From contig NZ_VCNL01000001.1 of the NCBI RefSeq assembly GCF_007671685.1, positions 62,001 to 126,000 on the forward strand: a DNA stretch of 64,000 nucleotides, read 5' to 3'. A program made the position numbers and the translations under genes. Shown piece after piece: positions 1 to 64,000 of the stretch. Position 1 is the stretch's first letter; every line of letters starts with the position of its first letter. The stretch is from Halorubrum salsamenti. GTDB lineage: Archaea > Halobacteriota > Halobacteria > Halobacteriales > Haloferacaceae. The notes under the pieces are model-generated. The model saw only the letters and a list, made by a program, of their open reading frames with translations. It was not told the origin of the DNA and made no database searches.

Positions 1-630
1 TACGTCGACGTCGGCGGCGGCTTCGGCGTCCCTTACGAGGAGGAGGAGCCGCCGCTCGACCTCCCGGCCGTCGCCGAGGCGACGCGAGAGGCGGTCGCGC
101 CCCTCCCCGCGGGCGTCGATCTCGCGATCGAGCCCGGGAGGTACGTCGTCGCCGACGCGGGCGTGCTCCTGACGCGCGTGAACACGGTGAAGCCGACGCC
201 GGACGAGCGCGTCGTCGGCGTCGACGCCGGGATGACGGACCTGCTGCGCCCGGCGATGTACGACGCCTACCACCCGATCCGGAACCTCGGGGGCGGGCGG
301 GAGAGCGACGGGAGCGACGCTCCCACCCCCGAGGATCGGTCGGCAACCCCTGTCACAGTCGCCGGACCTATCTGTGAGACCGGCGATACCCTCTGTACAG
401 ACCGAGCGCTCGCCGACCCGGCACGCGGGGACCTCCTCGCGGTCGGGATCGCGGGCGCGTACGGATACGAGATGGCGAACCAATACAACTCACGACCGCG
501 GCCGGCGGAGGTCGCGCTCGACGACGGGACCGCGGCGGTCGTCCGCCGCCGAGAGACGCTCGGCGACCTGACGACGGTCGAGCGAGACGCGAACCGGAAC
601 CGAGCCGACGGAACGGGGGCGGACCGATGA
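1..630 (+). CDS. lysA: Diaminopimelate decarboxylase, C-terminal part (5' end outside window)
   Basis: Converts meso-diaminopimelate to lysine, the last step of the DAP pathway, using PLP. The frame is open from base 1, so the N-terminal part lies upstream. Visible family motifs in order are the glycine-rich VGGGFG phosphate-binding segment, EPGRYVV, the CETGD motif that carries the active-site cysteine, and GAYGYEMANQYN near the end. The stop overlaps the dapF start by ATGA, so the genes are probably translationally coupled. The identification is secure; only the size of the missing part is unknown. Confidence 0.95.
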   Translation, partial: YVDVGGGFGVPYEEEEPPLDLPAVAEATREAVAPLPAGVDLAIEPGRYVVADAGVLLTRVNTVKPTPDERVVGVDAGMTDLLRPAMYDAYHPIRNLGGGRESDGSDAPTPEDRSATPVTVAGPICETGDTLCTDRALADPARGDLLAVGIAGAYGYEMANQYNSRPRPAEVALDDGTAAVVRRRETLGDLTTVERDANRNRADGTGADR

Positions 631-1556
631 GCACCCACGCCGTCCCGTTCGAGAAGTACCACGGCACGGGCAACGACTTCATCGTCGTCGACGCGGACGC
701 CGATGTCGTCGGCGACCGCGCGGCCTTCGCTCGCGCGCACTGCGACCGCGAGACGGGCGTCGACGGGACGGACTTCGGCGCCGAGAGAGACAGTGAATCG
801 ATCGGCCGACGCGGCGCCGACGGCGTCCTCTTCCTCAGCGTCGAGGAGCGGTTCAACCCCACCCGCGTCGTAATGACGCTCGTCCAGCCCGACGGCTCCA
901 CGGCGACGATGTGCGGCAACGGCGCCCGCGTCGTCGCGCTGTGGGCCCACGACCGGACGGGCGACCGCGAGTTCATGATCGACACGCAGGCCGGAACCCG
1001 GCGCGCCTCCGTGAACGCGGACGCGACCGCGGCCACCATCGAGATGGGCGAGCCGACGTTCGCCCCCGCGAGGGTCCCCCTCGCCCGCGACGCGCCCCTG
1101 ATCGACGAGCCGGTCGAGGGCCTGACGGTCACCGCCGTCAACACCGGGGTCCCGCACGCGGTGGCGTTCGTCGACGGCGGCCGCGACGCTCCCGACGGGA
1201 TCGACGCGATCGACCTCGACGCGGTCGCGCCGCCGGTCCGCCACGCCGAGGTCTTCCCCGAGGGCGCGAACGTGAACCTCGCGAGCGTCGTCGATGACGG
1301 TTCCGGTGACGGCCCCGCCGTCATCGACCAGCGCACCTTCGAACGCGGCGTCGAGGGCGAGACCCGCTCCTGCGGCACCGGCGCGGTCGCGATCGTCGCG
1401 GCCGCGCGACGGCTCGGGCTGATCGACGGCGAGTCGGCGGTCAGCCGTCCCCCGGGCGGCGAGCTGGAGATCGCGGTTCCCGACCGCGGCCACGCGACCC
1501 TGACCGGTCCCGTCGCCCGCGAGTACGAGGGAACGCTCCCGGTCGACCCGCGATGA
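627..1556 (+). CDS. dapF: Diaminopimelate epimerase
   Basis: Cofactor-independent epimerase interconverting LL- and meso-diaminopimelate, feeding LysA. The 309-residue protein starts with the family hallmark KYHGTGNDF (residues 10-18) and has the two catalytic cysteines in the expected settings, MCGNG (Cys96) and SCGTGA (Cys249), which act as the acid/base pair. An acidic insertion around residues 40-65 is typical of halophilic versions. It overlaps both lysA upstream and the M20 peptidase gene downstream by ATGA, placing all three in one operon. Confidence 0.96.
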   Translation: MSTHAVPFEKYHGTGNDFIVVDADADVVGDRAAFARAHCDRETGVDGTDFGAERDSESIGRRGADGVLFLSVEERFNPTRVVMTLVQPDGSTATMCGNGARVVALWAHDRTGDREFMIDTQAGTRRASVNADATAATIEMGEPTFAPARVPLARDAPLIDEPVEGLTVTAVNTGVPHAVAFVDGGRDAPDGIDAIDLDAVAPPVRHAEVFPEGANVNLASVVDDGSGDGPAVIDQRTFERGVEGETRSCGTGAVAIVAAARRLGLIDGESAVSRPPGGELEIAVPDRGHATLTGPVAREYEGTLPVDPR

Positions 1557-2791
1557 GCGAGGCGGCGTTCGACTCGGTCTCATTCTTGGAGCAGGCGGTC
1601 CGAACGCCCTCTCACCAATCGGTCGACGAGATGCGGGACCTCGCCGTCGAGACGCTCGACCGGTTCGGGATCGAGAGCGAGGTCGCCGCCGGCGGCTGCG
1701 TGCTCGCCGAGAAGCGCTCGGACGCGCCCGACGACGGGCCGCACCTCGTGTTGAACACCCACCTCGACACGGTGACGCCGCACGTTCCCTTCGATCGCGG
1801 GGACGCTCGCGAAGACGAGCGAGGCGACTCCGCCTCCACCGATCCCGCCTCTAACGACGGATCCGGAGACGTGATCCGCGGCCGCGGCGCCTGCGACGCG
1901 AAGGGGCCGCTCGCCGCGCTGCTGTCGGGGTTCCTCGCTGCCGAACCGGACTGCGGGCGGCTCACGCTGGCGCTCACCCCGGACGAGGAGTCGCTGTCGC
2001 TCGGCGCGGCCGCGCTGACCGGTCGCTCGCCCGGGACCGAGGACCGGCTCGACGGCGACCTGTTCCTCGTCGGCGAGCCGACGGGTCTCGACGTCTGTAC
2101 CGCCGCGAAGGGGCGGTTTCAGGGGACCGTGGAGCTGTCGGGGACCGCGGCCCACGCCGCGGAGTTCGCGGGGGCGAACGCGGTCGCGGCCGCCGAGGGC
2201 GCGCTCGCGGCGATCCGAACGTTCGACGACGGCGCCGACGGACACCCCCAGCTCGGCCCGCCGAAGCTCACCCCCACCGTCATCGGGGGCGGCGGTGCGA
2301 CGAACCAGGTGCCCGCGGACTGCGAGATCACCGTTGACCGACGGAGCGTCCCGCCCGAGACCGCCGAGGGGTTCCGGTCGTCGCTCGCGGACGCGGTACG
2401 GGAGTCGACGCCCAACGACGTCGGCGTCGCGGTCGCGCTGACGGACCGCGAGTCGCCGTTCTTCGAGGCGTTCTCGACGGACCCGGACCACGAACTGGTG
2501 GAAGCGGTCGCGAGCGCGGCTCGGACCGCCGGCGAGTCGGTTGGGCTCTCTGCGGACCGCGGCGGCACCGCCCGCCCCTTCGGTGCGGCGACGGAGGCGT
2601 CGTACTTCGCGCCGGCGCCGACGGTCGTGTTCGGCCCCGGCGACCTCGCGGACGACGCCGGGGCGGTCGCGCACGCCGAGCGGGAGTACGTCCGGGTCAG
2701 CGAGGTCGAGGCGGCCGCGGAGACCGTCGAACGGTCGATCGCGGCCCTACTCGGAGACACGGGTACGACGGCGGGCGGAGACGCGGTCTAG
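1553..2791 (+). CDS. dapE: M20-family deacylase, probable succinyl-diaminopimelate desuccinylase
   Basis: Zinc-dependent M20 amidohydrolase of 412 residues. Metal-ligand motifs are visible: NTHLDT (His70, Asp72), GACDAKG (Asp115), PDEES (Glu145, Glu146), GEPTG and a late His in VAHAER. Its place after lysA and dapF, with an ATGA overlap, points to removal of the succinyl group from N-succinyl-LL-DAP. Family resemblance alone would not separate it from LysK or ArgE-like deacylases, so the substrate is inferred from context. An acidic insertion lies near residues 82-107. The stop overlaps the convergent NYN gene through a palindromic CTAG. Confidence 0.85.
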   Translation: MSEAAFDSVSFLEQAVRTPSHQSVDEMRDLAVETLDRFGIESEVAAGGCVLAEKRSDAPDDGPHLVLNTHLDTVTPHVPFDRGDAREDERGDSASTDPASNDGSGDVIRGRGACDAKGPLAALLSGFLAAEPDCGRLTLALTPDEESLSLGAAALTGRSPGTEDRLDGDLFLVGEPTGLDVCTAAKGRFQGTVELSGTAAHAAEFAGANAVAAAEGALAAIRTFDDGADGHPQLGPPKLTPTVIGGGGATNQVPADCEITVDRRSVPPETAEGFRSSLADAVRESTPNDVGVAVALTDRESPFFEAFSTDPDHELVEAVASAARTAGESVGLSADRGGTARPFGAATEASYFAPAPTVVFGPGDLADDAGAVAHAEREYVRVSEVEAAAETVERSIAALLGDTGTTAGGDAV

Positions 2792-3285
2792 AGGAGGAAC
2801 GTCTCCTCCTCTTCCGCGAGGTCGACGAAGTCGTCGGCGGCGTCGATCAGTTCGTCGGCGGCGGAGTTGCCGAAGCCCATGGCCTCGACGCGGACCCCCT
2901 CGTGGCGGAGGTGCGAGCAGAGCCGGGCGAAGTCGCCGTCGCCGGTACAGAGCACCACCGTGTCGACGTGGCTCGCTAGCGAGACGGCGTCGAGGCTTAT
3001 CCCGAGGTCCCAGTCGGCTTTCTTCGAGCCGTCGGCGAACGTCTTGATGTCCTTGATCTTCGTCTCGAAGCCGATGTCGCGCAACGCCTCGAAGAAGCTC
3101 TCCTCCTCCGGCGAGTCGGCGCGGATCACGTACGCGATGGCTCGAACGAGCGATCGGTCGTTGACAGCCTCTTCTAGTAGTCCCGAGTAGTCGATATTTC
3201 GAGAGTACACGCTCTGTGCGGAGTGATACAGATTTTGTGAGTCGGCGAGCACTGCGACGCGCTGATCGGGGTGGATTTCGGTCAT
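2788..3285 (-). CDS. NYN-domain (LabA/DUF88-like) PIN-fold protein
   Basis: A 165-residue protein consisting of a single NYN domain, a PIN-like metal-dependent RNase fold. Acidic residues sit where the family places metal ligands: Asp15 in LADSQN, Asp91 and Asp93 in KADWDLG, Asp116 and Asp118 in TGDGDF. Related proteins are thought to act as RNases or RNA-processing factors; the substrate here is unknown. It is transcribed toward the lysine operon and overlaps the dapE stop by 4 bp. The C-terminal tail is acidic. It is monocistronic as far as can be seen. Confidence 0.85.
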   Translation of the reverse strand: MTEIHPDQRVAVLADSQNLYHSAQSVYSRNIDYSGLLEEAVNDRSLVRAIAYVIRADSPEEESFFEALRDIGFETKIKDIKTFADGSKKADWDLGISLDAVSLASHVDTVVLCTGDGDFARLCSHLRHEGVRVEAMGFGNSAADELIDAADDFVDLAEEEETFLL

Positions 3286-3361
3286 ACGCCCCGTTCGACC
3301 CGGTGGCTTAGGGGTTTTGGGATCCGTCTGTCTTGTCGCGCAAGTCGATGTCGATCTGGGT

Positions 3362-3370
3362 GTTTTTGTA
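3362..3370 (+). promoter_or_regulatory. TATA-like box for the solute-binding protein gene
   Basis: The T-rich motif gtttttgta is centred about 27 nt before the GTG at 3393, the spacing seen for many genes of this window and expected for a leaderless archaeal transcript. A second T/A-rich run, cttatttga, lies closer to the start. Confidence 0.4.
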
Positions 3371-3392
3371 TTCCTTCTTATTTGATTAGAAC

Positions 3393-5306
3393 GTGCTACG
3401 GCAGCGTGATCACGGTAGAACTGACAGAGAGAGTTATGTTGGCCGGCGGCAATGGCTCTCCGCGCTCGGTGCCGCCGGCGTCGCGCCGCTGGCCGGCTGT
3501 TCCGACCGGGGCGGCGACGGCGGCGATGAGGTCAGCGGAAGGGACGGCGGGGACGGACGTGACGGAAGCGGCGGTGGCGACACCGTGTCAGCCGGTCGCT
3601 TCCCGCGGTTCGGCGTCGACGACCTGTACGGCGAGGAGGTCGCTCGCGACCTCGCGCGGCAGGCGTTCGAGGGGTCCGAGTACGACTACGGCTTCGACGA
3701 CGGGGACCTGATCACCCCCGAGGGCGACCAGGTCGAACTCGATATCTACCACCGTGCAGACCAAGGTGTCTCACGGGCCACCGCCGAGTTCATCGCCCGG
3801 GAACTCGGCAACAACCTCGGCATCGACGTCGTCCCCCAGGCGATCGACGGCACCCGGTTCAACAACGAGTACTGGACCGCCGAGCCGCAGGGCGGTACCG
3901 ACACCGTCGACGGGGAAGAGATCGAGTGGGCGGACCCGACGCCGCAGAACCCTGGCCCGCGGTCCGTCACGAGCGAGGAGCCGTGGGACATGTCGATCGT
4001 GTTCGGGCTGAACACACATCCACTCAACCCTCTGGCGAACGAGATGTTCTTCGACGGTGCCAACCCGTTTTACAACCCGGTCGGCTACTACCCCGAGTTC
4101 GACGCTACCGGGCTGTTCGAGGACGCTCGACAGGCGACCGGCCGCGACGAACTTCGGCGGGCATTCGTCGACCTCTTCGAGAGCCTCGCCCGCGAACAAC
4201 CGTACATCACGCTGCTGGTCAGAGACGACCTCATCGGTTACAACTCCGACCTCAACGGGCCGGTCGGGAACTTCTCGAACGGCTGGGACCTGCCGGCGTG
4301 GTACTTCGACGACCCCACCGTCTCCGGGTCGTACGACACCGTCACTTCGGACGGATTCACGACGCTGAACCCGCTGTACAACACTGAGAGCGGCGATCAG
4401 ACGGCGATAGCCCGTGCGCTCGATCGGGGGTACACCTTCGACGCGAACCAGGAGTACGTCCCGCTCCTGTACGATATGTCCACCGAGGACGGCGAGGTGT
4501 GGACGTTTGACGTCCGAGAGAACCTCCGGTTCAGCGAGCCGTACGGACGGGTGACGGCGGAGGACTTCGTCTACCTGATTCAGCGGCTCCACCAGAGCGA
4601 CTGGGCGAACACGGCGGCGTCCAGTAGTTGGGACGGCGTTGAGGTCGAGCAGACCGGGGAGTTCCGGTTCGAGGCGACGCTGGAGACGCCGAACCCGCTG
4701 TGGCCTCGGACGAACGACCCGCTCCTGTATCCGATCCCGCGTGGCTTGGTCGAACCGTACGTCGAGGAGGAGGACGTCGACGGGCTCGAACAGGACGAGA
4801 AGCTGCTGGAGCTCCGGTTCACCGGCAACCTCGGAGCGTTCACCCTCGACGAGTGGAACCGCGGCTCCGGTACGGAGTACACCCGCAACGACGAGTACTA
4901 CCTGCGTGACGTCGACGAGGGGCCGGACCTGTTCGCCGAGGGGCCGCTGTTCGAGGAGGCATCGATCAGCGTCGTCGAGGACCAGGCGTCCCGTCTCGAC
5001 GCCTTGGAGACCGGAGAGGGCGACTCGGTCGCCGTCCCGCCGGAGCAGTACGAGTCGTACGACGAACGCGACGGCGTGACAGTCCGGCAGGTGCCCACCG
5101 CTTACAACACGATCGTCTCCGTGAACCAGCGTGCGAACGGATGGAACGCCGGTCCGGGAAACCTGTTCCAGCGCGTTCCGTTCCGGCAGGCGCTGGCGTC
5201 GGCGATCAGCAAAGATCGGCTCATTCAGGACGTCTACCGTGGGCTCGCGGAGCCGCACTTCACCTGGCAGCCTCGCTGGTCCGAGTTCCATCCGGGCGAC
5301 GACTGA
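3393..5306 (+). CDS. ABC transporter solute-binding lipoprotein (SBP_5, peptide/nickel type), lobes in permuted order
   Basis: A 637-residue extracytoplasmic binding protein. The N-terminus carries a Tat signal with lipobox (GRRQWL at 17-22, LAGC at 33-36), then a Gly/Asp-rich linker. The following segment (about 72-306) resembles the C-terminal lobe of haloarchaeal oligopeptide-binding proteins, for example LGIDVVPQAIDGTRFNNEYW and the final GWDLPAWYFDD. Only after it (about 315-637) comes the N-lobe, with TTLNPLYNTES, the SBP_5 signature PLLYDMSTEDGEVWTFDVRE followed by VTAEDFVYL, and FRQALASAISKDRL. The chain stops at EFHPGDD, where a normal protein would run on into FGVDDLYGEE, which here sits near the start. 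No permease or ATPase genes are adjacent. The GTG start is set by the Tat motif. Confidence 0.88.
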   Translation: MLRQRDHGRTDRESYVGRRQWLSALGAAGVAPLAGCSDRGGDGGDEVSGRDGGDGRDGSGGGDTVSAGRFPRFGVDDLYGEEVARDLARQAFEGSEYDYGFDDGDLITPEGDQVELDIYHRADQGVSRATAEFIARELGNNLGIDVVPQAIDGTRFNNEYWTAEPQGGTDTVDGEEIEWADPTPQNPGPRSVTSEEPWDMSIVFGLNTHPLNPLANEMFFDGANPFYNPVGYYPEFDATGLFEDARQATGRDELRRAFVDLFESLAREQPYITLLVRDDLIGYNSDLNGPVGNFSNGWDLPAWYFDDPTVSGSYDTVTSDGFTTLNPLYNTESGDQTAIARALDRGYTFDANQEYVPLLYDMSTEDGEVWTFDVRENLRFSEPYGRVTAEDFVYLIQRLHQSDWANTAASSSWDGVEVEQTGEFRFEATLETPNPLWPRTNDPLLYPIPRGLVEPYVEEEDVDGLEQDEKLLELRFTGNLGAFTLDEWNRGSGTEYTRNDEYYLRDVDEGPDLFAEGPLFEEASISVVEDQASRLDALETGEGDSVAVPPEQYESYDERDGVTVRQVPTAYNTIVSVNQRANGWNAGPGNLFQRVPFRQALASAISKDRLIQDVYRGLAEPHFTWQPRWSEFHPGDD

Positions 5307-5344
5307 TCTCCCGGCGCTACCGATCTCCGAGTAGCGGCTCGCCC

Positions 5345-6094
5345 TCAACGGGTCTCGAGCGCCGGAAGCGTCGCCCGCTCCGGCTCCGGCGGCTCGGGGT
5401 CGGTGTCACCGACGACCACCGCCAGATCGCCGCGGGACTCGCCGTTCTCGCGGCCGGAACCCCTCTCCGTCAACACGATCGTTCCGCCGACCGAGAGCGG
5501 CGCGACCACCCCGGCGGCCAGCGCCCGTGGGTCCGAGAGGTCGCTCCGGAGGACGACCCGGGTCTCAGCGTCGATCCCGTGTCGCTCGGCGGCCGAAGCC
5601 GCCGCCGCGAGGAGGGCTCGGTGGGTGACCTCGCCGGCGGCGGCGCGGACGACCGGGTCGTCGGGACCGACCGCGCTCGGCGGCATTCCCGGGTTCTCGC
5701 TCCACAGCTCCTGTTCCCAGTGGGTCGTCTCGGGGCGGTCCGGCGGGCCACCGAAGGCGGCGAGGTTGGTTCCGGGTGCCGGTTCGGTCGCCGCCTCGTC
5801 CTCGATGGAGACGAGGACCACACGGTCTCCCCGTTCGATCCCCGCCGCGGGCGCGAACCGGACCGGGGCGCCCATCCCCGCGGCACCTAAAAAGGCGAGC
5901 GTCGTGTGGAGTCCCGGCGTCGGATCGACGGCGACCGTCGACCCCTCGCGGGCGCCGAGATAGCGCAACACGTTGGCGGCCTTGTACGCGTTGGTGATCA
6001 GATCTCGATACGTGCGTTCGCGGCCGTCGGCCGTGACGAGCGCGGTGTCGCGGCTCCGCCGGTCGCGGGCAAGCAAGTCGCCGACGACGTCCAT
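5345..6094 (-). CDS. Short AMP-dependent synthetase-like protein lacking the adenylation core
   Basis: This 249-residue protein resembles the N-terminal subdomain of acyl-CoA synthetases: GRERTYRDL near residues 24-32 and a substrate-binding-like segment with AVDPTPGLHTTLAFLGAAGMG. It lacks the ST-rich SGTTGxPK loop, the YGxTE motif and the C-terminal catalytic lysine, so adenylation seems unlikely. Short proteins of this type are, as I recall, found intact in other haloarchaea, which favours a conserved noncatalytic protein over a recent fragment. The ATG at 6094 is preceded by a short AT-rich run. Function unknown; it is not clearly linked to the solute-binding gene convergent to it. Confidence 0.6.
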   Translation of the reverse strand: MDVVGDLLARDRRSRDTALVTADGRERTYRDLITNAYKAANVLRYLGAREGSTVAVDPTPGLHTTLAFLGAAGMGAPVRFAPAAGIERGDRVVLVSIEDEAATEPAPGTNLAAFGGPPDRPETTHWEQELWSENPGMPPSAVGPDDPVVRAAAGEVTHRALLAAAASAAERHGIDAETRVVLRSDLSDPRALAAGVVAPLSVGGTIVLTERGSGRENGESRGDLAVVVGDTDPEPPEPERATLPALETR

Positions 6095-6197
6095 ACGCGG
6101 GGCTCGGTGCGGGTAGGACTTAAAAACGTGGAGGCGTTCTCGGGAGCCGCGAGCCGTGGTCAGGAGCCGGGGACCGCGAGTCGGGACGGGGCCGCGC

Positions 6198-6518
6198 TCA
6201 GGGCGCGCCGGCGATGACCATCTTCGAGCCGTCCGCGGAGAACGACAGATCGCGGGTGGAGTCGGCGTCGACCCGGACCGCGTCGCCGGGCCCGAGCTCG
6301 ACGGGGTCGCCGTCGACGATGAGTGTCGCCTCGCCGTGGAGCAGCACGTACACCTCCTCGTGGCCCTCCTCGGCGTGGTCGTGTTCCATCCCCTCCCAGC
6401 CGTCGTCGGCCTCCACGACAGTGACTCCGAGTTCCTCGCAGCCGAGCGCGTCGCGGAGGAAGTACATTCCGGGGGAGACCGGTTCCACGTCGTCGTAGGC
6501 GGTCGTGTCGTAGCCCAT
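6198..6518 (-). CDS. Small single-domain cupin protein
   Basis: A 106-residue beta-barrel cupin. Conserved cupin motif 1 is visible as MEHDHAEEGHEEVYVLLHGEA (about 44-64), with His/Glu residues that normally hold a metal, and motif 2 as LGPGDAVRVDADSTR. Cupins of this size are often metal-binding enzymes or ligand sensors; nothing in the context gives a substrate. It lies in a minus-strand run (AMP-ligase-like, cupin, dnaJ) with gaps of about 80-100 nt, so co-transcription with dnaJ is possible but not shown. Confidence 0.85.
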   Translation of the reverse strand: MGYDTTAYDDVEPVSPGMYFLRDALGCEELGVTVVEADDGWEGMEHDHAEEGHEEVYVLLHGEATLIVDGDPVELGPGDAVRVDADSTRDLSFSADGSKMVIAGAP

Positions 6519-6598
6519 ATCGGGGGAAGGGGCCGGACCGCGGAAAAGGTACGGGTCGGAGAAGGCCGAACGGCGAGGAAGGGATCGCCGAAGGACGC

Positions 6599-7759
6599 TT
6601 AAAACGAACTCTTCAGCTTCTCGAAGAACCCGCCGCCGACGTCGACGTCCTCGCCGCCGGCCTCGGCGAACGCCTCCAGCGCCTCGCGCTGTTCCTCGTT
6701 GAGCGAGTCGGGGATCACGACGCCCACCTGCACGTAGAGGTCGCCGCGCCCGCGCCGACGGAGCCGTGGCATCCCTTTCCCCTTGAGACGGAACGTCTCG
6801 CCGCTCTGGGTGCCGGCCGGCACGTCCATCTCGACGCTGCCGTCGACCGTCTCGACCTCGATGGTGTCGCCGAAGACGGCCTGCGGGAAGGAGACGGCCT
6901 CGCTCACCCGGAGGTCGTCGCCGTCGCGCTCGAACCGGTCGCCGACGTCCACGTCGACCTCGATCAGCAGGTCGCCCTTCGGGCCGCCGTTCTCGCCGGG
7001 CGCGCCCTCGCGCTCCATCCGGAGGCTCTGTCCCGAGCGGATCCCCGCGGGGATCTCGACCGAGAGCGTCGCCTCCTCCCGGACGACGCCGTCGCCGCCG
7101 CAGTCGGCGCAGTCCTCGCTGTACAGCTCGCCGGACCCTTCACACCGGGGACACGTCGAGGTCTGCTGGACGCGACCGAGCGGCGTCTGCTGGACCTGCT
7201 GGACCTGCCCGCGCCCGTTACACTGCGAACAGGTCTCCACGTCGGCGTCGGGCGGGTGGCCCGCGCCGTCGCAGGTGTCGCACTCGGTCGGTCGGGTGAG
7301 GGTGACCTCCTTGGTCGCGCCCTCGAACGCCTCCTCCAAGTCGATCGTGAGCCCGGTGCGGAGGTCCTGTCCCTGACGGGGTCGGTTGCCGCCACCGCCG
7401 CCGCGGCCGCCGCCACCGCCGAAGAACTGGTTGAAGATGTCCTCGAAACCGCCGGCGCCGCCGGCACCCCCCGCGCCGCCGAAGGGGCCGCCCGCGCCGC
7501 CGGGACCGCCCCCGCCGGTCGCGCCGCGCTTGTCGGCCTCGGTGAAGCGGTCGTGGCCCATCTGGTCGTACTGCTGGCGCTTCTGCTCGTCGGTGAGCAC
7601 CTCCTTGGCCTTCTGGATCTTCTTGAACCGCTCCTCGGCGTCGTCGTCGTCGCTGACGTCCGGGTGGTGTTTGGCGGCCTTTTTACGATACGCCTTCTTT
7701 ATCTCCTCCTCGCTGGCGTCCCGCGAAACGCCCAAGACGTCGTAGAAGTCCTCACTCAT
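6599..7759 (-). CDS. dnaJ: Chaperone DnaJ (Hsp40, type I)
   Basis: Cytoplasmic co-chaperone that delivers substrates to DnaK and stimulates its ATPase. All type I regions are present in 386 residues: J domain 1-70 with HPD at 32-34; a Gly/Phe-rich segment about 79-130; four zinc-binding repeats ([32 protein letters not shown]) at about 160-230; and the C-terminal peptide-binding domain with the FGDTIEV region. In haloarchaea it normally follows dnaK; here the two share a strand but are separated by a divergent Rieske-fusion gene. A T-rich motif about 35 nt upstream may be its own promoter. Confidence 0.97.
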
Positions 7760-7841
7760 TCGTTATCGACTGTAGCCGACTCAGACACTTCAAAAGCCCG
7801 GGTCGACGGCCGGCGAGCTGTCAGGTCATCGCGCCGGGGAA

Positions 7842-7850
7842 CGGTTAAGT
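7842..7850 (+). promoter_or_regulatory. TATA-like box for the Rieske fusion gene
   Basis: The motif cggttaagt centred near 7846 lies about 28 nt before the ATG at 7874, fitting a leaderless transcript and supporting that start over much longer upstream open frames that overlap dnaJ. Confidence 0.4.
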
Positions 7851-7873
7851 CGGAGCCGAGAGAACGCGCCCAC

Positions 7874-9619
7874 ATGACAACTGAAGAGTACGTTCACGTC
7901 GCCGACCTCGACGACCTCGCCGCGGAGGGGCGGGCGGTCGTCTCGGCGGGCGGTCGGGCCGTGGCGCTGTTCCACCACGAGGACGAGGTGTACGCCGTCG
8001 ACAACCGGTGTCCCCACATGGGGTTCCCGCTGTCGGAGGGGAGCGTCGAGGAGGGGGTACTCACCTGTCACTGGCACCACGCGCGGTTCGAACTCGAGGC
8101 GGGCGACACGTTCGATCCGTGGGCCGACGACGTCCAGACGTTTCCGGTGGTGGCCCGTGACGGCCGCGTGTACATCGATCCGGACCCGGAACCGGACGTC
8201 CCGCCGGCGACCCGATGGCGGAACCGGCTCGCCGACGGCCTCCAGGAGAACCTGCCGCTCGTCATGGCCAAGTCGGTGGTTGGACTCGACGACCACGGCG
8301 ACGGGTTCATCACGCCGCTGGAAACGGCGGTGAACTTCGGCACCCGATACCGCGCCGGCGGCTGGGGGCGCGGGCTCACGACGCTCGGCTGTCTGGCGAC
8401 GCTCCACGACCACCTCGGCGGTCGGGACCGACGACGGGCGATGTTCCTCGGGGTCCGCGAGGTGGCGGCCAACTGCGCCGGCGAGCCGCCGCGGTTCCAG
8501 GGGTACTCGTTCGACAACCGCGACGTGCCGAAGGAACGGCTGCAGTCCTGGTTCCGCGACAACTGTGAGGTCCGCGACGAGGACGGCGCGGAGCGGGTGC
8601 TGTTGACCGCGGTCGACGCGCTTCCCCCTGCAGACGTCGCGGACCTGCTGTTCACGGCCGCCACCGACCACCTCTACATGAACAGCAGTCACACGCTCGA
8701 CTTCATCAACACCGCCTTCGAGACGCTGGACCACGTGGGGTGGGCGGAGCACGCCGACGCCGTCCTCGCCTCGGTCGTCCCGGCGATCACCGACGCGAGC
8801 CGGTCCGAGGAGCGCTCCTCGTGGCGGAACCCGGTCGACATCGCGGCGTTGTGCTTCGACGCCGCCGACCGCCTCCCGGAACTGGTCGCCGAGGGCGAGG
8901 GCACGCGATGGAAGCGCCCCGACGACTTCGTCGAGACGCTGCTCTCCGCGGATCCCCACGAGATCATCGAGGCGCTCACCGGTGCGATCCGGTCCGGGGC
9001 CTCGGCCGAACGACTGGCCGATGCCGTCGCTCGGGCCGCGACGCACCGGGTGGCCTACTTCGCGACCAACAACGAGTTCGACGACTGGAACACCGTCCAC
9101 CACACGCTGTCGTACGCCAACGCCGTCCACCGAGCGACGACGCGCACCGACACCGCGGCGCTGTACCGCGGCTGTTTCGACGGCGCGATGTCGGTGTATC
9201 TCGACCGGTTCCTCAATTCGCCGCGGGCACCGGTCCCCGAACCGGGCGACGGCGACGGCGACCGCGATCCCGAGGCGATCCGCGAGGACCTGCTCGCGTG
9301 CTTCGACGAGCAGGGCGCGGTGAACCGCGCCGGCAGGCTGGTCAACGACCACTTCGACGCGGGCGGGGATCCCGCGGCGCTCAAGCGGACGCTGAGTCGC
9401 GGCCTCCTCCGGGAGGACGCCGGCTTCCATACGATCCAGAACTTGGAGGCCGGGATCCAGCGGTTCGAGGTGATCGACGACGAGCGGGGTCGACGGCTGG
9501 CGCTGATCGCGCCGGCCCGATACATGGCCGCACACTTCCCGACGCGCCGCGAGAACGAACAGACCTTCTCGATCGCGACACGGCTCCATCGCGGCGAGAA
9601 GCTTCACGAGGCGACGTGA
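7874..9619 (+). CDS. Rieske [2Fe-2S] domain fused to a large helical His-rich domain
   Basis: A 581-residue protein with two parts. Residues 1-105 form a Rieske ferredoxin-type domain with both ligand pairs: CPHMGF (Cys46, His48) and CHWHHARFE (Cys65, His68). The remaining 470 or so residues are predicted mostly helical and contain paired histidines in segments such as TDHLYMNSSHTLDF and NTVHHTLSYANAVH, which could bind a metal or haem; this domain is not the alpha subunit of classical ring-hydroxylating oxygenases. I recall Rieske proteins of about this length in bacteria, but with no assigned role. It is likely a redox enzyme whose electron acceptor site lies in the C-terminal domain. It interrupts the dnaJ-dnaK pair on the opposite strand. 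Confidence 0.85.
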   Translation: MTTEEYVHVADLDDLAAEGRAVVSAGGRAVALFHHEDEVYAVDNRCPHMGFPLSEGSVEEGVLTCHWHHARFELEAGDTFDPWADDVQTFPVVARDGRVYIDPDPEPDVPPATRWRNRLADGLQENLPLVMAKSVVGLDDHGDGFITPLETAVNFGTRYRAGGWGRGLTTLGCLATLHDHLGGRDRRRAMFLGVREVAANCAGEPPRFQGYSFDNRDVPKERLQSWFRDNCEVRDEDGAERVLLTAVDALPPADVADLLFTAATDHLYMNSSHTLDFINTAFETLDHVGWAEHADAVLASVVPAITDASRSEERSSWRNPVDIAALCFDAADRLPELVAEGEGTRWKRPDDFVETLLSADPHEIIEALTGAIRSGASAERLADAVARAATHRVAYFATNNEFDDWNTVHHTLSYANAVHRATTRTDTAALYRGCFDGAMSVYLDRFLNSPRAPVPEPGDGDGDRDPEAIREDLLACFDEQGAVNRAGRLVNDHFDAGGDPAALKRTLSRGLLREDAGFHTIQNLEAGIQRFEVIDDERGRRLALIAPARYMAAHFPTRRENEQTFSIATRLHRGEKLHEAT

Positions 9620-9733
9620 CGGCCGCTCAAGAGGAGCGTCCGGCGTAGTCGGACGGTAACTCGACCGCGGATCGAGCGGGTCCGCATCGGCTCGCGCTCA
9701 GGCGAACACCGCCCGCGCGGGAGAACGCGACGG

Positions 9734-9824
9734 CTCCTCGTCGTCCTCGCCGACTACTCCTCCTCGTCGTCCTCGCCGACTACTCCTCCTCGTCGTCCTC
9801 GCCGACTACTCCTCCTCGTCGTCC
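9734..9824. repeat. 26-bp tandem repeat downstream of dnaK
   Basis: About 3.5 copies of a 26-bp unit starting gactactcctcctcgtcg; full units begin at 9752 and 9778, a partial one at 9804, and a leading partial at 9734. Read on the minus strand each unit gives GEDDEEE followed by TAG and TC, closely resembling the dnaK terminus (NDDE, TAG, TC). The rest of 9620-9870 shows no gene. The unit length is not a multiple of three, so it is not an in-frame coding expansion. Confidence 0.9.
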
Positions 9825-9870
9825 ACGTCACCAGCACTGCGTCGCAGTTCTGGTTGGCTGATGAGACCGA

Positions 9871-11811
9871 CTACTCGTCGTCGTTCTCATCAACGTCCTC
9901 GAAGTCGGCGTCGACGTACTCCTCGTCGTCGCCGTCGGCACCCGCACCGCCTGCACCGCCGGGGCCAGCGCCGCCCGGACCGGCGGCGCCGCCCATGCCG
10001 CCCATCCCGCCGGGACCGGCGCCGGCGGCACCGCCCGCGCCGCCCGGACCGGCCTGAGCGGCCTGTCCCTCGTACATCTGCTTGCCGATCTCCTGCAGCT
10101 CCTCGGAGAGGGCTTCGGTGGCGGACTCAATCTCGTCGGTGTCGGCGTCCTCGTCCTCGAGGACCGCCTCGACGTCCTCGATCGCCGCCTCGATGTCGGC
10201 GACGAGCTCGTCGTCGTCGAGATCCTCCTCGTTCTCCTCTAGGAGGGTCTCGGCGCGCTGGATCGTCGTCTCGGCCTCGTTGCGGGCCTCGATCCGCTCG
10301 CGGCGGGCCTCGTCCTCCTCCTTGTGCTTCTCGGCCTCCTCCTGCATCTCCTCGATCTCCTCGTCGGAGAGGCCGACGCCGCCCTCGATGGTGATCGACT
10401 CGGCGTTGCCCGAGCCCTGGTCCTCGGCCTCCACGTTGACGATGCCGTTCTCGTCGATGTTGAAGGAGACCTCGATCTGGGGCGTTCCGGCGGGCGCCGG
10501 CGGGATGCCGGAGAGCTGGAACGCGCCGAGCAGCTCGTTCTCGTCGGCGATCTCGCGCTCGCCCTGGAAGACGCGGACGTTGACGGAGGTCTGGTTGTCG
10601 GCGGCCGTGGTGAACACCTTCGACTCCTCGGTCGGAATCGTGGTGTTCTTCTCGATGAGCCGCTCGAAGAGGCCGCCCTTCACCTCGATCCCGAGCGAGA
10701 GCGGGGTCACGTCCAGCAGGACGATGTCGTCGACGTCGCCGGAGAGCACGCCGCCCTGGACCGCCGCGCCGAGCGCGACCGCCTCGTCGGGGTTGACGTT
10801 CTTCTTCGGCTCCTGTCCGACGAGCTCCTCGACCTGCTCCTGGACCTGCGGCATCCGGGTGGAGCCGCCGACGAGGATGACCTCGTCGATGTCCGACTTG
10901 GCGTAGTCGGCGTCGGAGAGCGCCTGCTCGGTCGGTTCGACGGTGCGCTCGATGAGGTCGGACGTGAGGTTCTCGAACGTCGCGCGGGTGACGGACTGCT
11001 CGAGGTGGACCGGACCGCTGTCGGTCGCGGTGATGAAGGGGAGGTTGACGGTGGTCTCCTTCTTGTTGGACAGCTCGATCTTCGCCTCCTCGGCGGCGTC
11101 CTTCAGGCGCTGAAGCGCCTGCCGGTCGTCGCGGAGGTCGATCCCGTGGTCGTTCTGGAACTCGTCGGCGAGGTGGTCGATGAGCGCCTCGTCCCAGTCG
11201 TCGCCGCCGAGGTCGTTGTCCCCGTTCGTGGCGACGACCTCGTAGACGCCGCCGCCGAGGTCGAGGACCGACACGTCGAACGTGCCGCCCCCGAGGTCGT
11301 ACACGAGGACCGTCTGGTCGGACTCGTCGTCGAGGCCGTACGCCATGGAGGCCGCGGTCGGCTCGTTAACGATGCGCTCGACCTCGAAGCCGGCGATCTC
11401 GCCGGCGTCCTTGGTCGCCTGGCGCTGCTTGTCGTTGAAGTACGCGGGGACGGTGATGACAGCCTTCTCCACGTCGTCGCCGAGGTACTCCTCGGCGTCG
11501 CGCTTGATCTTCTGGAGGATCATCGCCGAGACCTGCTCCGGCGTGTACTCCTCGTCGCCGATCTCGACGGTGTAGCCGTCCTCGCCCATGTGCCGCTTGA
11601 TCGACTGGATCGTGCGGTCGGGGTTCTGGACGGCCTGGTTCTTCGCCGGCTTGCCGACGAGTCGCTCGCCGTCGTCGGCGAAGGCGACGACCGACGGGGT
11701 CGTCCGGTCGCCTTCCGCGTTGGCGATGATCTCGGGCTCGTCGCCCTCCATCACCGCGAACGCGGAGTTGGTGGTACCGAGGTCGATACCGAGGATTTTG
11801 TTGCTCGCCAT
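9871..11811 (-). CDS. dnaK: Chaperone DnaK (Hsp70)
   Basis: ATP-dependent chaperone of the cytoplasm, partner of DnaJ. 646 residues with the actin-like ATPase domain (GIDLGTTNS at the N-terminus, [22 protein letters not shown]), the linker and substrate-binding domain ([23 protein letters not shown]), a highly charged lid and a Gly/Ala/Pro-rich, very acidic tail. The ATG at 11811 is chosen over a TTG three codons upstream because it matches the conserved start [21 protein letters not shown]-like box lies about 31 nt upstream. No grpE is present in the window; the next gene upstream is tpiA. Confidence 0.98.
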
Positions 11812-11837
11812 CTTACCCAAATGTACCGGCTTGTGTC

Positions 11838-11847
11838 GGTTAAAGGT
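11838..11847 (-). promoter_or_regulatory. TATA-like box for dnaK
   Basis: Read on the minus strand the motif acctttaacc is centred about 31 nt upstream of the dnaK ATG at 11811, consistent with a short or absent leader. Confidence 0.4.
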
Positions 11848-12013
11848 TACTAGACGGAGCGATCTCGACGAACAGCCGATCCCGACGCAGTCATGCGGTT
11901 TCTCCGATCGTGTGAACGCGTCGCACCGGTGTCTTTATACCGATCCGCAAGCGCAGCAACACGATCCGGATCCGGGAGTCGCGGGTTCGGATGCCGACCG
12001 ACGCTGCGGGGCT

Positions 12014-12079
12014 CTCAGATCCCGCTGATGAGGCTCTCAGATCCCGTCGAGGGGCCCTCAGATCCCGCTGACGAGATCC
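12014..12079. repeat. Degenerate 21-22 bp repeats copying the tpiA 3' end
   Basis: Three copies of ctcagatcccg followed by a degenerate (t/c)g-rich tail start at 12014, 12036 and 12057. The last copy is the end of tpiA; on the minus strand it reads VSGI then TGA. The middle copy reads LDGI-stop and the outer copy LISGI-stop. Thus two decayed duplicates of the tpiA stop region sit directly downstream of the gene. Confidence 0.8.
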
Positions 12080-12702
12080 TCCAGCACGGCCTCCGGGTCG
12101 TCGGCCTTTGCGACGCCGGAGGCCAGCAGGACGCCCGCGGCACCGAGGTCGCCGGCGGCGGCCACGTCCTCGCCGGTCGAGACGCCGGCGCCGCAGAACA
12201 CGTCGACGTCGGGGTCGACGGCCTCGGCGGCCGCGACCGCGTCCTCGACGATCCCGGGGTCGGCCGTCGAGACGGAGACGTCGCCGCCGATCAGCTCCGG
12301 CGGCTCGACGGCGACCGCGTCGGGGCCGAGCGCGGCGGCGGCGCCGACCTGCGCGGGGTTGTTCGCGCAGACGATCGTCTCCAGGTCGGCGCGCTCGGCC
12401 GCGCGGACGGAGCCGTCGATGTCGGCGAGCTTCAGCCGGTTCTCGGAGTGGTTGACGAGCGTCCCCTCGGCGCCGTTGTCGGCGACCGCCTCGGCGAGCG
12501 TCGACCCGGTGTGGGAGCCGTGGGCGTTCGGCGAGACGTGCTGGGCCCACGTCTCGACGCCGGTGTCGGCGACGCGGGCGACGTCGGCGGCCTGGGGCGA
12601 GACCCCGATCCGCGCGCCGGACGCCTCGGCCACGTCGCGGGCGGCGGTCGCGACTTCGATCGGGTCACACGGGTACGCCTTGAGGTTCACCAGGATGAAC
12701 AT
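12058..12702 (-). CDS. tpiA: Triosephosphate isomerase
   Basis: Interconverts glyceraldehyde 3-phosphate and dihydroxyacetone phosphate in glycolysis/gluconeogenesis. The 214-residue length is that of the short archaeal class. Catalytic residues are visible: Asn6 and Lys8 in VNLKAY, His85 in VNHSENR and Glu133 in VEPPELIG; the phosphate-binding [10 protein letters not shown] and LLASGVAKA loops follow. The open frame extends 62 codons upstream, but [10 protein letters not shown] is the family start, so the ATG at 12702 is chosen. Confidence 0.96.
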
Positions 12703-12814
12703 ACTCTCATTCGGGGTGCGCGGCGCAAATAGCTTCATACTTCGGCGACGCTCCATCGGCGCGTCCGCGCGGACCCCGAGACCAGGGCCCGTTTGCGACC
12801 CCGAGAGCAGAAAC

Positions 12815-12825
12815 GACCTTATACC
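12815..12825 (+). promoter_or_regulatory. TATA-like box for the DICT gene
   Basis: The motif gaccttatacc is centred 30 nt before the ATG at 12850 and supports that internal start over the upstream in-frame ATG at 12793. Confidence 0.4.
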
Positions 12826-12849
12826 ACGCCACTGTGGGTCCGACAAGGG

Positions 12850-13617
12850 ATGTCCCTCATCGAGCTCATCGCCGGCGTGGAAGCTCACGAGGCCACGTTA
12901 ACCGTCTTCAACGTCGACCCCGAGGTCGCGGAGGAGCTTCGGGAGCACTTCGCCGACCGCAACATCCGGATCGTCGAAGAACGGACCGCCGCCGGCCCGG
13001 AGGAGTTCGCCGTGCTCTCGCGGGACGGCGAGTTCGTCACGGCCGTGACCGTCGACGACCTGTTGCCGCGGCCGGGCGGAAACGGGAAGCCGGAAGCCGA
13101 TGCATCGGGAGACGGAGAGCCGACCGACGACCGCGTCGGGGGGCCGGTGTTGGACCATCTCGACGAGACGATGTTCACCTCCTACTCCCGTGCGGACATG
13201 GTCGCCGCGTCCCGCGAGATCGAGGATCGCGCGTGGCGGGTCGGCGACGGGGAGCTCCACGCCGGGTTCCAGACGCTCGACGTGCTCACGGGCGAGTCGG
13301 ACACCTACGACCTGCTCGGCGAGAAGGAGCGCCTCGACGTGCACGCGTACGCCGCCGACGAGGGCGACGCCCCCGACGTGGAACACTACGCCGTCCACGT
13401 CGGCGAGACCGCCGAGATCCGCGAGACGTGGTTCGTCGCGTACGACGGCGGCGGGTACGACGACGCGAAGTGCGCGCTGCTCGCCGAGGAGCGCGCACCG
13501 GGCGAGTTCTACGGGTTCTGGAGCTACGACCCCGAGACGGTCGACTACGTCATCGACTACCTGACGGAACGGTACGGCGGATCGGAACGAACGGACGACG
13601 GCGGGGCCACGGTGTGA
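12850..13617 (+). CDS. DICT-domain sensory protein
   Basis: A 255-residue protein resembling haloarchaeal DICT sensory-domain proteins (DICT: domain found in diguanylate cyclases and two-component systems). The N-terminal ~80 residues ([40 protein letters not shown]) and a second related block after a linker at about 80-105 ([20 protein letters not shown]) are typical. Such domains are thought to sense small ligands or stress; no output domain is visible. The stop overlaps the dsbB-like gene by GTGA, so the pair is probably translationally coupled, linking this sensor to membrane disulfide chemistry. Confidence 0.8.
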
Positions 13618-14033
13618 CGAGGCGCCCCTCGGTGACGACGCTCTGGCTGTCGGTCGCGGCGTTCGTCGCGACGGTCGCGACCGCGGGGAGTCTCTGGTTC
13701 AGCCTCGGGCTCGGTCTCACGCCCTGCGATCTGTGTTGGTACCAGCGGATCGCCATGTACCCGCTCGTCGCGGTGCTCGGCGTCGCCGCCGTGGAGAAGC
13801 GAGCGGCGGTCGTCGGGACCGCGCTCCCGCTCGTGGCTCTCGGACTGAGCCTCGCCGCCTACCACTCGTTCCTTCAAGCGACGGTGACGGAGTGCACGCT
13901 CGGCGGCCCGTGCGCGGCCGTTCAGTGGCAGAGCCCCGTGGTCGGGCTCACGATCCCGAACCTCTCGCTCGTCGCGTTCGCGCTGCTCGCGGTCCTGCTC
14001 GCCGGGATGTGGGTTCGGGTCGGACGGCGGTGA
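13614..14033 (+). CDS. dsbB: DsbB-family disulfide bond formation protein
   Basis: Integral membrane quinone reductase that reoxidises thiol oxidoreductases. The 139 residues hold four predicted membrane helices, the first redox pair CDLC (Cys38, Cys41) followed by WYQR, and the second pair in CTLGGPC (Cys94, Cys100), matching the BdbC/DsbB pattern. Start is the GTG that overlaps the DICT gene stop. No DsbA partner is adjacent. Confidence 0.93.
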   Translation: MTRRPSVTTLWLSVAAFVATVATAGSLWFSLGLGLTPCDLCWYQRIAMYPLVAVLGVAAVEKRAAVVGTALPLVALGLSLAAYHSFLQATVTECTLGGPCAAVQWQSPVVGLTIPNLSLVAFALLAVLLAGMWVRVGRR

Positions 14034-14075
14034 CCGGCGGGAGAACGGGAGGGCGGTCGCGGACGGATCCGGGCG

Positions 14076-14609
14076 TCAGTCCTTCCGCTTGACCACGTCG
14101 CCGAGCGTCATCGTCCCGGCGTCGCCGCTGTCCCAGTCGGCGTCGTCGACCGACTCGCCCTCGACCAGCGAGATGTCGAGCGCGCTCTCCAGCTTCCGCT
14201 GGATGTCGTCGGTGGGGAGCGTGTCGCCGCGCTCCAGCTTGCGGATGAGGCTCGCCTTCTCGTTGAGCTGGTTCGCCAGCTCCTCCTGGCTGAGATCGCG
14301 GGACTCGCGGGCGTTTCGGATCTGGTCGTCGTAGTCCGTGGCGATCTCGTCCATGTCGTCGAACATGTCGCGCGGACGCGTCGAGCCGCCCGACGAGCCG
14401 GACGACCCGTCCGAGGAGCCGGAGGAGGACCCGGACGACTTCCCGGTGCTCGAACTCGTGGAGTACTTGCTGCCGCCGGAGCCGGTCGACTCGTCGCGGA
14501 CCTCGGTACCGAAGTCCGTACACGAGCTACACAGCTCCAGCTCGGCGCCTTCGACCTTCGTCGTCGTCAGCGAGGCCTCGTCGGCGCCACACATCTCACA
14601 CTGGGGCAT
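14076..14609 (-). CDS. Archaeal multiprotein bridging factor 1 (aMBF1)
   Basis: A 177-residue transcription coactivator-like protein. An N-terminal zinc ribbon (Cys4, Cys7, Cys27, Cys30) is followed by a Ser/Gly-rich flexible linker (about 41-78) and a Cro/C1-type helix-turn-helix (about 92-150; SQEELANQLNEKASLIRKLE). This arrangement is the archaeal MBF1 arrangement; archaeal MBF1 has been linked to TBP/TFB-dependent transcription and to ribosome binding. The C-terminal tail ends in basic residues. It is convergent with dsbB and stands alone. Confidence 0.93.
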   Translation of the reverse strand: MPQCEMCGADEASLTTTKVEGAELELCSSCTDFGTEVRDESTGSGGSKYSTSSSTGKSSGSSSGSSDGSSGSSGGSTRPRDMFDDMDEIATDYDDQIRNARESRDLSQEELANQLNEKASLIRKLERGDTLPTDDIQRKLESALDISLVEGESVDDADWDSGDAGTMTLGDVVKRKD

Positions 14610-14741
14610 ACGCGACGGTAGCGCTCCCGGTGGTATAAAGGGTGCGCCGCGGGCGCCGGGTCACCGAACCGCGTTCGGATCCCGTCCGCAGAATCGTGCC
14701 GCGGCCGGTACCCACTTGTCGCCGCGGGCGGGAGGGGACGT

Positions 14742-16103
14742 ATGGACGTTCACGTCACCACCTCGGCCGTGCGGGGGACCACCCGCGCGCCGCCCTCGAA
14801 GAGCTACACCCACCGCGCGCTGCTGGCCGCGGGGTACAGCGACGGCGCGACCGTGCGCTCGCCGCTCGTCTCGGCCGACACGAAGGCGACCGCCCGGGCC
14901 GTGACCGCCTTCGGCGGCGCGGTGGAGCCGGAATCCGGAGAGAGTTTCGACGGCGCCGACGCGCTCGCCGTCGACGGTTTCGGAGGCCGCCCCGCCGTCC
15001 CCGACGACGTGATCGACTGCGCGAACTCGGGGACGACGATGCGGCTCGTCACCGCCGCGGCCGCGCTCGCGGACGGGACCACGGTGTTGACGGGGGACGG
15101 CTCGCTGCGGTCGCGCCCGCAGGGACCGCTCCTGGAGGCGCTCGGCGACCTCGGCGTGCGCGCGGAGTCGACACGCGGGAACGGGCAGGCGCCCCTCGTC
15201 GTCTCCGGACCGCTCGCGGGCGGCGAGGTCGCGATCCCCGGCGACGTCTCCTCGCAGTACGTCACCGCCCTGCTGATGGCCGGTGCGGTCACCGACGAGG
15301 GCGTCGAGATCGACCTGACGACGCCGCTCAAGTCGGCCCCGTACGTCGACATCACGCTCGAACTGCTCGCCGACTTCGGGGTCGAGGCCACCCCCGTTGA
15401 CGACGACGGCGACGCGCTCGACGGCGCGGCCGGCGCGGCGGGCTTCGTCGTCGACGGCGGGCAGTCGTACGCGCCGGCGGGCGGGAGCTACACCGTTCCC
15501 GGCGACTTCTCCTCCATCTCGTATCTGGTCGCCGCCGGCGCGGTCGCCGCAGAGCCGGGCCAGCCGGTCCGGATCGAGGGCGCCGTGCCGAGCGCGCAGG
15601 GCGACTCCGCGATCGTCGAGATCGCGGAGCGCATGGGCGCAGATATCGAGTGGGACCAAGAGGCGGGCGTCATCACCGTCCGACGCTCGGAGCTGTCGGG
15701 CGTCGAGGTCGACGTGGGCGACACGCCCGATCTGCTCCCCACGATCGCCGCGCTCGGCGCGGTCGCCGACGGCGACACCCGGATCACGAACTGCGAGCAC
15801 GTCCGGTACAAGGAGACCGACCGCGTCGCCGCGATGGCCGAGGAGCTGGAGACGCTGGGCGCCGAGACGACCGAGGAGCCGGACACGCTGACGGTCCACG
15901 GCTCCGAGAGCGACCTCCGGGGCGCGAGCGTCGACGGTCGCGCGGACCACCGGATCGTGATGTCGCTCGCGGTGGCCGCCTTGGTCGCCGACGGCACCAC
16001 GACGATCCGCGGCGGCGAGCACGTCGACGTCTCGTTCCCGAACTTCTTCGAGGCGATGGCCGACCTCGGGATGGCGGTCGAGCGCGACGGCGCGGGCGAG
16101 TAG
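14742..16103 (+). CDS. aroA: 3-phosphoshikimate 1-carboxyvinyltransferase (EPSP synthase)
   Basis: Transfers enolpyruvyl from PEP to shikimate 3-phosphate in aromatic amino-acid synthesis. The 453 residues follow the two-domain inside-out barrel: [12 protein letters not shown] (Lys20, Arg25) for substrate binding, [33 protein letters not shown], and the late ERYKETDR-like segment RYKETDR plus DHRIVMSLA. No other shikimate genes flank it. Immediately downstream is an intergenic repeat element. Confidence 0.97.
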
Positions 16104-16115
16104 CGCACAGCGTAG

Positions 16116-16350
16116 CTTATAAAGACGGTGCGGTGGCGCGTGCCTCTGAGCGCCCGCCGGACGCGAAGAGCACGCGCGAGGGACGCCGCGAGCAGCGTGG
16201 CGCGAAGCGCCACGGGCAGCCGGTGCAAAGGGCCGGCGACGACGTGGGTGACCGAAGGGAGCCCCAAGCGAGCGGCCGGTAGGCCGCGAGCCCCTCGCGA
16301 CTGGGGCTTTGGAGGCCTTCACCGTCGATCCGGTAGCGACCACTTATAAG
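16116..16350 (-). repeat. Dispersed intergenic repeat element, copy 1
   Basis: A 235-bp gene-free stretch bounded by cttataaag (16116-16124) and cttataag (16343-16350). Read on the minus strand it has, near one end, a 24-nt block (16301-16324) matching 22 of 24 bases of 26363-26386. Internal inverted repeats are visible: cgtggcgc/gcgccacg around a GAA loop (16196-16214), gcggcc/ggccgc (16272-16287) and agcccca/tggggct (16260-16266 with 16302-16308). No plausible protein is encoded. Probably a structured noncoding element or a remnant of a small non-autonomous mobile element. Confidence 0.7.
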
Positions 16351-16357
16351 CGAGCGG

Positions 16358-16381
16358 CTGGAGCCTTGGAGATATTCACCG
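16358..16381 (-). repeat. Partial second copy of the 24-nt core of the repeat element
   Basis: This segment matches 19 of 24 positions of the core block at 16301-16324 (shared TTGGAG and TTCACCG). It is followed by a tatatata tract (16401-16408) in place of the TTATAAG boundary. It suggests a truncated tandem copy between copy 1 and the presenilin-like gene. Confidence 0.55.
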
Positions 16382-16433
16382 CAGAGACGTCGTCGATCAC
16401 GTATATATAGCCGACGGCGACACCCGAATCGAT

Positions 16434-17447
16434 TTATAAGAACCCGCCGAGACCGACCGCCTCGATCAGCGGGACGCCGGCGACGACGGAGCCGATCAGG
16501 TAGCCGCCGATCGCGCCGCCGTTTAAGAGGGGGAGCCCGGCGTGCGGCCGCCCCTTGATCACCCAGCTCATCAGTACCAGCAGCCCCGCGAGGCTGCCGA
16601 CCATCGCGAACAGCGCGGGGAGGTTGATCCCGATCAGCGGCACGGAGAGGTTCGCGGCCGGCGAGAACATCGCCGCGCTCGCCACGAGCACCGCCGGGAT
16701 CACGGCGTCTCCGAGCCCGATGAAGAACGCGTCGCGGTCCTCGATGTCGGTCGGCTCCGAGACGTCGGCGTCTTCCTCGTCCGAGTCGCCCGAGTCGACA
16801 TCGGGATCGCCGTCGGAGCCGTCGCCGATCAGGGAGTCATCGCCAACATCCTCGCCCTCCGGTTCCGCTCCCTCCCCGAGAAGCGAGTACGAGAGCGACA
16901 GCGGGATCACGAGCACCACGGGGATGTTCAGGTCCATCACGCCCTCCGCGAGCGACAGCATGTGCTCGGTGCCGTACACCGAGATCGCGTCGTAGACCGC
17001 CAGGAAGCCCAACAGGAGCAGTGCGGGCAACAGCCCGAAGGAGATGCCGAACAGCCCGGCCGCGCCCGCCCCCATCAGCACCCCAGCGGCGTCGATCACG
17101 TACCACTCGGGGTACGCGAGGAGGGCGACGCCGACCGCGACCGCGGGCACCGCGGCCGCGAGCGGCGAGACCACCGCGGAGAAGACGTACCACGAGAGCC
17201 ACGCGGAGACGCCGACGATCAGCAGCCGGATCCCCTGATCGAGGTCGTAGCGGAACGCCGCGAGCATCAGCCCGGTCATGGCGATGATCGCGGCGATGTA
17301 CACGAGGCTGTTCGTCGGGTTCTTCGGGTCGTCGACCGCCTGATAGCCGCTCTCGGCGAACTCCGGAACCAGTGCTAACGCGCCCACCTGGACGACGAGG
17401 AACAGGCCCACGACGAAGGCGACGCCGCGGTACTCGCGGGGAAACAT
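16434..17447 (-). CDS. Presenilin-family intramembrane aspartyl protease (PSH type)
   Basis: A 337-residue polytopic membrane protein with about nine predicted helices. The catalytic aspartates stand in the family motifs AVYDAISV (Asp153) and IGLGDAVIP (Asp247), separated by a long very acidic loop (about 193-238) that takes the place of the presenilin hydrophilic loop. Where most members have a PAL motif, this sequence has GLPLLNG (304-310). These proteases cut transmembrane segments of substrates; the substrate here is unknown. The ATG at 17447 is chosen because the upstream extension is low-complexity and lacks family resemblance. Confidence 0.9.
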   Translation of the reverse strand: MFPREYRGVAFVVGLFLVVQVGALALVPEFAESGYQAVDDPKNPTNSLVYIAAIIAMTGLMLAAFRYDLDQGIRLLIVGVSAWLSWYVFSAVVSPLAAAVPAVAVGVALLAYPEWYVIDAAGVLMGAGAAGLFGISFGLLPALLLLGFLAVYDAISVYGTEHMLSLAEGVMDLNIPVVLVIPLSLSYSLLGEGAEPEGEDVGDDSLIGDGSDGDPDVDSGDSDEEDADVSEPTDIEDRDAFFIGLGDAVIPAVLVASAAMFSPAANLSVPLIGINLPALFAMVGSLAGLLVLMSWVIKGRPHAGLPLLNGGAIGGYLIGSVVAGVPLIEAVGLGGFL

Positions 17448-18052
17448 TCGATCGTCGGTTCGAGATCCGAGGGTTTCGTCCTTGCGCTTCGCACCGGAGT
17501 GTATCGGTCGCGACGGGCGTGGGTGCGGTACCGAGACACGGGAACAGGTACGGTGCCGAGAAACGGGGTCGGGTACGGTGTGGGAGCGGGTGAACCCGAG
17601 CCCGAAAGCCGACGGACGACGGACGGTGGAAGCGAGTCTCCGACCGGCCCGCCCGAAAACGGGATTGGGCCGGCCGGTTTCGTCCGCGGCGTTTACGTGC
17701 TCCCCCGAGCGAGGTAAGTAGCTACCGCTCAAATTATTATAATTGATACTTCTGACGCTTCTGTGGTGCGGAGCGCGGAAGACGAGGTCACTGCTGTGCG
17801 GCGTTCTGAAAGGGAAGAGGCGAGAGGGAGGCGAAAGGCGAAGCGGAAGGTTGAACGACGGGAGGCGGGCGGGCGGCGGCCGAACAGCGGACCCCCGGGC
17901 TGTCATCGGCGTCGCCGCCCGAGTGGTCGGGACGGGCGCGTGGTTTTGTCGCCGAACCCCAACGAGAAAAGCGTCGGACTTCGGCATCGGACCGTTGTCG
18001 CTTCTCCCGTATAAATGAGACGGTCCGTGGCTACGAATGAGGCGGTCCGCAA
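17448..18052. other. 600-bp intergenic stretch without a recognisable gene
   Basis: Holds the upstream region of the presenilin-like gene. Around 17518-17585 there is an imperfect direct repeat of about 27 bp built on gcggtaccgagacacggg / gtacggtgccgagaaacgg. An AT-rich island (17725-17755, tattataattgatac) looks like a promoter remnant. The open frames here (for example 17743-18018) have no family resemblance and implausible composition. Confidence 0.6.
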
Positions 18053-18862
18053 CTACCGACGATCGCGCAGCGCGGGGAACTCTTCGCGCACCGCCGCGGC
18101 CTGGTCGGGGTCGACTTCGGCGGTCACGGTCGTCGGCTCCTCGCCCGCCGACGCCAGCGTCGTCCCCCACGGGTCGTAGACGGTCGTTCGGCCGCAGAGC
18201 GCGTCGCCGCCGTCGAACGCGCCGCTCCCGTTAACCGTCGCGACGTAGGTCAAGTTCTCGATCGCCCGCGCGCGGCCGAGCGTCCGCCAGTGCTCGACGC
18301 GCGGGTACGGCCACGCGCTCGGGACCAGCACGCAGTCGACGCCGTCCTCGACCATCCCTCGGAACTGCTCGGGGAACCGGAGGTCGTAGCAGGTCGTCAC
18401 GCCGACACGGACGCCCTCGACCTCCGTCACGGGGACGCGCTCGCCGGGGACCATCCGGGCCGTCTCCTCGGACCCGTAGCCGAAGAGGTGCCGCTTCCGG
18501 TAGACGAGCCGGCGCTCACCGTCGCGGTCGAACAGCACCGCAGTGTTCGCGAACCCCTCGTCGGCCGGTACGTCGATCCCGTCGGTCGCGGACGCGGCGA
18601 GGTCCTCGACGACGGTCCCCGCCAGCACGTTGACGCCCTCCTCGGCGGCGACCGCGGCGAACCGACCCAACCGGTCGCCGGCGACGCTCTCGGCCGCGCG
18701 GGCGTACGAGTCGAACGCGAAGTACCCCACGTCGAACAGCTCCGGGAGGACGACCAGGTCGGCGCCGTCGGCCGCGGCCTCGCGGACCGACTCGATCGCG
18801 CTCGCGACGTTGCCCTCGACGGCGCCGCCCTCGACGCCGAGCTGGACGCAGGCGAGCCTCAT
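18053..18862 (-). CDS. Nitrilase-superfamily carbon-nitrogen hydrolase
   Basis: A 269-residue C-N hydrolase with the Glu-Lys-Cys triad: Glu41 in LPELFDVGY, Lys123 in YRKRHLF, Cys158 in TTCYDLRFPE. Amidases of this branch act on small amides such as omega-amides of dicarboxylates or on N-carbamoyl compounds; the substrate cannot be read from the sequence. Start is the ATG at 18862, which gives the canonical MRLACVQLG opening and a 4-bp TCAT overlap with the SRPBCC gene upstream, so both are one transcription unit. Confidence 0.92.
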   Translation of the reverse strand: MRLACVQLGVEGGAVEGNVASAIESVREAAADGADLVVLPELFDVGYFAFDSYARAAESVAGDRLGRFAAVAAEEGVNVLAGTVVEDLAASATDGIDVPADEGFANTAVLFDRDGERRLVYRKRHLFGYGSEETARMVPGERVPVTEVEGVRVGVTTCYDLRFPEQFRGMVEDGVDCVLVPSAWPYPRVEHWRTLGRARAIENLTYVATVNGSGAFDGGDALCGRTTVYDPWGTTLASAGEEPTTVTAEVDPDQAAAVREEFPALRDRR

Positions 18863-19287
18863 GCCGTGGTTCCGAACGACGCTCGCAGGGCGTCTTCCAG
18901 GTTGTCCAGCTCCGCGTCGAAGTTGCGCTCGAAGAAGGACTCGACGCCCGGCAGCCGGCCGTCGACCACGAACTCGTTGGCCAGCCGGCAGCCGCCGTCC
19001 GTCTCGGTGATCGTGTGCTCGCCGGTGACGCGGAAGGCGCGCGACTTGCCGACGAACTTCACCCGGGTCGGCGGCTCGCGCTCGACCTCCTCCGTCTCGA
19101 CGGAGATGGTCGACCGTATCATCGGGATCGGGAGCGCGACGTGCCACGTCGCTCGCCCGTCGCCGTGTACCTCGAAGGTGTCGACGACGCTGATCGCTCC
19201 TGCGCGCTGCTCGGCGTCCGAGATGAACGCCCACACGTCCTCAGGGGGGGCGTCGAACTCGAACGTCCGGGAGACTCGGACGGTCAT
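18859..19287 (-). CDS. SRPBCC (START-like, CoxG-type) ligand-binding protein
   Basis: A 142-residue helix-grip protein: FEFDAPPEDVWAFISDAEQ at the start, a beta-rich middle with TFEVHGDGRATWHVAL, and a C-terminal long helix FFERNFDAELDNLEDALRASF. The family binds hydrophobic ligands or lipids, sometimes acting as accessory or cyclase-like proteins. It overlaps the nitrilase-like gene by 4 bp, so the two products are likely made together. Confidence 0.88.
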   Translation of the reverse strand: MTVRVSRTFEFDAPPEDVWAFISDAEQRAGAISVVDTFEVHGDGRATWHVALPIPMIRSTISVETEEVEREPPTRVKFVGKSRAFRVTGEHTITETDGGCRLANEFVVDGRLPGVESFFERNFDAELDNLEDALRASFGTTA

Positions 19288-19372
19288 ACGCTCCCGTTTG
19301 GGGCTACGGGAGTTAAAAGCACGCGAGTCGAGCGGGCAGGGGCGGAGTCAAGCGGACGGGAGGGGGATCGTC

Positions 19373-19600
19373 TCAGCCCTGCGGGGTCACGCGCCACGTC
19401 GTCGACCGCGCGCGGCCCCACTTCTCGATGTCCACGTCGTCGGACTTCTCGGCGAGCCGGGGGAGTCGGGAGCCGACCTGCTTGGCGGTGAGGCCGATGG
19501 CGTCGGCGATCGTCTTCGAACGGACGTACCGCTCGCCACGGGTGACGCTGTCCGTGAGGTACGCGAGGATTCGCTGCTCCTCCTCGGTGTACTCGCTCAT
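19373..19600 (-). CDS. Small winged-helix-like protein, DUF7123 type
   Basis: A 75-residue protein with a helix-turn-helix-like core (TIADAIGLTAKQVGSRLPRLAE) and ending in WGRARSTTWRVT. I recognise it as a conserved haloarchaeal family (DUF7123 by memory). It probably binds DNA or RNA as a small regulator. Start and length agree with the family; it stands alone between the SRPBCC gene and a small membrane protein gene. Confidence 0.75.
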   Translation of the reverse strand: MSEYTEEEQRILAYLTDSVTRGERYVRSKTIADAIGLTAKQVGSRLPRLAEKSDDVDIEKWGRARSTTWRVTPQG

Positions 19601-19652
19601 ATCCCGGAGGTAGGCGGCAAACGTCCTTAACGGTTTCTCGTTCGGACCGCGC

Positions 19653-19835
19653 TCAGTCGAAGATCTGGACGGCGACGACCGAACAGAGGGCGAAGACGAA
19701 CGCCGCCCCGAATCCCCACGCCTTCCCGAGCTGCGCCGGGTGGCCGAACATCACGACGGCGCCGACGACCGCGATCGCGCCCAACGCGAGCGCCACGCCG
19801 ACCTCCTTGTCAGAGTCGATGGATGCCTCACTCAT
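19653..19835 (-). CDS. Small two-helix membrane protein
   Basis: A 60-residue protein with a short charged N-terminus (MSEASIDSDKE) followed by two hydrophobic segments, about 13-31 and 39-57. It appears to be one of the conserved small haloarchaeal membrane proteins (a DUF7525-like family by memory, not certain). Coding probability is supported by the normal start, halophilic acidic N-terminus and clear membrane helices. Function unknown. Confidence 0.65.
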   Translation of the reverse strand: MSEASIDSDKEVGVALALGAIAVVGAVVMFGHPAQLGKAWGFGAAFVFALCSVVAVQIFD

Positions 19836-19907
19836 ACTCGTCGCTTTGCGGGCGACTACTTAGTTCATGCGAACGCGGGAGATCGGACTCGAAACGGCGA
19901 CGCTCGC

Positions 19908-20939
19908 CTAGATGATCTCGACGTGCTCGGAGGCCTCGTTGAGCGCGAGGTTCGCGGCGATCTCGGCGTTCCGCATCGCATACTCCGCGGTGTGCTGGAG
20001 ACTGACGAGCACCTCGCGGGTCATCAGCAGGGTGTCGTTGTCGAGGTCGCTCGGGAGCTCCCCGAGGATCTCCTGTTCGCGGTCTTCGAGCCGGGCGAAC
20101 AGCTTGCGGCACTCGACCGTGAGGTCGTAGTCGCGCTCGACGACCGCCCGCACGGCGAGCGCGGTCAGCTCGTCCACCTGGTCGGTGAACTCCCGGATCT
20201 GTCGCATCGTCGCGCTGTCGACGTCGAGCGTGTGACCCTCCGCCTCCATCACGATGTCGGCGATGTCCTCCGCGTTGTCGGCGGTGAGCTCGAGGTTCTT
20301 CGCGACCGATCGGTAGCCGATCAGGGGGAACCCCTCCTCCAGCCCGACTGCGCGGGCGAGGTTCGGGTTCTGGTACGCCGTGAAGATGAGCCGGAGCAGG
20401 AGGACGAAGATCTTGTTCGCCTGCCGCTCGCGGTTGAGCGCGCGCTGGGCCAGGTCGGGATTGCCGTGCGCGAGAGCCTTCACGGCCTCGCCGCGCATCG
20501 TCGATCCCGTGTTCTCCAGCCGTTCGAGCAGGTTGTCGAGAGTGAAGTCCTCGGGGTCGACGGAACACCGGATCGAGATGTCCGAGGGCGTCTCCTCGAT
20601 GACGCCGAGCCCCATCAGCTGGGTCTCGGCCTTATAAACGGCGTTGATGTGCTCGCTGTCGAGCGTCCCCTCGCTACGGACGTGGATCACCCGCCGCCCC
20701 AAAACGTACTGCGCGACGATAGCGCGTTCGAGAGACTGCGCGTCGAGCCCGTCGGCGTTGATCACCGCTTCCGACTCTTCCGTGCTTACCGACTCCGGCA
20801 GGACCGTGAGGGTCCCCTTACCGCCCATCCGCAGCGACACCTCGTCGCCCTTGTTGACACCGTGTTCCTTCGCCCACTCTGCGGGGAGGGTCATCGCCAG
20901 CGTCGACGGCCCCAACCGCTGGACTTTCCGCGTTTCCAT
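19908..20939 (-). CDS. phoU: AbrB-PhoU fusion, phosphate uptake regulator
   Basis: A 343-residue protein. Residues 1-48 form an AbrB/SpoVT-type DNA-binding beta-barrel (METRKVQRLGPSTLAMTLP, KGDEVSLR), and the rest two PhoU-type three-helix bundles with acidic motifs such as NAEDIADIV and RREYDLTV-like segments. PhoU proteins down-modulate Pst phosphate transport; the AbrB fusion suggests that this version also binds DNA. No pst genes are adjacent. The ATG at 20939 is preferred to one eight codons upstream because it matches the AbrB start. Confidence 0.92.
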   Translation of the reverse strand: METRKVQRLGPSTLAMTLPAEWAKEHGVNKGDEVSLRMGGKGTLTVLPESVSTEESEAVINADGLDAQSLERAIVAQYVLGRRVIHVRSEGTLDSEHINAVYKAETQLMGLGVIEETPSDISIRCSVDPEDFTLDNLLERLENTGSTMRGEAVKALAHGNPDLAQRALNRERQANKIFVLLLRLIFTAYQNPNLARAVGLEEGFPLIGYRSVAKNLELTADNAEDIADIVMEAEGHTLDVDSATMRQIREFTDQVDELTALAVRAVVERDYDLTVECRKLFARLEDREQEILGELPSDLDNDTLLMTREVLVSLQHTAEYAMRNAEIAANLALNEASEHVEII

Positions 20940-21088
20940 GGACGTGGATACCGCCGGATACACCTTAACCTTGTTCCTATGTTCATTATACGCTTCATCG
21001 AATATACAAGGTCTTCTTCCGCGTCGCCGGCGAAGTGGGAGGGAGGAGGAGAAAGGAGACGGTCAGCCGGTGCGTGATCGATCCGCGC

Positions 21089-21098
21089 GTTTATCCCG
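21089..21098 (+). promoter_or_regulatory. TATA-like box for the CheY-like gene
   Basis: The motif gtttatcccg is centred near 21093, 26-27 nt before the ATG at 21120 and only about 21 nt before the ATG at 21114. By the spacing found elsewhere in the window this favours the second ATG. Confidence 0.4.
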
Positions 21099-21119
21099 TT
21101 TAGCTGCCGACGAATGCGC

Positions 21120-21479
21120 ATGACCGAGCGGGTACTCGTCGTCGACGACTCCTCGTTCCAGCGCACCGTCGTTCGGGACGCGCTGGACGGCCCCTTCGAG
21201 GTGGTCGGCGAGGCGGAGAACGGCGCGGAGGCGGTGGAGCTGTTCGAGGCGTACGAACCGGACGCGGTGTCGATGGACGTCGTCATGCCCGAGATGACCG
21301 GGATCGAGGCGACCGCCGCGATCAGGGACCGCTGGCCCGACGCCGTGATCGTGATGTGCACGAGCGTCGACCAGCAGGAGAAGATGATGGAGGCGGTGAA
21401 GGCCGGCGCCGACGGCTACGTGACGAAGCCGGTCGACGCCGACGAGCTGGTCCCCGAGATGCGGAGCCACTTCGAGTGA
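21120..21479 (+). CDS. Stand-alone CheY-like response regulator receiver
   Basis: A 119-residue receiver domain with no output domain. The acidic pocket (Asp9, Asp10 in VVDDSS), phosphoacceptor Asp53 (SMDVVMPEMTG), the Thr/Ser position in MCTSVD and Lys103 (VTKPVD) are all intact. The sequence is close to haloarchaeal CheY, but no other chemotaxis genes are nearby, so it may also serve another two-component pathway. An ATG two codons upstream is possible; promoter spacing favours this one. Confidence 0.93.
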   Translation: MTERVLVVDDSSFQRTVVRDALDGPFEVVGEAENGAEAVELFEAYEPDAVSMDVVMPEMTGIEATAAIRDRWPDAVIVMCTSVDQQEKMMEAVKAGADGYVTKPVDADELVPEMRSHFE

Positions 21480-21517
21480 GGTGGCCGCGGTCGGTTGGGG
21501 AAACCGGGTCGACGCTC

Positions 21518-21898
21518 TTACGCCGGGTCGAACGATCGCAGGATCGCCCCGAGCGCGCTCGCGAGCTCCTCGAAGCGGTCGATATCCATCGAGTCGGTCG
21601 TCACCCATACCCCGTGACCGTTGTTGATAACGCGCGTGAGGTAGCCGTTTTCGAACACGCGGACCGTGAACTGGTAGTCGCCGAGCTGGGTGTCGGCGTA
21701 CAGCGACTGCGCGTGGAACCCGTGTCGCTCGCTCTCCGCGAAACCGACGAGGTCGGCGGTCCGGCTCAGGTCGCTGCGGAGGTAGAGCTGCTCGACGTCC
21801 ACCTCGGTGAAGTACGTGAGGCTCCGAAGCTCGTCTCCGGTCGCGGTCCGCGCGGCACTGAGCAATTCCTCGACGCTGTCGTCCGGTGGGTGTCCCAT
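21518..21898 (-). CDS. Conserved haloarchaeal protein (DUF7522-like)
   Basis: A 126-residue acidic soluble protein beginning MGHPPDDSVEELLSAAR. It has an alternating beta pattern (DVEQLYLRSDL, QFTVRVFENGYLTRVI, GVWVTTDSM) and a C-terminal helix. I recall it as a widespread haloarchaeal family of unknown function (DUF7522 by memory). It is convergent with the CheY-like gene. The ATG at 21898 is preferred over one nine codons upstream because the extra residues are unlike the family. Confidence 0.7.
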   Translation of the reverse strand: MGHPPDDSVEELLSAARTATGDELRSLTYFTEVDVEQLYLRSDLSRTADLVGFAESERHGFHAQSLYADTQLGDYQFTVRVFENGYLTRVINNGHGVWVTTDSMDIDRFEELASALGAILRSFDPA

Positions 21899-21996
21899 GC
21901 TACCACGATCGATCGTCTGGTACATGAGCGTATGGGTGCCCGCAGGACCGGCGGTAGTCCCGGTCTGTGGGGTTTCGGTCTGGACCCGGAAGGACA

Positions 21997-22006
21997 GAGT
22001 TTAGCG
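21997..22006 (+). promoter_or_regulatory. TATA-like box for aglJ
   Basis: gagtttagcg is centred about 28 nt before the ATG at 22030, the usual spacing in this window; it supports that start rather than an upstream in-frame ATG. Confidence 0.4.
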
Positions 22007-22029
22007 ACTCCCCTGATATCGGCTCCATA

Positions 22030-22962
22030 ATGAGCGAGTACGACGACGTCTGCGTCCTGCTGCCGACGATGGACGAGATCGAGACGGTCGCGCGCGTCGT
22101 CGAGGCGTTCCGCGACGCCGGACTCGACGAGGTCCTCGTCATCGACGGCGGATCGACGGACGGCACGCAGGAGGCGGCTCGCGAGGCGGGCGCGCGCGTC
22201 GTCGAGCAGTCAGGGCGCGGAAAGGGGCAGGCCGTCAGGGAGGCGGTCCGCGACCACATCGACGCGTCATACGTCGTGATGGCCGACGCGGACGCGACGT
22301 ACGACGCGGACGACGCCGACGCGATGCTCGAACCCCTGCTGTCCGGCGAGGCGGACCACGTCATCGGGAACCGGTTCGCGGACATGCGACCGGGCGCGAT
22401 GACGCGACTGAACCGGATCGGCAACCGGCTCATCAACCTCTCGTTCCGCGCGATTCACGGTGAGAGCTACGGGGACATCCTCTCCGGTTACCGGGCGTTC
22501 ACCCGCGAATCGTTCCGCAGACTCCATCTCACCGCCGACGGGTTCGGAATCGAGACCGAGATGGCGGTCGAGTGCGTGAAGAACCGGCAGTCGGTCGCGG
22601 TCGTCCCGATCACCTACCGCGAGCGCCCCGGCGGCTCCGCCACCAACCTCCATCCCGTCCGCGACGGCGGGGTGATCTTCCTCGAACTGTACCGGAAGGC
22701 GAAGACGAACAACCCCCTGTTCTACTTCGGCAGTCTCGGTGTGATCTCGACGAGCGCCGGCGCGCTCATGACCGGATACGTGCTCTACGACTGGTTCGTC
22801 AACGGGATCACCCACGAGATAATCGCGATCGGCGCCGTCGGGGCCGCGACCTTAGGGATCCAGCTTCTGATCTTCGGGTTCCTCGCCGACATGATCCTCT
22901 CGCTCCACCGTGAACAGGTGGCGCGCTACGAGCGCGCGGTCGACGACGGTCCGAGTCGGTAG
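22030..22962 (+). CDS. aglJ: S-layer N-glycosylation glycosyltransferase AglJ
   Basis: Family 2 glycosyltransferase of 310 residues that in Haloferax adds the first hexose of the N-glycan to dolichol phosphate. Visible: nucleotide-sugar motif VIDGGSTDGTQ (38-48), the metal-binding DAD at 86-88 (MADADATYD), GNRFADM, DILSGYRAFTR, ETEMAVECVK, and two C-terminal membrane helices (about 225-245 and 260-280). The match to AglJ, including NNPLFYFGS, is strong. Other agl genes are not nearby. The glycan itself cannot be inferred. Confidence 0.9.
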   Translation: MSEYDDVCVLLPTMDEIETVARVVEAFRDAGLDEVLVIDGGSTDGTQEAAREAGARVVEQSGRGKGQAVREAVRDHIDASYVVMADADATYDADDADAMLEPLLSGEADHVIGNRFADMRPGAMTRLNRIGNRLINLSFRAIHGESYGDILSGYRAFTRESFRRLHLTADGFGIETEMAVECVKNRQSVAVVPITYRERPGGSATNLHPVRDGGVIFLELYRKAKTNNPLFYFGSLGVISTSAGALMTGYVLYDWFVNGITHEIIAIGAVGAATLGIQLLIFGFLADMILSLHREQVARYERAVDDGPSR

Positions 22963-22998
22963 GCGTCGCGCTCTCCGCCGGGACCGGCAGGGCCCCCA

Positions 22999-23008
22999 TA
23001 GTTTATGT
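22999..23008 (+). promoter_or_regulatory. TATA-like box for the AI-2E-family gene
   Basis: tagtttatgt, centred about 27 nt before the ATG at 23031. Confidence 0.4.
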
Positions 23009-23030
23009 CCGACCGCCGAGAGGAACCGCC

Positions 23031-24137
23031 ATGGACGAAAAGCGGTTCGTCATCGCCCTCTTCGGACTTGTCGTCGCGCTGCTCGTCGGGTTCATCGCCC
23101 TCCGGTTCGTCGCTCCGCTCACGGTCGCCGTCTTCCTCTACTACTCGACCCGGCGTCTCCACCACCAGCTCGAACGCTTCCGGCTCCCCGCTCGGGTCAG
23201 GGCCGTGGCCTCGCTGTCGCTGATCGGTATCCCGCTTATCGGACTCTTAAGCTACACCGTGCTCCTCCTGCTGATCGAAGCGCGCCGATTCATCGAGCAG
23301 TACCCGGTCGCCGAGACGGTCGGCGCCGAGAACTCGTGGGTCGGCGACCTCGCCGCGCTCTCGAACCCGACGTTCGACGGGGTCATGCAGGCGTACCAGT
23401 CCGGCCAGCTCGACCCGCTCATCAACTTCGCCTCCGAGCAGGCAACGTTGCTGGCGGGCGTGCTCTCGGGGTTCGCGTTGAATCTCCTCATCACGATCGT
23501 CGTCACCTACTACCTGCTGCTCGACGGGTCGAAGTTCCACGAGTGGCTGCTCACGTTCGACGACGACGCGGTCGTCCGCGAGTACCTGGAGGCGGCGGAC
23601 GCCGAGTTGGAGGCGGTGCTGTACGGGAACCTGCTCAACGTCATCGCCATCTCGATCATCGCCGTCGTGACATACACCGGCTACAACGTGGTCGCGCCCG
23701 AGATCGTCGAGGTGCCGTACCCGGCGCTCGCGGGCGCGCTCACCGGAATTGCCAGCCTGATCCCCGTGATCGGGATGAAGATCGTGTACGTCCCGCTCGC
23801 GGCGGTGACCGCGATCCCGCCGGTCCTCGGGGACGAGGTCGCCGCGCTCGCGTACGTCGCCGGGTTCCTCGTCGTCGCCGCGATCGTGGTCGACACGATC
23901 CCCGACATCGTGCTCCGACCCTACTTCAGCGGGAAGACCACCCACGTCGGGCTGCTCATGCTCGCGTACATCTTCGGCCCGGTCGTGTTCGGGTTCCACG
24001 GGCTGTTCCTCGCGCCGATCGTGCTCGTGTTGGCGCTCACGTTCGCCGACACCGCTCTGATACGGTTGCTCGGCGGCGACTCCGAGGATGTCGGTCCGGA
24101 GGTCCCCCGCGGACAGCGCCAGCTCGACGAGTTCTGA
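23031..24137 (+). CDS. AI-2E family (PerM/UPF0118) membrane permease
   Basis: A 368-residue polytopic protein: two N-terminal membrane segments, a cytoplasmic/coiled stretch (HQLERFRLP), then a cluster of helices with TIVVTYYLLLDGSK, the family motif GALTGIASLIPVIGMKIVYVP split over residues 235-260, and the C-terminal PYFSGKTTHVGLLMLAYIFGP signature. Family members export small molecules or ions (AI-2, Na+/H+ exchange have been reported); substrate unknown here. It lies between AglJ and the tubulin-like gene, each with its own TATA-like box. Confidence 0.92.
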   Translation: MDEKRFVIALFGLVVALLVGFIALRFVAPLTVAVFLYYSTRRLHHQLERFRLPARVRAVASLSLIGIPLIGLLSYTVLLLLIEARRFIEQYPVAETVGAENSWVGDLAALSNPTFDGVMQAYQSGQLDPLINFASEQATLLAGVLSGFALNLLITIVVTYYLLLDGSKFHEWLLTFDDDAVVREYLEAADAELEAVLYGNLLNVIAISIIAVVTYTGYNVVAPEIVEVPYPALAGALTGIASLIPVIGMKIVYVPLAAVTAIPPVLGDEVAALAYVAGFLVVAAIVVDTIPDIVLRPYFSGKTTHVGLLMLAYIFGPVVFGFHGLFLAPIVLVLALTFADTALIRLLGGDSEDVGPEVPRGQRQLDEF

Positions 24138-24177
24138 TCGACGAGTGCCGAGCCGGGATTCTCCCCTCGGGCCGAAG

Positions 24178-24187
24178 AGATAAACCC
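24178..24187 (+). promoter_or_regulatory. TATA-like box for the tubulin-like gene
   Basis: agataaaccc, centred about 28 nt before the ATG at 24211. Confidence 0.4.
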
Positions 24188-24210
24188 CCGCTCGACGACC
24201 GGGATGACGT

Positions 24211-25362
24211 ATGCGTGTACACGTGATCGGTCTCGGGGGCGCCGGCGGCCGGATCGCCGACCGGCTCGCCGCCGACAGCGACGGGGACCGGTTCCTGCAG
24301 GGCGTCAACGCGTTCGACACCGACGCGGCCGCGCTCGACGCCCTCCGTTCGATCGACGAGTCCCGCCGGTACCGCTTCGGCGACGCGGCCGGCGGGGGCG
24401 GGCTCGACGGCGACCTCCACGCGGCTCGGCGGCTCGGCGACGCCCACGCCGGCGAGCTGGGCCGGGCGATGGACGATCAGCAGCCGTCGCTCGCGGAGGC
24501 GTTCGTCCTCGTCGTCGGGCTCGGCGGCGGCGCGGGTGCGGGCGTCGCGCCGGCGTTGACCGACGAGCTGACGCGGCTCTACGACGTTCCCGTCTACGCC
24601 GTCGGGCTGCTCCCGACGCCGGCGGAGTCCGAGCCCGGCGAGCCCGACCCGGCCCACGCGAGCCGGACCGGAGACGCTCCCGAGGAACGCCCCCCGGAGC
24701 GCCCCCTCGCGGAGAAGAACGCGGCGCGGACCCTCGACGCGCTCTCGGACCGGTGTGCGGCGGTCTTCCCGTTCGACAACGACGAGTGGCTCCGTCCGGG
24801 TGAGGCCGTCGCAGACGTCCGAGACCGGCTGAACGGGGTCGTCGCGGAACGGATGGCGGCGCTGTTCGGCGCCGGCGAGGCCGACGACGCCGAGTCGACG
24901 CCCCAGCAGGTGCTCGACGCGAGCGACGTGGCTCGGGCGGTCGGCGACGACGGAGAGATCGCCGCCATCGGTCACGCGACGCAGGCGGTCGAGCCGCCCG
25001 AGTCGGGGTCGCGGTTCGGACTCGGGCTGTTCGGCTCCTCGGAGCCGGCGGAGGTCGACACGAGCGCCGCGGTGTCGGCGATCGAGACGACGATCCGGAA
25101 GGCGGCCCGCGGGAAGAACACCGTCGAGGTGCCGGGAGGACGGGCCGACCGGACCCTGCTCGTTGTCGGCGGGCCGCCGGCGTGGCTCAACCGCGAGGCG
25201 ATCGCGGACGGGCGGCGGTGGCTCGCCGAGGAGACCGGCTCCGGCGCGATCCTGAGCGGCGACGCCCCGGTTCCGGGCGGAGACGAGGTGTTCGCGCTGG
25301 TGGTGCGCTCGGGGATCGACGAACCGGCTCGTGTCCGCGAGATCCGGGAGTCGATCGCGTGA
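24211..25362 (+). CDS. Noncanonical tubulin/FtsZ-superfamily GTPase-like protein
   Basis: A 383-residue protein starting with a Rossmann-type VIGLGGAGGRIAD and carrying the tubulin-superfamily signature as LGGGAGAGVAP (105-114), where canonical FtsZ and CetZ have GGGTGTG. A Pro/Glu-rich insertion (about 145-170) interrupts the GTPase domain, and the T7-loop NxDxxD is not obvious, so polymerisation-coupled hydrolysis may be lost. It is most likely one of the divergent haloarchaeal tubulin-like proteins outside FtsZ1, FtsZ2 and CetZ. The C-terminal half keeps alternating beta/alpha features (TLLVVGGPPAWL, GSGAILSGDAP). Neighbours give no role. Confidence 0.8.
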   Translation: MRVHVIGLGGAGGRIADRLAADSDGDRFLQGVNAFDTDAAALDALRSIDESRRYRFGDAAGGGGLDGDLHAARRLGDAHAGELGRAMDDQQPSLAEAFVLVVGLGGGAGAGVAPALTDELTRLYDVPVYAVGLLPTPAESEPGEPDPAHASRTGDAPEERPPERPLAEKNAARTLDALSDRCAAVFPFDNDEWLRPGEAVADVRDRLNGVVAERMAALFGAGEADDAESTPQQVLDASDVARAVGDDGEIAAIGHATQAVEPPESGSRFGLGLFGSSEPAEVDTSAAVSAIETTIRKAARGKNTVEVPGGRADRTLLVVGGPPAWLNREAIADGRRWLAEETGSGAILSGDAPVPGGDEVFALVVRSGIDEPARVREIRESIA

Positions 25363-25403
25363 TCGTCGGTGATCGGCCGTCGTTGCGCTCGGGGACCCGA
25401 ACT

Positions 25404-25413
25404 CGTTAACCGG
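25404..25413 (+). promoter_or_regulatory. TATA-like box for the duplicated-domain gene
   Basis: cgttaaccgg, centred about 26 nt before the GTG at 25434. Confidence 0.35.
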
Positions 25414-25433
25414 GTGAGGCGCCCAGTACGCCC

Positions 25434-26168
25434 GTGACCACCCACGCCGATCTCGGGCTCGACCTCGACGTGCGCGACACGGACGCGGTCGCCGACCGGC
25501 GCGACGAGCTCGTCGCCGCCGTACGCGACCACGCCGGAACGATCGCCTACCAGCTCGCGAGGCTGCAGGGCGGCGACTACGGCCGACAGGAGCTGTCGAC
25601 GCCGGGCGGGACGTGGACCGTCAAACACGAGGCCGGCGAGCTGGAGTTCCTGCTGTTCTCGCCGAAGTCGGGCTCGGACGTGTACGTGATATCGACGAAG
25701 CAGCCGCCGGAGCCGGCCGACCTGGCGACCGCGCTCGACGACTACGCGAACTTCGTCGCGGCGTGGAACGAGTGGGTGGGGTCGCTGTCGGGCGTCCTCG
25801 ACGGCGTGAGCGCCGAGTTCCCGGAGCCGGCCTCGACCGACGGGGTCGTCGCCGAGCGCGATCGAGTGCTGGACCGCGTGCGCGACACCTGCTCGGTCAT
25901 GGCCGGCGAGATCTACCGGTACGAGGGCGACGACTACGGGACCTTCACCGCTCGCGTCGGCGGCGACCGCTGGGAGCTGAAGTGGGACGAGGGAGCCGTC
26001 TCGTACCTCCGCGTCGGCGGGTCGGGCGGGCTCTACCTCCTCTCGCAGTACGAGGCGCCCTCGGCGGCCGACGTGCGCGAGTACGCCGACTCGTTCCGGG
26101 GGTTCGTCGACGCGTACAACGAGTTCGTCGCGGAGCTGGAGAGCGACCTCGCGTCGGTCGAGCTGTAG
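25434..26168 (+). CDS. Conserved protein with an internal duplication
   Basis: A 244-residue soluble acidic protein of unknown function. Two halves resemble each other: residues about 35-120 (GDYGRQELSTPGGTWTVKH, YVISTKQPPEPADL, YANFVAAWNEWVGSL) and about 150-240 (DDYGTFTARVGGDRWELKW, YLLSQYEAPSAADV, FRGFVDAYNEFVAEL). Each half has a beta-rich core followed by a helix with a W/Y-N-E pattern, suggesting a fold made of two copies. Start is GTG at 25434, the first codon of a family-like opening. No relation to its neighbours is evident. Confidence 0.75.
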   Translation: MTTHADLGLDLDVRDTDAVADRRDELVAAVRDHAGTIAYQLARLQGGDYGRQELSTPGGTWTVKHEAGELEFLLFSPKSGSDVYVISTKQPPEPADLATALDDYANFVAAWNEWVGSLSGVLDGVSAEFPEPASTDGVVAERDRVLDRVRDTCSVMAGEIYRYEGDDYGTFTARVGGDRWELKWDEGAVSYLRVGGSGGLYLLSQYEAPSAADVREYADSFRGFVDAYNEFVAELESDLASVEL

Positions 26169-26338
26169 ACTTCGCGGTCCGTTCGTGTGCGGTCAGTTCC
26201 GTCGGAACCGCTTGCAGCGATCGTTGTCTGGACCCTCGATCGATCAGTACGGACGCGGCGACGATCGATAGCGGGAGTGGGTGTAGTACGTCGTGAGAGT
26301 AGCCATTTATAAGTCGGATTGTGGTGTTGCTGTCGGCT

Positions 26339-26646
26339 GTTTATAAGGGATCGACGGCTTTGCGGTGAAGACTTCCAAAGCCCCAGCCGGCGAGGCGGAC
26401 GCACGCTCGCTGCGCGCTTCGGTCGCTCGTGCTGCTCGCTCCCTGCAGTGCTTACGTCACCTGCGTCCGCCTCGCCGGCTGCCCCTTTGAATCCCACCCG
26501 TACAGCACCGCAACCGCACCTCACGCCTCCCCAGCCTCGCGGTTCGCGCTCTGCGAGCGCTCACCGCGTCCCTCGCACGCGCTGACTCGCGGCCGCCGGG
26601 GGCGGCCGCTCGCAGGCGCGCGCCAACCGCAACCCTCGTTTATAAG
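26339..26646 (+). repeat. Dispersed intergenic repeat element, copy 2
   Basis: A 308-bp element flanked by direct repeats of about 20 nt (gtttataaggGATCGAcggc at 26339 and gtttataagcGATCGAtgcc at 26638; 17 of 20 identical). It contains the 24-nt core shared with copy 1 (26363-26386), a small hairpin ggcttt/aaagcc around it (26356-26361 with 26377-26382), a perfect 20-bp inverted repeat (26384-26403 with 26462-26481) enclosing 58 nt, and a 9-bp GC hairpin with GGG loop (26589-26609). No credible ORF. A further TTTATAAG lies upstream at 26305-26312. Candidate structured RNA or miniature mobile element. Confidence 0.75.
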
Positions 26647-26837
26647 CGATCGATGCCGTGGTTCAGGTCTATTTAAATAACTAAATCGGTACCACCGAAC
26701 TGCAATACCTACTCCCGCTATCAATCAAAAAGCGCCTTTCGACGCCTAGTTGGTTCATATCTTCTGTCTGAGAAGCGCACTTCAGCGGAGCCACACAGTG
26801 TAACCACGAACGTGTGTATTTCTACGTCTGATGTGGG
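26647..26837. other. AT-richer intergenic stretch upstream of purK
   Basis: Markedly lower GC than the rest of the window, with tatttaaataactaaat at about 26670-26686 and atcaatcaaaaagcg near 26720. No gene seen. The contrast with the GC-rich element beside it suggests inserted or degraded DNA. Confidence 0.5.
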
Positions 26838-26847
26838 AATATTTATG
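26838..26847 (+). promoter_or_regulatory. TATA-like box for purK
   Basis: aatatttatg, centred about 29 nt before the ATG at 26872; it supports this start against an in-frame ATG at 26845 that overlaps the box itself. Confidence 0.5.
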
Positions 26848-26871
26848 CAGCAACGTCCGGTACCGCCGCGT

Positions 26872-28035
26872 ATGACGATCACGCTACCGGGACCGACGCT
26901 CGGCGTCGTCGGCGGCGGTCAACTGGGTCGAATGATGGGGGAAGCGGTCGCGCCGCTCGGCGTCGAGGTCGTCGTGTTGGACCCGACGCCAGACTGTCCG
27001 GCCAGCCCCGTCGTCAGCGACCAGATCGTCGGCGGCTTCGACGACGCCGACGCGATCCGCGAGCTGGCGAGTCGCGCCGACGCTCTGACCTTCGAGATCG
27101 AGTTGGCCGACCCGGACCTGATGGCCGAGGCGGCCGCCGAACACGACGTACCCGTTCATCCCGATCCGGACACGCTCCGCACCATTCAGGACAAGCTCGT
27201 GCAGAAGGAGACGCTGGTCGACGCCGGGATCCCCGTCCCCGAGTTCGTCGCGGTCGCCACCGCCGAGGGGCTCGAACGCGTCGTCGAGGAGTACGGCGGC
27301 GTCATGCTGAAGGCCCGCGAGGGGGGGTACGACGGCCGCGGGAACGTTCCCGTCGACGACCCCGCGGACGCGGCCGGCGCGCTCGACGAAGTCGGCGGCA
27401 ACGCGATGGCAGAGGAGTTCCTCGACTTCGAGCGCGAGATCGCCGTGATGGGCCTGAAGGGCGCCGACGGCGAGACGCGGACCTATCCCGTCACCGAGAC
27501 GGTCCACCGCGAGGAGATCCTCCGCGAGAGCGTCGCGCCGGCCCGGACCGACGACGCGGTCGTCGCCGAGGCCGAGTCGATCGCGCGTGACGTGCTCGAC
27601 GTGCTCGACGGCCGGGGCGTCTACGGGATCGAGCTGTTCGAGACCCGCGGCGGCGACGTGCTCGTCAACGAGATCGCGCCGCGGCCGCACAACTCCGGCC
27701 ACTGGACCATCGAGGGCGCGCGCACCTCGCAGTTCGAAAACCACGTCCGGGCCGTTCTCGGGTGGCCGCTCGGCCCGACCGACCTCGTCGCGCCCGCGGT
27801 CACGGCGAACGTGCTCGGGGACGTCGAGGAGACCCAGCCCGCGACGCTGTCGGGCGTCGAGGAGGTGCTCGCGGCGCCCGACGCCGACCTCCACTGGTAC
27901 GGGAAAGACGACGTGCGCCCGCTCCGGAAGATGGGGCACCTGACGGCGACGGACCGAACCGCCGACGCCGACCGCGACGCCCTGCTTTCGCGGGCGCGCG
28001 AACTCCGCGACGGGCTGACGTTCCGGGACGCGTAG
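26872..28035 (+). CDS. purK: 5-(carboxyamino)imidazole ribonucleotide synthase
   Basis: ATP-grasp enzyme carboxylating AIR with bicarbonate to N5-CAIR, the step before PurE in purine synthesis. 387 residues: N-terminal GVVGGGQLGRMM, substrate motif DKLVQKETL, ATP-grasp glycine-rich loop KAREGGYDGRGN, EFLDFEREIAV, and the metal-binding VNEIAPRPHNSGHWTIEG near 285-300. All motifs are intact. PurE lies 1.5 kb downstream on the same strand, with a foreign-looking minus-strand gene between them. Confidence 0.97.
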   Translation: MTITLPGPTLGVVGGGQLGRMMGEAVAPLGVEVVVLDPTPDCPASPVVSDQIVGGFDDADAIRELASRADALTFEIELADPDLMAEAAAEHDVPVHPDPDTLRTIQDKLVQKETLVDAGIPVPEFVAVATAEGLERVVEEYGGVMLKAREGGYDGRGNVPVDDPADAAGALDEVGGNAMAEEFLDFEREIAVMGLKGADGETRTYPVTETVHREEILRESVAPARTDDAVVAEAESIARDVLDVLDGRGVYGIELFETRGGDVLVNEIAPRPHNSGHWTIEGARTSQFENHVRAVLGWPLGPTDLVAPAVTANVLGDVEETQPATLSGVEEVLAAPDADLHWYGKDDVRPLRKMGHLTATDRTADADRDALLSRARELRDGLTFRDA

Positions 28036-28207
28036 CCGCTGGCCGATGCCCGACGACCCCGCGCCCGACGCGCCCGCGAACGCCAGTCGATCCGGCTCCA
28101 GCCGGACCGGATCGAGGCTCTCCGCGAGTGCGCGGAGAGAGGGACTGCCCCGGCCGCCGCGGTCGCGTTCGGGACCGACTACGTCGTCTTCGCGGCGCGC
28201 GTACCTC

Positions 28208-29431
28208 TCAGGAAAGGACCACTAACCGCCCGTTGCCGGTTCCCGTCGCCACCGTCGCGAACAGCCTCCCGTCGGCGGCGGTGACGTAGCTCGCGCCGCC
28301 GTCGACCTCGTGTTCGAACCGCGTCTCTCCGAGGCGGACGGACCGGAAACCGATCCCGCCGTCGACGCCGATCCCGTGGAGTCGCTCTCCGCCGACGTAT
28401 ATCCTGTCGCCCACGAGCGCCGGCGGCGTCGGTCGAACGGCGTTCCCGATCTCGGTCCGCCACGCGTGGCTCCCGTTCTCCGCGTTCAGCGCGTACAGCC
28501 GTCCGCCGGAGGACGCGAACACTCCGCCGTGACCGACCGCCATTCCGCCCTCGACGAACCCGCGAAGGTCGGTTTCCCACTGCGGCTCCCCGCCGGGATC
28601 GAAACACCGAACCGACCCGTCTCCCGCGCCGACGACCACGTCGCCCGACCCCCGTATCGACTCGCCGTCCGGACCGCGTGACCCGACGACGGTCGGCGGG
28701 GTCCGGATCCCGGCTTCGACGGTTCGACCCCAATGGACCCGACCGTCGTCGTCGACCGCGTACAGATTCCCGCCGGTGGTCGCGACGTAGACGACGCCGT
28801 ACACCGACGCCAGTGCGCGGGCGGCGGCGCGTCGGACGATGCCGTCCAGCCGGCGCTCCCACTCGAGTTCACCCGTCGAGCCGTCGAACGCCCGGAGGTA
28901 CTCGCCGGCGCCGATGATCACCCGGACATCGTCCCCGTACTCCACCACGAGCGGCGTCGTCTCCCCGAAGACGTACTCGAACTCGTGACTCCACAACTGC
29001 TCGCCGGTGTCGAGGTCGCGCGCGACCAGCGTGTCGCTCTCGGGGACGTACGCCGCGCCGTCCGCGACGGCCGGCGCCCCGGTGTAGCGGAAGGCGTCGT
29101 TGTCGTCGGGAGCGACGGACCAGCGCCGGCTCAGGTCCTCGCGATCGAGCGCGACCACGTCCACGCCGGTGTTCAGAAGTACGGTTTCGGCGGTTACCAC
29201 CGGATCGCCGGCGGGGATCCCGTCGAACTCGTGCGTCCGGTCGACGGTCGGGTCGTCTCGCGGCGCGGTCCCGTCCGGAACCGCCCGCGAGTTCAAGTCG
29301 TCGCCGCCGCCGGTCGGCCAGTCGTACGTCTCGTCGGTTCCGGGAGCGGCGTCGAATCCGGTGAGACAGCCGGCGGTAGCCGTCAGTCCGGCCGCTCCGA
29401 GGCCGGAGAGAAACGCGCGTCTGGAGGGCAT
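28208..29431 (-). CDS. PQQ-like beta-propeller lipoprotein
   Basis: A 407-residue exported protein. The N-terminus is a Tat lipoprotein signal: SRRAFLSGLG then ATAGC (lipobox cysteine near 22). The rest consists of repeating PQQ-type blades, e.g. NTGVDVVALDREDLSRRWS, LVARDLDTGEQLWSHEF, YLRAFDGSTGELEWERRL, LYALNAENGSHAWRTEI. Such propellers usually act as outer-surface scaffolds or sugar/protein binding modules and do not need PQQ. It lies between purK and purE on the opposite strand, which is unlike the usual adjacent purE-purK order. Confidence 0.9.
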   Translation of the reverse strand: MPSRRAFLSGLGAAGLTATAGCLTGFDAAPGTDETYDWPTGGGDDLNSRAVPDGTAPRDDPTVDRTHEFDGIPAGDPVVTAETVLLNTGVDVVALDREDLSRRWSVAPDDNDAFRYTGAPAVADGAAYVPESDTLVARDLDTGEQLWSHEFEYVFGETTPLVVEYGDDVRVIIGAGEYLRAFDGSTGELEWERRLDGIVRRAAARALASVYGVVYVATTGGNLYAVDDDGRVHWGRTVEAGIRTPPTVVGSRGPDGESIRGSGDVVVGAGDGSVRCFDPGGEPQWETDLRGFVEGGMAVGHGGVFASSGGRLYALNAENGSHAWRTEIGNAVRPTPPALVGDRIYVGGERLHGIGVDGGIGFRSVRLGETRFEHEVDGGASYVTAADGRLFATVATGTGNGRLVVLS

Positions 29432-29522
29432 GTTCGTCCCGCGATTCCGCGGCTAGACCCTTCGGCGTTGCGGTCGCCGGGGCGTCTATCGACGGCGTAC
29501 TGGTCGGCCGCCGGACCGGCAC

Positions 29523-29530
29523 GATTTACA
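29523..29530 (+). promoter_or_regulatory. TATA-like box for purE
   Basis: gatttaca, centred about 28 nt before the ATG at 29555; it gives purE its own promoter, as needed given the inserted gene between purK and purE. Confidence 0.45.
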
Positions 29531-29554
29531 ACCCGCCTCGCGTCACCCACACCC

Positions 29555-30172
29555 ATGACAACGGTCCAAGACCTGATCGACCGGCTCGAAGCGGAGGCGG
29601 CGGCCGACGCCGACCCCGAAACCACCCCCGACGTGGGGATCATCATGGGGTCCGACTCGGACCTCCCCGTCATGGAGGGCGCCTACGAGGCGCTCGACGA
29701 GCTCGGGTTCGCCGAGCAGACCGCCTTCGACGACGCGCCCGACGCGCGGTTCACCTACGAGAGCTACGTCGTCTCCGCACATCGGACGCCGGAGCTCATG
29801 TACGCGTACGGGGAGACCGCGGCGGCCCGCGGGCTCGAGGTCGTGATCGCGGGCGCGGGCGGGAAGTCCGCCGACCTCCCGAACATGACCGCGTCGCTCG
29901 CGTACCCGATCCCGGTGATCGGCGTCCCGGTTCAAGAGAAGTCGGTCGACTCCGTGATCGGGATGCCCACCGGGGCCCCGATCGTCGCCGTCGACGCCGG
30001 CAAGTCGTTCAACGCCGCCCTGTCGGCCGCGCAGGTGCTCGCGCGGGAGCACGACGCGGTCGAGGAGCGGCTGATCGAACACCACGAGGGGCTGAAAGGC
30101 GGTGTCGCGGAGGTGTCGGTCGATCTGCACGACCTCGGCATCGACGGGTTCCGCGACCGCGACGAGTCGTAG
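29555..30172 (+). CDS. purE: N5-carboxyaminoimidazole ribonucleotide mutase
   Basis: Class I PurE, converting N5-CAIR (from PurK) to CAIR. The 205-residue protein has a haloarchaeal N-terminal extension of about 25 residues before the conserved core: IIMGSDSDLPVM, VVSAHRTPELM (active-site His), IAGAGGKSADLPNMTAS and IGVPVQEKSVDS. The open frame continues far upstream but the ATG at 29555, with a TATA-like box 28 nt earlier, is the natural start. Confidence 0.97.
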   Translation: MTTVQDLIDRLEAEAAADADPETTPDVGIIMGSDSDLPVMEGAYEALDELGFAEQTAFDDAPDARFTYESYVVSAHRTPELMYAYGETAAARGLEVVIAGAGGKSADLPNMTASLAYPIPVIGVPVQEKSVDSVIGMPTGAPIVAVDAGKSFNAALSAAQVLAREHDAVEERLIEHHEGLKGGVAEVSVDLHDLGIDGFRDRDES

Positions 30173-30250
30173 GACGGCCGGAGAGCCGAGACGACACCCG
30201 ACCCCGATCGTCCGTCCGGCTCGCTCGCCGGCGTTTTCGGTGACGTGGGG

Positions 30251-30280
30251 GCGTTGCGGTGAAGACTCAACGCTTATGAG
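30251..30280 (+). promoter_or_regulatory. Stem-loop related to the dispersed repeat, and TATA-like box of the nuo operon
   Basis: gcgttg (30251-30256) pairs with caacgc (30268-30273) around cggtgaagact. The 14-mer ttgcggtgaagact (30254-30267) is identical to 26360-26373 inside repeat copy 2, where different arms (ggcttt/aaagcc) pair around it. The adjoining cgcttatgag (30271-30280) is a candidate TATA box about 42 nt before nuoA, implying a leader of roughly 15 nt. Confidence 0.4.
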
Positions 30281-30317
30281 GGGGCGGTCCAAATCCTCGC
30301 ACGTTACGGAGACCTAT

Positions 30318-30734
30318 ATGAGCGATTGGATAGCGATCGGCGCCTTGGCGGCCGTCGGCGTGCTCATCCCGCTGGGGATGATGTCCGTGTCGGCGTTACT
30401 CCGTCCGAGCGTGCCTGAGACCGGTAAAAGTACCACCTACGAGTCCGGCGAGACCCCGACGGGCGGGACGCGGATCCGGTTCAACATTCAGTACTACATG
30501 GTCGCGCTGTTGTTCCTCGTGTTCGACATCGAGACCGTGTTGCTGTTCCCGTGGGCCGTCATCTACCGTCCGGCGATCAGCGCTGGCGTGCCGATGATCG
30601 CCCTGCTGTGGCCGATGCTGGCGTTCGTCGGAATCCTCGCGATCGGACTCGTCTGGGCGTGGCGCTCCGGCGCCATCAGCTGGGCCCGGAGTCCCCGCGC
30701 GACAAGTCGAAAGACGGAGCGTGACCTCAACTAA
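30318..30734 (+). CDS. nuoA: NADH-quinone oxidoreductase subunit A
   Basis: Small membrane subunit of complex I, 138 residues with three predicted helices. The conserved YESGETPTGG loop and the FNIQYYMVALLFLVFDIETVLLFPWA segment are diagnostic. It heads an 11-gene operon that lacks the NADH-binding module genes nuoEFG, as is usual in haloarchaea, so the electron donor is probably not NADH through NuoF. ATG chosen from the family start MSDWIAIGAL. The stop overlaps the nuoB start by one base (TAATG). Confidence 0.96.
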   Translation: MSDWIAIGALAAVGVLIPLGMMSVSALLRPSVPETGKSTTYESGETPTGGTRIRFNIQYYMVALLFLVFDIETVLLFPWAVIYRPAISAGVPMIALLWPMLAFVGILAIGLVWAWRSGAISWARSPRATSRKTERDLN

Positions 30735-31432
30735 TGAGCAGCGATCAACCATTCATCACCGACGAATCGCAAGTCGTAACCGAGACCCGCGACGCCCGGA
30801 TGACCGGGCAGGGGGACCGGTTTAACTCCCGCCTCCGAGAGGCGTTCGGCTCCTCGCCGTTCATCCTCACCAAGTTCGACAAGTTCCTGAACTGGTGTCG
30901 CGGCTCCTCGATGTTCATGCTGCAGTTCGGCATCGCCTGCTGCAGCATCGAGATGATGCACACCTACGCGGTGAAACACGACCTCGACCGCTTCGGGTCG
31001 GGCGTTCCCCGCGCCTCGCCGCGGCAGGCCGACGTGATGATCGTCCCCGGGACGATCGTCTCGAAGTTCGCGCCGCGGATGAAGCGCGTGTACGACCAGA
31101 TGCCCGAGCCGAAGTTCGTGGTCGGCATGGGCTCGTGTACCATCTCCGGCGGTCCGTTCCAAGAGGGGTACAACGTGATCAAGGGCGCCGAGGAAGTCAT
31201 CCCGATCGACATCCACGTCCCCGGCTGTCCGCCCCGCCCCGAGGCGCTCGTCTACGGCGTCGTGAAGCTGCAGGAGCGCGTCGCCAACGGCGAGGCTTCG
31301 CCCGTCACCGTCAAGCCGTACGAACTGGAGGAGTTCTCCGATCTCGAACGCGACGAGCTCGTCGACAAGCTCGCCGACGAGATCGAGGACGACGAACTCG
31401 TCATGCGGTACAACTTCGCTGATTCGCCATGA
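30734..31432 (+). CDS. nuoB: NADH-quinone oxidoreductase subunit B
   Basis: Peripheral-arm subunit holding cluster N2, the last iron-sulfur cluster before quinone. All four cysteines are present: tandem Cys69-Cys70 (IACCSIEMM), Cys135 (GSCTISGG) and Cys165 (PGCPPRPE). 232 residues with an acidic C-terminal tail typical of halophiles. Start and stop overlap nuoA and nuoCD respectively, indicating tight translational coupling. Confidence 0.97.
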
Positions 31433-33093
31433 GTCTCGAACGACCAGACACCGTCGACGACGGCGCCGTCGAGCGCACTCCCGACGAGCTGGAGGCGCTC
31501 TTGGGCGATCTCGTCGTCGACCGCGACGACCACCTGAACGCGCCCGGGTTCGTCATCCGGCCCGACACCGTCCAGGAGACGCTCTCGATCCTGAAAGAGC
31601 AGGCGGGATACGACCACCTCTCGGTGGTCTCCGCACAGGAGTACGAGAACCGGTACGAGTCGATCTACCACCTGAAGAAGTTCGACGACCCGACCCAGGA
31701 GGTCAGCGTCGTCGTCCCCGCCGATAAGGACAACCCCGTCTCCGAGTCGGCCGAGCCGGTGTTCCGCACCGCCGACTGGCACGAGCGCGAGGCGTACGAC
31801 CTGATCGGCGTCGAGTACGACGACCACCCCGACCTGCGCCGGATCCTGCTGCCCGAGACGTGGCAGGGCCACCCCCTGTCGATGGACTACGACAAGGACC
31901 GGCCGCAGATCGCCACGCTGCCGGAGCACGCGAACCCACTGGAGGAACACCACAAGGACGCCGAGTCCGACACGATGTTCCTCAACATCGGACCGCATCA
32001 CCCGGCGACGCACGGCGTGCTCCACCTGAAGACGACGCTCGACGGCGAGCAGGTCGTCGACGTCGAGCCCGACATCGGCTACCTCCACCGCAGCGAGGAG
32101 CAGATGGCGCAGAACGGGACGTACCGTCACCAGATCATGCCGTACCCGGACCGCTGGGACTACATCTCGGCGGGCCTGCTCAACGAGTGGGCGTACGCCC
32201 GCGCGGCCGAGGACCTCGCCGACATCGAGGTGCCCGAGTACGCGCAGGTCATCCGCACGATGGGCGCGGAGATGTGCCGGATCGCCGCGCACATGCTCGC
32301 GCTCGCCACGTTCGCGCTCGACATCAACGGCGACTTCACGGCGACGTTCATGTACGCCATCAACGACCGCGAGCGCGTCCAGAACCTCTTGGAGGACCTG
32401 ACGGGTCAGCGGCTGATGTTCAACTACTTCCGGCTCGGCGGCGTCGTCTGGGACCTCCCGGAGCCGCGCGAGGAGTTCTTCTCGAACACGCGGGACTTCC
32501 TCGACCAGCTTCCGGAGTCGATCGAGGAGTACCACAACCTCATCACCTCCAACGAGATCTTCCAGATGCGGACGATCGACACCGGGATCCTCCCGCCGGA
32601 GGTCGCGAAGAACTACGGCGCGACCGGTCCGGTCCTTCGCGGGTCGGGCGTCGACTACGACCTGCGCCGCGACGACCCGTACGGCTACTACGACGAGCTC
32701 GACTGGGACGTGATCACCGAGGACGGCTGCGACAACTTCAGCCGCCTGCTCGTCCGGATGCGCGAGGTCGAGGAGTCCGCGAAGATCATCGAGCAGTGCG
32801 TCGACCTGCTCGAGGACTGGCCCGAAGACGAGCGGAACATCCAGGCGAACGTGCCGCGCACGCTACGCCCGGACGACGACACCGAAATCTACCGGGCCGT
32901 CGAGGGCGCGAAGGGCGAGCTCGGCATCTACATCCGCGCGGACGGCACGGACAAGCCGGCGCGGTTCAAGATCCGGTCGCCGTGCTTCTCGAACCTCCAG
33001 ACGCTCCCGGAGATGGCGAACGGAGAGTACGTCCCCGACGTGGTCGCCGCGCTCGGTAGCCTGGACATCGTTCTCGGGGAGGTGGACCGCTAA
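31429..33093 (+). CDS. nuoCD: NADH-quinone oxidoreductase fused subunits C and D
   Basis: A 554-residue fusion. Residues about 25-150 are NuoC (30-kDa subunit; TADWHEREAYDLIGVEYDDHPDL split around 107-130), and about 170-554 are NuoD (49-kDa subunit; IGPHHPATHGVL, YLHRSEEQMA, ERVQNLLEDLTGQRLMFNY region) which with NuoB forms the quinone site. The NuoD C-terminus ends normally with a DIVLGEVDR tail. ATGA overlap with nuoB, TAATG overlap with nuoH. Confidence 0.96.
   Translation: MSLERPDTVDDGAVERTPDELEALLGDLVVDRDDHLNAPGFVIRPDTVQETLSILKEQAGYDHLSVVSAQEYENRYESIYHLKKFDDPTQEVSVVVPADKDNPVSESAEPVFRTADWHEREAYDLIGVEYDDHPDLRRILLPETWQGHPLSMDYDKDRPQIATLPEHANPLEEHHKDAESDTMFLNIGPHHPATHGVLHLKTTLDGEQVVDVEPDIGYLHRSEEQMAQNGTYRHQIMPYPDRWDYISAGLLNEWAYARAAEDLADIEVPEYAQVIRTMGAEMCRIAAHMLALATFALDINGDFTATFMYAINDRERVQNLLEDLTGQRLMFNYFRLGGVVWDLPEPREEFFSNTRDFLDQLPESIEEYHNLITSNEIFQMRTIDTGILPPEVAKNYGATGPVLRGSGVDYDLRRDDPYGYYDELDWDVITEDGCDNFSRLLVRMREVEESAKIIEQCVDLLEDWPEDERNIQANVPRTLRPDDDTEIYRAVEGAKGELGIYIRADGTDKPARFKIRSPCFSNLQTLPEMANGEYVPDVVAALGSLDIVLGEVDR
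33078..33085 (+). promoter_or_regulatory. Strong Shine-Dalgarno sequence for nuoH
   Basis: ggaggtgg ends 7 nt before the nuoH ATG at 33093, complementary to the 3' end of archaeal 16S rRNA. It lies within the end of nuoCD, so nuoH can be reinitiated internally in the polycistronic message. Confidence 0.6.
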
Positions 33094-34166
33094 TGGGCAC
33101 GGCGCCCGCACAGCTGTTCCCCGAGTTCCTCGTCGACGCGTTCGGGATCGACAGCGTCCTCGGCGACGTCGTCGCCTCGCTGATCGGGGCGGCGCTCGTC
33201 GCGAACATCATCCTCGCGTTCTCCGGCGTCGCCGGACCGTGGGCGAAACGGAAGATCACGGCCGCGTTCACCGACCGGATCGCGGTCGACCGGATCGGGC
33301 CCTACGGGCTGCTCATCATTCCGGCGGCGGCGGTCCAGCTGCTCGCGAAGGAGCTCATCGTTCCCGAAGGCGTCGACCGTCCGGCGTGGGACATCGCACC
33401 GATCCTCCTGCCGGCGTCGGCGATGCTCGGTTTCTCCGTGATCCCGATGGGCCAGATCGGCCCGCTGAACATTCACCTCGCCGACCCCGAAGTCGGGCTG
33501 GCGCTGGTGTTCGCGTTCGCCTCCATCGCCTCCGTCTCGTTGGTGATGGCGGGCTACGCGTCGAACAACAAGTACTCGCTGCTCGGCGGGCTCCGCGCCG
33601 TCGCGCAGAACCTCGCGTACGAGATCCCGCTCATCGTCACCGCGATGTCGGTCGTGATCTTCGCGGGAACGCTCCAGATAAGCGGCGTCGTCGGGGCGCA
33701 GACGGAGACGCTCGTGACGATCGCCGGGGTCTCGATCCCGTCGTGGTTCGCGTTCGTGAACCCGTTCGCGTTCGTGCTGTTCCTCACGGCGAACATGGCG
33801 GAGATCGGACGGAACCCCTTCGACATCCCCGAGGCACCGACGGAGATCGTCGCTGGGTACCAGACGGAGTACTCCTCGGCGTACTTCGTCCTGTTCTACC
33901 TCGGCGAGTTCGTCCACATCTTCCTCGGCGGCGCGATCCTCTCCGTGGTGTTCCTCGGCGGCGCGTCCGGCCCGGGTCCGGAGAGCATCAGCTTCATCTG
34001 GTTCGTGGTGAAGGTCTGGGGCTTCTTCCTGTTCACGCAGTGGGCCCGCGCGGCGATTCCTCGCGTCCGGATCGATCAGCTGATCGAGATCGGCTGGAAG
34101 GGAATGCTGGTGCTGTCGTTCGCGAACCTGGTGCTCACGGCCGTAATCGTGGGGGTGATCGCGTAA
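33093..34166 (+). CDS. nuoH: NADH-quinone oxidoreductase subunit H
   Basis: Membrane subunit linking the quinone site to the proton-pumping arm. 357 residues with eight or nine helices, the conserved GPWAKRK loop, ADPEVGLALVFAFASI, NPFAFVLFLTANMAEIGRNPFDIPEAPTEI (split over about 225-255), the acidic EIVAGYQTEYSS loop that lines the quinone cavity, and the C-terminal RIDQLIEIGWK. Start overlaps the nuoCD stop and is preceded by a good ribosome binding site. Confidence 0.97.
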   Translation: MGTAPAQLFPEFLVDAFGIDSVLGDVVASLIGAALVANIILAFSGVAGPWAKRKITAAFTDRIAVDRIGPYGLLIIPAAAVQLLAKELIVPEGVDRPAWDIAPILLPASAMLGFSVIPMGQIGPLNIHLADPEVGLALVFAFASIASVSLVMAGYASNNKYSLLGGLRAVAQNLAYEIPLIVTAMSVVIFAGTLQISGVVGAQTETLVTIAGVSIPSWFAFVNPFAFVLFLTANMAEIGRNPFDIPEAPTEIVAGYQTEYSSAYFVLFYLGEFVHIFLGGAILSVVFLGGASGPGPESISFIWFVVKVWGFFLFTQWARAAIPRVRIDQLIEIGWKGMLVLSFANLVLTAVIVGVIA

Positions 34167-34167
34167 C

Positions 34168-34629
34168 ATGATCGGACTTATGAAATCCATGGCGACGACG
34201 ATGAAGCACGCGCTCGACGGGAAGACGTTCACGGTGGAATATCCGGAGGACGCGCCCGAGGTGAGCCCGCGCTTCCGCGGCGTCCACAAGTTCAGTCAGG
34301 AGCGGTGTATCTGGTGTCGACAGTGCGAGAACGTCTGCCCGAACGACACGATCCAGATCGTGCAGGACGACCAGCGCAACGGCGAGCAGTACAACCTCCA
34401 CATCGGCCAGTGCATCTACTGCCGGCTCTGTGAGGAGGTCTGCCCCGTCGACGCCATCCTGCTGACGCAGAACTTCGAGTTCACCGCGGACACGAAGGAC
34501 GACTTCGTGTTCAACAAAGAACAGCTCAAGAACGTCCCGTGGTACAAGGGAATCGACCCGCTGGAGTCCCGGAACCCCGATCGCGGCGCGTGGATCGGGG
34601 AGGGAGACGGCGAGGTCGACTACCAGTAG
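34168..34629 (+). CDS. nuoI: NADH-quinone oxidoreductase subunit I
   Basis: Peripheral ferredoxin-like subunit with two [4Fe-4S] clusters. Both motifs are complete: CIWCRQCENVCP (Cys47, 50, 53, 57) and CIYCRLCEEVCP (Cys82, 85, 88, 92). 153 residues. The ATG at 34168 follows a gggggtgatc ribosome binding site at the end of nuoH; an ATG four codons later is also possible. After it comes the largest gap in the operon (49 nt). Confidence 0.97.
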   Translation: MIGLMKSMATTMKHALDGKTFTVEYPEDAPEVSPRFRGVHKFSQERCIWCRQCENVCPNDTIQIVQDDQRNGEQYNLHIGQCIYCRLCEEVCPVDAILLTQNFEFTADTKDDFVFNKEQLKNVPWYKGIDPLESRNPDRGAWIGEGDGEVDYQ

Positions 34630-34678
34630 CGGGCGCGTCTCGAAATCTTCAAAGGGACTCTCATAGGAGACAAACACA

Positions 34679-34945
34679 ATGGTTTATGCTACCATCGCGT
34701 TCGGGCTGTTCGCCGCGGTCACGCTGGCGTTCGGCCTCGGGGTCGTCCTAGCGCGCGACGTGTTCCACGCCGCGTTGCTTCTAGGCGGTGCCCTGACGAG
34801 CGTTGCGGTGCATTACGTGATGCTGCAGGCGGAGTTCATCGCCGCCATGCAGATCCTCGTCTACGTGGGCGGGGTCTTAATTCTCGTCACGTTCGCCGTG
34901 ATGCTCACGCGATCGAACACGGAAACGGAGGTGAATAGCGCATGA
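34679..34945 (+). CDS. nuoJ1: NADH-quinone oxidoreductase subunit J, N-terminal half
   Basis: 88 residues, three membrane helices, corresponding to the first part of bacterial NuoJ: HAALLLGGALTSVAVHYVML, AEFIAAMQILVYVGGVLILVTFAVML. In haloarchaea NuoJ is made by two consecutive genes, and this is the first. An aggaga ribosome binding site lies 7-10 nt upstream. The stop overlaps the nuoJ2 start by ATGA. Confidence 0.93.
   Translation: MVYATIAFGLFAAVTLAFGLGVVLARDVFHAALLLGGALTSVAVHYVMLQAEFIAAMQILVYVGGVLILVTFAVMLTRSNTETEVNSA
34927..34934 (+). promoter_or_regulatory. Strong Shine-Dalgarno sequence for nuoJ2
   Basis: ggaggtga, 7 nt before the ATG at 34942 and inside the end of nuoJ1. It is the best match to the anti-SD sequence in the operon and ensures separate initiation of the second NuoJ half. 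Confidence 0.65.
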
Positions 34946-35298
34946 GTAACGATGACTCCCGGAGCCGCGGGCGTCTCGTTCCCGCAGTCGCGGTCGGACT
35001 GCTGTTCGCGATAATGGCCATGACGGTGCTGTCGGCCGACTTCGGTGAGGTCGCGGCGTTCCCGGCGGACGCGTCGATCGTCCACAACATCGGGTACGCC
35101 CTCTTTAATCTCGCCGAGTACGAGCTCGGATCTGTGCCCTCGGAAGGGTTCCTCGCCGCGTTCCTGATCGCCGCCGTCGCGCTCGACGTGGCCGTCGACG
35201 GCGCGGTTTACCTCGCGAAACGCGAGGAGGACGGCTCCATCGTCTCCGCGATGGGCGAGGCGCTCACCGACGGCGGGCGCGAGGGGGGTGAGCGGTAA
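34942..35298 (+). CDS. nuoJ2: NADH-quinone oxidoreductase subunit J, C-terminal half
   Basis: 118 residues with two membrane helices (about 12-32 and 62-85), corresponding to the rest of NuoJ: NIGYALFNLAEYELG and FLAAFLIAAVALDVAVDGA. The C-terminal tail is charged. It is coupled to nuoJ1 (ATGA) and to nuoK (TAATG), so stoichiometric synthesis of the two halves is expected. Confidence 0.9.
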   Translation: MSNDDSRSRGRLVPAVAVGLLFAIMAMTVLSADFGEVAAFPADASIVHNIGYALFNLAEYELGSVPSEGFLAAFLIAAVALDVAVDGAVYLAKREEDGSIVSAMGEALTDGGREGGER

Positions 35299-35618
35299 TG
35301 ACCGCCGTCGCCTCCTCGATCCCGCCCGAGTGGTACCTGCTGCTTGCCGCCGCCGTGTTCTGTATCGGCCTGTTCGGCGTGCTCACCCGGAGTGACGCGC
35401 TGTACTTCCTGATGAGCGTCGAACTCATGATGAACGCCGCGAACATCAACTTCGTCGCGTTCGCGCTGTACTACGGCGACCTCACGGGACAGGTGTTCGC
35501 GCTGTTCGTCATCGCGCTCGCGGCCGCGGAGGTCGCGATCGGGATCGGCATCATCCTCGTGTTGTACCGCAACTTCGGCGTCACCGACGTGACCGTTCCA
35601 ACGGAGATGAGGTGGTAA
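35298..35618 (+). CDS. nuoK: NADH-quinone oxidoreductase subunit K
   Basis: 106-residue, three-helix subunit. Conserved membrane glutamates are seen in MSVELMMNAANINFVAF and ALAAAEVAIGIGIILVLYRN, which take part in proton translocation. Its start overlaps the nuoJ2 stop, with a ggggggtga ribosome binding site before it. Confidence 0.96.
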   Translation: MTAVASSIPPEWYLLLAAAVFCIGLFGVLTRSDALYFLMSVELMMNAANINFVAFALYYGDLTGQVFALFVIALAAAEVAIGIGIILVLYRNFGVTDVTVPTEMRW

Positions 35619-35619
35619 C

Positions 35620-37662
35620 ATGATAGACGTGTTCTCATACGTTCCGGCGATCGTTCTCCTCCCGTTCTTCTCGTTCCTGATCGCTCTCGGTGTCGGGAAG
35701 TACCTCCCGAAGGGCGGCGCCTTCGGCGGCATCGCGGCGACGGCGGGGTCGTTCCTGCTCTCGCTGTGGGTGCTCGCGACGGTGGCGGGCGGGGAGGCGG
35801 CGAATCGAACGCTCTACACGTGGGCGAGCGCGGGCGGCATCGGCCCGACGGACGTCGAACTGTCCTTCGGGATTCTGGTCGACCCGCTGTCGGCGCTCAT
35901 GCTCGTCATCGTGACGCTCGTGTCGCTTCTGGTCCACGTGTTCTCGCTCGGCTACATGAACGACGAGGGCGAGACGGGGCTGCCCCGGTACTACGCCGGG
36001 CTCGGCCTGTTCTCGGCCTCGATGCTCGGCTTCGTCGTCGCCGACAACCTGCTGATGGCGTTCATGTTCTTCGAGCTGGTCGGGCTCTGCTCGTACCTGC
36101 TCATCGGCTTCCACTTCCGGGAGCCCGGCCCGCCGTCGGCGGCGAAGAAGGCGTTCCTCGTCACGCGGTTCGGGGACTACTTCTTCCTGATCGGCGTCGT
36201 CGCGGTGATCGCGACGTTCGGCACCGCGCAGTTCGCGGGGACCGAGTCGTTCCCCGCCCTCGCTGAGGCCGCGCTCGCCGGAGAGGGCTCGGTCGCGTGG
36301 ACGCCCGGCGGACTCGAACTCCAGACGTGGCTGACGGTCGTCGGCCTGCTGGTGTTGGGCGGCGTCGTCGGGAAGTCCGCGCAGTTCCCGCTGCACACGT
36401 GGCTCCCCGACGCGATGGAGGGCCCGACGCCCGTCTCCGCGCTCATCCACGCCGCGACGATGGTGGCGGCCGGCGTCTACCTCGTCGCGCGCATGTACGG
36501 GTTCTACGCCCTGACGCCGACGACGCTCGCGGTGATCGCCTTCATCGGCGGCTTCACCGCGCTGTTCGCGGCGACGATGGGCGTCGTGAAAGACGAACTG
36601 AAGCAGGTGCTCGCGTACTCCACCATCTCGCAGTACGGGTACATGATGCTCGCGCTCGGCGCGGGCGGGTACGTGGCCGCGGTCTTCCACCTGACCACCC
36701 ACGCCTTCTTCAAGGCCCTGCTGTTCCTCGGCGCCGGTGCGGTGATTATCGCGATGCACCACAACGAGGACATGTGGGACATGGGCGGGCTCAAATCGAA
36801 GATGCCCGTCACGTACTACACCTTCCTGGCCGGATCGCTGGCGCTCGCGGGCATCTTCCCGTTCGCCGGCTTCTGGTCGAAAGACGAGATCCTCTACGAG
36901 GCGCTCGTCCACGGGCTCAACGATCCGCTGCTGCTCGGCGGCTACCTGATGGGGCTGCTCGCGGTGCCGGTCACCGCCTTCTACACCTTCCGGATGGTGT
37001 TCCTGACGTTCCACGGCGAGCCTCGGACCGAGACCGCCCGCGACCCCGAATCCGTTCGCTGGAACGTGAAGGGACCGCTGACGGTGCTGGGCGTGCTCGC
37101 GGTCGTCACCGGCTTCATCAACATGGTGCCGGTCCAGAAGGTCCTCGGACTGGAGGGGATCGACCTGCTCCACCTCTGGCTCGACAACGAGTGGGGCGGC
37201 ATTGAGGGGCTCTCCTCGCATCACTACGGCGACATCGGGCCGTACAGTAGCGGGTACCTCGTCGGCGGCGAGGTCGGTACAGTCCTCGTCGGCGCGGCCG
37301 TCTCGCTCGGCTTGGCGCTGACCGGGCTCCTCGTCGCCTGGCGGCTCTACAACGTTCCGTCGCCGACGGAGCACACGGCGAAGCTCGGCGGGATCAAAGA
37401 CGTGCTGTACAACAACTACTACTTGGACGAACTGCAGGTATGGCTCGCGTATCGCACCGAAGACGTCGCCGGCGGCGCTAACACCTTCGATCAGGGGATC
37501 ATCGACGGCGTCGTCAACGGCGTCTCGTCGGTGAGCCTCTTCGGCGGGAGTCGGGTCCGCCGGCTTCAGAGCGGCGTGGTCTCGCAGTACGCCACGCTGC
37601 TCACGCTGGGGCTCGTCGCGTTGCTTCTCGCGCTCGGCGTGACCGGGGGGTGGTTCCTGTGA
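35620..37662 (+). CDS. nuoL: NADH-quinone oxidoreductase subunit L
   Basis: Large antiporter-like proton-pumping subunit, 680 residues. The proton-antiporter core is clear: FMFFELVGLCSYLLIGF, GKSAQFPLHTWLPDAM with the TPVSALIHAATMVAAG motif, VKDELKQVLAYSTISQYGYM (lysine on broken helix), HAFFKALLFLGAG, and the FPFAGFWSKDEIL motif. The C-terminal part has the long lateral helix and final anchor helix. A gaggtgg ribosome binding site precedes the ATG. Confidence 0.97.
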   Translation: MIDVFSYVPAIVLLPFFSFLIALGVGKYLPKGGAFGGIAATAGSFLLSLWVLATVAGGEAANRTLYTWASAGGIGPTDVELSFGILVDPLSALMLVIVTLVSLLVHVFSLGYMNDEGETGLPRYYAGLGLFSASMLGFVVADNLLMAFMFFELVGLCSYLLIGFHFREPGPPSAAKKAFLVTRFGDYFFLIGVVAVIATFGTAQFAGTESFPALAEAALAGEGSVAWTPGGLELQTWLTVVGLLVLGGVVGKSAQFPLHTWLPDAMEGPTPVSALIHAATMVAAGVYLVARMYGFYALTPTTLAVIAFIGGFTALFAATMGVVKDELKQVLAYSTISQYGYMMLALGAGGYVAAVFHLTTHAFFKALLFLGAGAVIIAMHHNEDMWDMGGLKSKMPVTYYTFLAGSLALAGIFPFAGFWSKDEILYEALVHGLNDPLLLGGYLMGLLAVPVTAFYTFRMVFLTFHGEPRTETARDPESVRWNVKGPLTVLGVLAVVTGFINMVPVQKVLGLEGIDLLHLWLDNEWGGIEGLSSHHYGDIGPYSSGYLVGGEVGTVLVGAAVSLGLALTGLLVAWRLYNVPSPTEHTAKLGGIKDVLYNNYYLDELQVWLAYRTEDVAGGANTFDQGIIDGVVNGVSSVSLFGGSRVRRLQSGVVSQYATLLTLGLVALLLALGVTGGWFL

Positions 37663-39191
37663 TGATCGAAGCCCTCATCGGGTTCACGTTCGTGGCCGCG
37701 CTCCTCGTGCTGCTCGCGCCGGACGAGTGGGCGGGTCGGCTGGCGTTCGCGTTCAGCCTGCTCCCGTTCGTCGGTTCGATGTATCTCTGGTCCGGCTTCG
37801 ACGGCGCCGGCAACGCCCTCACGGGCGGCGACATCGCGTACGCGACCCAGATCGAGTGGCTGGAGGTCGGCGGTCGGACCGTGTCGTGGTTCGTCGGCGT
37901 CGACGGGATCAGCCTCCCGCTCGTCGTGCTTACGACGTTCCTCGTTCCGCTCGCGATCGTGAGCGCGTGGACGCCGATAGACGCTCGTCAGAGCCAGTTC
38001 TACGGGCTCATGCTGTTCATGGAGGCGAACCTGCTCGGCGTGTTCACCGCACTCGACTTCTTCCTCTGGTTCGTCTTCTGGGAGGCCGTCCTCGTGCCGA
38101 TGTACTTCCTCATCGGCATCTGGGGCGGTCCCCGCCGGAAGTACGCCGCGATCAAGTTCTTCGTCTACACGAACGCGGCGTCGCTGCTGATGTTCATCGG
38201 GTTCATGTCGCTGACGTTCGCGCTCGGCGACTCGGCGAGTTCGTTCGCTCTCCCGGAGATCACGGGAGCGATCGCCGACGGCGGTCTCGGGACGTGGTTC
38301 GGCATCTCGCCGGACCGAATCGCGATGGTCGCGTTCCTCGCGATGTTCCTCGGGTTCGCGGTGAAGGTCCCGATCGTTCCGTTCCACACGTGGCTGCCGG
38401 ACGCCCACGTTGAGGCCCCGACGCCCGTGTCGGTGCTGCTGGCGGGCGTCCTCCTGAAGATGGGGACGTACGCGCTGCTCCGGTTCAACTTCACGATGCT
38501 TCCGGATCAGGCGTCCGCACTCGCGATTCCGATCGGCGCCATCGCCGTCATCAGCGTCATCTACGGCGCGATGCTGGCGCTGGCTCAGAAGGACCTCAAG
38601 CGGATCGTCGCGTACTCCTCCGTCTCGTCGATGGGATACGTCATCCTCGGGCTGATCGTGTTCACCGAGTACGGCGTCGGCGGCGCGACCTTCCAGATGG
38701 TCGCGCACGGCCTCATCTCGGGGCTGATGTTCATGGCCGTCGGCGTCATCTACAACGCGACGCACACGCGGATGGTCGGCGACATGTCCGGCATGGCCGA
38801 CCGGATGCCCGTGGCGGTGGGCATCTTCGTCGCCGGTGCGTTCGGGTACATGGGGCTCCCGCTGATGGCCGGCTTCGCCGGTGAGTTCTTCATCTTCGTG
38901 GGGTCGTTCTCCGCCCCGGCGCTTCCGTACGCACCGATCTTCACGGCGCTCGCGATGTTCGGTATCGTCATCGTCGCCGGATACTTGCTGTCGGCGATGC
39001 AGAGCACGCTGTTCGGGCCCTTCGAGCTCGAAACCGACTACGACGTGGGTCCCGCGCCGTTCCACGACGTCGCCCCGCTCGCGGTGCTCCTGGTGGCGAT
39101 CATCGTGCTCGGCGTGGCGCCCGACATCTTCTTCGAGATGATCCGTGACGCCGCCGTTCCCGTGGTCGAGGGGGTGACTATCGATGGTTAA
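37662..39191 (+). CDS. nuoM: NADH-quinone oxidoreductase subunit M
   Basis: Second antiporter-like subunit, 509 residues, with WEAVLVPMYFLIGIWGG, VKVPIVPFHTWLPDAHVEAPTPVS (split over about 230-255), KMGTYALLRF, AQKDLKRIVAYSSVSSMGYV and HGLISGLMFMAVG. The ATG at 37662 overlaps the nuoL stop as TGATG and is chosen over GTG codons just upstream inside nuoL. The stop overlaps nuoN by 8 bp. Confidence 0.96.
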   Translation: MIEALIGFTFVAALLVLLAPDEWAGRLAFAFSLLPFVGSMYLWSGFDGAGNALTGGDIAYATQIEWLEVGGRTVSWFVGVDGISLPLVVLTTFLVPLAIVSAWTPIDARQSQFYGLMLFMEANLLGVFTALDFFLWFVFWEAVLVPMYFLIGIWGGPRRKYAAIKFFVYTNAASLLMFIGFMSLTFALGDSASSFALPEITGAIADGGLGTWFGISPDRIAMVAFLAMFLGFAVKVPIVPFHTWLPDAHVEAPTPVSVLLAGVLLKMGTYALLRFNFTMLPDQASALAIPIGAIAVISVIYGAMLALAQKDLKRIVAYSSVSSMGYVILGLIVFTEYGVGGATFQMVAHGLISGLMFMAVGVIYNATHTRMVGDMSGMADRMPVAVGIFVAGAFGYMGLPLMAGFAGEFFIFVGSFSAPALPYAPIFTALAMFGIVIVAGYLLSAMQSTLFGPFELETDYDVGPAPFHDVAPLAVLLVAIIVLGVAPDIFFEMIRDAAVPVVEGVTIDG

Positions 39192-40695
39192 CACGCTTCC
39201 GCAGGTCGCGGCGCTGTTGCCCGTCTTCCTGCTCGCGTTCACCGGGCTCGCGCTGCTGCTGGTCGATACCATTACCCCTGATGCGCGGTCGAACACCTCG
39301 ATGGCGGTCGTCGGCGCGCTCGGGTCGCTCGCCGCGCTCGCGGCGAGCGTCTGGCTGGTCGTCTCCGGCACCGGAAGCGCCGACACCGGCGGCGCGATCA
39401 CCCTGTTCGCCGAGGCGATCAAGGTGGACACGATGGCGCTGTTCTTCACCGCCATCTTCGCGTCCGTGACGGCGCTGGTCGTCGTCGCGGCCCACGACTA
39501 CTTCCACGACCACGAGAGCCCGGCGGCGTTCTACTCGCTCGTCGTGTTCGCGGCGACCGGGATGGCGCTGCTCGCGGCCGCGAACTCGCTCGCGGTCCTC
39601 TTCGTCGCCTTGGAGATGGTGTCGCTGCCGTCGTACGTGCTCGTCGCGTACCTCAAGCGGAACCGCGGCAGCGTCGAGGCGGGGATGAAGTACTTCCTCG
39701 TCGGGGCGCTCTCCTCGGCGATCTTCCTGTTCGGCATCTCCCTCGTGTACGCGGCGACGGGGTCGCTGCTGCTCAGCGATGTCGCCGAGGGGATCGGCTC
39801 GCTCGACGGCCTCGCCGGCGTCGCCGGTCTCGGCATCGTGATGATCGTCGGGGGCGTCGCGTTCAAGACCGCCTCCGTCCCGTTCCACTTCTGGGCGCCG
39901 GAGGCGTACGAGGGCGCGCCCGCACCGGTGAGCGCGTTCCTCTCGTCCGCCTCGAAGGCGGCCGGCTTCGTGATCGCGTTCCGCCTGTTCACCGAGGCGT
40001 TCCCGGTCGGCGCGTCGCTCGCCGCCGGCATCGACTGGGTGCTGGCGTTCGGTATTCTCGCGGCCGTGACGATGACGCTCGGTAACTTCGCGGCGGCCGT
40101 TCAGGAGGAGGTCAAGCGGATGCTCGCGTACTCCTCCATCGGGCACGCGGGCTACGTGCTCATCGGCGTCGCGGCCCTGTCGCAGGACGGGGGCGCCAAC
40201 GGCGCCGTGATGGGCGCGGCGATGGCGCACCTGCTCGTCTACGGGTTCATGAACACCGGCGCGTTCCTCTTCGTCGCGATGGCGGAGCGGTGGGGCGTCG
40301 GCCGGACCTTCGAGGACTACGCCGGGCTCGCGCGGCGCGCGCCCGTCGCCTCGACGGCGATGGCCGTGTTCATGTTCTCGCTCGCCGGGCTGCCGCCGTT
40401 CGCCGGCTTCTTCTCGAAGTACTTCCTGTTCATGGGCGCCATCGACAACGGCTTCCTGTGGCTGGCGGCGTTCGGTGCCGTCAACAGCGTCGTCTCGCTG
40501 TACTACTACAGTCGGGTCGTGAAGGCGCTGTTCATCGACGACCCGGCGTCGTCGAGTTCGCTGGACGCGATCGACGTGCGGCCGACCGGGCTGTACGCCG
40601 CGGTCGTCTTCGCGGCGGTCGCGACGGTGCTTCTCCTGCCCGGCTTCGGACCGGTCATCGAGACCGCCGAGGCCGCGGCGTCGGCGCTGTTCTAG
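39184..40695 (+). CDS. nuoN: NADH-quinone oxidoreductase subunit N
   Basis: Third antiporter-like subunit and last gene of the operon, 503 residues. LFVALEMVSLPSYVLVAY, ASVPFHFWAPEAYEGAPAPVSAF (split), QEEVKRMLAYSSIGHAGYVLIG and LPPFAGFFSKYFLF are typical. A gggggtga ribosome binding site lies 7 nt before the ATG. No terminator is obvious in the 88 bp before the next gene. Confidence 0.97.
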   Translation: MVNTLPQVAALLPVFLLAFTGLALLLVDTITPDARSNTSMAVVGALGSLAALAASVWLVVSGTGSADTGGAITLFAEAIKVDTMALFFTAIFASVTALVVVAAHDYFHDHESPAAFYSLVVFAATGMALLAAANSLAVLFVALEMVSLPSYVLVAYLKRNRGSVEAGMKYFLVGALSSAIFLFGISLVYAATGSLLLSDVAEGIGSLDGLAGVAGLGIVMIVGGVAFKTASVPFHFWAPEAYEGAPAPVSAFLSSASKAAGFVIAFRLFTEAFPVGASLAAGIDWVLAFGILAAVTMTLGNFAAAVQEEVKRMLAYSSIGHAGYVLIGVAALSQDGGANGAVMGAAMAHLLVYGFMNTGAFLFVAMAERWGVGRTFEDYAGLARRAPVASTAMAVFMFSLAGLPPFAGFFSKYFLFMGAIDNGFLWLAAFGAVNSVVSLYYYSRVVKALFIDDPASSSSLDAIDVRPTGLYAAVVFAAVATVLLLPGFGPVIETAEAAASALF

Positions 40696-40783
40696 CGCTT
40701 CGACGCGCCTCGCGGCGCTTTCGGCTTCTGCTTTTCGCACCGGTACCCGCAGGTATTAGCGCGTCCGTCGCCTCCGTGGACCC

Positions 40784-41185
40784 GTGAGCAGAACCCGGAC
40801 CTACCGCTGTTTGAATTGTCTCGAACACACGGAGACTCGCGAGTTCGACACCTCGCACCTGTCGGTGACGTGTCCGAACTGCGAGTCGTTCGAGCGGTTC
40901 GTCAACGAGGCGGTGTACCAGCAGTTCCGGGCGTTCGAGGAGTCACCGCCGGGAGAACTCGACTGGGAGCGGCTCGATCGGACCGAGAAGCTCGTCGTCG
41001 CGGAGCGGCTCGCCCGCTCGACGAAGACGATCGAGGACTTCGCCGTCGTGGAGAGTAACAGAGATGGAGGCGAAGACGAGGACGGGGACGAGGAGGGGAA
41101 CGGAAACGGCGACGTCGACAAAGACGAGGACGAAAGCGCTGGGGGCCCCGCTGAGAACCCGGCTGAGGCGCCGACTCCCGAGTAG
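40784..41185 (+). CDS. Zinc-ribbon protein with acidic tail
   Basis: 133 residues. The N-terminal ribbon has Cys9-Cys12 and Cys30-Cys33 (YRCLNCLEH, VTCPNCESF), followed by a helical middle (ERFVNEAVYQQFRAFEE, WERLDRTEKLVVAERLARS) and a long low-complexity Asp/Glu/Gly tail from about 92. Likely a conserved haloarchaeal nucleic-acid- or protein-binding ribbon protein of unknown function. GTG start; it sits just after nuoN and convergent with gar1. Confidence 0.75.
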   Translation: MSRTRTYRCLNCLEHTETREFDTSHLSVTCPNCESFERFVNEAVYQQFRAFEESPPGELDWERLDRTEKLVVAERLARSTKTIEDFAVVESNRDGGEDEDGDEEGNGNGDVDKDEDESAGGPAENPAEAPTPE

Positions 41186-41192
41186 GGCTGCG

Positions 41193-41420
41193 TCAGCGCG
41201 CGTACAGCTTCCCGCCGACGAGCGCCGCGACGTCGTCGTCGCTCGGCGTCACCGCCACGTAGGGGCGATCGACCGGGCCGAACACGTCGACGACGCGGCC
41301 GACCGTCGCGAGCGACTCGTCGACCACGGACGAGCCGATCCGGGGCGGTTCCTCGTCCGCCTCGGCGCGCGCGATGGCGAGCCCCCCGGTGGTGCGAACG
41401 ACGGTGCCGACGCGGCGCAT
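41193..41420 (-). CDS. gar1: H/ACA RNA-protein complex component Gar1
   Basis: 75-residue beta-barrel protein of the H/ACA ribonucleoprotein that pseudouridylates rRNA. MRRVGTVVRTTGGLAI, VVDESLATVGRVVDVFGPVDRPYVAV are the Gar1/Naf1 core. The start may be this ATG or a GTG two codons upstream that overlaps the srp19 stop as GTGA. The srp19-gar1 pair is a common archaeal arrangement. Confidence 0.9.
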   Translation of the reverse strand: MRRVGTVVRTTGGLAIARAEADEEPPRIGSSVVDESLATVGRVVDVFGPVDRPYVAVTPSDDDVAALVGGKLYAR

Positions 41421-41422
41421 CG

Positions 41423-41701
41423 TCACTCCCGGATGACCCCGAGGTAGGCGGCGATCGCCTGCACGAGGTCGTTTTTCGCGGTGTCTTCGGTCCCTCGAAC
41501 CACTACCGCGCCCCGCGGAGCGAACTCGCGGGAGTAGGTTTTCTCGCGTTCGATCACCGCGTCGTAGCCGACCTGTTGGACAGCCTTCGCGATCTCGTCG
41601 ACGGTGGGCTCCTCTATCGCGAGGTCCATCGGGACGCGACGCCCTTCCGACCGCGACCGGTCGGCGTCGAAGTACGCGGGATAGACGACGTTCTCGACCA
41701 T
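41423..41701 (-). CDS. srp19: Signal recognition particle subunit SRP19
   Basis: 92 residues. SRP19 binds helices 6 and 8 of 7S RNA and prepares it for SRP54. The opening [20 protein letters not shown] and [19 protein letters not shown] are the family RNA-binding elements. The ATG at 41701 gives the usual start [10 protein letters not shown]. 7S RNA and srp54 are not in this window. Confidence 0.94.
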
Positions 41702-41760
41702 ATATCGGAGAGGCGAGCGCGTGGCGTAAGGTCGTTTCGGACCGGCTCGGTCCGGTGCGC

Positions 41761-43257
41761 TCACGAGGTTTTGAACTCGAACCGCGCGCCGCCGGACTCG
41801 CCGGTCAGCGCGCGGACCTCCCAGCCGTGTGCGTCGGCGATCCGTTTCGTGATCGCGAGCCCGAGGCCGGTGCCGTTCTCCGCGGTCGTGAACCCGCTCT
41901 CGAACAGGCGATCGCCCTCCTCGGGGAGCCCGCGACCGTCGTCTTCGACGAAAAAGCCCCTTCCCGCTGCCCCGTCATCGCCGCGGAATGCCGCATCGCC
42001 GACGCGCACGGTGAGGGGGTCGCCGTCGTCGTCCGGCGACTGTCGGCCGCGATCCACGCTGTCGTCGGGCTCCGCCCGACTGCAAGTCGAGCCGTGCTCG
42101 ACACTGTTCCGGAACACGTTCTCAAGTAGCTCTCGCGTCCGGGTCGCGTTCGCGTCGACCGTCACGTCGCCGTCGACGACGAGCTCGACGCCGCCGGTGT
42201 CGACGCTCTCCCACGCGTCCCTCGCGAGCGCTTCGATGGAGACGGGTTCCGTCTCGCCGACTGACTCCCCCTGTCGAGCCAGCGAGAGCAAGTCACCGAC
42301 GAGTTCGTCCATGCGGTTCAGCGCCCCAGCGGCCTTCTCGAGCTGGGCCGTCTCGTCGGTCTCTGTCGCGAGATCGACGTACCCCTTCGCGACGGAGAGC
42401 GGGTTCCGGAGGTCGTGGGAGACGATGCTCGCGAACTCGTCGAGCCGCCCGTTCTGTCGTTCCAGCGCCGCCTCGCGCTCGCGACGCTCCGTCACGTCGG
42501 TGTAGATGGCGTACCCGGAGACGTTCTCGGCGTCGAGCCGAATCGGCACGACGTGGAGGATGAAGTGTCCGATCCCGTCAGCGGTCTCGCGGGTGACCTC
42601 TCGTCTGACGTTCTCGCCGCGCTGGAGACGGTCGTTGAGTTCCGCGGCCTCGGCTTCGGCCTCGTCCGTGGGGGGAACGATGAAGTCGTCGACGGACTCG
42701 TCGACCACGGTCTCCGCGTCGTAGCCGAACGTTTCCTCGAACGCGTCGTTGACGCGGTGAACGATCGGTTCGCCGTCGACGTAGTCGTAGGCGATCGCCG
42801 GGTCAGGGACGTTCGAGAACAGCGCGAGCAGGCGATCGCGTTCGGCTCGCAGCGCCTCGTCGCTGCGGTCGACTTCCCGCTCCTCCCTGGCCGCGAGCCA
42901 GCGGAGCGTCGCGTCGAGGTCCGCCGGCGTGGTCGCGACCGCGTCGACGAGGGAGTCGGTCGCCGGCGGCGCGGCGGGGTCGTCGACGAGCGCGACCACG
43001 CGGAACGCTCCCTCGCGACCGCGGACCGCGTCGAGCCCGTCGACGTCGAGGACGACGGCCACGTCCGCCGCCGCGAGGTCGTCGACGACACGGGAACGAG
43101 CCTCCGCGTCGTCGACCGACGCGGGAGCGGCGCTATCCAACGCCTCGGCAACGTCGGCCGCCTCGTCCGCGTTTCCGGCGAGGACGAGAACGGACGACCG
43201 CCCGCTCGGCCCAGTGTTCACTATATCGATACATGTCCGGAGCGCGGATAAATTCAC
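41761..43257 (-). CDS. PAS-domain sensor histidine kinase
   Basis: 498 residues, soluble. Residues about 20-120 resemble a degenerate receiver-like domain ([28 protein letters not shown]). A PAS domain follows at about 145-258 ([18 protein letters not shown]). The HisKA helix has the phosphoacceptor His281 ([12 protein letters not shown]), and the HATPase_c domain has the N box ([14 protein letters not shown]), [10 protein letters not shown] and TGLGLAI. An insertion of about 40 residues lies after the N box. No cognate regulator is adjacent. The start is uncertain: GTG at 43257 or GTG at 43221. Confidence 0.92.
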
Positions 43258-43355
43258 CTTCCGTCGTCGGTTTCTCCGGAATCTGGAACCGGCCAGTTGA
43301 GAAGACGGCGAGGACTCGCTGAACGCTCGCGGCGGGGACGCGAGGCACCCCGGAA

Positions 43356-43364
43356 CCCTTTTGG
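43356..43364 (+). promoter_or_regulatory. TATA-like box for alaS
   Basis: cccttttgg, centred about 29 nt before the ATG at 43389. Confidence 0.4.
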
Positions 43365-43388
43365 AGGAACACGGGTCACGTTCCAGTA

Positions 43389-46169
43389 ATGAGCGATCTC
43401 GAAGCGGAGTACCGTCTCGACTACTTCGAAGAGGAGGGGTTCGAGCGGAAGGAGTGTCCCTCCTGCGGCGCGCACTTCTGGACCCGCGACGCCGACCGCG
43501 AACTGTGCGGCGAGCCGCCCTGCGAGGACTACAGCTTCATCGACGACCCGGGCTTCCCGGAGGCGCACTCGCTCTCGGAGATGCGAGAGGCGTTCCTCTC
43601 GTTCTTCGAGGAGCACGGCCACGAGCGGGTCGACCCGTACCCGGTCGCGGCGAACCGCTGGCGCGACGACGTGCTCCTGACGCAGGCGTCGATCTACGAC
43701 TTCCAGCCGCTCGTCACGTCGGGGCAGACGCCGCCGCCGGCGAATCCCCTCACCATCTCGCAGCCCTGCATCCGGATGCAGGATATCGACAACGTCGGCA
43801 AGACGGGCCGACACACGATGGCCTTCGAGATGATGGCCCACCACGCGTTCAACACGCGCGAGGAGGTCGACGAGGACGAGTACGCCTACCACGGCGAGGT
43901 GTACTGGAAAGACGAGACGGTCGAGTACTGCGACGAGCTGTTCGAGAGCCTCGGCGCGGACCTCGAAGAGATCACCTATATCGAGGACCCGTGGGTCGGC
44001 GGGGGCAACGCCGGTCCCGCGATCGAGGTTATTTATAAAGGCGCCGAGCTGGCGACGCTCGTCTTCATGTGCATGGAGCGGGACCCCGACGGCGACTACG
44101 AGATGAAGGACGGGCACACGTACTCGTTCATGGACACGTACATCGTCGACACCGGGTACGGGCTCGAGCGGTGGACGTGGATGAGCCAGGGGACGGCGAC
44201 GGTGTACGAGGCGATCTATCCCGACGCGATCGACTTCCTCAAGGAGAACGCGGGGATCGAACGCACGGAGGAAGAACGGAAGCTCGTCCACCGCGCCGCG
44301 AAGCTCTCCGGCCGGCTCGACATCGACGACGTCGACGACGTGGAGGCCGCTCGCGGCGAGATAGCCGATCGGCTCGACGTCGATGTCGATCGCCTGCGCG
44401 AGCTGGTCGAGCCGCTCGAATCGATCTACGCGATCGCCGACCACTCGCGGACGCTCGCGTACATGTTCGGCGACGGGATCGTCCCCTCGAACGTCGGGAC
44501 GGGCTACCTCGCGCGGATGGTGCTGCGGCGCACGAAGCGGCTCGTCGACGAGGTCGGGGTCGACGCCCCGCTCGACGAACTGGTCGACATGCAGGCCGAG
44601 CGGCTCGGCTACGAGAACCGCGACACGATCCGCGAGATCGTCCGCACCGAGGAGCGGAAGTACCGGAAGACGCTCGAACGCGGCTCCCGCAAGGTGGAGT
44701 CGCTCGCCGACGAGTACGCCGGCACGGGCGATCCGATCCCGACGGAGGCGCTGCTGGAGCTGTACGACTCCCACGGGATCCAGCCGGACATGGTCGCCGA
44801 CATCGCCGAGGAGCGCGGCGCGACCGTCGACGTGCCGGACGACTTCTACGCGCTCGTCGCCGATCGCCACGAGGAGGAGGACGGCGAGGAGGCCCACGCC
44901 GAGCGAGACGACCGCTTCGACGATCTCCCGGCGACGGAGAAGCTGTTCTACGACGACCAGGGGCGCACCGAGTTCGAGGCGGTCGTCCTCGACGTGTTCG
45001 AGCGCGAGGAGGGGTACGACGTGGTGTTGGACCAGACGATGTTCTACCCGGAGGGCGGCGGACAGCCGGCCGACCGCGGGCAGCTCACGGCCGGCGAGAC
45101 GACCGTCGACGTGGTCGACGTACAGGAGCGCGACGGCGTCGTACTCCACCGGACGGACGCCGACCCGGGTAAGGGAGAGTTCGTCAAGGGACAGGTCGAC
45201 GGCGACCGCCGCGACCGGCTCCGCGCGCACCACACCGCGACGCACCTGATCGGCCACGCGGCCCGCGAGGTGCTCGGCGATCACGTCCGGCAGGCGGGCG
45301 CACAGAAGGGGATCGACTCCTCCCGGCTCGACGTCCGCCACTTCGAGCGGATCACCCGCGAACAGGTCCGGGAGATCGAACGCGTCGCCAACGACCTCGT
45401 CCGCGACGACGTGCCGGTCCGGCAGGAGTGGCCCGACCGCAACGAGGCGGAGGCCGAGCACGGCTTCGACTTGTATCAGGGCGGCGTCCCGCCGGGAACG
45501 AACGTCCGGCTGATCCACGTCGGCGACGCCGACGTGCAGGCCTGCGCCGGCACCCACGTCGAGCGAACCGGCGAGATCGGCGCGGTGAAGGTATTGAAGA
45601 CGGAGCCCGTCCAAGACGGCGTCGAGCGGATCGTGTTCGCCGCGGGCGGCGCGGCGATCGAGGCGACCCAGCGCACCGAAGACGCGCTGTACGACGCGGC
45701 CGACGCGCTCGACGTCGACCCGCTCGACGTGCCCGAGACGGCCGAGCGGTTCTTCGACGAGTGGAAGGCGCGGGGCAAGGAGATCGAGTCGCTCAAAGAG
45801 GAGCTCGCGGCGGCGCGCGCCTCCGGCGGCGCCGACGCCGAGGAGGTCGACGTCGGCGGCGTCACCGCGGTGATCCAGCGGCTCGACGGCGACGCAGACG
45901 AGCTGCGCGCGACGGCGAACGCCCACGTCGACGACGGGAAGGTGGCGGTCGTCGGCAGCGGGGCGGGCGGCTCCGCGAGCTTCGTGGTCGGCGTCCCGGA
46001 CGGCGTCGACGTGAACGCCGGGCAGGTCGTCTCGGAGCTCGCCGGGCGCGTCGGCGGCGGGGGCGGCGGCCCGCCGGACTTCGCGCAGGGCGGCGGTCCG
46101 GACGCGGACGCGCTCGACGACGCCCTCGACGCGGCGCCGGACGTCCTTCGCACCCTCCAAGAGGCCTGA
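43389..46169 (+). CDS. alaS: Alanyl-tRNA synthetase
   Basis: 926-residue class II synthetase, archaeal type. An N-terminal zinc-like segment ([13 protein letters not shown]) precedes the catalytic core ([39 protein letters not shown]), then the tRNA-recognition helices, the editing domain ([24 protein letters not shown] with both His, and [10 protein letters not shown] supplying Cys/His) and the C-Ala domain ending in a Gly-rich [14 protein letters not shown] segment that is typical of the family. Large acidic insertions (about 495-520) suit halophily. Confidence 0.98.
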
Positions 46170-46190
46170 CCCCTTCCCAGCGAGTTCTCC

Positions 46191-46997
46191 ATGCCCCACG
46201 CGAACAACGCCGGCGTCGAGATCCGGTACGAGGTCGACGCTCCCGACGTCGGCGACCCCGACGAGGCGGTCGTGTTCTGCGGCGACGTGGGGCTCGGCGC
46301 GTGGCAGTTCGGCTGGCAACACGCCGCGCTCGCCGGCCCGCACACGGTGATCACGCCCGAGACGCGGGGTGTCGGTCGGTCCGATGCGCCGCCGGGACCG
46401 TATACCGTCGAAGCGCTCGCGAGCGACGTGGACGCGGTGTGCGCCGCGGAGGGGGTCCGGAACGCGCACCTCGTCGGGTACGGGCTCGGCGGGATGGTCG
46501 CGCTCGCGTACGCGCTCGCCTCGTCGCGTCCGGCGAGTCTCTCGGTCATCGGGACGCCGCCGGCGGGCGACGCCTACAACCCCGACGGCGTGTGGGCCGA
46601 TCCGTCGACGCCGGCGGCGGTGAAGGGATCGCTGAACGGGCTCCTCTCGGAGTCGTTCCGGGAGACGCACCCCGACGTGCTCTCGCGGATCGTCGAGTGG
46701 CGGCTCGGCGAGGACGCCGGCCGCGAGGCGTTCGAGGCCCACCGCGCCGCGGTCGAGGAGTTCGACGTCTCGGACCGGCTGTACGAGCTCACGACGCCGA
46801 CCCTCGTCGTCCACGGGACCGAGGACACCGTCTGTCCGAAACCGGCCGCGGAGGGACTCGCCGAGGGGCTCCCGCGCGGGGAGCTCCACTCGGTCGCGGA
46901 CGCGCGTCACCTCGTCGGCGTGGAGGCGTCCGCCGCGGTCAACGACGCCCTCGTCGGCTGGCTCGCGGAACACGCCGCGGACCCCTTCTCGGAGTGA
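46191..46997 (+). CDS. Alpha/beta-hydrolase fold protein without the nucleophile serine
   Basis: 268 residues with a full alpha/beta-hydrolase layout: WQHAALAGPHTVITPETRGVGRSD (split), nucleophile-elbow segment VGYGLGGMVAL, acid in VVHGTEDTVCP, and His in DARHLVG. The elbow reads G-Y-G-L-G-G, so Gly98 stands where Ser, Cys or Asp normally acts, while the acid and His remain. It lies 21 bp after alaS and is probably co-transcribed. Substrate unknown; it may bind a ligand without hydrolysis, or act by another mechanism. Confidence 0.85.
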   Translation: MPHANNAGVEIRYEVDAPDVGDPDEAVVFCGDVGLGAWQFGWQHAALAGPHTVITPETRGVGRSDAPPGPYTVEALASDVDAVCAAEGVRNAHLVGYGLGGMVALAYALASSRPASLSVIGTPPAGDAYNPDGVWADPSTPAAVKGSLNGLLSESFRETHPDVLSRIVEWRLGEDAGREAFEAHRAAVEEFDVSDRLYELTTPTLVVHGTEDTVCPKPAAEGLAEGLPRGELHSVADARHLVGVEASAAVNDALVGWLAEHAADPFSE

Positions 46998-47060
46998 GCG
47001 GGATTTCCAGCCGACCGAACTCGCCGCTCGCCGACGCCGGTAGCGCTTCCCGCCGTCGCA

Positions 47061-47070
47061 ACCGTTTTTG
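47061..47070 (+). promoter_or_regulatory. TATA-like box for the amidotransferase gene
   Basis: accgtttttg, centred about 29 nt before the ATG at 47095. Confidence 0.4.
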
Positions 47071-47094
47071 CCCCGTCCCGCCTCGAAGCGTTCA

Positions 47095-47811
47095 ATGACA
47101 CGCCTCCGGTTCGCCCTGCTGAACGCCGCCCACGACGGCGCGAACACCCGACGGAACTTCCGCCGGGAGCTCGACGCCGACCTCGTCGAGTTCTCGGCCA
47201 GCGACGGCCACCTCCCCGACCACACCGAGTTCGACGGGGTTGTGGTCACCGGGTCCCGCTCGTCCGTCTACTGGGACGAGGAGTGGATCCCGCCGCTCGT
47301 CGACTACGTCGCCGAGGCCGCGGAGGCCGGTCTCCCGGTGCTCGGCGTCTGTTACGGCCACCAAGTGGTCGCCGAGGCGCTCGGCGGCCGCGTCGCCGGG
47401 ATGGACGAGTTCGAGATCGGGTACAACGAGGTGCGCCACCGCGGCGACGACGAGCTGTTCGCGGGGATCGACGAGGAGTTCACCGTCTTCACGACCCACG
47501 GCGACGCGGTCGTGGAGCTCCCGCCGAGCGCGACCCTGCTCGCCGAGAACGACCACGGCGTCCACGCGTTCCGGGACGGCCACTGTTGGGGCGTGCAGTT
47601 CCACCCGGAGTACGACCTCGAAACGGCGCGAGAGGTCACGGAGGGGAAACGCGAGCGGCTCGGCGACGCCCGCGTCGATTCGGTGCTCTCCGAGATCACG
47701 CCCGAGGCCTACGACGCCGCCTGCGAGGCGAAGCCGCTGTTCGACAACTTCACCGAGTACGCCCGGCGGCTGAAGGCCGATCGGGGGGCGGTCGCGGCGG
47801 CCGACGACTGA
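47095..47811 (+). CDS. Class I glutamine amidotransferase (GMP synthase GuaA1-like, stand-alone)
   Basis: 238 residues. The triad of class I amidotransferases is present: Cys86 in GVCYGHQ, His170 and Glu172 in QFHPEYD. No synthetase domain is attached. Proteins of this kind in haloarchaea are often annotated as GMP synthase-related; the length exceeds archaeal GuaAa (about 185-190), and the C-terminal extension (VDSVLSEITPEAYDAACEAK) suggests a different partner or a gamma-glutamyl peptidase-like role. Confidence 0.85.
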   Translation: MTRLRFALLNAAHDGANTRRNFRRELDADLVEFSASDGHLPDHTEFDGVVVTGSRSSVYWDEEWIPPLVDYVAEAAEAGLPVLGVCYGHQVVAEALGGRVAGMDEFEIGYNEVRHRGDDELFAGIDEEFTVFTTHGDAVVELPPSATLLAENDHGVHAFRDGHCWGVQFHPEYDLETAREVTEGKRERLGDARVDSVLSEITPEAYDAACEAKPLFDNFTEYARRLKADRGAVAAADD

Positions 47812-47858
47812 GCTACGGAGCGATTTCCCGTCGACTCGGACGCCGACCGGGTCGAACA

Positions 47859-47869
47859 CGCTTATACGG
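47859..47869 (+). promoter_or_regulatory. TATA-like box for the PINA-type gene
   Basis: cgcttatacgg, centred about 27 nt before the ATG at 47890. Confidence 0.45.
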
Positions 47870-47889
47870 TTCCCGCTCGGAACCACGGT

Positions 47890-49785
47890 ATGAACGTAGT
47901 ACCGGACACCAGTGCGGTCGTGGACGGCCGCGTGTCCGAACGCGTCGAGGACGGGACCTACGCGGCGGCGACGGTGCTCGTCCCGGAGGCCGTCGTCGGC
48001 GAGCTGGAGTCGCAGGCCAACGACGGGCTCGAATCGGGCTGGGACGGGCTGAGCGAGCTCAAGCGGCTCGCCGACTTCGCCGACGAGGGGACGATCGAGC
48101 TGGAGTACGTCGGCGAGCGAGCCGACGGCGACGCCCGCTCGCACGCCCACGAGGGGGACGTGGACGCGCTGATCCGCGACATCGCCGCCGACCGCGACGC
48201 CACGCTCCTCTCCAGCGACATCGTGCAGGCCGAGGTCGCCCGCGCGAAGGGGATCGACGTCGAGTACGTCGAGCCGGTCGCCCGCGGCGTCGTCGACGAG
48301 CTTCCGATTCAGCAGTTCTTCACCGACGAGACGATGTCGGTCCACCTCAAGACGGGGACGAAGCCGAAGGCGAAGCGCGGGGCGCTCGGCGAGATGCGGT
48401 ACGAGGTCATCGACGACGAGGAGACGAGCGAGGAGCAGATGGACGAGTGGGCCACCGCGATCGTCGATCTGGCGCGGCAGTCCAGCGAGGGGTTCATCGA
48501 GCTCTCCGACGACGGGATGGACATCGTCCAGTTCCGGAACTACCGGATCGCGGTCGGGCGCCCCCCGTTCGCGGACGGGATCGAGATCACGGCCGTGAGA
48601 CCGATCGCGAAGACGACGCTCGACGACTACGAGTTCGCCGACGAGCTCCGCGAGCGGTTCCAAGAGCGGAAGCGCGGCGTGCTCATCTCGGGGTCGCCCG
48701 GCGCCGGGAAGTCGACGTTCGCGCAGGCGGTCGCGGAGTTCCTCAACGACAGCGACTACGCGGTCAAGACGATGGAGAAGCCGCGGGACCTGCAGGTCGG
48801 TCCGGAGATCACCCAGTACGGCGCGCTCGGCGGCGAGATGGAGAACACGGCCGACTCCCTGCTTTTGGTCCGCCCAGACTACACCATCTACGACGAGGTC
48901 CGGAAGACGAACGACTTCGAGGTGTTCTCGGACATGCGGATGGCCGGCGTCGGGATGGTCGGCGTCGTCCACGCCTCCCGCGCCATCGACGCGCTCCAGC
49001 GGCTCGTCGGCCGGGTCGAACTCGGGATGATCCCGCAGATCGTCGACACCGTCGTCTACATCGAGGCCGGCGAGGTCCACACCGTCTACGACGTGACGAC
49101 GGAGGTGAAGGTGCCCGCCGGGCTCACCGCCGAGGACCTCGCGCGCCCCGTGATTCAGGTGTCGAACTTCGAGACGGGTCGGCCGGAGTACGAGATCTAC
49201 ACGTTCAACCGGCAGGTCGTCACGGTCCCGCTGAACGAGGACGGCGGCGAGGCCGAGAGCGAGACGGGCGTCGGTCGGATCGCGAAACAGGAGATCGAAC
49301 GCGAGATCAAGTCGGTCGCGCACGGCCACGTCGACGTCGAGCTCAAGGGGAACGACGAGGCGGTGGTGTACGTCTCGGAGGGCGACATCGGCACCGTCAT
49401 CGGGAAGGGCGGCGGCCGAATCAGCGACATCGAAAATCGGCTCGGGATCGAGATCGACGTCCGCACCCACGACGAGAAGCCGGGCGGGGGCGGTTCGGGC
49501 GGCGCCGGGCGCGGCGCGAACGGACAGGGAGACGGTCGGGGCGGACAGGTCGGCGAGGAGCGCGGCACCGTCGTGACCCCCGAGATCACCTCTCGACACG
49601 TCGTCATCGACGTCGACGCCGGCGTCGGCGAGACGGTCGAGGTGCGCGCGGACGGCGAGTACCTCTTCACCGCCACCGTCGGCCGCGGCGGTGAGGTGCA
49701 GGTGTCCCGCGGCTCCGCGATCGCCGAGGAGCTGGAAGACGCGATCGACCGGAAGCGCACCGTGACGGTCGTGCCGGCTCGCTGA
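47890..49785 (+). CDS. PINA-type PIN-domain/ATPase/KH protein
   Basis: 631 residues in four parts. A PIN domain (1-130; VPDTSAVVDGR, EGDVDALIRD, acidic residues Asp6, Asp90) is followed by a PilT/VirB11-like ATPase (about 220-450; Walker A GSPGAGKST at 268-276, IYDEVRKTNDFE, VGMVGVVHASRAIDALQRL), a KH domain (VIGKGGGRISDIENRLG near 505-530), a Gly-rich linker and a C-terminal TRAM-like/beta domain. The order matches archaeal PINA, which in Sulfolobus works as a hexameric ATPase in Holliday-junction migration with Hjc. Start set by the PIN motif and the TATA-like box. Confidence 0.9.
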   Translation: MNVVPDTSAVVDGRVSERVEDGTYAAATVLVPEAVVGELESQANDGLESGWDGLSELKRLADFADEGTIELEYVGERADGDARSHAHEGDVDALIRDIAADRDATLLSSDIVQAEVARAKGIDVEYVEPVARGVVDELPIQQFFTDETMSVHLKTGTKPKAKRGALGEMRYEVIDDEETSEEQMDEWATAIVDLARQSSEGFIELSDDGMDIVQFRNYRIAVGRPPFADGIEITAVRPIAKTTLDDYEFADELRERFQERKRGVLISGSPGAGKSTFAQAVAEFLNDSDYAVKTMEKPRDLQVGPEITQYGALGGEMENTADSLLLVRPDYTIYDEVRKTNDFEVFSDMRMAGVGMVGVVHASRAIDALQRLVGRVELGMIPQIVDTVVYIEAGEVHTVYDVTTEVKVPAGLTAEDLARPVIQVSNFETGRPEYEIYTFNRQVVTVPLNEDGGEAESETGVGRIAKQEIEREIKSVAHGHVDVELKGNDEAVVYVSEGDIGTVIGKGGGRISDIENRLGIEIDVRTHDEKPGGGGSGGAGRGANGQGDGRGGQVGEERGTVVTPEITSRHVVIDVDAGVGETVEVRADGEYLFTATVGRGGEVQVSRGSAIAEELEDAIDRKRTVTVVPAR

Positions 49786-49921
49786 TCGTCGCGTTCCCAC
49801 GCCGGTCTCGGGCGGGATCTCCGCGGTTCGTCGCGGCGGCGCTGGTAAACCGACTGACCGCGACGCCGTCGCCCGACGCGGATCGCTTCGACGATCGTCG
49901 TGCGTATTCCTCCTGAAAGAT

Positions 49922-49932
49922 AACGCTTTTTT
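49922..49932 (+). promoter_or_regulatory. TATA-like box for citrate synthase
   Basis: aacgctttttt, centred about 29 nt before the ATG at 49956, preceded by a purine-rich BRE-like gaaagat. Confidence 0.5.
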
Positions 49933-49955
49933 GGTGGTGGTCGGAACTTCCGTGC

Positions 49956-51104
49956 ATGTCAGACGAGTTAAAGCGCGGGCTCGAAGGCGTCCTCGTCGCG
50001 GAGTCGGATCTGAGCTACGTCGACGGCGAGGTCGGCAAGCTCGTGTACCGTGGATACGACATCGAGGACCTCGCTCGGGGCGCGAGCTACGAGGAGGTGC
50101 TGTACCTCCTGTGGCACGGCTCGCTGCCGACGCGCGAGGAGCTCGACGACTTCGCCGCGGATCTCGCCGCCGAGCGCGCCGTCGACGACGACGTGCTCGA
50201 CGCCGTTCGGACGCTCGCCGACGCGGGCGAACGCCCGATGGCCGCGCTGCGGACCGCGGTCTCCATGCTCTCGGCGTACGAGCCCGAGGTCGACGCGGAC
50301 CCCGCGGACCTCGACGCGACGCTCCGGAAGGGCCGCCGGATCACGGCGAAGATCCCGACGGTCCTCGCGGCCTTCGAGCGCGCCCGGCAGGGCGAGGACC
50401 CGGTCGCGCCCGACCCGGACCTCTCGCACGCCGCGAACTTCCTCTACATGCTCACCGGGACCGAGCCCGACGACGTGAGCGCCGAGACGTTCGACATGGC
50501 GCTGACGCTCCACGCCGACCACGGGTTCAACGCCTCGACGTTCACGGCGATAGTGATCGGCTCGACGATGGCGGACGTGTACTCCGGCGTCACCGGCGGG
50601 ATCGGCGCGCTCTCCGGGCCGCTCCACGGCGGCGCGAACCAGGACGTGATGGAGGTGCTTCAGGAGGTCGACGCCTCCGATAAGGACCCCGTGCAGTGGG
50701 TGAAAGACGCCCGCGAGGAGGGGCGGCGCATCCCCGGATTCGGCCACCGGGTTTATAAGGTGAAAGACCCCCGCGCGAAGATCCTCGAAGGGAAGCTTCG
50801 CGACCTCTCGGAGTCGTCCGGCGACACGAAGTGGCTCGACTACACCACCGCGATCGAAGAGTACCTCACCGATCAGGGACTGCTCGATAAGGGAATCGCC
50901 CCGAACGTCGACTTCTACTCCGGCTCCGTCTACGACTCGTTGGGCATTCCGGTCGACATGTACACCCCTATCTTCGCGATGAGCCGCGTCGGCGGCTGGC
51001 TCGCTCACATTGTGCAGTACCAGGAGGACAACCGCCTCATCCGCCCGCGGGCCCGATACACCGGCCCCGAGGCGTCGGAGTTCGTTCCCGTCGACGATCG
51101 GTAA
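49956..51104 (+). CDS. gltA: Citrate synthase
   Basis: Condenses oxaloacetate and acetyl-CoA, opening the TCA cycle. 382 residues, the short archaeal/Gram-positive class. GYDIEDLARGASYEEVLYLL, LHADHGFNASTFT (catalytic His of the first motif), GPLHGGANQDVMEVL and FGHRVYKVKDPRAKIL are in order, and VDFYSGSVYDSLGIPVDM near the end carries the catalytic Asp region. Monocistronic with its own promoter; convergent with the SDR gene 6 bp away. Confidence 0.97.
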   Translation: MSDELKRGLEGVLVAESDLSYVDGEVGKLVYRGYDIEDLARGASYEEVLYLLWHGSLPTREELDDFAADLAAERAVDDDVLDAVRTLADAGERPMAALRTAVSMLSAYEPEVDADPADLDATLRKGRRITAKIPTVLAAFERARQGEDPVAPDPDLSHAANFLYMLTGTEPDDVSAETFDMALTLHADHGFNASTFTAIVIGSTMADVYSGVTGGIGALSGPLHGGANQDVMEVLQEVDASDKDPVQWVKDAREEGRRIPGFGHRVYKVKDPRAKILEGKLRDLSESSGDTKWLDYTTAIEEYLTDQGLLDKGIAPNVDFYSGSVYDSLGIPVDMYTPIFAMSRVGGWLAHIVQYQEDNRLIRPRARYTGPEASEFVPVDDR

Positions 51105-51110
51105 GGGGCC

Positions 51111-51950
51111 TCAGTCGGCCGCCTGTCCCCCGTCGACGGGGATCGTGTGGCCGGTGATATACGACGCGTCCGACGAGCAGAGAAACGCGACGACCCCCGC
51201 CATTTCTTCCGGGTCAGCGATGCGATCCATCGGCACGTCGCGCATGGTCGACGTGTCGAAATCCGCGCGGAGCGTCCGGATCGCGGTGCGGACCAGCGCG
51301 GCGGCCGACCGGAGCCGGTCGCGGAACGACGCCGGTCCGGCGCCGCCGGTGCCGCCGAGGAGCCCCGACTGGATGTTCGTTTTCGTCGGCCCCGGAGCGA
51401 TCGCGTTTACGCGGATCCCGCGGCTCGCGTTCTCCAGCGCGACCGACTTCGTGAGCCCGACGACGCCGTGTTTGCTGGCCGAGTAGCTGGAGAGCCCGCC
51501 CATCCCGACGAGCCCGGCCATCGAGGCGGTGTTGACGACCGCGCCGTGGCCCTGTCGTTTCATCACGGGAAGTTCCGCCTTCAGGCAGGTCCAGATCCCC
51601 TTGAGGTTCACGTCCACCAGCCGGTCCCACTTCTCCTCGGTGACCTCGGTCGTCTCGACGAAGTCGGTGAGGATGCCGGCGTTGTTGTGCGCGATGTCGA
51701 GGCTCCCGTACGTCTCGACCGCGACGTCGACCATCCGCTCGGCGGACGACGGGTCGGCCACGTCGACCTCGGCGAACGTGGCGTCCCTGCCCGCGTCGGC
51801 GATCTGGTCGACGGTCTCGCGGGCGGCTTCCGCGGCGATGTCAGCGGCGACGACGTTCGCTCCCTCGTCGGCGAAGCGGAGCGCCGTCGCCCGCCCGATC
51901 CCGGATCCGGCGCCCGTCACGACGGCGGTCTTCCCGGCGAATCGGTTCAT
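51111..51950 (-). CDS. Short-chain dehydrogenase/reductase
   Basis: 279 residues. NAD(P)-binding TGAGSGIG (12-19), NNAG (89-92), catalytic Tyr156 and Lys160 in SSYSASKHG with the upstream Ser of NTASMAG, and a C-terminal [10 protein letters not shown] are all present. An Asp near position 37 (AADIAAE) suggests NAD preference. An insertion at about 195-235 ([20 protein letters not shown]) is larger than usual. The start overlaps the M42 peptidase stop by 4 bp, so the two genes form one unit; the substrate is unknown. Confidence 0.9.
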
Positions 51951-52999
51951 AACGTGTAGTCGTGTTCGCCGGTCTCCGACTCCAGGAAGGCCGTTAGTAG
52001 GTCGATCGTCGCCGCCACGTCGTCGCCGTCGGCGGTCTCGGTGACGGTGTGGAGGTACCGCGTCGGGATCGAGATCGCGCCGACGGGCTTCGCGCCAGCG
52101 GTGTTCTGGAACCCGGCGGTGTCGGTGCCGCCCGCGGGCAACACCTCGTGCTGGTGGTCGATCCCCTCATCCTCGGCGACCGCGGTGAGCCGCTGGTGGA
52201 CCTTCGGGCTGGTGATCACCGAGGAGTCCTTCAGCTTGACCGCGGCCCCGTCACCGAGTTCCGTCACGGCGTCGGCCGCGTCGTCGATCTGGGGCACGTC
52301 GTTCGCGACGGTCACGTCGAGGGCGATCGCGAGGTCGGGGTCGATGTCGACGCCGAGCGCGCGAGCACCGCGAAGTCCGACTTCCTCCTGAACGGTCGCC
52401 GCGAAGTGGACCGTCACGTCCGGGTCCTCGATCCGCTCGGCGGCTTCGAGCGTCGCGAACAGGCAGATCCGGTCGTCGAGCGCCTTCCCCGTGATCCGGT
52501 CGCCCATGCGAGTCGTCGTCTGATCGAGGGTGACCAGGTCGCCGACGCCGACGAGTTCCTCGACCGCCTCGGCGTCCCGTCCCACGTCGATGTAGGCGTC
52601 CGAGACCTCGTCCTCTTTTTCCTTCTGTTCGTCCGTGAGCGTGTGCGGCGGGACGGAGCCGATGACGCCGGTGAGGTCCTCCTCGCCGTGGACGGTGACG
52701 CGCTGCGCGCGCAGCACGCGGGCGTCGAACCCGCCGAGCGGGTCCACTTGGACGAACCCCTCGTCGGTGACGTGGCGGACCATGAAGCCGATCTCGTCCA
52801 TGTGGGCCGCGACCGCGACCGAGTACTCCGAGTCGCCCTCGATCGTGGCGACGACGTTGCCCATCGCGTCGGTGCGGACGCGATCGGCGCGGTCGGCGAA
52901 CTCGCGGCGGACGATCTCGCGGACCTCGTCCTCGTACCCCGGGACGCCTCGGGCCTCGGTCAACTCACGGAGCAGATCGTAATCGAACTCGAACGACAT
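51947..52999 (-). CDS. M42-family aminopeptidase (tetrahedral TET type)
   Basis: 350 residues. Dinuclear metal peptidase of the TET/endoglucanase-like family, forming large hollow dodecamers that degrade peptides. Metal and catalytic motifs: [12 protein letters not shown] (His66, Asp68), LDDRICLF (bridging Asp), [12 protein letters not shown] (Glu-Glu), ALDVTVA and the late His in [15 protein letters not shown]. Cytoplasmic. It precedes the SDR gene and overlaps it by 4 bp. Confidence 0.94.
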
Positions 53000-53125
53000 A
53001 CGCTCTCCTCGCGACCCATCGACAAAGTTTCGCAGGTTCCGGAACGCGAACCCAGTTTCCCTGATCGCTCCGGCTCCGCCCGGTCCGCCATGTAAGAACC
53101 ATCAATACGTTTATCGTTGTTCCGC

Positions 53126-53138
53126 AACGCTTTTGCGG
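53126..53138 (+). promoter_or_regulatory. TATA-like box for the MTH865-like gene
   Basis: aacgcttttgcgg, centred about 28 nt before the ATG at 53160. Confidence 0.4.
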
Positions 53139-53159
53139 GCCCTCCCGGGAAGTGGGTGT

Positions 53160-53417
53160 ATGACAGACGTGAAAGCGGAACTCCGCGAACAGTTCTTAGA
53201 GGCCTTCGGCGGCGCCGACTTCCCGGTCGAGAACCAGATGGACCTGGTCCCCGCGCTCCCGGACGGGCCGGCCACGAAGTTTGAGGCCGGCGACGTGAGC
53301 CTCACCGCGATGGAGTTGGCCGCGAAGCTCGGCAGCGAACAGGAGTTCCCCTACGACACGCCCGAGGCGCTCGTCGACGACATCATCGACGGGCTCGAAG
53401 CGAAAGGGATGATCTGA
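53160..53417 (+). CDS. MTH865-like family protein
   Basis: 85-residue helical protein: VKAELREQFLEAFGGADFPV, then DVSLTAMELAAKL and a C-terminal EALVDDIIDGLEAKGMI, matching the MTH865 family whose NMR structure is an EF-hand-like helical bundle of unknown role. Calcium binding is not evident here. The ATG at 53160 is preferred to an upstream in-frame start because it matches the family start and the promoter spacing. Confidence 0.85.
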   Translation: MTDVKAELREQFLEAFGGADFPVENQMDLVPALPDGPATKFEAGDVSLTAMELAAKLGSEQEFPYDTPEALVDDIIDGLEAKGMI

Positions 53418-53502
53418 CCCCGCGATCGACGCGCCGCGTCTTCTTTGAATCGTCTGCTGAACCCGCCGAGAGGTTGATACGCTCGGAGCCGTAACTGCGG
53501 GC

Positions 53503-54312
53503 GTGGTCGTCGAGATCATCCGCCTCCTGCCGCCGTGGGTCGTGTTAGGCCTCGCGCTCGGCGCCGTCGCCTCCGGACTCGTCGCACTCGTCTTCTACCT
53601 CGGAGACCGGTACGTGGGACCGGTCTCGAGCGGGCGGCGAGGGGGCGCCGGTCCCGCGGGCACCGCCGCTGGCGCCGCCTCCGGAGCGACCGGCGACGAG
53701 CGCCGACAGCGGGAGATCCGCGAGTACCTGCGGGCGATCGACGAGCGGTTCCGCGAGGACCACGCGTTCGATAGCGTGACAGTTCCCTTCTACCTCCCCG
53801 AGCGCGGGGTCGCCGTCACGTTCGACGCGCACGACTACTTCAGACTGGAGGGCGAGGGTATCTACACCGTTCTCTGTGAACACGAAATGCCCGGCCGCGG
53901 GCTCGGTCGACGCCTCCCCTTCGACGTGCCGGAACCCGAGCGGACGACCGGCGGGCGGACCGGGGGAAGCAGGGGGCGCGTCGGCGGAGGCGGCCGGGCC
54001 GCCCGCGGCGGCGGGAGGAGCGTTGGCACGGCCGGACGCGACCCCGTCGCCGCCGCCTTCGCCGAACTCGACGTGGCGACCGACGCCGACGCCGCCGAGG
54101 TGAAACGCGCCTACCGCGAGCGCGTCAAGGAGACGCACCCCGATCAGGGCGGCGACGAGGAGGCGTTTCGGCGCGTTCGCGAGGCGTACGCGACCGCGCG
54201 CAACCACGTCGGCGAGGGTGATGGTCGCGTCCCGCGGACCGATCGCGACGCCCGATCGGGAAGCACCGGTCGCGACGACCGCTCCGACCCGCGGACGGGC
54301 TTCGGTCGGTGA
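53503..54312 (+). CDS. Membrane-anchored J-domain protein
   Basis: 269 residues, GTG start. One N-terminal transmembrane helix (about 9-33) is followed by a Gly-rich segment, a central domain (about 64-145; RQREIREYLRAIDERFRED, VTVPFYLPERGVAVTFDAHDYFRL) unique to this family, a Gly/Arg linker, and a C-terminal J domain (about 183-235) with the HPD motif in KETHPDQGG. It probably recruits DnaK to the membrane. The C-terminus is a short charged low-complexity tail. Confidence 0.88.
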   Translation: MVVEIIRLLPPWVVLGLALGAVASGLVALVFYLGDRYVGPVSSGRRGGAGPAGTAAGAASGATGDERRQREIREYLRAIDERFREDHAFDSVTVPFYLPERGVAVTFDAHDYFRLEGEGIYTVLCEHEMPGRGLGRRLPFDVPEPERTTGGRTGGSRGRVGGGGRAARGGGRSVGTAGRDPVAAAFAELDVATDADAAEVKRAYRERVKETHPDQGGDEEAFRRVREAYATARNHVGEGDGRVPRTDRDARSGSTGRDDRSDPRTGFGR

Positions 54313-54458
54313 CTGTGTGAATCGACAACGCATAACTATAAGGATCGTTCAGGTAAATTACGCACCGGTTTTCCGTTCACGCGTCGGGTCGGCGGTCTCG
54401 CTCCGTCACCGTCGCGTTCGCGGGCGGCCGCGGCGCGGGAAGACCCCACTATAACGAA

Positions 54459-54467
54459 CGTTTATGA
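54459..54467 (+). promoter_or_regulatory. TATA-like box for the alcohol dehydrogenase gene
   Basis: cgtttatga, centred about 30 nt before the ATG at 54493. Confidence 0.5.
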
Positions 54468-54492
54468 TGAAGGCTGCGAGACACTATACCCC

Positions 54493-55533
54493 ATGCAAGC
54501 CGCCAGACTCCACGAGTACACCGACGACATGAGCGAAGGACTGACGATCGACGAGGTTGACCGCCCCCACGCGACCGGCGCGAGCGACGTGATCGTCGAG
54601 GTCGAGGGCGCGGGCTGGTGCCAGACGGACAACCACATCATCGAGGGAATGTGGGAGGAGTACGTCCCCCAAGAGCTCCCCATGACGCTCGGCCACGAGA
54701 ACGCCGGAACGGTCGTCGAGACGGGCGAGGACGTAGATCTCGTCTCCGAGGGCGACCCGGTGATCTGCCACCCGGTCCAGACCTGCGGCACCTGCCGTCC
54801 GTGTCGGCTCGGCGAGACGATGTACTGCGAGAACGACGTCTTCAACGGGCTCACCACCGACGGCGGCTTCGCCGAGTACCTCCACACCAGCGAGCGCTCG
54901 GTGATCCCGCTGCCGTCCGGCGTCGAACCGATCGACATCGCGCCCCACGCCGACGCCGGGATCACGGCGTACCACGCCGCCAAGAAGGCGGTCGCCGACC
55001 TCAACCCGGGCGATCACGCGGTCGTCATCGGTGTCGGCGGGCTCGGCCACATCGGTCTGCAGTGTCTCGACGCGATGAGTGCGGCCCGCATCACGGCGAT
55101 CGACCTGAAGGAGTCCGCCCTCGACCTCGCGGAGGGGTACGGCGCGGACCACCTGATCAACCCGAGCGAGGCCGACGTCCGCGAGGAACTCGACGGGATC
55201 ACCGACGGGAAAGGCGCCGCGCAGGTGCTCGACTTCGTCGGCGAGGACGTGACGACCGCGTACGCGCCGGACGTCACCGCCGCCGGCGGCGACCACCACA
55301 TCATCGGCTACGGCGGCCACGTCCACGAGCCGGCGCAGGCGCTGGTGAACGGCGAGTTCTCCTTCGTCGGCAACATCGTCGGCCGGTACGCGGAGCTACA
55401 GGAACTGGTCGCGCTCGTCGAGCAGGACGACGTCGACCTCCACACCAGCCGCTACGACCTCGGCGACGTGAACGCGGTCGCGGAGAAGCTCGAACACGGC
55501 GAGATCGACGGGCGGGCCGTGATCACGCCCTGA
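54493..55533 (+). CDS. adh: Zinc-dependent alcohol dehydrogenase (MDR family)
   Basis: 346 residues. Catalytic zinc ligands Cys43 (GAGWCQTD), His68-Glu69 (GHENAG) and structural zinc cysteines 98, 101, 104 and 112 (CGTCRPCRLGETMYC) are complete. The coenzyme-binding GVGGLGHIG follows at about 174-182, with Asp198-Leu at the end of the second strand (AIDLKES) favouring NAD(H). The substrate is not clear; the closest family resemblance is to NAD-dependent alcohol/polyol dehydrogenases of haloarchaea. Confidence 0.93.
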   Translation: MQAARLHEYTDDMSEGLTIDEVDRPHATGASDVIVEVEGAGWCQTDNHIIEGMWEEYVPQELPMTLGHENAGTVVETGEDVDLVSEGDPVICHPVQTCGTCRPCRLGETMYCENDVFNGLTTDGGFAEYLHTSERSVIPLPSGVEPIDIAPHADAGITAYHAAKKAVADLNPGDHAVVIGVGGLGHIGLQCLDAMSAARITAIDLKESALDLAEGYGADHLINPSEADVREELDGITDGKGAAQVLDFVGEDVTTAYAPDVTAAGGDHHIIGYGGHVHEPAQALVNGEFSFVGNIVGRYAELQELVALVEQDDVDLHTSRYDLGDVNAVAEKLEHGEIDGRAVITP

Positions 55534-55626
55534 GTCGGAGTCGGTCGCCGGAATCCGGGTCGGCCCACAAATCGCTTTATCGATCGGTATAAATCCTCGA
55601 GTAGGGATCGCAGCGCCCTCCTCACC

Positions 55627-55722
55627 GTGATCGACGGGAGCGTGTACGGCGTCATCGTCGGCGAGTCGCGGTCGACGCGGCGACGGGACCGCCGTCTGGC
55701 CGCGACCGCTAACTCCTTGTGA
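55627..55722 (+). CDS. Possible very small basic protein
   Basis: A 31-codon GTG frame (VIDGSVYGVIVGES, then an Arg-rich stretch) lies in an otherwise empty 210-bp gap between adh and the E1-alpha-like gene. A TATA-like ggtataaat at 55585-55593 is about 36 nt upstream. No family is recognised and chance is quite possible. Confidence 0.2.
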   Translation: MIDGSVYGVIVGESRSTRRRDRRLAATANSL

Positions 55723-55744
55723 CCGCGGCACACAGCGATCTCCC

Positions 55745-56950
55745 ATGGACGAGAACGGCGCCGAGGCGGTCGGCTCCCTCGATTCGATCGCCGATCCCCT
55801 CGCCGACGAGGACTGCTACCGCGTGCTCGGGCCTGACGGTAGTCCCCTGCCGGACGCGACGATCCCGGACCTGTCGGACGAGCGGTTCCGCGCGCTCTAC
55901 CGCGATCTGGTGATCACGCGCCGGTTCGACGAACGTGCAGTGAGCCTTCAGCGACAGGGAAGAATCGGGACGTACGCCCCCTGTGCGGGCCAAGAGGGCT
56001 CGGCGGTCGGATCGACCCACGCGCTCGCGGACAGCGACCTGATCAGCTACCAGTACCGCGAGCACGGGGCGGTCGTCGTCCGCGACCTCCTCTCGGAGTA
56101 CCTCCCCTACTGGATGGGCCACGAGTCGGGGACGGAAGCGATCGCCGACGGCAACGTCTTCCCGCTGAACATCGGGATCGCGGCGCACCTCCCGCACGCG
56201 GTCGGCGCCGCGTGGGCGTTCGACTACCGGGACGAGGACCGAATCGTCGCCGCGCACTTCGGCGGCGGCGCGACCAGCGAGGGCGACTTCCACGAGGCGA
56301 TGAACTTCGCGGGCGTCTTCGACACGCCGACTCTCTTCTGCTGTCACAACAACGGCTGGGCGATCTCGGTCCCGGAGTCGCGCCAGACGGCGAGCGACAC
56401 CTTCGCCGAGAAGGCGGCCGCCTACGGCTTCGACGGCGTCCGCGTCGACGGGATGGACCCCCTCGCGAGCTACGCGGTCACGAAGAAGGCCGCCGAGCGG
56501 GCGCGGGGCGGCGGAGGCGGTTCGGGGACCGACGGCTCGGAGGGCGGCTCGGAGGGCGACGGCGGCGCGGCCGACGACGGCGACCCCCGCCCCGCCCTCA
56601 TCGAGTTCGTCGAGTACCGGTTCGGCGCGCACACCACCGCCGACGACCCGACCGCCTACCGCGACCCCGACGCCGTGGACCCGTGGCGCTCGCTCGACCC
56701 GCTCGACCGCATGGAGGCGTTTCTGCGGGAGACCGGGCGGATCGACGACGAGGGCGTCGCGGCGATCCGCGAGGAGGCGGACGAGGTCGTCGCCGACGCG
56801 ATCGACTTCGCGGAGTCGATCGAGCCCGATCCGGCCGACATGTTCGACCACGCGTACGACGAGCTGCCGCCCGAGATCCGCCGCCAGCGCGACGAGCTGC
56901 TCGCGGCCGTCGAGCGGCACGGGGAGGAGTCGTTCCGGCGAGAGGAGTAG
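55745..56950 (+). CDS. Thiamine-dependent 2-oxoacid dehydrogenase E1-alpha-like protein with altered TPP motif
   Basis: 401 residues, similar throughout to E1 alpha of pyruvate/branched-chain dehydrogenase complexes (YAPCAGQEGSAVGS, SYQYREHGAV, MGHESGT, GIAAHLPHAVGAAWAF). The TPP-binding motif, normally GDG...NN, reads GGGATSEGDFHEAMNFAG with NN at 202-203, so the metal-binding Asp is Gly174. A Gly/Asp-rich insertion of about 30 residues (about 253-282) interrupts the C-terminal half. No E1 beta, E2 or E3 gene is adjacent. It may be an inactive paralogue, or use metal differently. Confidence 0.85.
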   Translation: MDENGAEAVGSLDSIADPLADEDCYRVLGPDGSPLPDATIPDLSDERFRALYRDLVITRRFDERAVSLQRQGRIGTYAPCAGQEGSAVGSTHALADSDLISYQYREHGAVVVRDLLSEYLPYWMGHESGTEAIADGNVFPLNIGIAAHLPHAVGAAWAFDYRDEDRIVAAHFGGGATSEGDFHEAMNFAGVFDTPTLFCCHNNGWAISVPESRQTASDTFAEKAAAYGFDGVRVDGMDPLASYAVTKKAAERARGGGGGSGTDGSEGGSEGDGGAADDGDPRPALIEFVEYRFGAHTTADDPTAYRDPDAVDPWRSLDPLDRMEAFLRETGRIDDEGVAAIREEADEVVADAIDFAESIEPDPADMFDHAYDELPPEIRRQRDELLAAVERHGEESFRREE

Positions 56951-56974
56951 CGCCGCGGAACTCCGCTCCAGCGT

Positions 56975-58288
56975 TTATAGGTAGTCACCCGTCGCCTCGG
57001 CCGCCGCCCGCCCGCTCTCTAAGGCGCCCTGAATCGACGACCACTCCGTGTAGTCGCCGGCGAGGACGACTGGGCCCTCGGGGTCGTCGGGGCTGGGGAG
57101 GTCGGCGTGGACGCCCGGCGGCTGCGCGAACTGCGCGAACCGAATTCGGTGGACGTCGAGGGTCTCTAGGCCGTCGAAGTCGCGGCCGGGGTACCACGCC
57201 TCGAGCGCGTCTCGGACGTCGTCGCGGAGGCCGGCCGCGGGACGGTCCAGCGGCGCCCCGCCGAGGAACGTCGCCGCGAGCAGCGCGCGGTCGTCGGGGG
57301 CGTACTCGGGGGCGACCTCCGACATCGGGACCACCGCGTTCGGCGAGTCGTCCGCGGCGTTGAGCAGGATGCGCTTTCCCGTTTCGAACGACTCTCCTGC
57401 GGGAAGCGTGTACCAGCCGGTCACGTTCGGGACGCCCTCGGTGGGGATCGACTCGACGCCCGTGAGCCGTCGGGCCTCGGGCGGGGTGGTCGCGACGACG
57501 ACCGCGTCGGTCTCGCGGGTCGACCCGTCCGCGAGCTCGACGGTCGCGCCCTCGGCGTCGGCCGAGCCGAGCCGGAACGGGATCCGGCCCTGGCCGGCCG
57601 TCCGGACCGACGCCACGTCCTCGCCGGTCTCGATCGTCGCGCCGGCGTCGCGGGCGCGCTCGGCGAGCGCTTCGGGGATCGCGGCCATTCCCTCCGCGGG
57701 AACGCCGATCGCGCCGCGGCTCATCGCGCGGAACGTGTACTCGAAGACGCCCTTCGAGGTCGAGAGACTTCGATCGAGGGTGATCCCGCCGTAGAACGGC
57801 TCGACGAAGTTCTCGACGTAATCGTCGGCGAACCCCCAATCGCGGAGGTACCCGCGGATGGAGGTGTCGCGGCCGTCGAAGAAGTCGTCCTCGTCGCGCT
57901 TCGCGAGGTCGTGCCGGAGCGCGAGCGTCCGGAGCTTGTCGGAGAAGGAGACCTCGGGGTTTCGGAGCGAGGCGATCGCGGCGCGGGGATCGCGGAGCGG
58001 GTCCGATAGGGTCGAGCGCGAGCCGGGCCGACAGATCGTCGCGCCGGGCGCGAACCGGCGAACGTCGAGGGCGTCGGCGTCGAGCTCCGCCGCGACCGCC
58101 GGGTAGCTCGTGAACAGCACCTGAAAGCCGCGGTCGAGGGTGAACCCGCCGACGGTCTCGGTCCGCACGCGCCCGCCGACCGCGGGCCGTCGCTCGTACA
58201 GCGTCACGTCCGCGCCCGCCTCGGCGAGCCGGGCCGCCGCGACGAGCCCCGCGAGCCCGCCGCCGACGACGGTGGCGTCTCCGTCCAT
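56975..58288 (-). CDS. FAD-dependent amine oxidase/phytoene desaturase-like protein
   Basis: 437 residues. N-terminal dinucleotide-binding [17 protein letters not shown] (9-25) with Glu at the end of the second strand ([11 protein letters not shown]), typical of carotenoid desaturases and protoporphyrinogen oxidase-like enzymes. The C-terminus has [20 protein letters not shown], the usual FAD-contacting end. Substrate unknown; no carotenoid genes are adjacent. Stop lies 24 bp from the convergent E1-alpha-like gene. Confidence 0.88.
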
Positions 58289-58412
58289 ACGCGTGATTCG
58301 AGGCGAGAGAGGTTATAAGCGGCGGCGAGTCGGACGGGACGCGGCGAGTACCGATCGCCGGTCGCGGTCCCGAGGCGGGGGCCGCGCCGTCGCCCGCGGC
58401 GAACCGCGTCGG

Positions 58413-58613
58413 TCACTCCGCCAGCCGGACGCCCGGTTCCGCGGTGAACGAGTCCATGCACCGACCACAGAGCCACAGATCGATCTCCCTGGAGCCGGAT
58501 TCCCGCTCGAAGACGAGGGAGACGCGGCCGAAGGCGGGATCGCCGCAGTGAGTGCACCACTCCGTCCGTGCGCCGGGATCCGACTCCGACCGTGACGGTT
58601 CTGGACCGCTCAT
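58413..58613 (-). CDS. Small zinc-ribbon protein
   Basis: 66 residues with two CxxC pairs: WCTHCGD (about 24-27) and WLCGRCMDSF (about 51-55), enclosing a beta-hairpin (GRVSLVFERESGSREIDLWL). It belongs to the group of tiny haloarchaeal zinc-finger proteins. The ATG at 58613 is preferred over 67 codons of upstream frame of Arg/Asp-rich, non-family sequence. Confidence 0.7.
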   Translation of the reverse strand: MSGPEPSRSESDPGARTEWCTHCGDPAFGRVSLVFERESGSREIDLWLCGRCMDSFTAEPGVRLAE

Positions 58614-58864
58614 GAGCCCCGGACGCGACCGTCTGATCCCCCGACCGACGGTCGCCGCGGTGCGTTCGTCGGGACGGGGGTGATCGACCACTCTCGCCGT
58701 CTCGAATCGGAGGCTGTCGCCCCTTTCGCGGGACCCGTTCTCACGGTCGCGGTCGACGCAGCGGGTCTCCGTCGAGTCATCGGTATCGATCGATCGGTCG
58801 CGGAGGCGAATCAAGCCTTACCCTGTTAGTGGTTTTCACACACAAGCCGCGTTTAACCCTCGGA

Positions 58865-59554
58865 TCAGTCGCCCTCCAAACGCACGTCCGGGAGGCCCAA
58901 CGCGTCGTGGACGACGTTTCGCACGCCGCGACGGACGCGCTCCGAGGCGGCCTGCTGGGTGATCCCGAGAGTTCCTCCGATTTCCTCCAGGCTCGCGTCG
59001 CGCGGAACGTCGAAGTAGCCCCGCTCCGCGGCCGCGGCGAGTGCCTCGCGCTGTTCCGGCGTCCACGGCTTCGATCCCCGGTCGGACCGTTGTTTCAGCT
59101 GATAGATGCTGTCGATCCTGAAGTCCGTGATGTCGTTGTCGGCGAGGTACTGATAGAACTCGGCGACGTTCTGATGGTCGGGGAATCGGAACCGCAGCCG
59201 CCAGTAGTCGTTCGTGCTCTTGCCTTCGAGCACCGCGCCGTCGGCGTCGATGATGCCTTTGATGACGTCGAGATCGCCGGCCACCCATTCGATCCGGTAG
59301 AGGCGCTGGTACTCCTCGGAGCCGTCGATCAACAGCTCGTCGAGCACGGCGACCGAGTTCGTCTTGTCGCTGGCCTCGAGCGACTCGGTGAGCGAATCCA
59401 GCGTCTCCGACTCGCCGGACACCCACACGTACGGTATGACGCGGTCGCCGGTCGGAACGATGCGTTCGAGCTCGGCCTCCAGCGCGAGGTCGGCGACGAA
59501 GCCGCCGAGTTCGAATCGTTCGACCGAGATCCCGAAGTCGACCAGTATAGTCAT
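58865..59554 (-). CDS. Bat-type HTH-10 transcriptional regulator
   Basis: 229 residues: an N-terminal ligand-sensing region (about 1-150) and a C-terminal HTH-10 domain (about 166-222; PEQREALAAAAERGYFDVPRDASLEEIGGTLGITQQAASERVRRG, in pieces), as in bacterio-opsin activator family proteins. Divergent from the threonine synthase-like gene across a 90-bp AT-rich gap, so it may control that gene or itself. The sensed signal is unknown. Confidence 0.9.
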   Translation of the reverse strand: MTILVDFGISVERFELGGFVADLALEAELERIVPTGDRVIPYVWVSGESETLDSLTESLEASDKTNSVAVLDELLIDGSEEYQRLYRIEWVAGDLDVIKGIIDADGAVLEGKSTNDYWRLRFRFPDHQNVAEFYQYLADNDITDFRIDSIYQLKQRSDRGSKPWTPEQREALAAAAERGYFDVPRDASLEEIGGTLGITQQAASERVRRGVRNVVHDALGLPDVRLEGD

Positions 59555-59644
59555 ATTAATTATTATGAATACAATAAGTTATGTGTTCCTCCCGTCCGGA
59601 CCCCGAGTGAGAAGCGATTAGTCGCCACCGACGTAAGGCCGTGT
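59555..59644. promoter_or_regulatory. Divergent AT-rich promoter region
   Basis: The gap between the Bat-type regulator and the threonine synthase-like gene holds attaattattatgaatac (59555-59572) near the regulator start and gcgattagtc (about 59612-59621) about 29 nt before the ATG at 59645. Confidence 0.4.
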
Positions 59645-60862
59645 ATGGAGACGACGACGGCGTTCCGCGGGCTGGAGAGTCGCGCGTCGGGCCGCGTCCA
59701 CGAGACGGCGGACCCGACGACGGTGTCGGCCGAGGAGCAGGCGCGCGGGCTCGACCCCGCCTACGACTACGAGGCGGTCGATTCCGAGACGCTGTTGGGG
59801 TCGCCGCGGGACGGTCCCGCCGGGACGGGGCGCGGTCACTGGCGCTTCGACGCGCTGCTCCCGTTCCCGGCCGAGACCGCCATTTCGGCCGGCGAGGGCG
59901 CTACTCCCCTCGTGCCGACCGACCGACTCGCCGACGAGCTCGACGTCGACGCGGTGTACGTCAAAGACGAGGGGCGGAACCCGACGGGCACCGTGCTCGA
60001 CCGCGGGCTCTCGGTCGCGCTCACCGCGGTCGCGGCGCGGGCGGCCGAGGGACAGGACGTCGAGCCGCTGGCGTGCGCGAGCCCCGGTAACGCCGGGCAG
60101 TCGATGGCGGCGTACGCGGGCCGGGCCGACCTGCGCTCGTACGCGTTCGTCCCCTCGCGGTGCGCGTTCTCGAACAAGGCGATGACCAACGTCCACGGCG
60201 GGGACATGCGCGTGGTCGGCGGGCGGTTCCCGGACGCTGCCGACGCGGTCGACGAGCAGCTGGAGACGGAGTACACCGACCTCGGGGAGTTCGCGACGCC
60301 GTACCGCCACGACGGCGTGAAGACGCTCGCGTTCGAGCTGGTCGCCGACCTCGACGCGGCGCCGGACGTGGTGGTCGTCCCGACCGGCTCCGGCGAGGTC
60401 GTCGCCGGCGTTTATAAGGGGTTCGCGGAGCTGGAGCGCGTCGGCGCGATCGACGGGGTTCCGAGGGTCGTCGCGGCGCAGGCCGCGGGCTGTGCGCCGA
60501 TCGCGGCCGCGATCGAGCGCGACCTCGACGAGCCGGAGCCGTGGGAGACGCCCGACACGATCTGCGGCGAACTGGAGATCGCCGACCCCGCGGGCGGCGC
60601 GGCCGCGGTCGAGGCGGTCCGCGAGAGCGACGGCACCGCGGTGGGAGTCGAGGACGAGGACGTCCTCGCGAGCGCGGTCGCGGTCGCCCAGAACGAGGTG
60701 ATGGAGATGGGCGCCACCGGCGGGGCCGCGCCCGCCGGCGCGTGGGCGCTCAAGGAGGACGGCTTCTTCGACGGCGACGAGACGGTGGTCCTGATCAACA
60801 GCGACGCCGGGCTCAAGACGCCGGACGTGCTGCGTAGCCACCTGATGGGACAGGGTATTTAA
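59645..60862 (+). CDS. Threonine synthase-like PLP fold-type II protein lacking the catalytic lysine
   Basis: 405 residues similar along their length to archaeal threonine synthase: AGEGATPLVPTDRLAD, KDEGRNPTG, SPGNAGQSMAAYAGRA, VPTGSGEVVAGVYKGF, and INSDAGLKTPDVLRS. The PLP-binding motif normally NPTGSFKDRG reads NPTGTVLDRG, so Leu118 replaces the Schiff-base Lys. The N-terminal cysteine-rich start of many threonine synthases is also degraded (FRGLESRASGR). Probably a noncatalytic paralogue or regulator. No other threonine genes are close. Confidence 0.85.
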   Translation: METTTAFRGLESRASGRVHETADPTTVSAEEQARGLDPAYDYEAVDSETLLGSPRDGPAGTGRGHWRFDALLPFPAETAISAGEGATPLVPTDRLADELDVDAVYVKDEGRNPTGTVLDRGLSVALTAVAARAAEGQDVEPLACASPGNAGQSMAAYAGRADLRSYAFVPSRCAFSNKAMTNVHGGDMRVVGGRFPDAADAVDEQLETEYTDLGEFATPYRHDGVKTLAFELVADLDAAPDVVVVPTGSGEVVAGVYKGFAELERVGAIDGVPRVVAAQAAGCAPIAAAIERDLDEPEPWETPDTICGELEIADPAGGAAAVEAVRESDGTAVGVEDEDVLASAVAVAQNEVMEMGATGGAAPAGAWALKEDGFFDGDETVVLINSDAGLKTPDVLRSHLMGQGI

Positions 60863-60890
60863 ACCGCAGCCGCCCCGACGCCCCGCGGGG

Positions 60891-60900
60891 AACCGTTTTT
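60891..60900 (+). promoter_or_regulatory. TATA-like box for the GNAT gene
   Basis: aaccgttttt, centred about 29 nt before the ATG at 60925. Confidence 0.4.
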
Positions 60901-60924
60901 ACCTCGGCCCGCCTACGTGCATCC

Positions 60925-61512
60925 ATGTACGTCCGCGACGCCAAGAACCGTGACGAGGCGTGGTTACTGGACGCGATCGAGCGGCTGGGGCTCGACGACG
61001 TCGCCTTCCGGTCACGGGACTACGTGATCGCGGTCGACGAGGAGTCGGGCGACCGGGCGGGGTTCGGCCGGCTCCGCCTGCACCGCGGCGGCGAGGAGGC
61101 GGAGAACCGGATCGAACTCACCGGCATCGGCGTGCTGCCCGAGTGGCGGGGCCGGGGCGTCGGCGCGCACGTCGTCGAGCGCCTCGTCGACACCGCGGCC
61201 GCGGACCGGTTCGAGACGGTGTACGTCCTCACCGACCAGCCCGAGTACTTGACCCAGTTCGGCTTCGAGGAGGTCGACACCGACGACCTCCCGGAGGCGC
61301 TCTCGGACCGGCTCGCGGAGAAGCGCGAGTTCCTCGGCGGCGACGTGGTCGGTCTGCAGTTGGCCGTCGACGACTTCGAGATGCCCGATCGGTTCCGCGA
61401 GGCGTTCAAGAAGGCCGAGCCGGCGGACGCCGCAGACGACACGACCGAGTCGCCCGAGGACTTCGGGATCGACCCCGACTCGGCAACCTATAAGTACGAC
61501 ACGGGGCGCTGA
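60925..61512 (+). CDS. GNAT-family N-acetyltransferase
   Basis: 195 residues. The acetyl-CoA-binding motif A appears as GIGVLPEWRGRGVGAHVVERL (about 67-87), with the R/Q-x-x-G-x-G/A core as RGRGVG; motif B follows as YVLTDQPEYLTQFGFEEVD. The C-terminal ~70 residues form a charged extension. Acceptor substrate unknown. Monocistronic. Confidence 0.88.
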   Translation: MYVRDAKNRDEAWLLDAIERLGLDDVAFRSRDYVIAVDEESGDRAGFGRLRLHRGGEEAENRIELTGIGVLPEWRGRGVGAHVVERLVDTAAADRFETVYVLTDQPEYLTQFGFEEVDTDDLPEALSDRLAEKREFLGGDVVGLQLAVDDFEMPDRFREAFKKAEPADAADDTTESPEDFGIDPDSATYKYDTGR

Positions 61513-61562
61513 GGGCGGCCGCCCGCCGCGGAAGACGCGCCGAGATCGACCGCAATCCGACC

Positions 61563-61570
61563 GCTTATCG
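61563..61570 (+). promoter_or_regulatory. TATA-like box for cdd
   Basis: gcttatcg, centred about 27 nt before the ATG at 61593. Confidence 0.4.
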
Positions 61571-61592
61571 GCCCGCCGGTCGACGCCTCCGT

Positions 61593-61994
61593 ATGGACCT
61601 GATCGAGGCCGCGCGCGACGCGCTCGACGACGCGCACGTCCCGTACTCCGAGTACCGCGTCGGCGCCGCGCTCCGGACCGCCGACGGCACCGTCTACACC
61701 GGCTGTAACATCGAGAACGCCAACTACTCCAACAGCCTCCACGCCGAGGAGGTCGCGCTCGCGGAGGCGGTGAAGAACGGCCACCGCGAGTTCGACCGGA
61801 TCGCGGTCGCCTCCGGCGTTCGCGACGGCGTCACCCCCTGCGGGATGTGCCGGCAGTCGCTCGCGGAGTTCGCGGCCGACGACCTCCTCGTCGTCTGCGA
61901 CGAGGGCGACGGCGAGACCAGCGAGTACACGCTCGGTGAGCTGCTCCCGAACACCATCTCCGAGGATACGCTCGACGACGCGCGCGGGATTTAA
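61593..61994 (+). CDS. cdd: Cytidine deaminase
   Basis: Deaminates cytidine and deoxycytidine to uridine forms in pyrimidine salvage. 133 residues, homotetrameric class: zinc ligand Cys83 and Cys86 in TPCGMCRQ plus Cys of the first motif region and catalytic HAE (His50, Glu52 in LHAEEVAL). The next gene, 66 bp downstream, is a uridine phosphorylase, which would use the product, but that gene is frameshifted here. Confidence 0.95.
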   Translation: MDLIEAARDALDDAHVPYSEYRVGAALRTADGTVYTGCNIENANYSNSLHAEEVALAEAVKNGHREFDRIAVASGVRDGVTPCGMCRQSLAEFAADDLLVVCDEGDGETSEYTLGELLPNTISEDTLDDARGI

Positions 61995-62030
61995 AGGTAG
62001 GCAAGAGCCTGAGCGACTGAGACGGAACTA

Positions 62031-62040
62031 CTTTTAAACG
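62031..62040 (+). promoter_or_regulatory. TATA-like box for udp
   Basis: cttttaaacg, centred about 26 nt before the ATG at 62061. Confidence 0.45.
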
Positions 62041-62060
62041 GCTCGCCGAAGGGCGGAGAC

Positions 62061-62874
62061 ATGACCGACAAGAGCGACAGGAGCGAGGACCCCAACGACG
62101 AGGTGCAGTACCACGTCGAGGTCGGCGACGGCGACGTCGCGGACGCCGTGCTCCTCCCCGGCAACCCCGAGCGCGTGGACAAGGTCACGGCGCTGTGGGA
62201 CGGCCACGAGGAGGTCGCGCACCACCGCGACCGGCACCTACGAGGACGCGCCGATCTCCGTGACCTCGACCGGGATCGGCTCGCCGTCGGCCGCCATCGC
62301 TGTCGAGGAGCTCGCCAGGGTGGGCGTCGACACGTTCATTCGGGTCGGCTCCTGCGGCGCGATCCAGCCGGGGATGGACGTGGGCGATCTGGTGATCACG
62401 ACCGGCGCGGTCCGACAGGAGGGGACGAGCGACGAGTACGTCCGCGAGGACTACCCGGCCGCCGCCGACGGCGAGGTCGTCTCCGCGCTCGTCGCCGCCG
62501 CCGAGCGGCTCGGCCACGACTATCACACCGGCGTGACGATGAGCGCCGACTCCTTCTACGCCGGGCAGGGGCGCCCCGGATTCGAGGGGTTCGAGGCGGC
62601 CGGCTCCGACGAACTGGTCGCGGAGCTGCGGGACGCGAACGTGAAGAACATCGAGATGGAGGCGTCGGCGATCCTCACGATCGCGAGCGTGTACGGGCTC
62701 CGCGCGGGCGCGGTCTGCTCCGTCTACGCGAACCGGGTCACCGGCGAGTTCCGCACCGAGGGCGAGTCGCGGGCGGCCGAGACCGCGAGCCTCGCGGTGA
62801 AGCTCCTCGCGCGGATGGACGAGGTCAAGCGCGAGGCGGGCGCCGACCGCTGGCACGCCGGCCTCTCGCTGTAG
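62061..62874 (+). pseudogene. udp: Uridine phosphorylase, frameshifted
   Basis: Nucleoside phosphorylase cleaving uridine to uracil and ribose 1-phosphate. The N-terminal part (62061 to about 62229; YHVEVGDGDVADAVLLPGNPERVDKV, in pieces) and the remainder (from about 62231; GTYEDAPISVTSTGIGSPSAAI, IRVGSCGAIQPGMDVGDLVI, NIEMEASAILTIASVYGL) are in different frames. The break lies at accaccgcga|ccggcacc. The shift (codon phase 0 to 1) fits a missing 3n+2 nt; a 14-nt deletion between gcga repeats, removing residues like EYRTA, would explain it. The C-terminal region is full length and otherwise intact, so the event looks recent, or it is an assembly error. Confidence 0.85.
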
Positions 62875-62924
62875 GCGGGCGGAGCGGACTCCGGCCGGTC
62901 CGGATCGCGTGCGTTCCAAAGCGA

Positions 62925-62933
62925 CTTTATTCG
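62925..62933 (+). promoter_or_regulatory. TATA-like box for the NDH-2-like gene
   Basis: ctttattcg, centred about 26 nt before the ATG at 62954. Confidence 0.4.
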
Positions 62934-62953
62934 CGCGCTGTGGAACGACACAC

Positions 62954-64000
62954 ATGACTACACAGGTCGTCGTCGTCGGTTCCGGCTACGCCGGAGCGGG
63001 TGCGGTGAAGGCGTTCGAAGACGAGGTCGGCGATGGCGAGGCCGAGCTGACGTGGATCTCGGAGCACGACTACCACCTCGTTCTCCACGAGGTCCATCGC
63101 GCGATCCGCAACCCCGCGGTCGCCGAGAAGATCACCATCCCGGTCGACGAGATCAAATCGCCCGAGTCCGACTTCGTGCAGGGCCGCGTCGTCGACGTCG
63201 ACACCGACGACCGCGTCGTCGAGACCGACGACGGGACGACCGTCGACTACGACTACCTCCTGCTCGGCGTCGGCTCCACGACCGCCTTCTTCGGCATCGA
63301 GGGGCTCGAGGAGAACGCCCACCAGCTCAAGAGCCTCGACGACGCGAAGGCGATCCACGAGGAGGTCCGGTCGGCTGCCGCCGAGGCGACCCGGTCCGAC
63401 CCCGTCGAAGTCATCGTCGGCGGCGCCGGCCTCTCCGGTATCCAGACCGCGGGCGAGATCGCGGAGTACCGCGACAAACACCGCGCCCCCGTCGATATCA
63501 AGCTCGTCGAGGGACTCGACGAGGTCTTCCCCGGGAACGACCCGCAGGTCCAGGGCGCGCTCCGTCAGCGGCTCGAGGACGCCGACATCGAGATCCTCAC
63601 CGGCGACTTCATCTCGAAGGCCGACGAGGACGCGGTCTACCTCGGTGGCGGCGACGACGAGGAGCCCGAGGAACTCGAGTACGACGTGCTGATCTGGACC
63701 GGCGGCATCACGGGCCAGCCGGAACTGGAGAACGTCGAGGTCGAGAAGGACGAGCGCTCGAACCGCGTCCACGCCGCCTCCGACTTCACCACCAGCGACG
63801 ACCGCGTGTTCGCGATCGGCGACACCGCGCTGGTCGAGCAGGGCGACGACGACGTGGCGCCGCCGACCGCGCAGGCCGCCTGGCAGGCCGCGGAGATCGC
63901 CGGCGAGAACCTCGCGCGCGCCGCCCGCGGCGCGCCGCTTCAGTCGTGGGAGCACACGGACAAGGGGACCGTCATATCGGTCGGCGAGGACGCGGTCGCT
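62954..64000 (+). CDS. NDH-2-like NAD(P)/FAD oxidoreductase, 3' end outside window
   Basis: 349 residues are present and the frame is open at the window edge. The FAD-binding motif VVVVGSGYAGAGAVKAF (4-20), the YDYLLLGVGS segment, the second dinucleotide motif VGGAGLSGIQTAGE and the VFAIGDTALVEQ FAD-contact motif identify a type II NADH dehydrogenase-like flavoprotein. Such an enzyme could feed electrons to menaquinone beside the nuo complex, which lacks its NADH module here; that link is inferred. Confidence 0.92.
   Translation, partial: MTTQVVVVGSGYAGAGAVKAFEDEVGDGEAELTWISEHDYHLVLHEVHRAIRNPAVAEKITIPVDEIKSPESDFVQGRVVDVDTDDRVVETDDGTTVDYDYLLLGVGSTTAFFGIEGLEENAHQLKSLDDAKAIHEEVRSAAAEATRSDPVEVIVGGAGLSGIQTAGEIAEYRDKHRAPVDIKLVEGLDEVFPGNDPQVQGALRQRLEDADIEILTGDFISKADEDAVYLGGGDDEEPEELEYDVLIWTGGITGQPELENVEVEKDERSNRVHAASDFTTSDDRVFAIGDTALVEQGDDDVAPPTAQAAWQAAEIAGENLARAARGAPLQSWEHTDKGTVISVGEDAVA

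Follow-up and report, generated by a model that had tools for sequence, protein, structure and literature searches.

Natural circular permutations are usually inferred from distant homologues. In the standard route to them, a gene is duplicated in tandem and the outer halves of the pair are then lost. Among solute-binding proteins (SBPs) we found one natural case in the open-licence literature. TpMglB-2 (Tp0684) of Treponema pallidum, designated 'type Ic / cluster Bc', is a permuted and membrane-tethered SBP that still binds glucose (PMC4990184). Its authors considered the topology a possible adaptation to tethering; the permuted segment shows poor conservation and is of uncertain origin (PMC4990184). 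Engineered SBP biosensors likewise combine a bilobed SBP with circular permutation. However, these are artificial and the permuted part is an inserted fluorescent protein, the SBP itself being unpermuted. Our searches of that literature for natural circular permutants among family-5 SBPs, or among haloarchaeal proteins, yielded nothing beyond TpMglB-2; earlier reports elsewhere are possible.

Here, we describe a gene within 64,000 nucleotides of Halorubrum salsamenti DNA (contig NZ_VCNL01000001.1, positions 62,001 to 126,000; hereafter, the window). We are confident that it encodes a lipid-anchored, exported family-5 (cluster C) SBP with a naturally permuted chain, which has lost its importer genes and persists as an orphan under purifying selection. 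The ligands would probably be peptides or similar solutes. The protein resembles the SBP_bac_5, or cluster C, proteins DppA, OppA, AppA and NikA in its match to Pfam PF00496, its lipobox and, in most relatives, its dppBCDF partners. It differs from them in having a rotated chain, with new termini in the loop before a helix (residues 81-94) or, in other clades, in the turn after this helix. The likeness to TpMglB-2 is that a tethered SBP has been circularly permuted in nature. However, TpMglB-2 is a bacterial cluster B sugar binder, whereas the haloarchaeal proteins are archaeal and belong to cluster C. SBP_bac_5 is the sole Pfam match of the window protein, which does not point to cluster B sugar-binding ancestry. 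Furthermore, unlike TpMglB-2, the haloarchaeal permutants are highly identical to collinear orthologues that share their locus, and they have several origins. The haloarchaeal permutation is independent of that in TpMglB-2.

The open reading frame (3393-5306), read as a translation, has a GTG start and encodes 637 amino acids. The order is a Tat/lipobox signal, a Gly/Asp-rich linker, the SBP_5 C-terminal part and then the N-terminal part. All features of the gene are on the + strand. The Tat-type lipoprotein signal peptide (RRQWLSALGAAGVAPLAGC, 3393-3500) has its lipobox cysteine at residue 36. This export signal with a lipid anchor, consisting of an RR motif and LAGC lipobox, is kept among permuted relatives; in an alignment of the permuted proteins, RR18-19 and C36 are nearly invariant. 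A Gly/Asp-rich tether linker follows (3501-3599), and residues 1-76 form a low-confidence segment of the AF2 model. The C-terminal part comes first in the chain (residues 70-308; 3600-4316). It matches residues 388-629 of a collinear relative, L099, and PF00496 only weakly. Within it, the turn D102-G104 (3696-3704) is equivalent to a second cut site used by other permuted clades, and is uncut here; the site was located by comparing the heads and tails of those proteins with collinear relatives. At the junction (4314-4331), the old C-terminus (..PAWYFDD) is joined to the old mature N-terminus (PTVSGSYD..). For comparison, the collinear relative L077 ends ..FPAWYFDE and has the mature start ..PSVSGTYDTV. 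Last in the chain is the N-terminal part (residues 311-637; 4323-5303), which matches PF00496 and ends at cut site 1 (EFHPGDD). Hence, the arrangement of signal, C-lobe and N-lobe given in a preliminary description of this DNA was correct, as was its statement that signal peptide and lipobox are intact.

The whole protein matches PF00496 significantly (143 bits, with a cut-off of 32.4), but in two stretches. The best of these places residues 362-628 on profile positions 9-249. Taken alone, residues 311-637 match profile positions 8-249 (E = 2.8e-37), while residues 70-310 match positions 266-338 weakly (E = 0.0024, under the curated cut-off). In contrast, L099 gives a single stretch (profile 13-328). 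The absence of a single collinear, full-length match, and the reversed order of the two stretches, identify the window protein as a permuted variant rather than an ordinary member. This is the result that the preliminary description predicted for a HMMER search. Note that order-dependent searches detect only half of such permuted SBPs, which is a warning for annotation. The permuted order is found in 19 of 52 Halorubrum genomes, including that of the window. For 17 of the 18 other genes, the match to the window protein is near full length, in one piece, with 68-81% identity. The remaining gene (L045; genome G036, Halorubrum sp. CSM-61) has a frame broken in the linker. About 15 other Halorubrum genomes have the ordinary order, with 48-67% identity in the N-terminal part, mostly at the identical chromosomal locus. 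None of the 52 genomes was seen to have both orders. The reversed Pfam matches, the 19 independent genomes, the collinear orthologues at the same locus and the agreement between the affinities of both halves (see below) support the earlier proposal of a real circular permutation.

Permuted and collinear orthologues are surrounded by the whole, or part, of the same locus order: dapF-dapE-NYN-SBP-dppBCDF-AMPbind-cupin-dnaJ-dnaK (dapE is dapE/M20). In the window, the conserved neighbours are an NYN-domain gene to the left (2788-3285, - strand; PF01936) and an AMP-binding-fold gene to the right (5345-6094, - strand; PF00501). Both serve as synteny anchors. The product of the latter has 249 amino acids and matches only about the first 70 of the 384 AMP-binding profile positions; this shortened member of the fold is conserved beside dnaJ/dnaK in Halorubrum. 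Most relatives, including H. lipolyticum, have a gap of 4.6 kb between the SBP and AMP-binding genes that encodes dppB, dppC, dppD and dppF. Beside the window gene, these adjacent importer genes are absent; the site (5307-5344) consists of 38 bp, with no recognisable dpp remnant. Hence, the observation that no transporter genes adjoin the gene holds for H. salsamenti, but comparison with relatives indicates that this is a secondary loss. The dppBCDF genes are also missing at the locus in H. halophilum, H. saccharovorum and H. salipaludis. Separate absences are found beside a permuted gene of genome G051 (L073) and a collinear pair from genomes G018 and G026 (L082 and L086). In L073, a dppC fragment lies past the SBP stop codon (8881-9093, 65% over 46 amino acids, E = 8e-17), which is direct evidence of transporter deletion in that lineage. 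The transporter appears to have been lost, with the SBP kept, on at least three occasions. The collinear orphans L082 and L086 occupy an identical locus and have a dN/dS of 0.31 between them. Four permuted genes of genus g91 (L162-L165, clade B2) are further orphan SBPs, with no recognisable dpp genes within 15 kb.

Many genuine SBPs are orphans, and an adjacent importer is no strict criterion for an SBP. In relatives, the permuted form is the binding protein of a DppBCDF importer. After deletion of the importer genes in the window's lineage, the orphan may work with a different Dpp-type importer; the genome encodes other Dpp-type permeases (about 33% identity). Alternatively, it may be a binding or sensing lipoprotein. 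Immediately upstream of the gene, and abutting the GTG start, is a probable leaderless promoter region (3360-3392, + strand; gtgtttttgtatt...gattagaac), this role being suggested by upstream conservation. A near-identical counterpart precedes the permuted orphans in H. halophilum and H. saccharovorum. In H. lipolyticum and H. kocurii, too, TTTTTGTAT lies upstream. Such conservation before the start codon of orphan genes suggests that they are still expressed. It is possible, though we think it unlikely, that the window protein has become a neofunctionalised surface protein and is an importer subunit no more. Loss of the transporter in the window's lineage, independent losses in G051 and in collinear G018 and G026, and the g91 genes without recognisable dpp genes nearby, would fit such a change. 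However, most permuted genes still lead a dppBCDF operon. Furthermore, the losses in which the SBP was retained include a collinear pair, so loss is not tied to permutation.

In Halorubrum, the tree of the transporter conflicts decisively with that of the SBP. In the Halorubrum SBP tree, permuted proteins are apart from collinear ones (SH-aLRT of 98). Conversely, the dppBCDF tree unites, with support of 100, seven species with a permuted SBP (H. ezzemoulense, H. sodomense and others) and five with a collinear SBP (H. xinjiangense, H. tebenquichense, H. distributum and others). In AU tests, each data set rejected the grouping found in the tree of the other (p below 1e-70). Between H. sodomense and H. 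xinjiangense, DNA identity is 87.5% over 8 kb that begin just past the SBP stop codon; for the SBP itself it is 72-77%, in rotated order. Hence, permuted and ordinary SBPs adjoin transporters that are about 90% identical. The conflict between the trees, and the similar transporters beside both forms, indicate that SBP genes have been swapped within the operon while the transporter stayed. If so, permuted and ordinary SBPs would be functionally interchangeable. Note that an old duplication, with differential loss of both SBP forms, would give the same tree picture.

Permutation is not confined to Halorubrum. Family- and order-level searches identified further permuted genes in families f1, f4 and f7; across Halobacteriales there are 27 more, all cut about 35 residues later, in one beta-turn. 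Most of those checked among 26 permuted SBP_5 genes outside Halorubrum (L059-L068, L149-L156 and L158-L165) lead dppBCDF operons. A class-wide search with a clade-B2 protein gave one more permuted-type match, in G470. Plasmid searches gave matches only in two pieces, or over half of the query, and no clear permuted copy. The permuted genes form clade A (19 Halorubrum genes), A' (L157, from G405), B1 (11 genes) and B2+B3 (15 genes). Cut site 1, in clade A, lies before the helix at window residues 81-94. Cut site 2, in A', B1, B2 and B3, is a tight turn that links two short strands (residues 418-425 of L099, YEF-DGD-ELV). The A' gene (7251-9308 in L157) has dppBCDF downstream and sits near the collinear relatives of clade A; its product is 62% identical to the window protein and 63-68% identical to collinear L077. 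It is probably a separate permutation.

To count origins, trees were built after rotating all permuted sequences into the ordinary order. Four order changes are needed in a tree of 146 genes (46 permuted) and, again, in a careful tree of 65 genes, where a single change suffices in 0% of 200 bootstrap trees. Placing B1, B2 and B3 in one clade is rejected by the AU test (p = 1e-4). Hence, a single origin for the clade-B genes cut at site 2 is discarded, barring reversals. A clade of A with A' is not rejected (p = 0.128); however, their cut sites differ. A' is set apart from B by many fully supported branches. By parsimony, the shortest history would comprise four gains, one at site 1 in Halorubrum and three at site 2. 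We consider it improbable that there was instead one ancient permutation, with a later return of the intervening collinear clades to the ordinary order and a shift of about 35 residues in the Halorubrum cut. The shared loop of A', B1, B2 and B3, and the AU result for A with A', are in keeping with such a course. However, that history takes more changes than four gains, among them repeated restoration of the exact ordinary order; the rejected clade of B1, B2 and B3, and the distance of A' from B, also oppose it.

We are evenly divided on whether permutation acts as a recurrent switch, open to selection, in the lipid-anchored SBPs of haloarchaea, with at least four origins, three of them in the same short turn. 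A permuted SBP could then take the place of an ordinary one while the adjoining transporter stays nearly unchanged, perhaps because the tether is thereby moved to another face of the protein. The repeated use of one turn in tethered SBPs offers a way to approach the proposal, made for TpMglB-2, that the anchoring point is adjusted by permutation. Because permuted and ordinary orthologues share one locus in one genus, beside transporters about 90% identical, the effect of permutation is directly testable. The genus-wide distribution, repeated origins and lost transporter go beyond the preliminary description.

In separate trees of the N-terminal and C-terminal parts, the two parts of every permuted clade share their nearest collinear relatives, wholly or with overlap. 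For clade A, these are the Halorubrum genes L099, L050 and L101. We conclude that one gene was rotated, rather than unrelated paralogues fused. The suggestion, made as an alternative in the preliminary description, that two neighbouring paralogues fused after a deletion, so that the halves derive from different genes, is hence very improbable. Nearby SBP copies do exist in the family (two collinear copies are about 5.6 kb apart in L111), but the halves are placed equally and collinear Halorubrum orthologues occupy the identical locus. Note that fusion of very recent, identical copies would be the duplication route itself. The new tail (EFHPGDD) and new head (FGVDDLYGEE) flank one loop in L099 (FYPGDD-DLPQ-FGMGDEYG, residues 381-398), with the equivalent of cut site 1 at 381-391. 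Since they are the two sides of one continuous collinear stretch (FYPGDDDLPQFGMGDEYG in L099), little or nothing is missing, as first described. Most likely, a collinear ancestor underwent tandem duplication and then lost the two outer halves, although we found no intermediate with the duplicated order N-C-N-C. Signal peptide and linker would have been retained in front. The old C-terminus would have been joined to the former start of the mature protein, and the loop preceding helix 81-94 opened to give new ends. As a result, the membrane tether would now enter close to where the old C-terminal part begins, and not at the old N-terminus.

The permuted protein probably keeps the bilobed Venus-flytrap fold. 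In its AF2 model, helices and strands follow the list for the collinear protein, in rotated order. The model is mediocre (mean pLDDT of 61.5, compared with 82.5 for the collinear relative), so that the case for folding draws more on conservation than on the model. The model of the collinear orthologue matches AppA, NikZ and DppA over the full length. With Foldseek, which depends on chain order, the permuted model aligns over only about 250-300 columns of OppA, DppA and AppA, and the collinear model over about 590.

Presence of the order in 19 genomes excludes chance or mis-assembly. For the mature part, NG86 dN/dS values are 0.11-0.36 among permuted Halorubrum genes and 0.07-0.23 among collinear ones. 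The permutant has therefore been kept in evolution and is no one-off artefact. Pairs that include the orphan lineage have values of 0.21-0.33, somewhat above most operon-bearing pairs. These ratios indicate that the orphan SBP of the window's lineage is under purifying selection, although its function may be relaxing. That the gene is an artefact of assembly or frameshift, or a pseudogene in decay, can be dismissed with near certainty: the window copy is an orphan and the CSM-61 copy is frameshifted, but the order is identical across the 19 genomes, several of which are in few contigs, the frame is intact in all but one and dN/dS is well under 1. The break in the CSM-61 copy (at about 7780-8130 in L045) falls within the Gly/Asp-rich linker that connects the signal peptide with the mature part, and is either a frameshift or a sequencing error.
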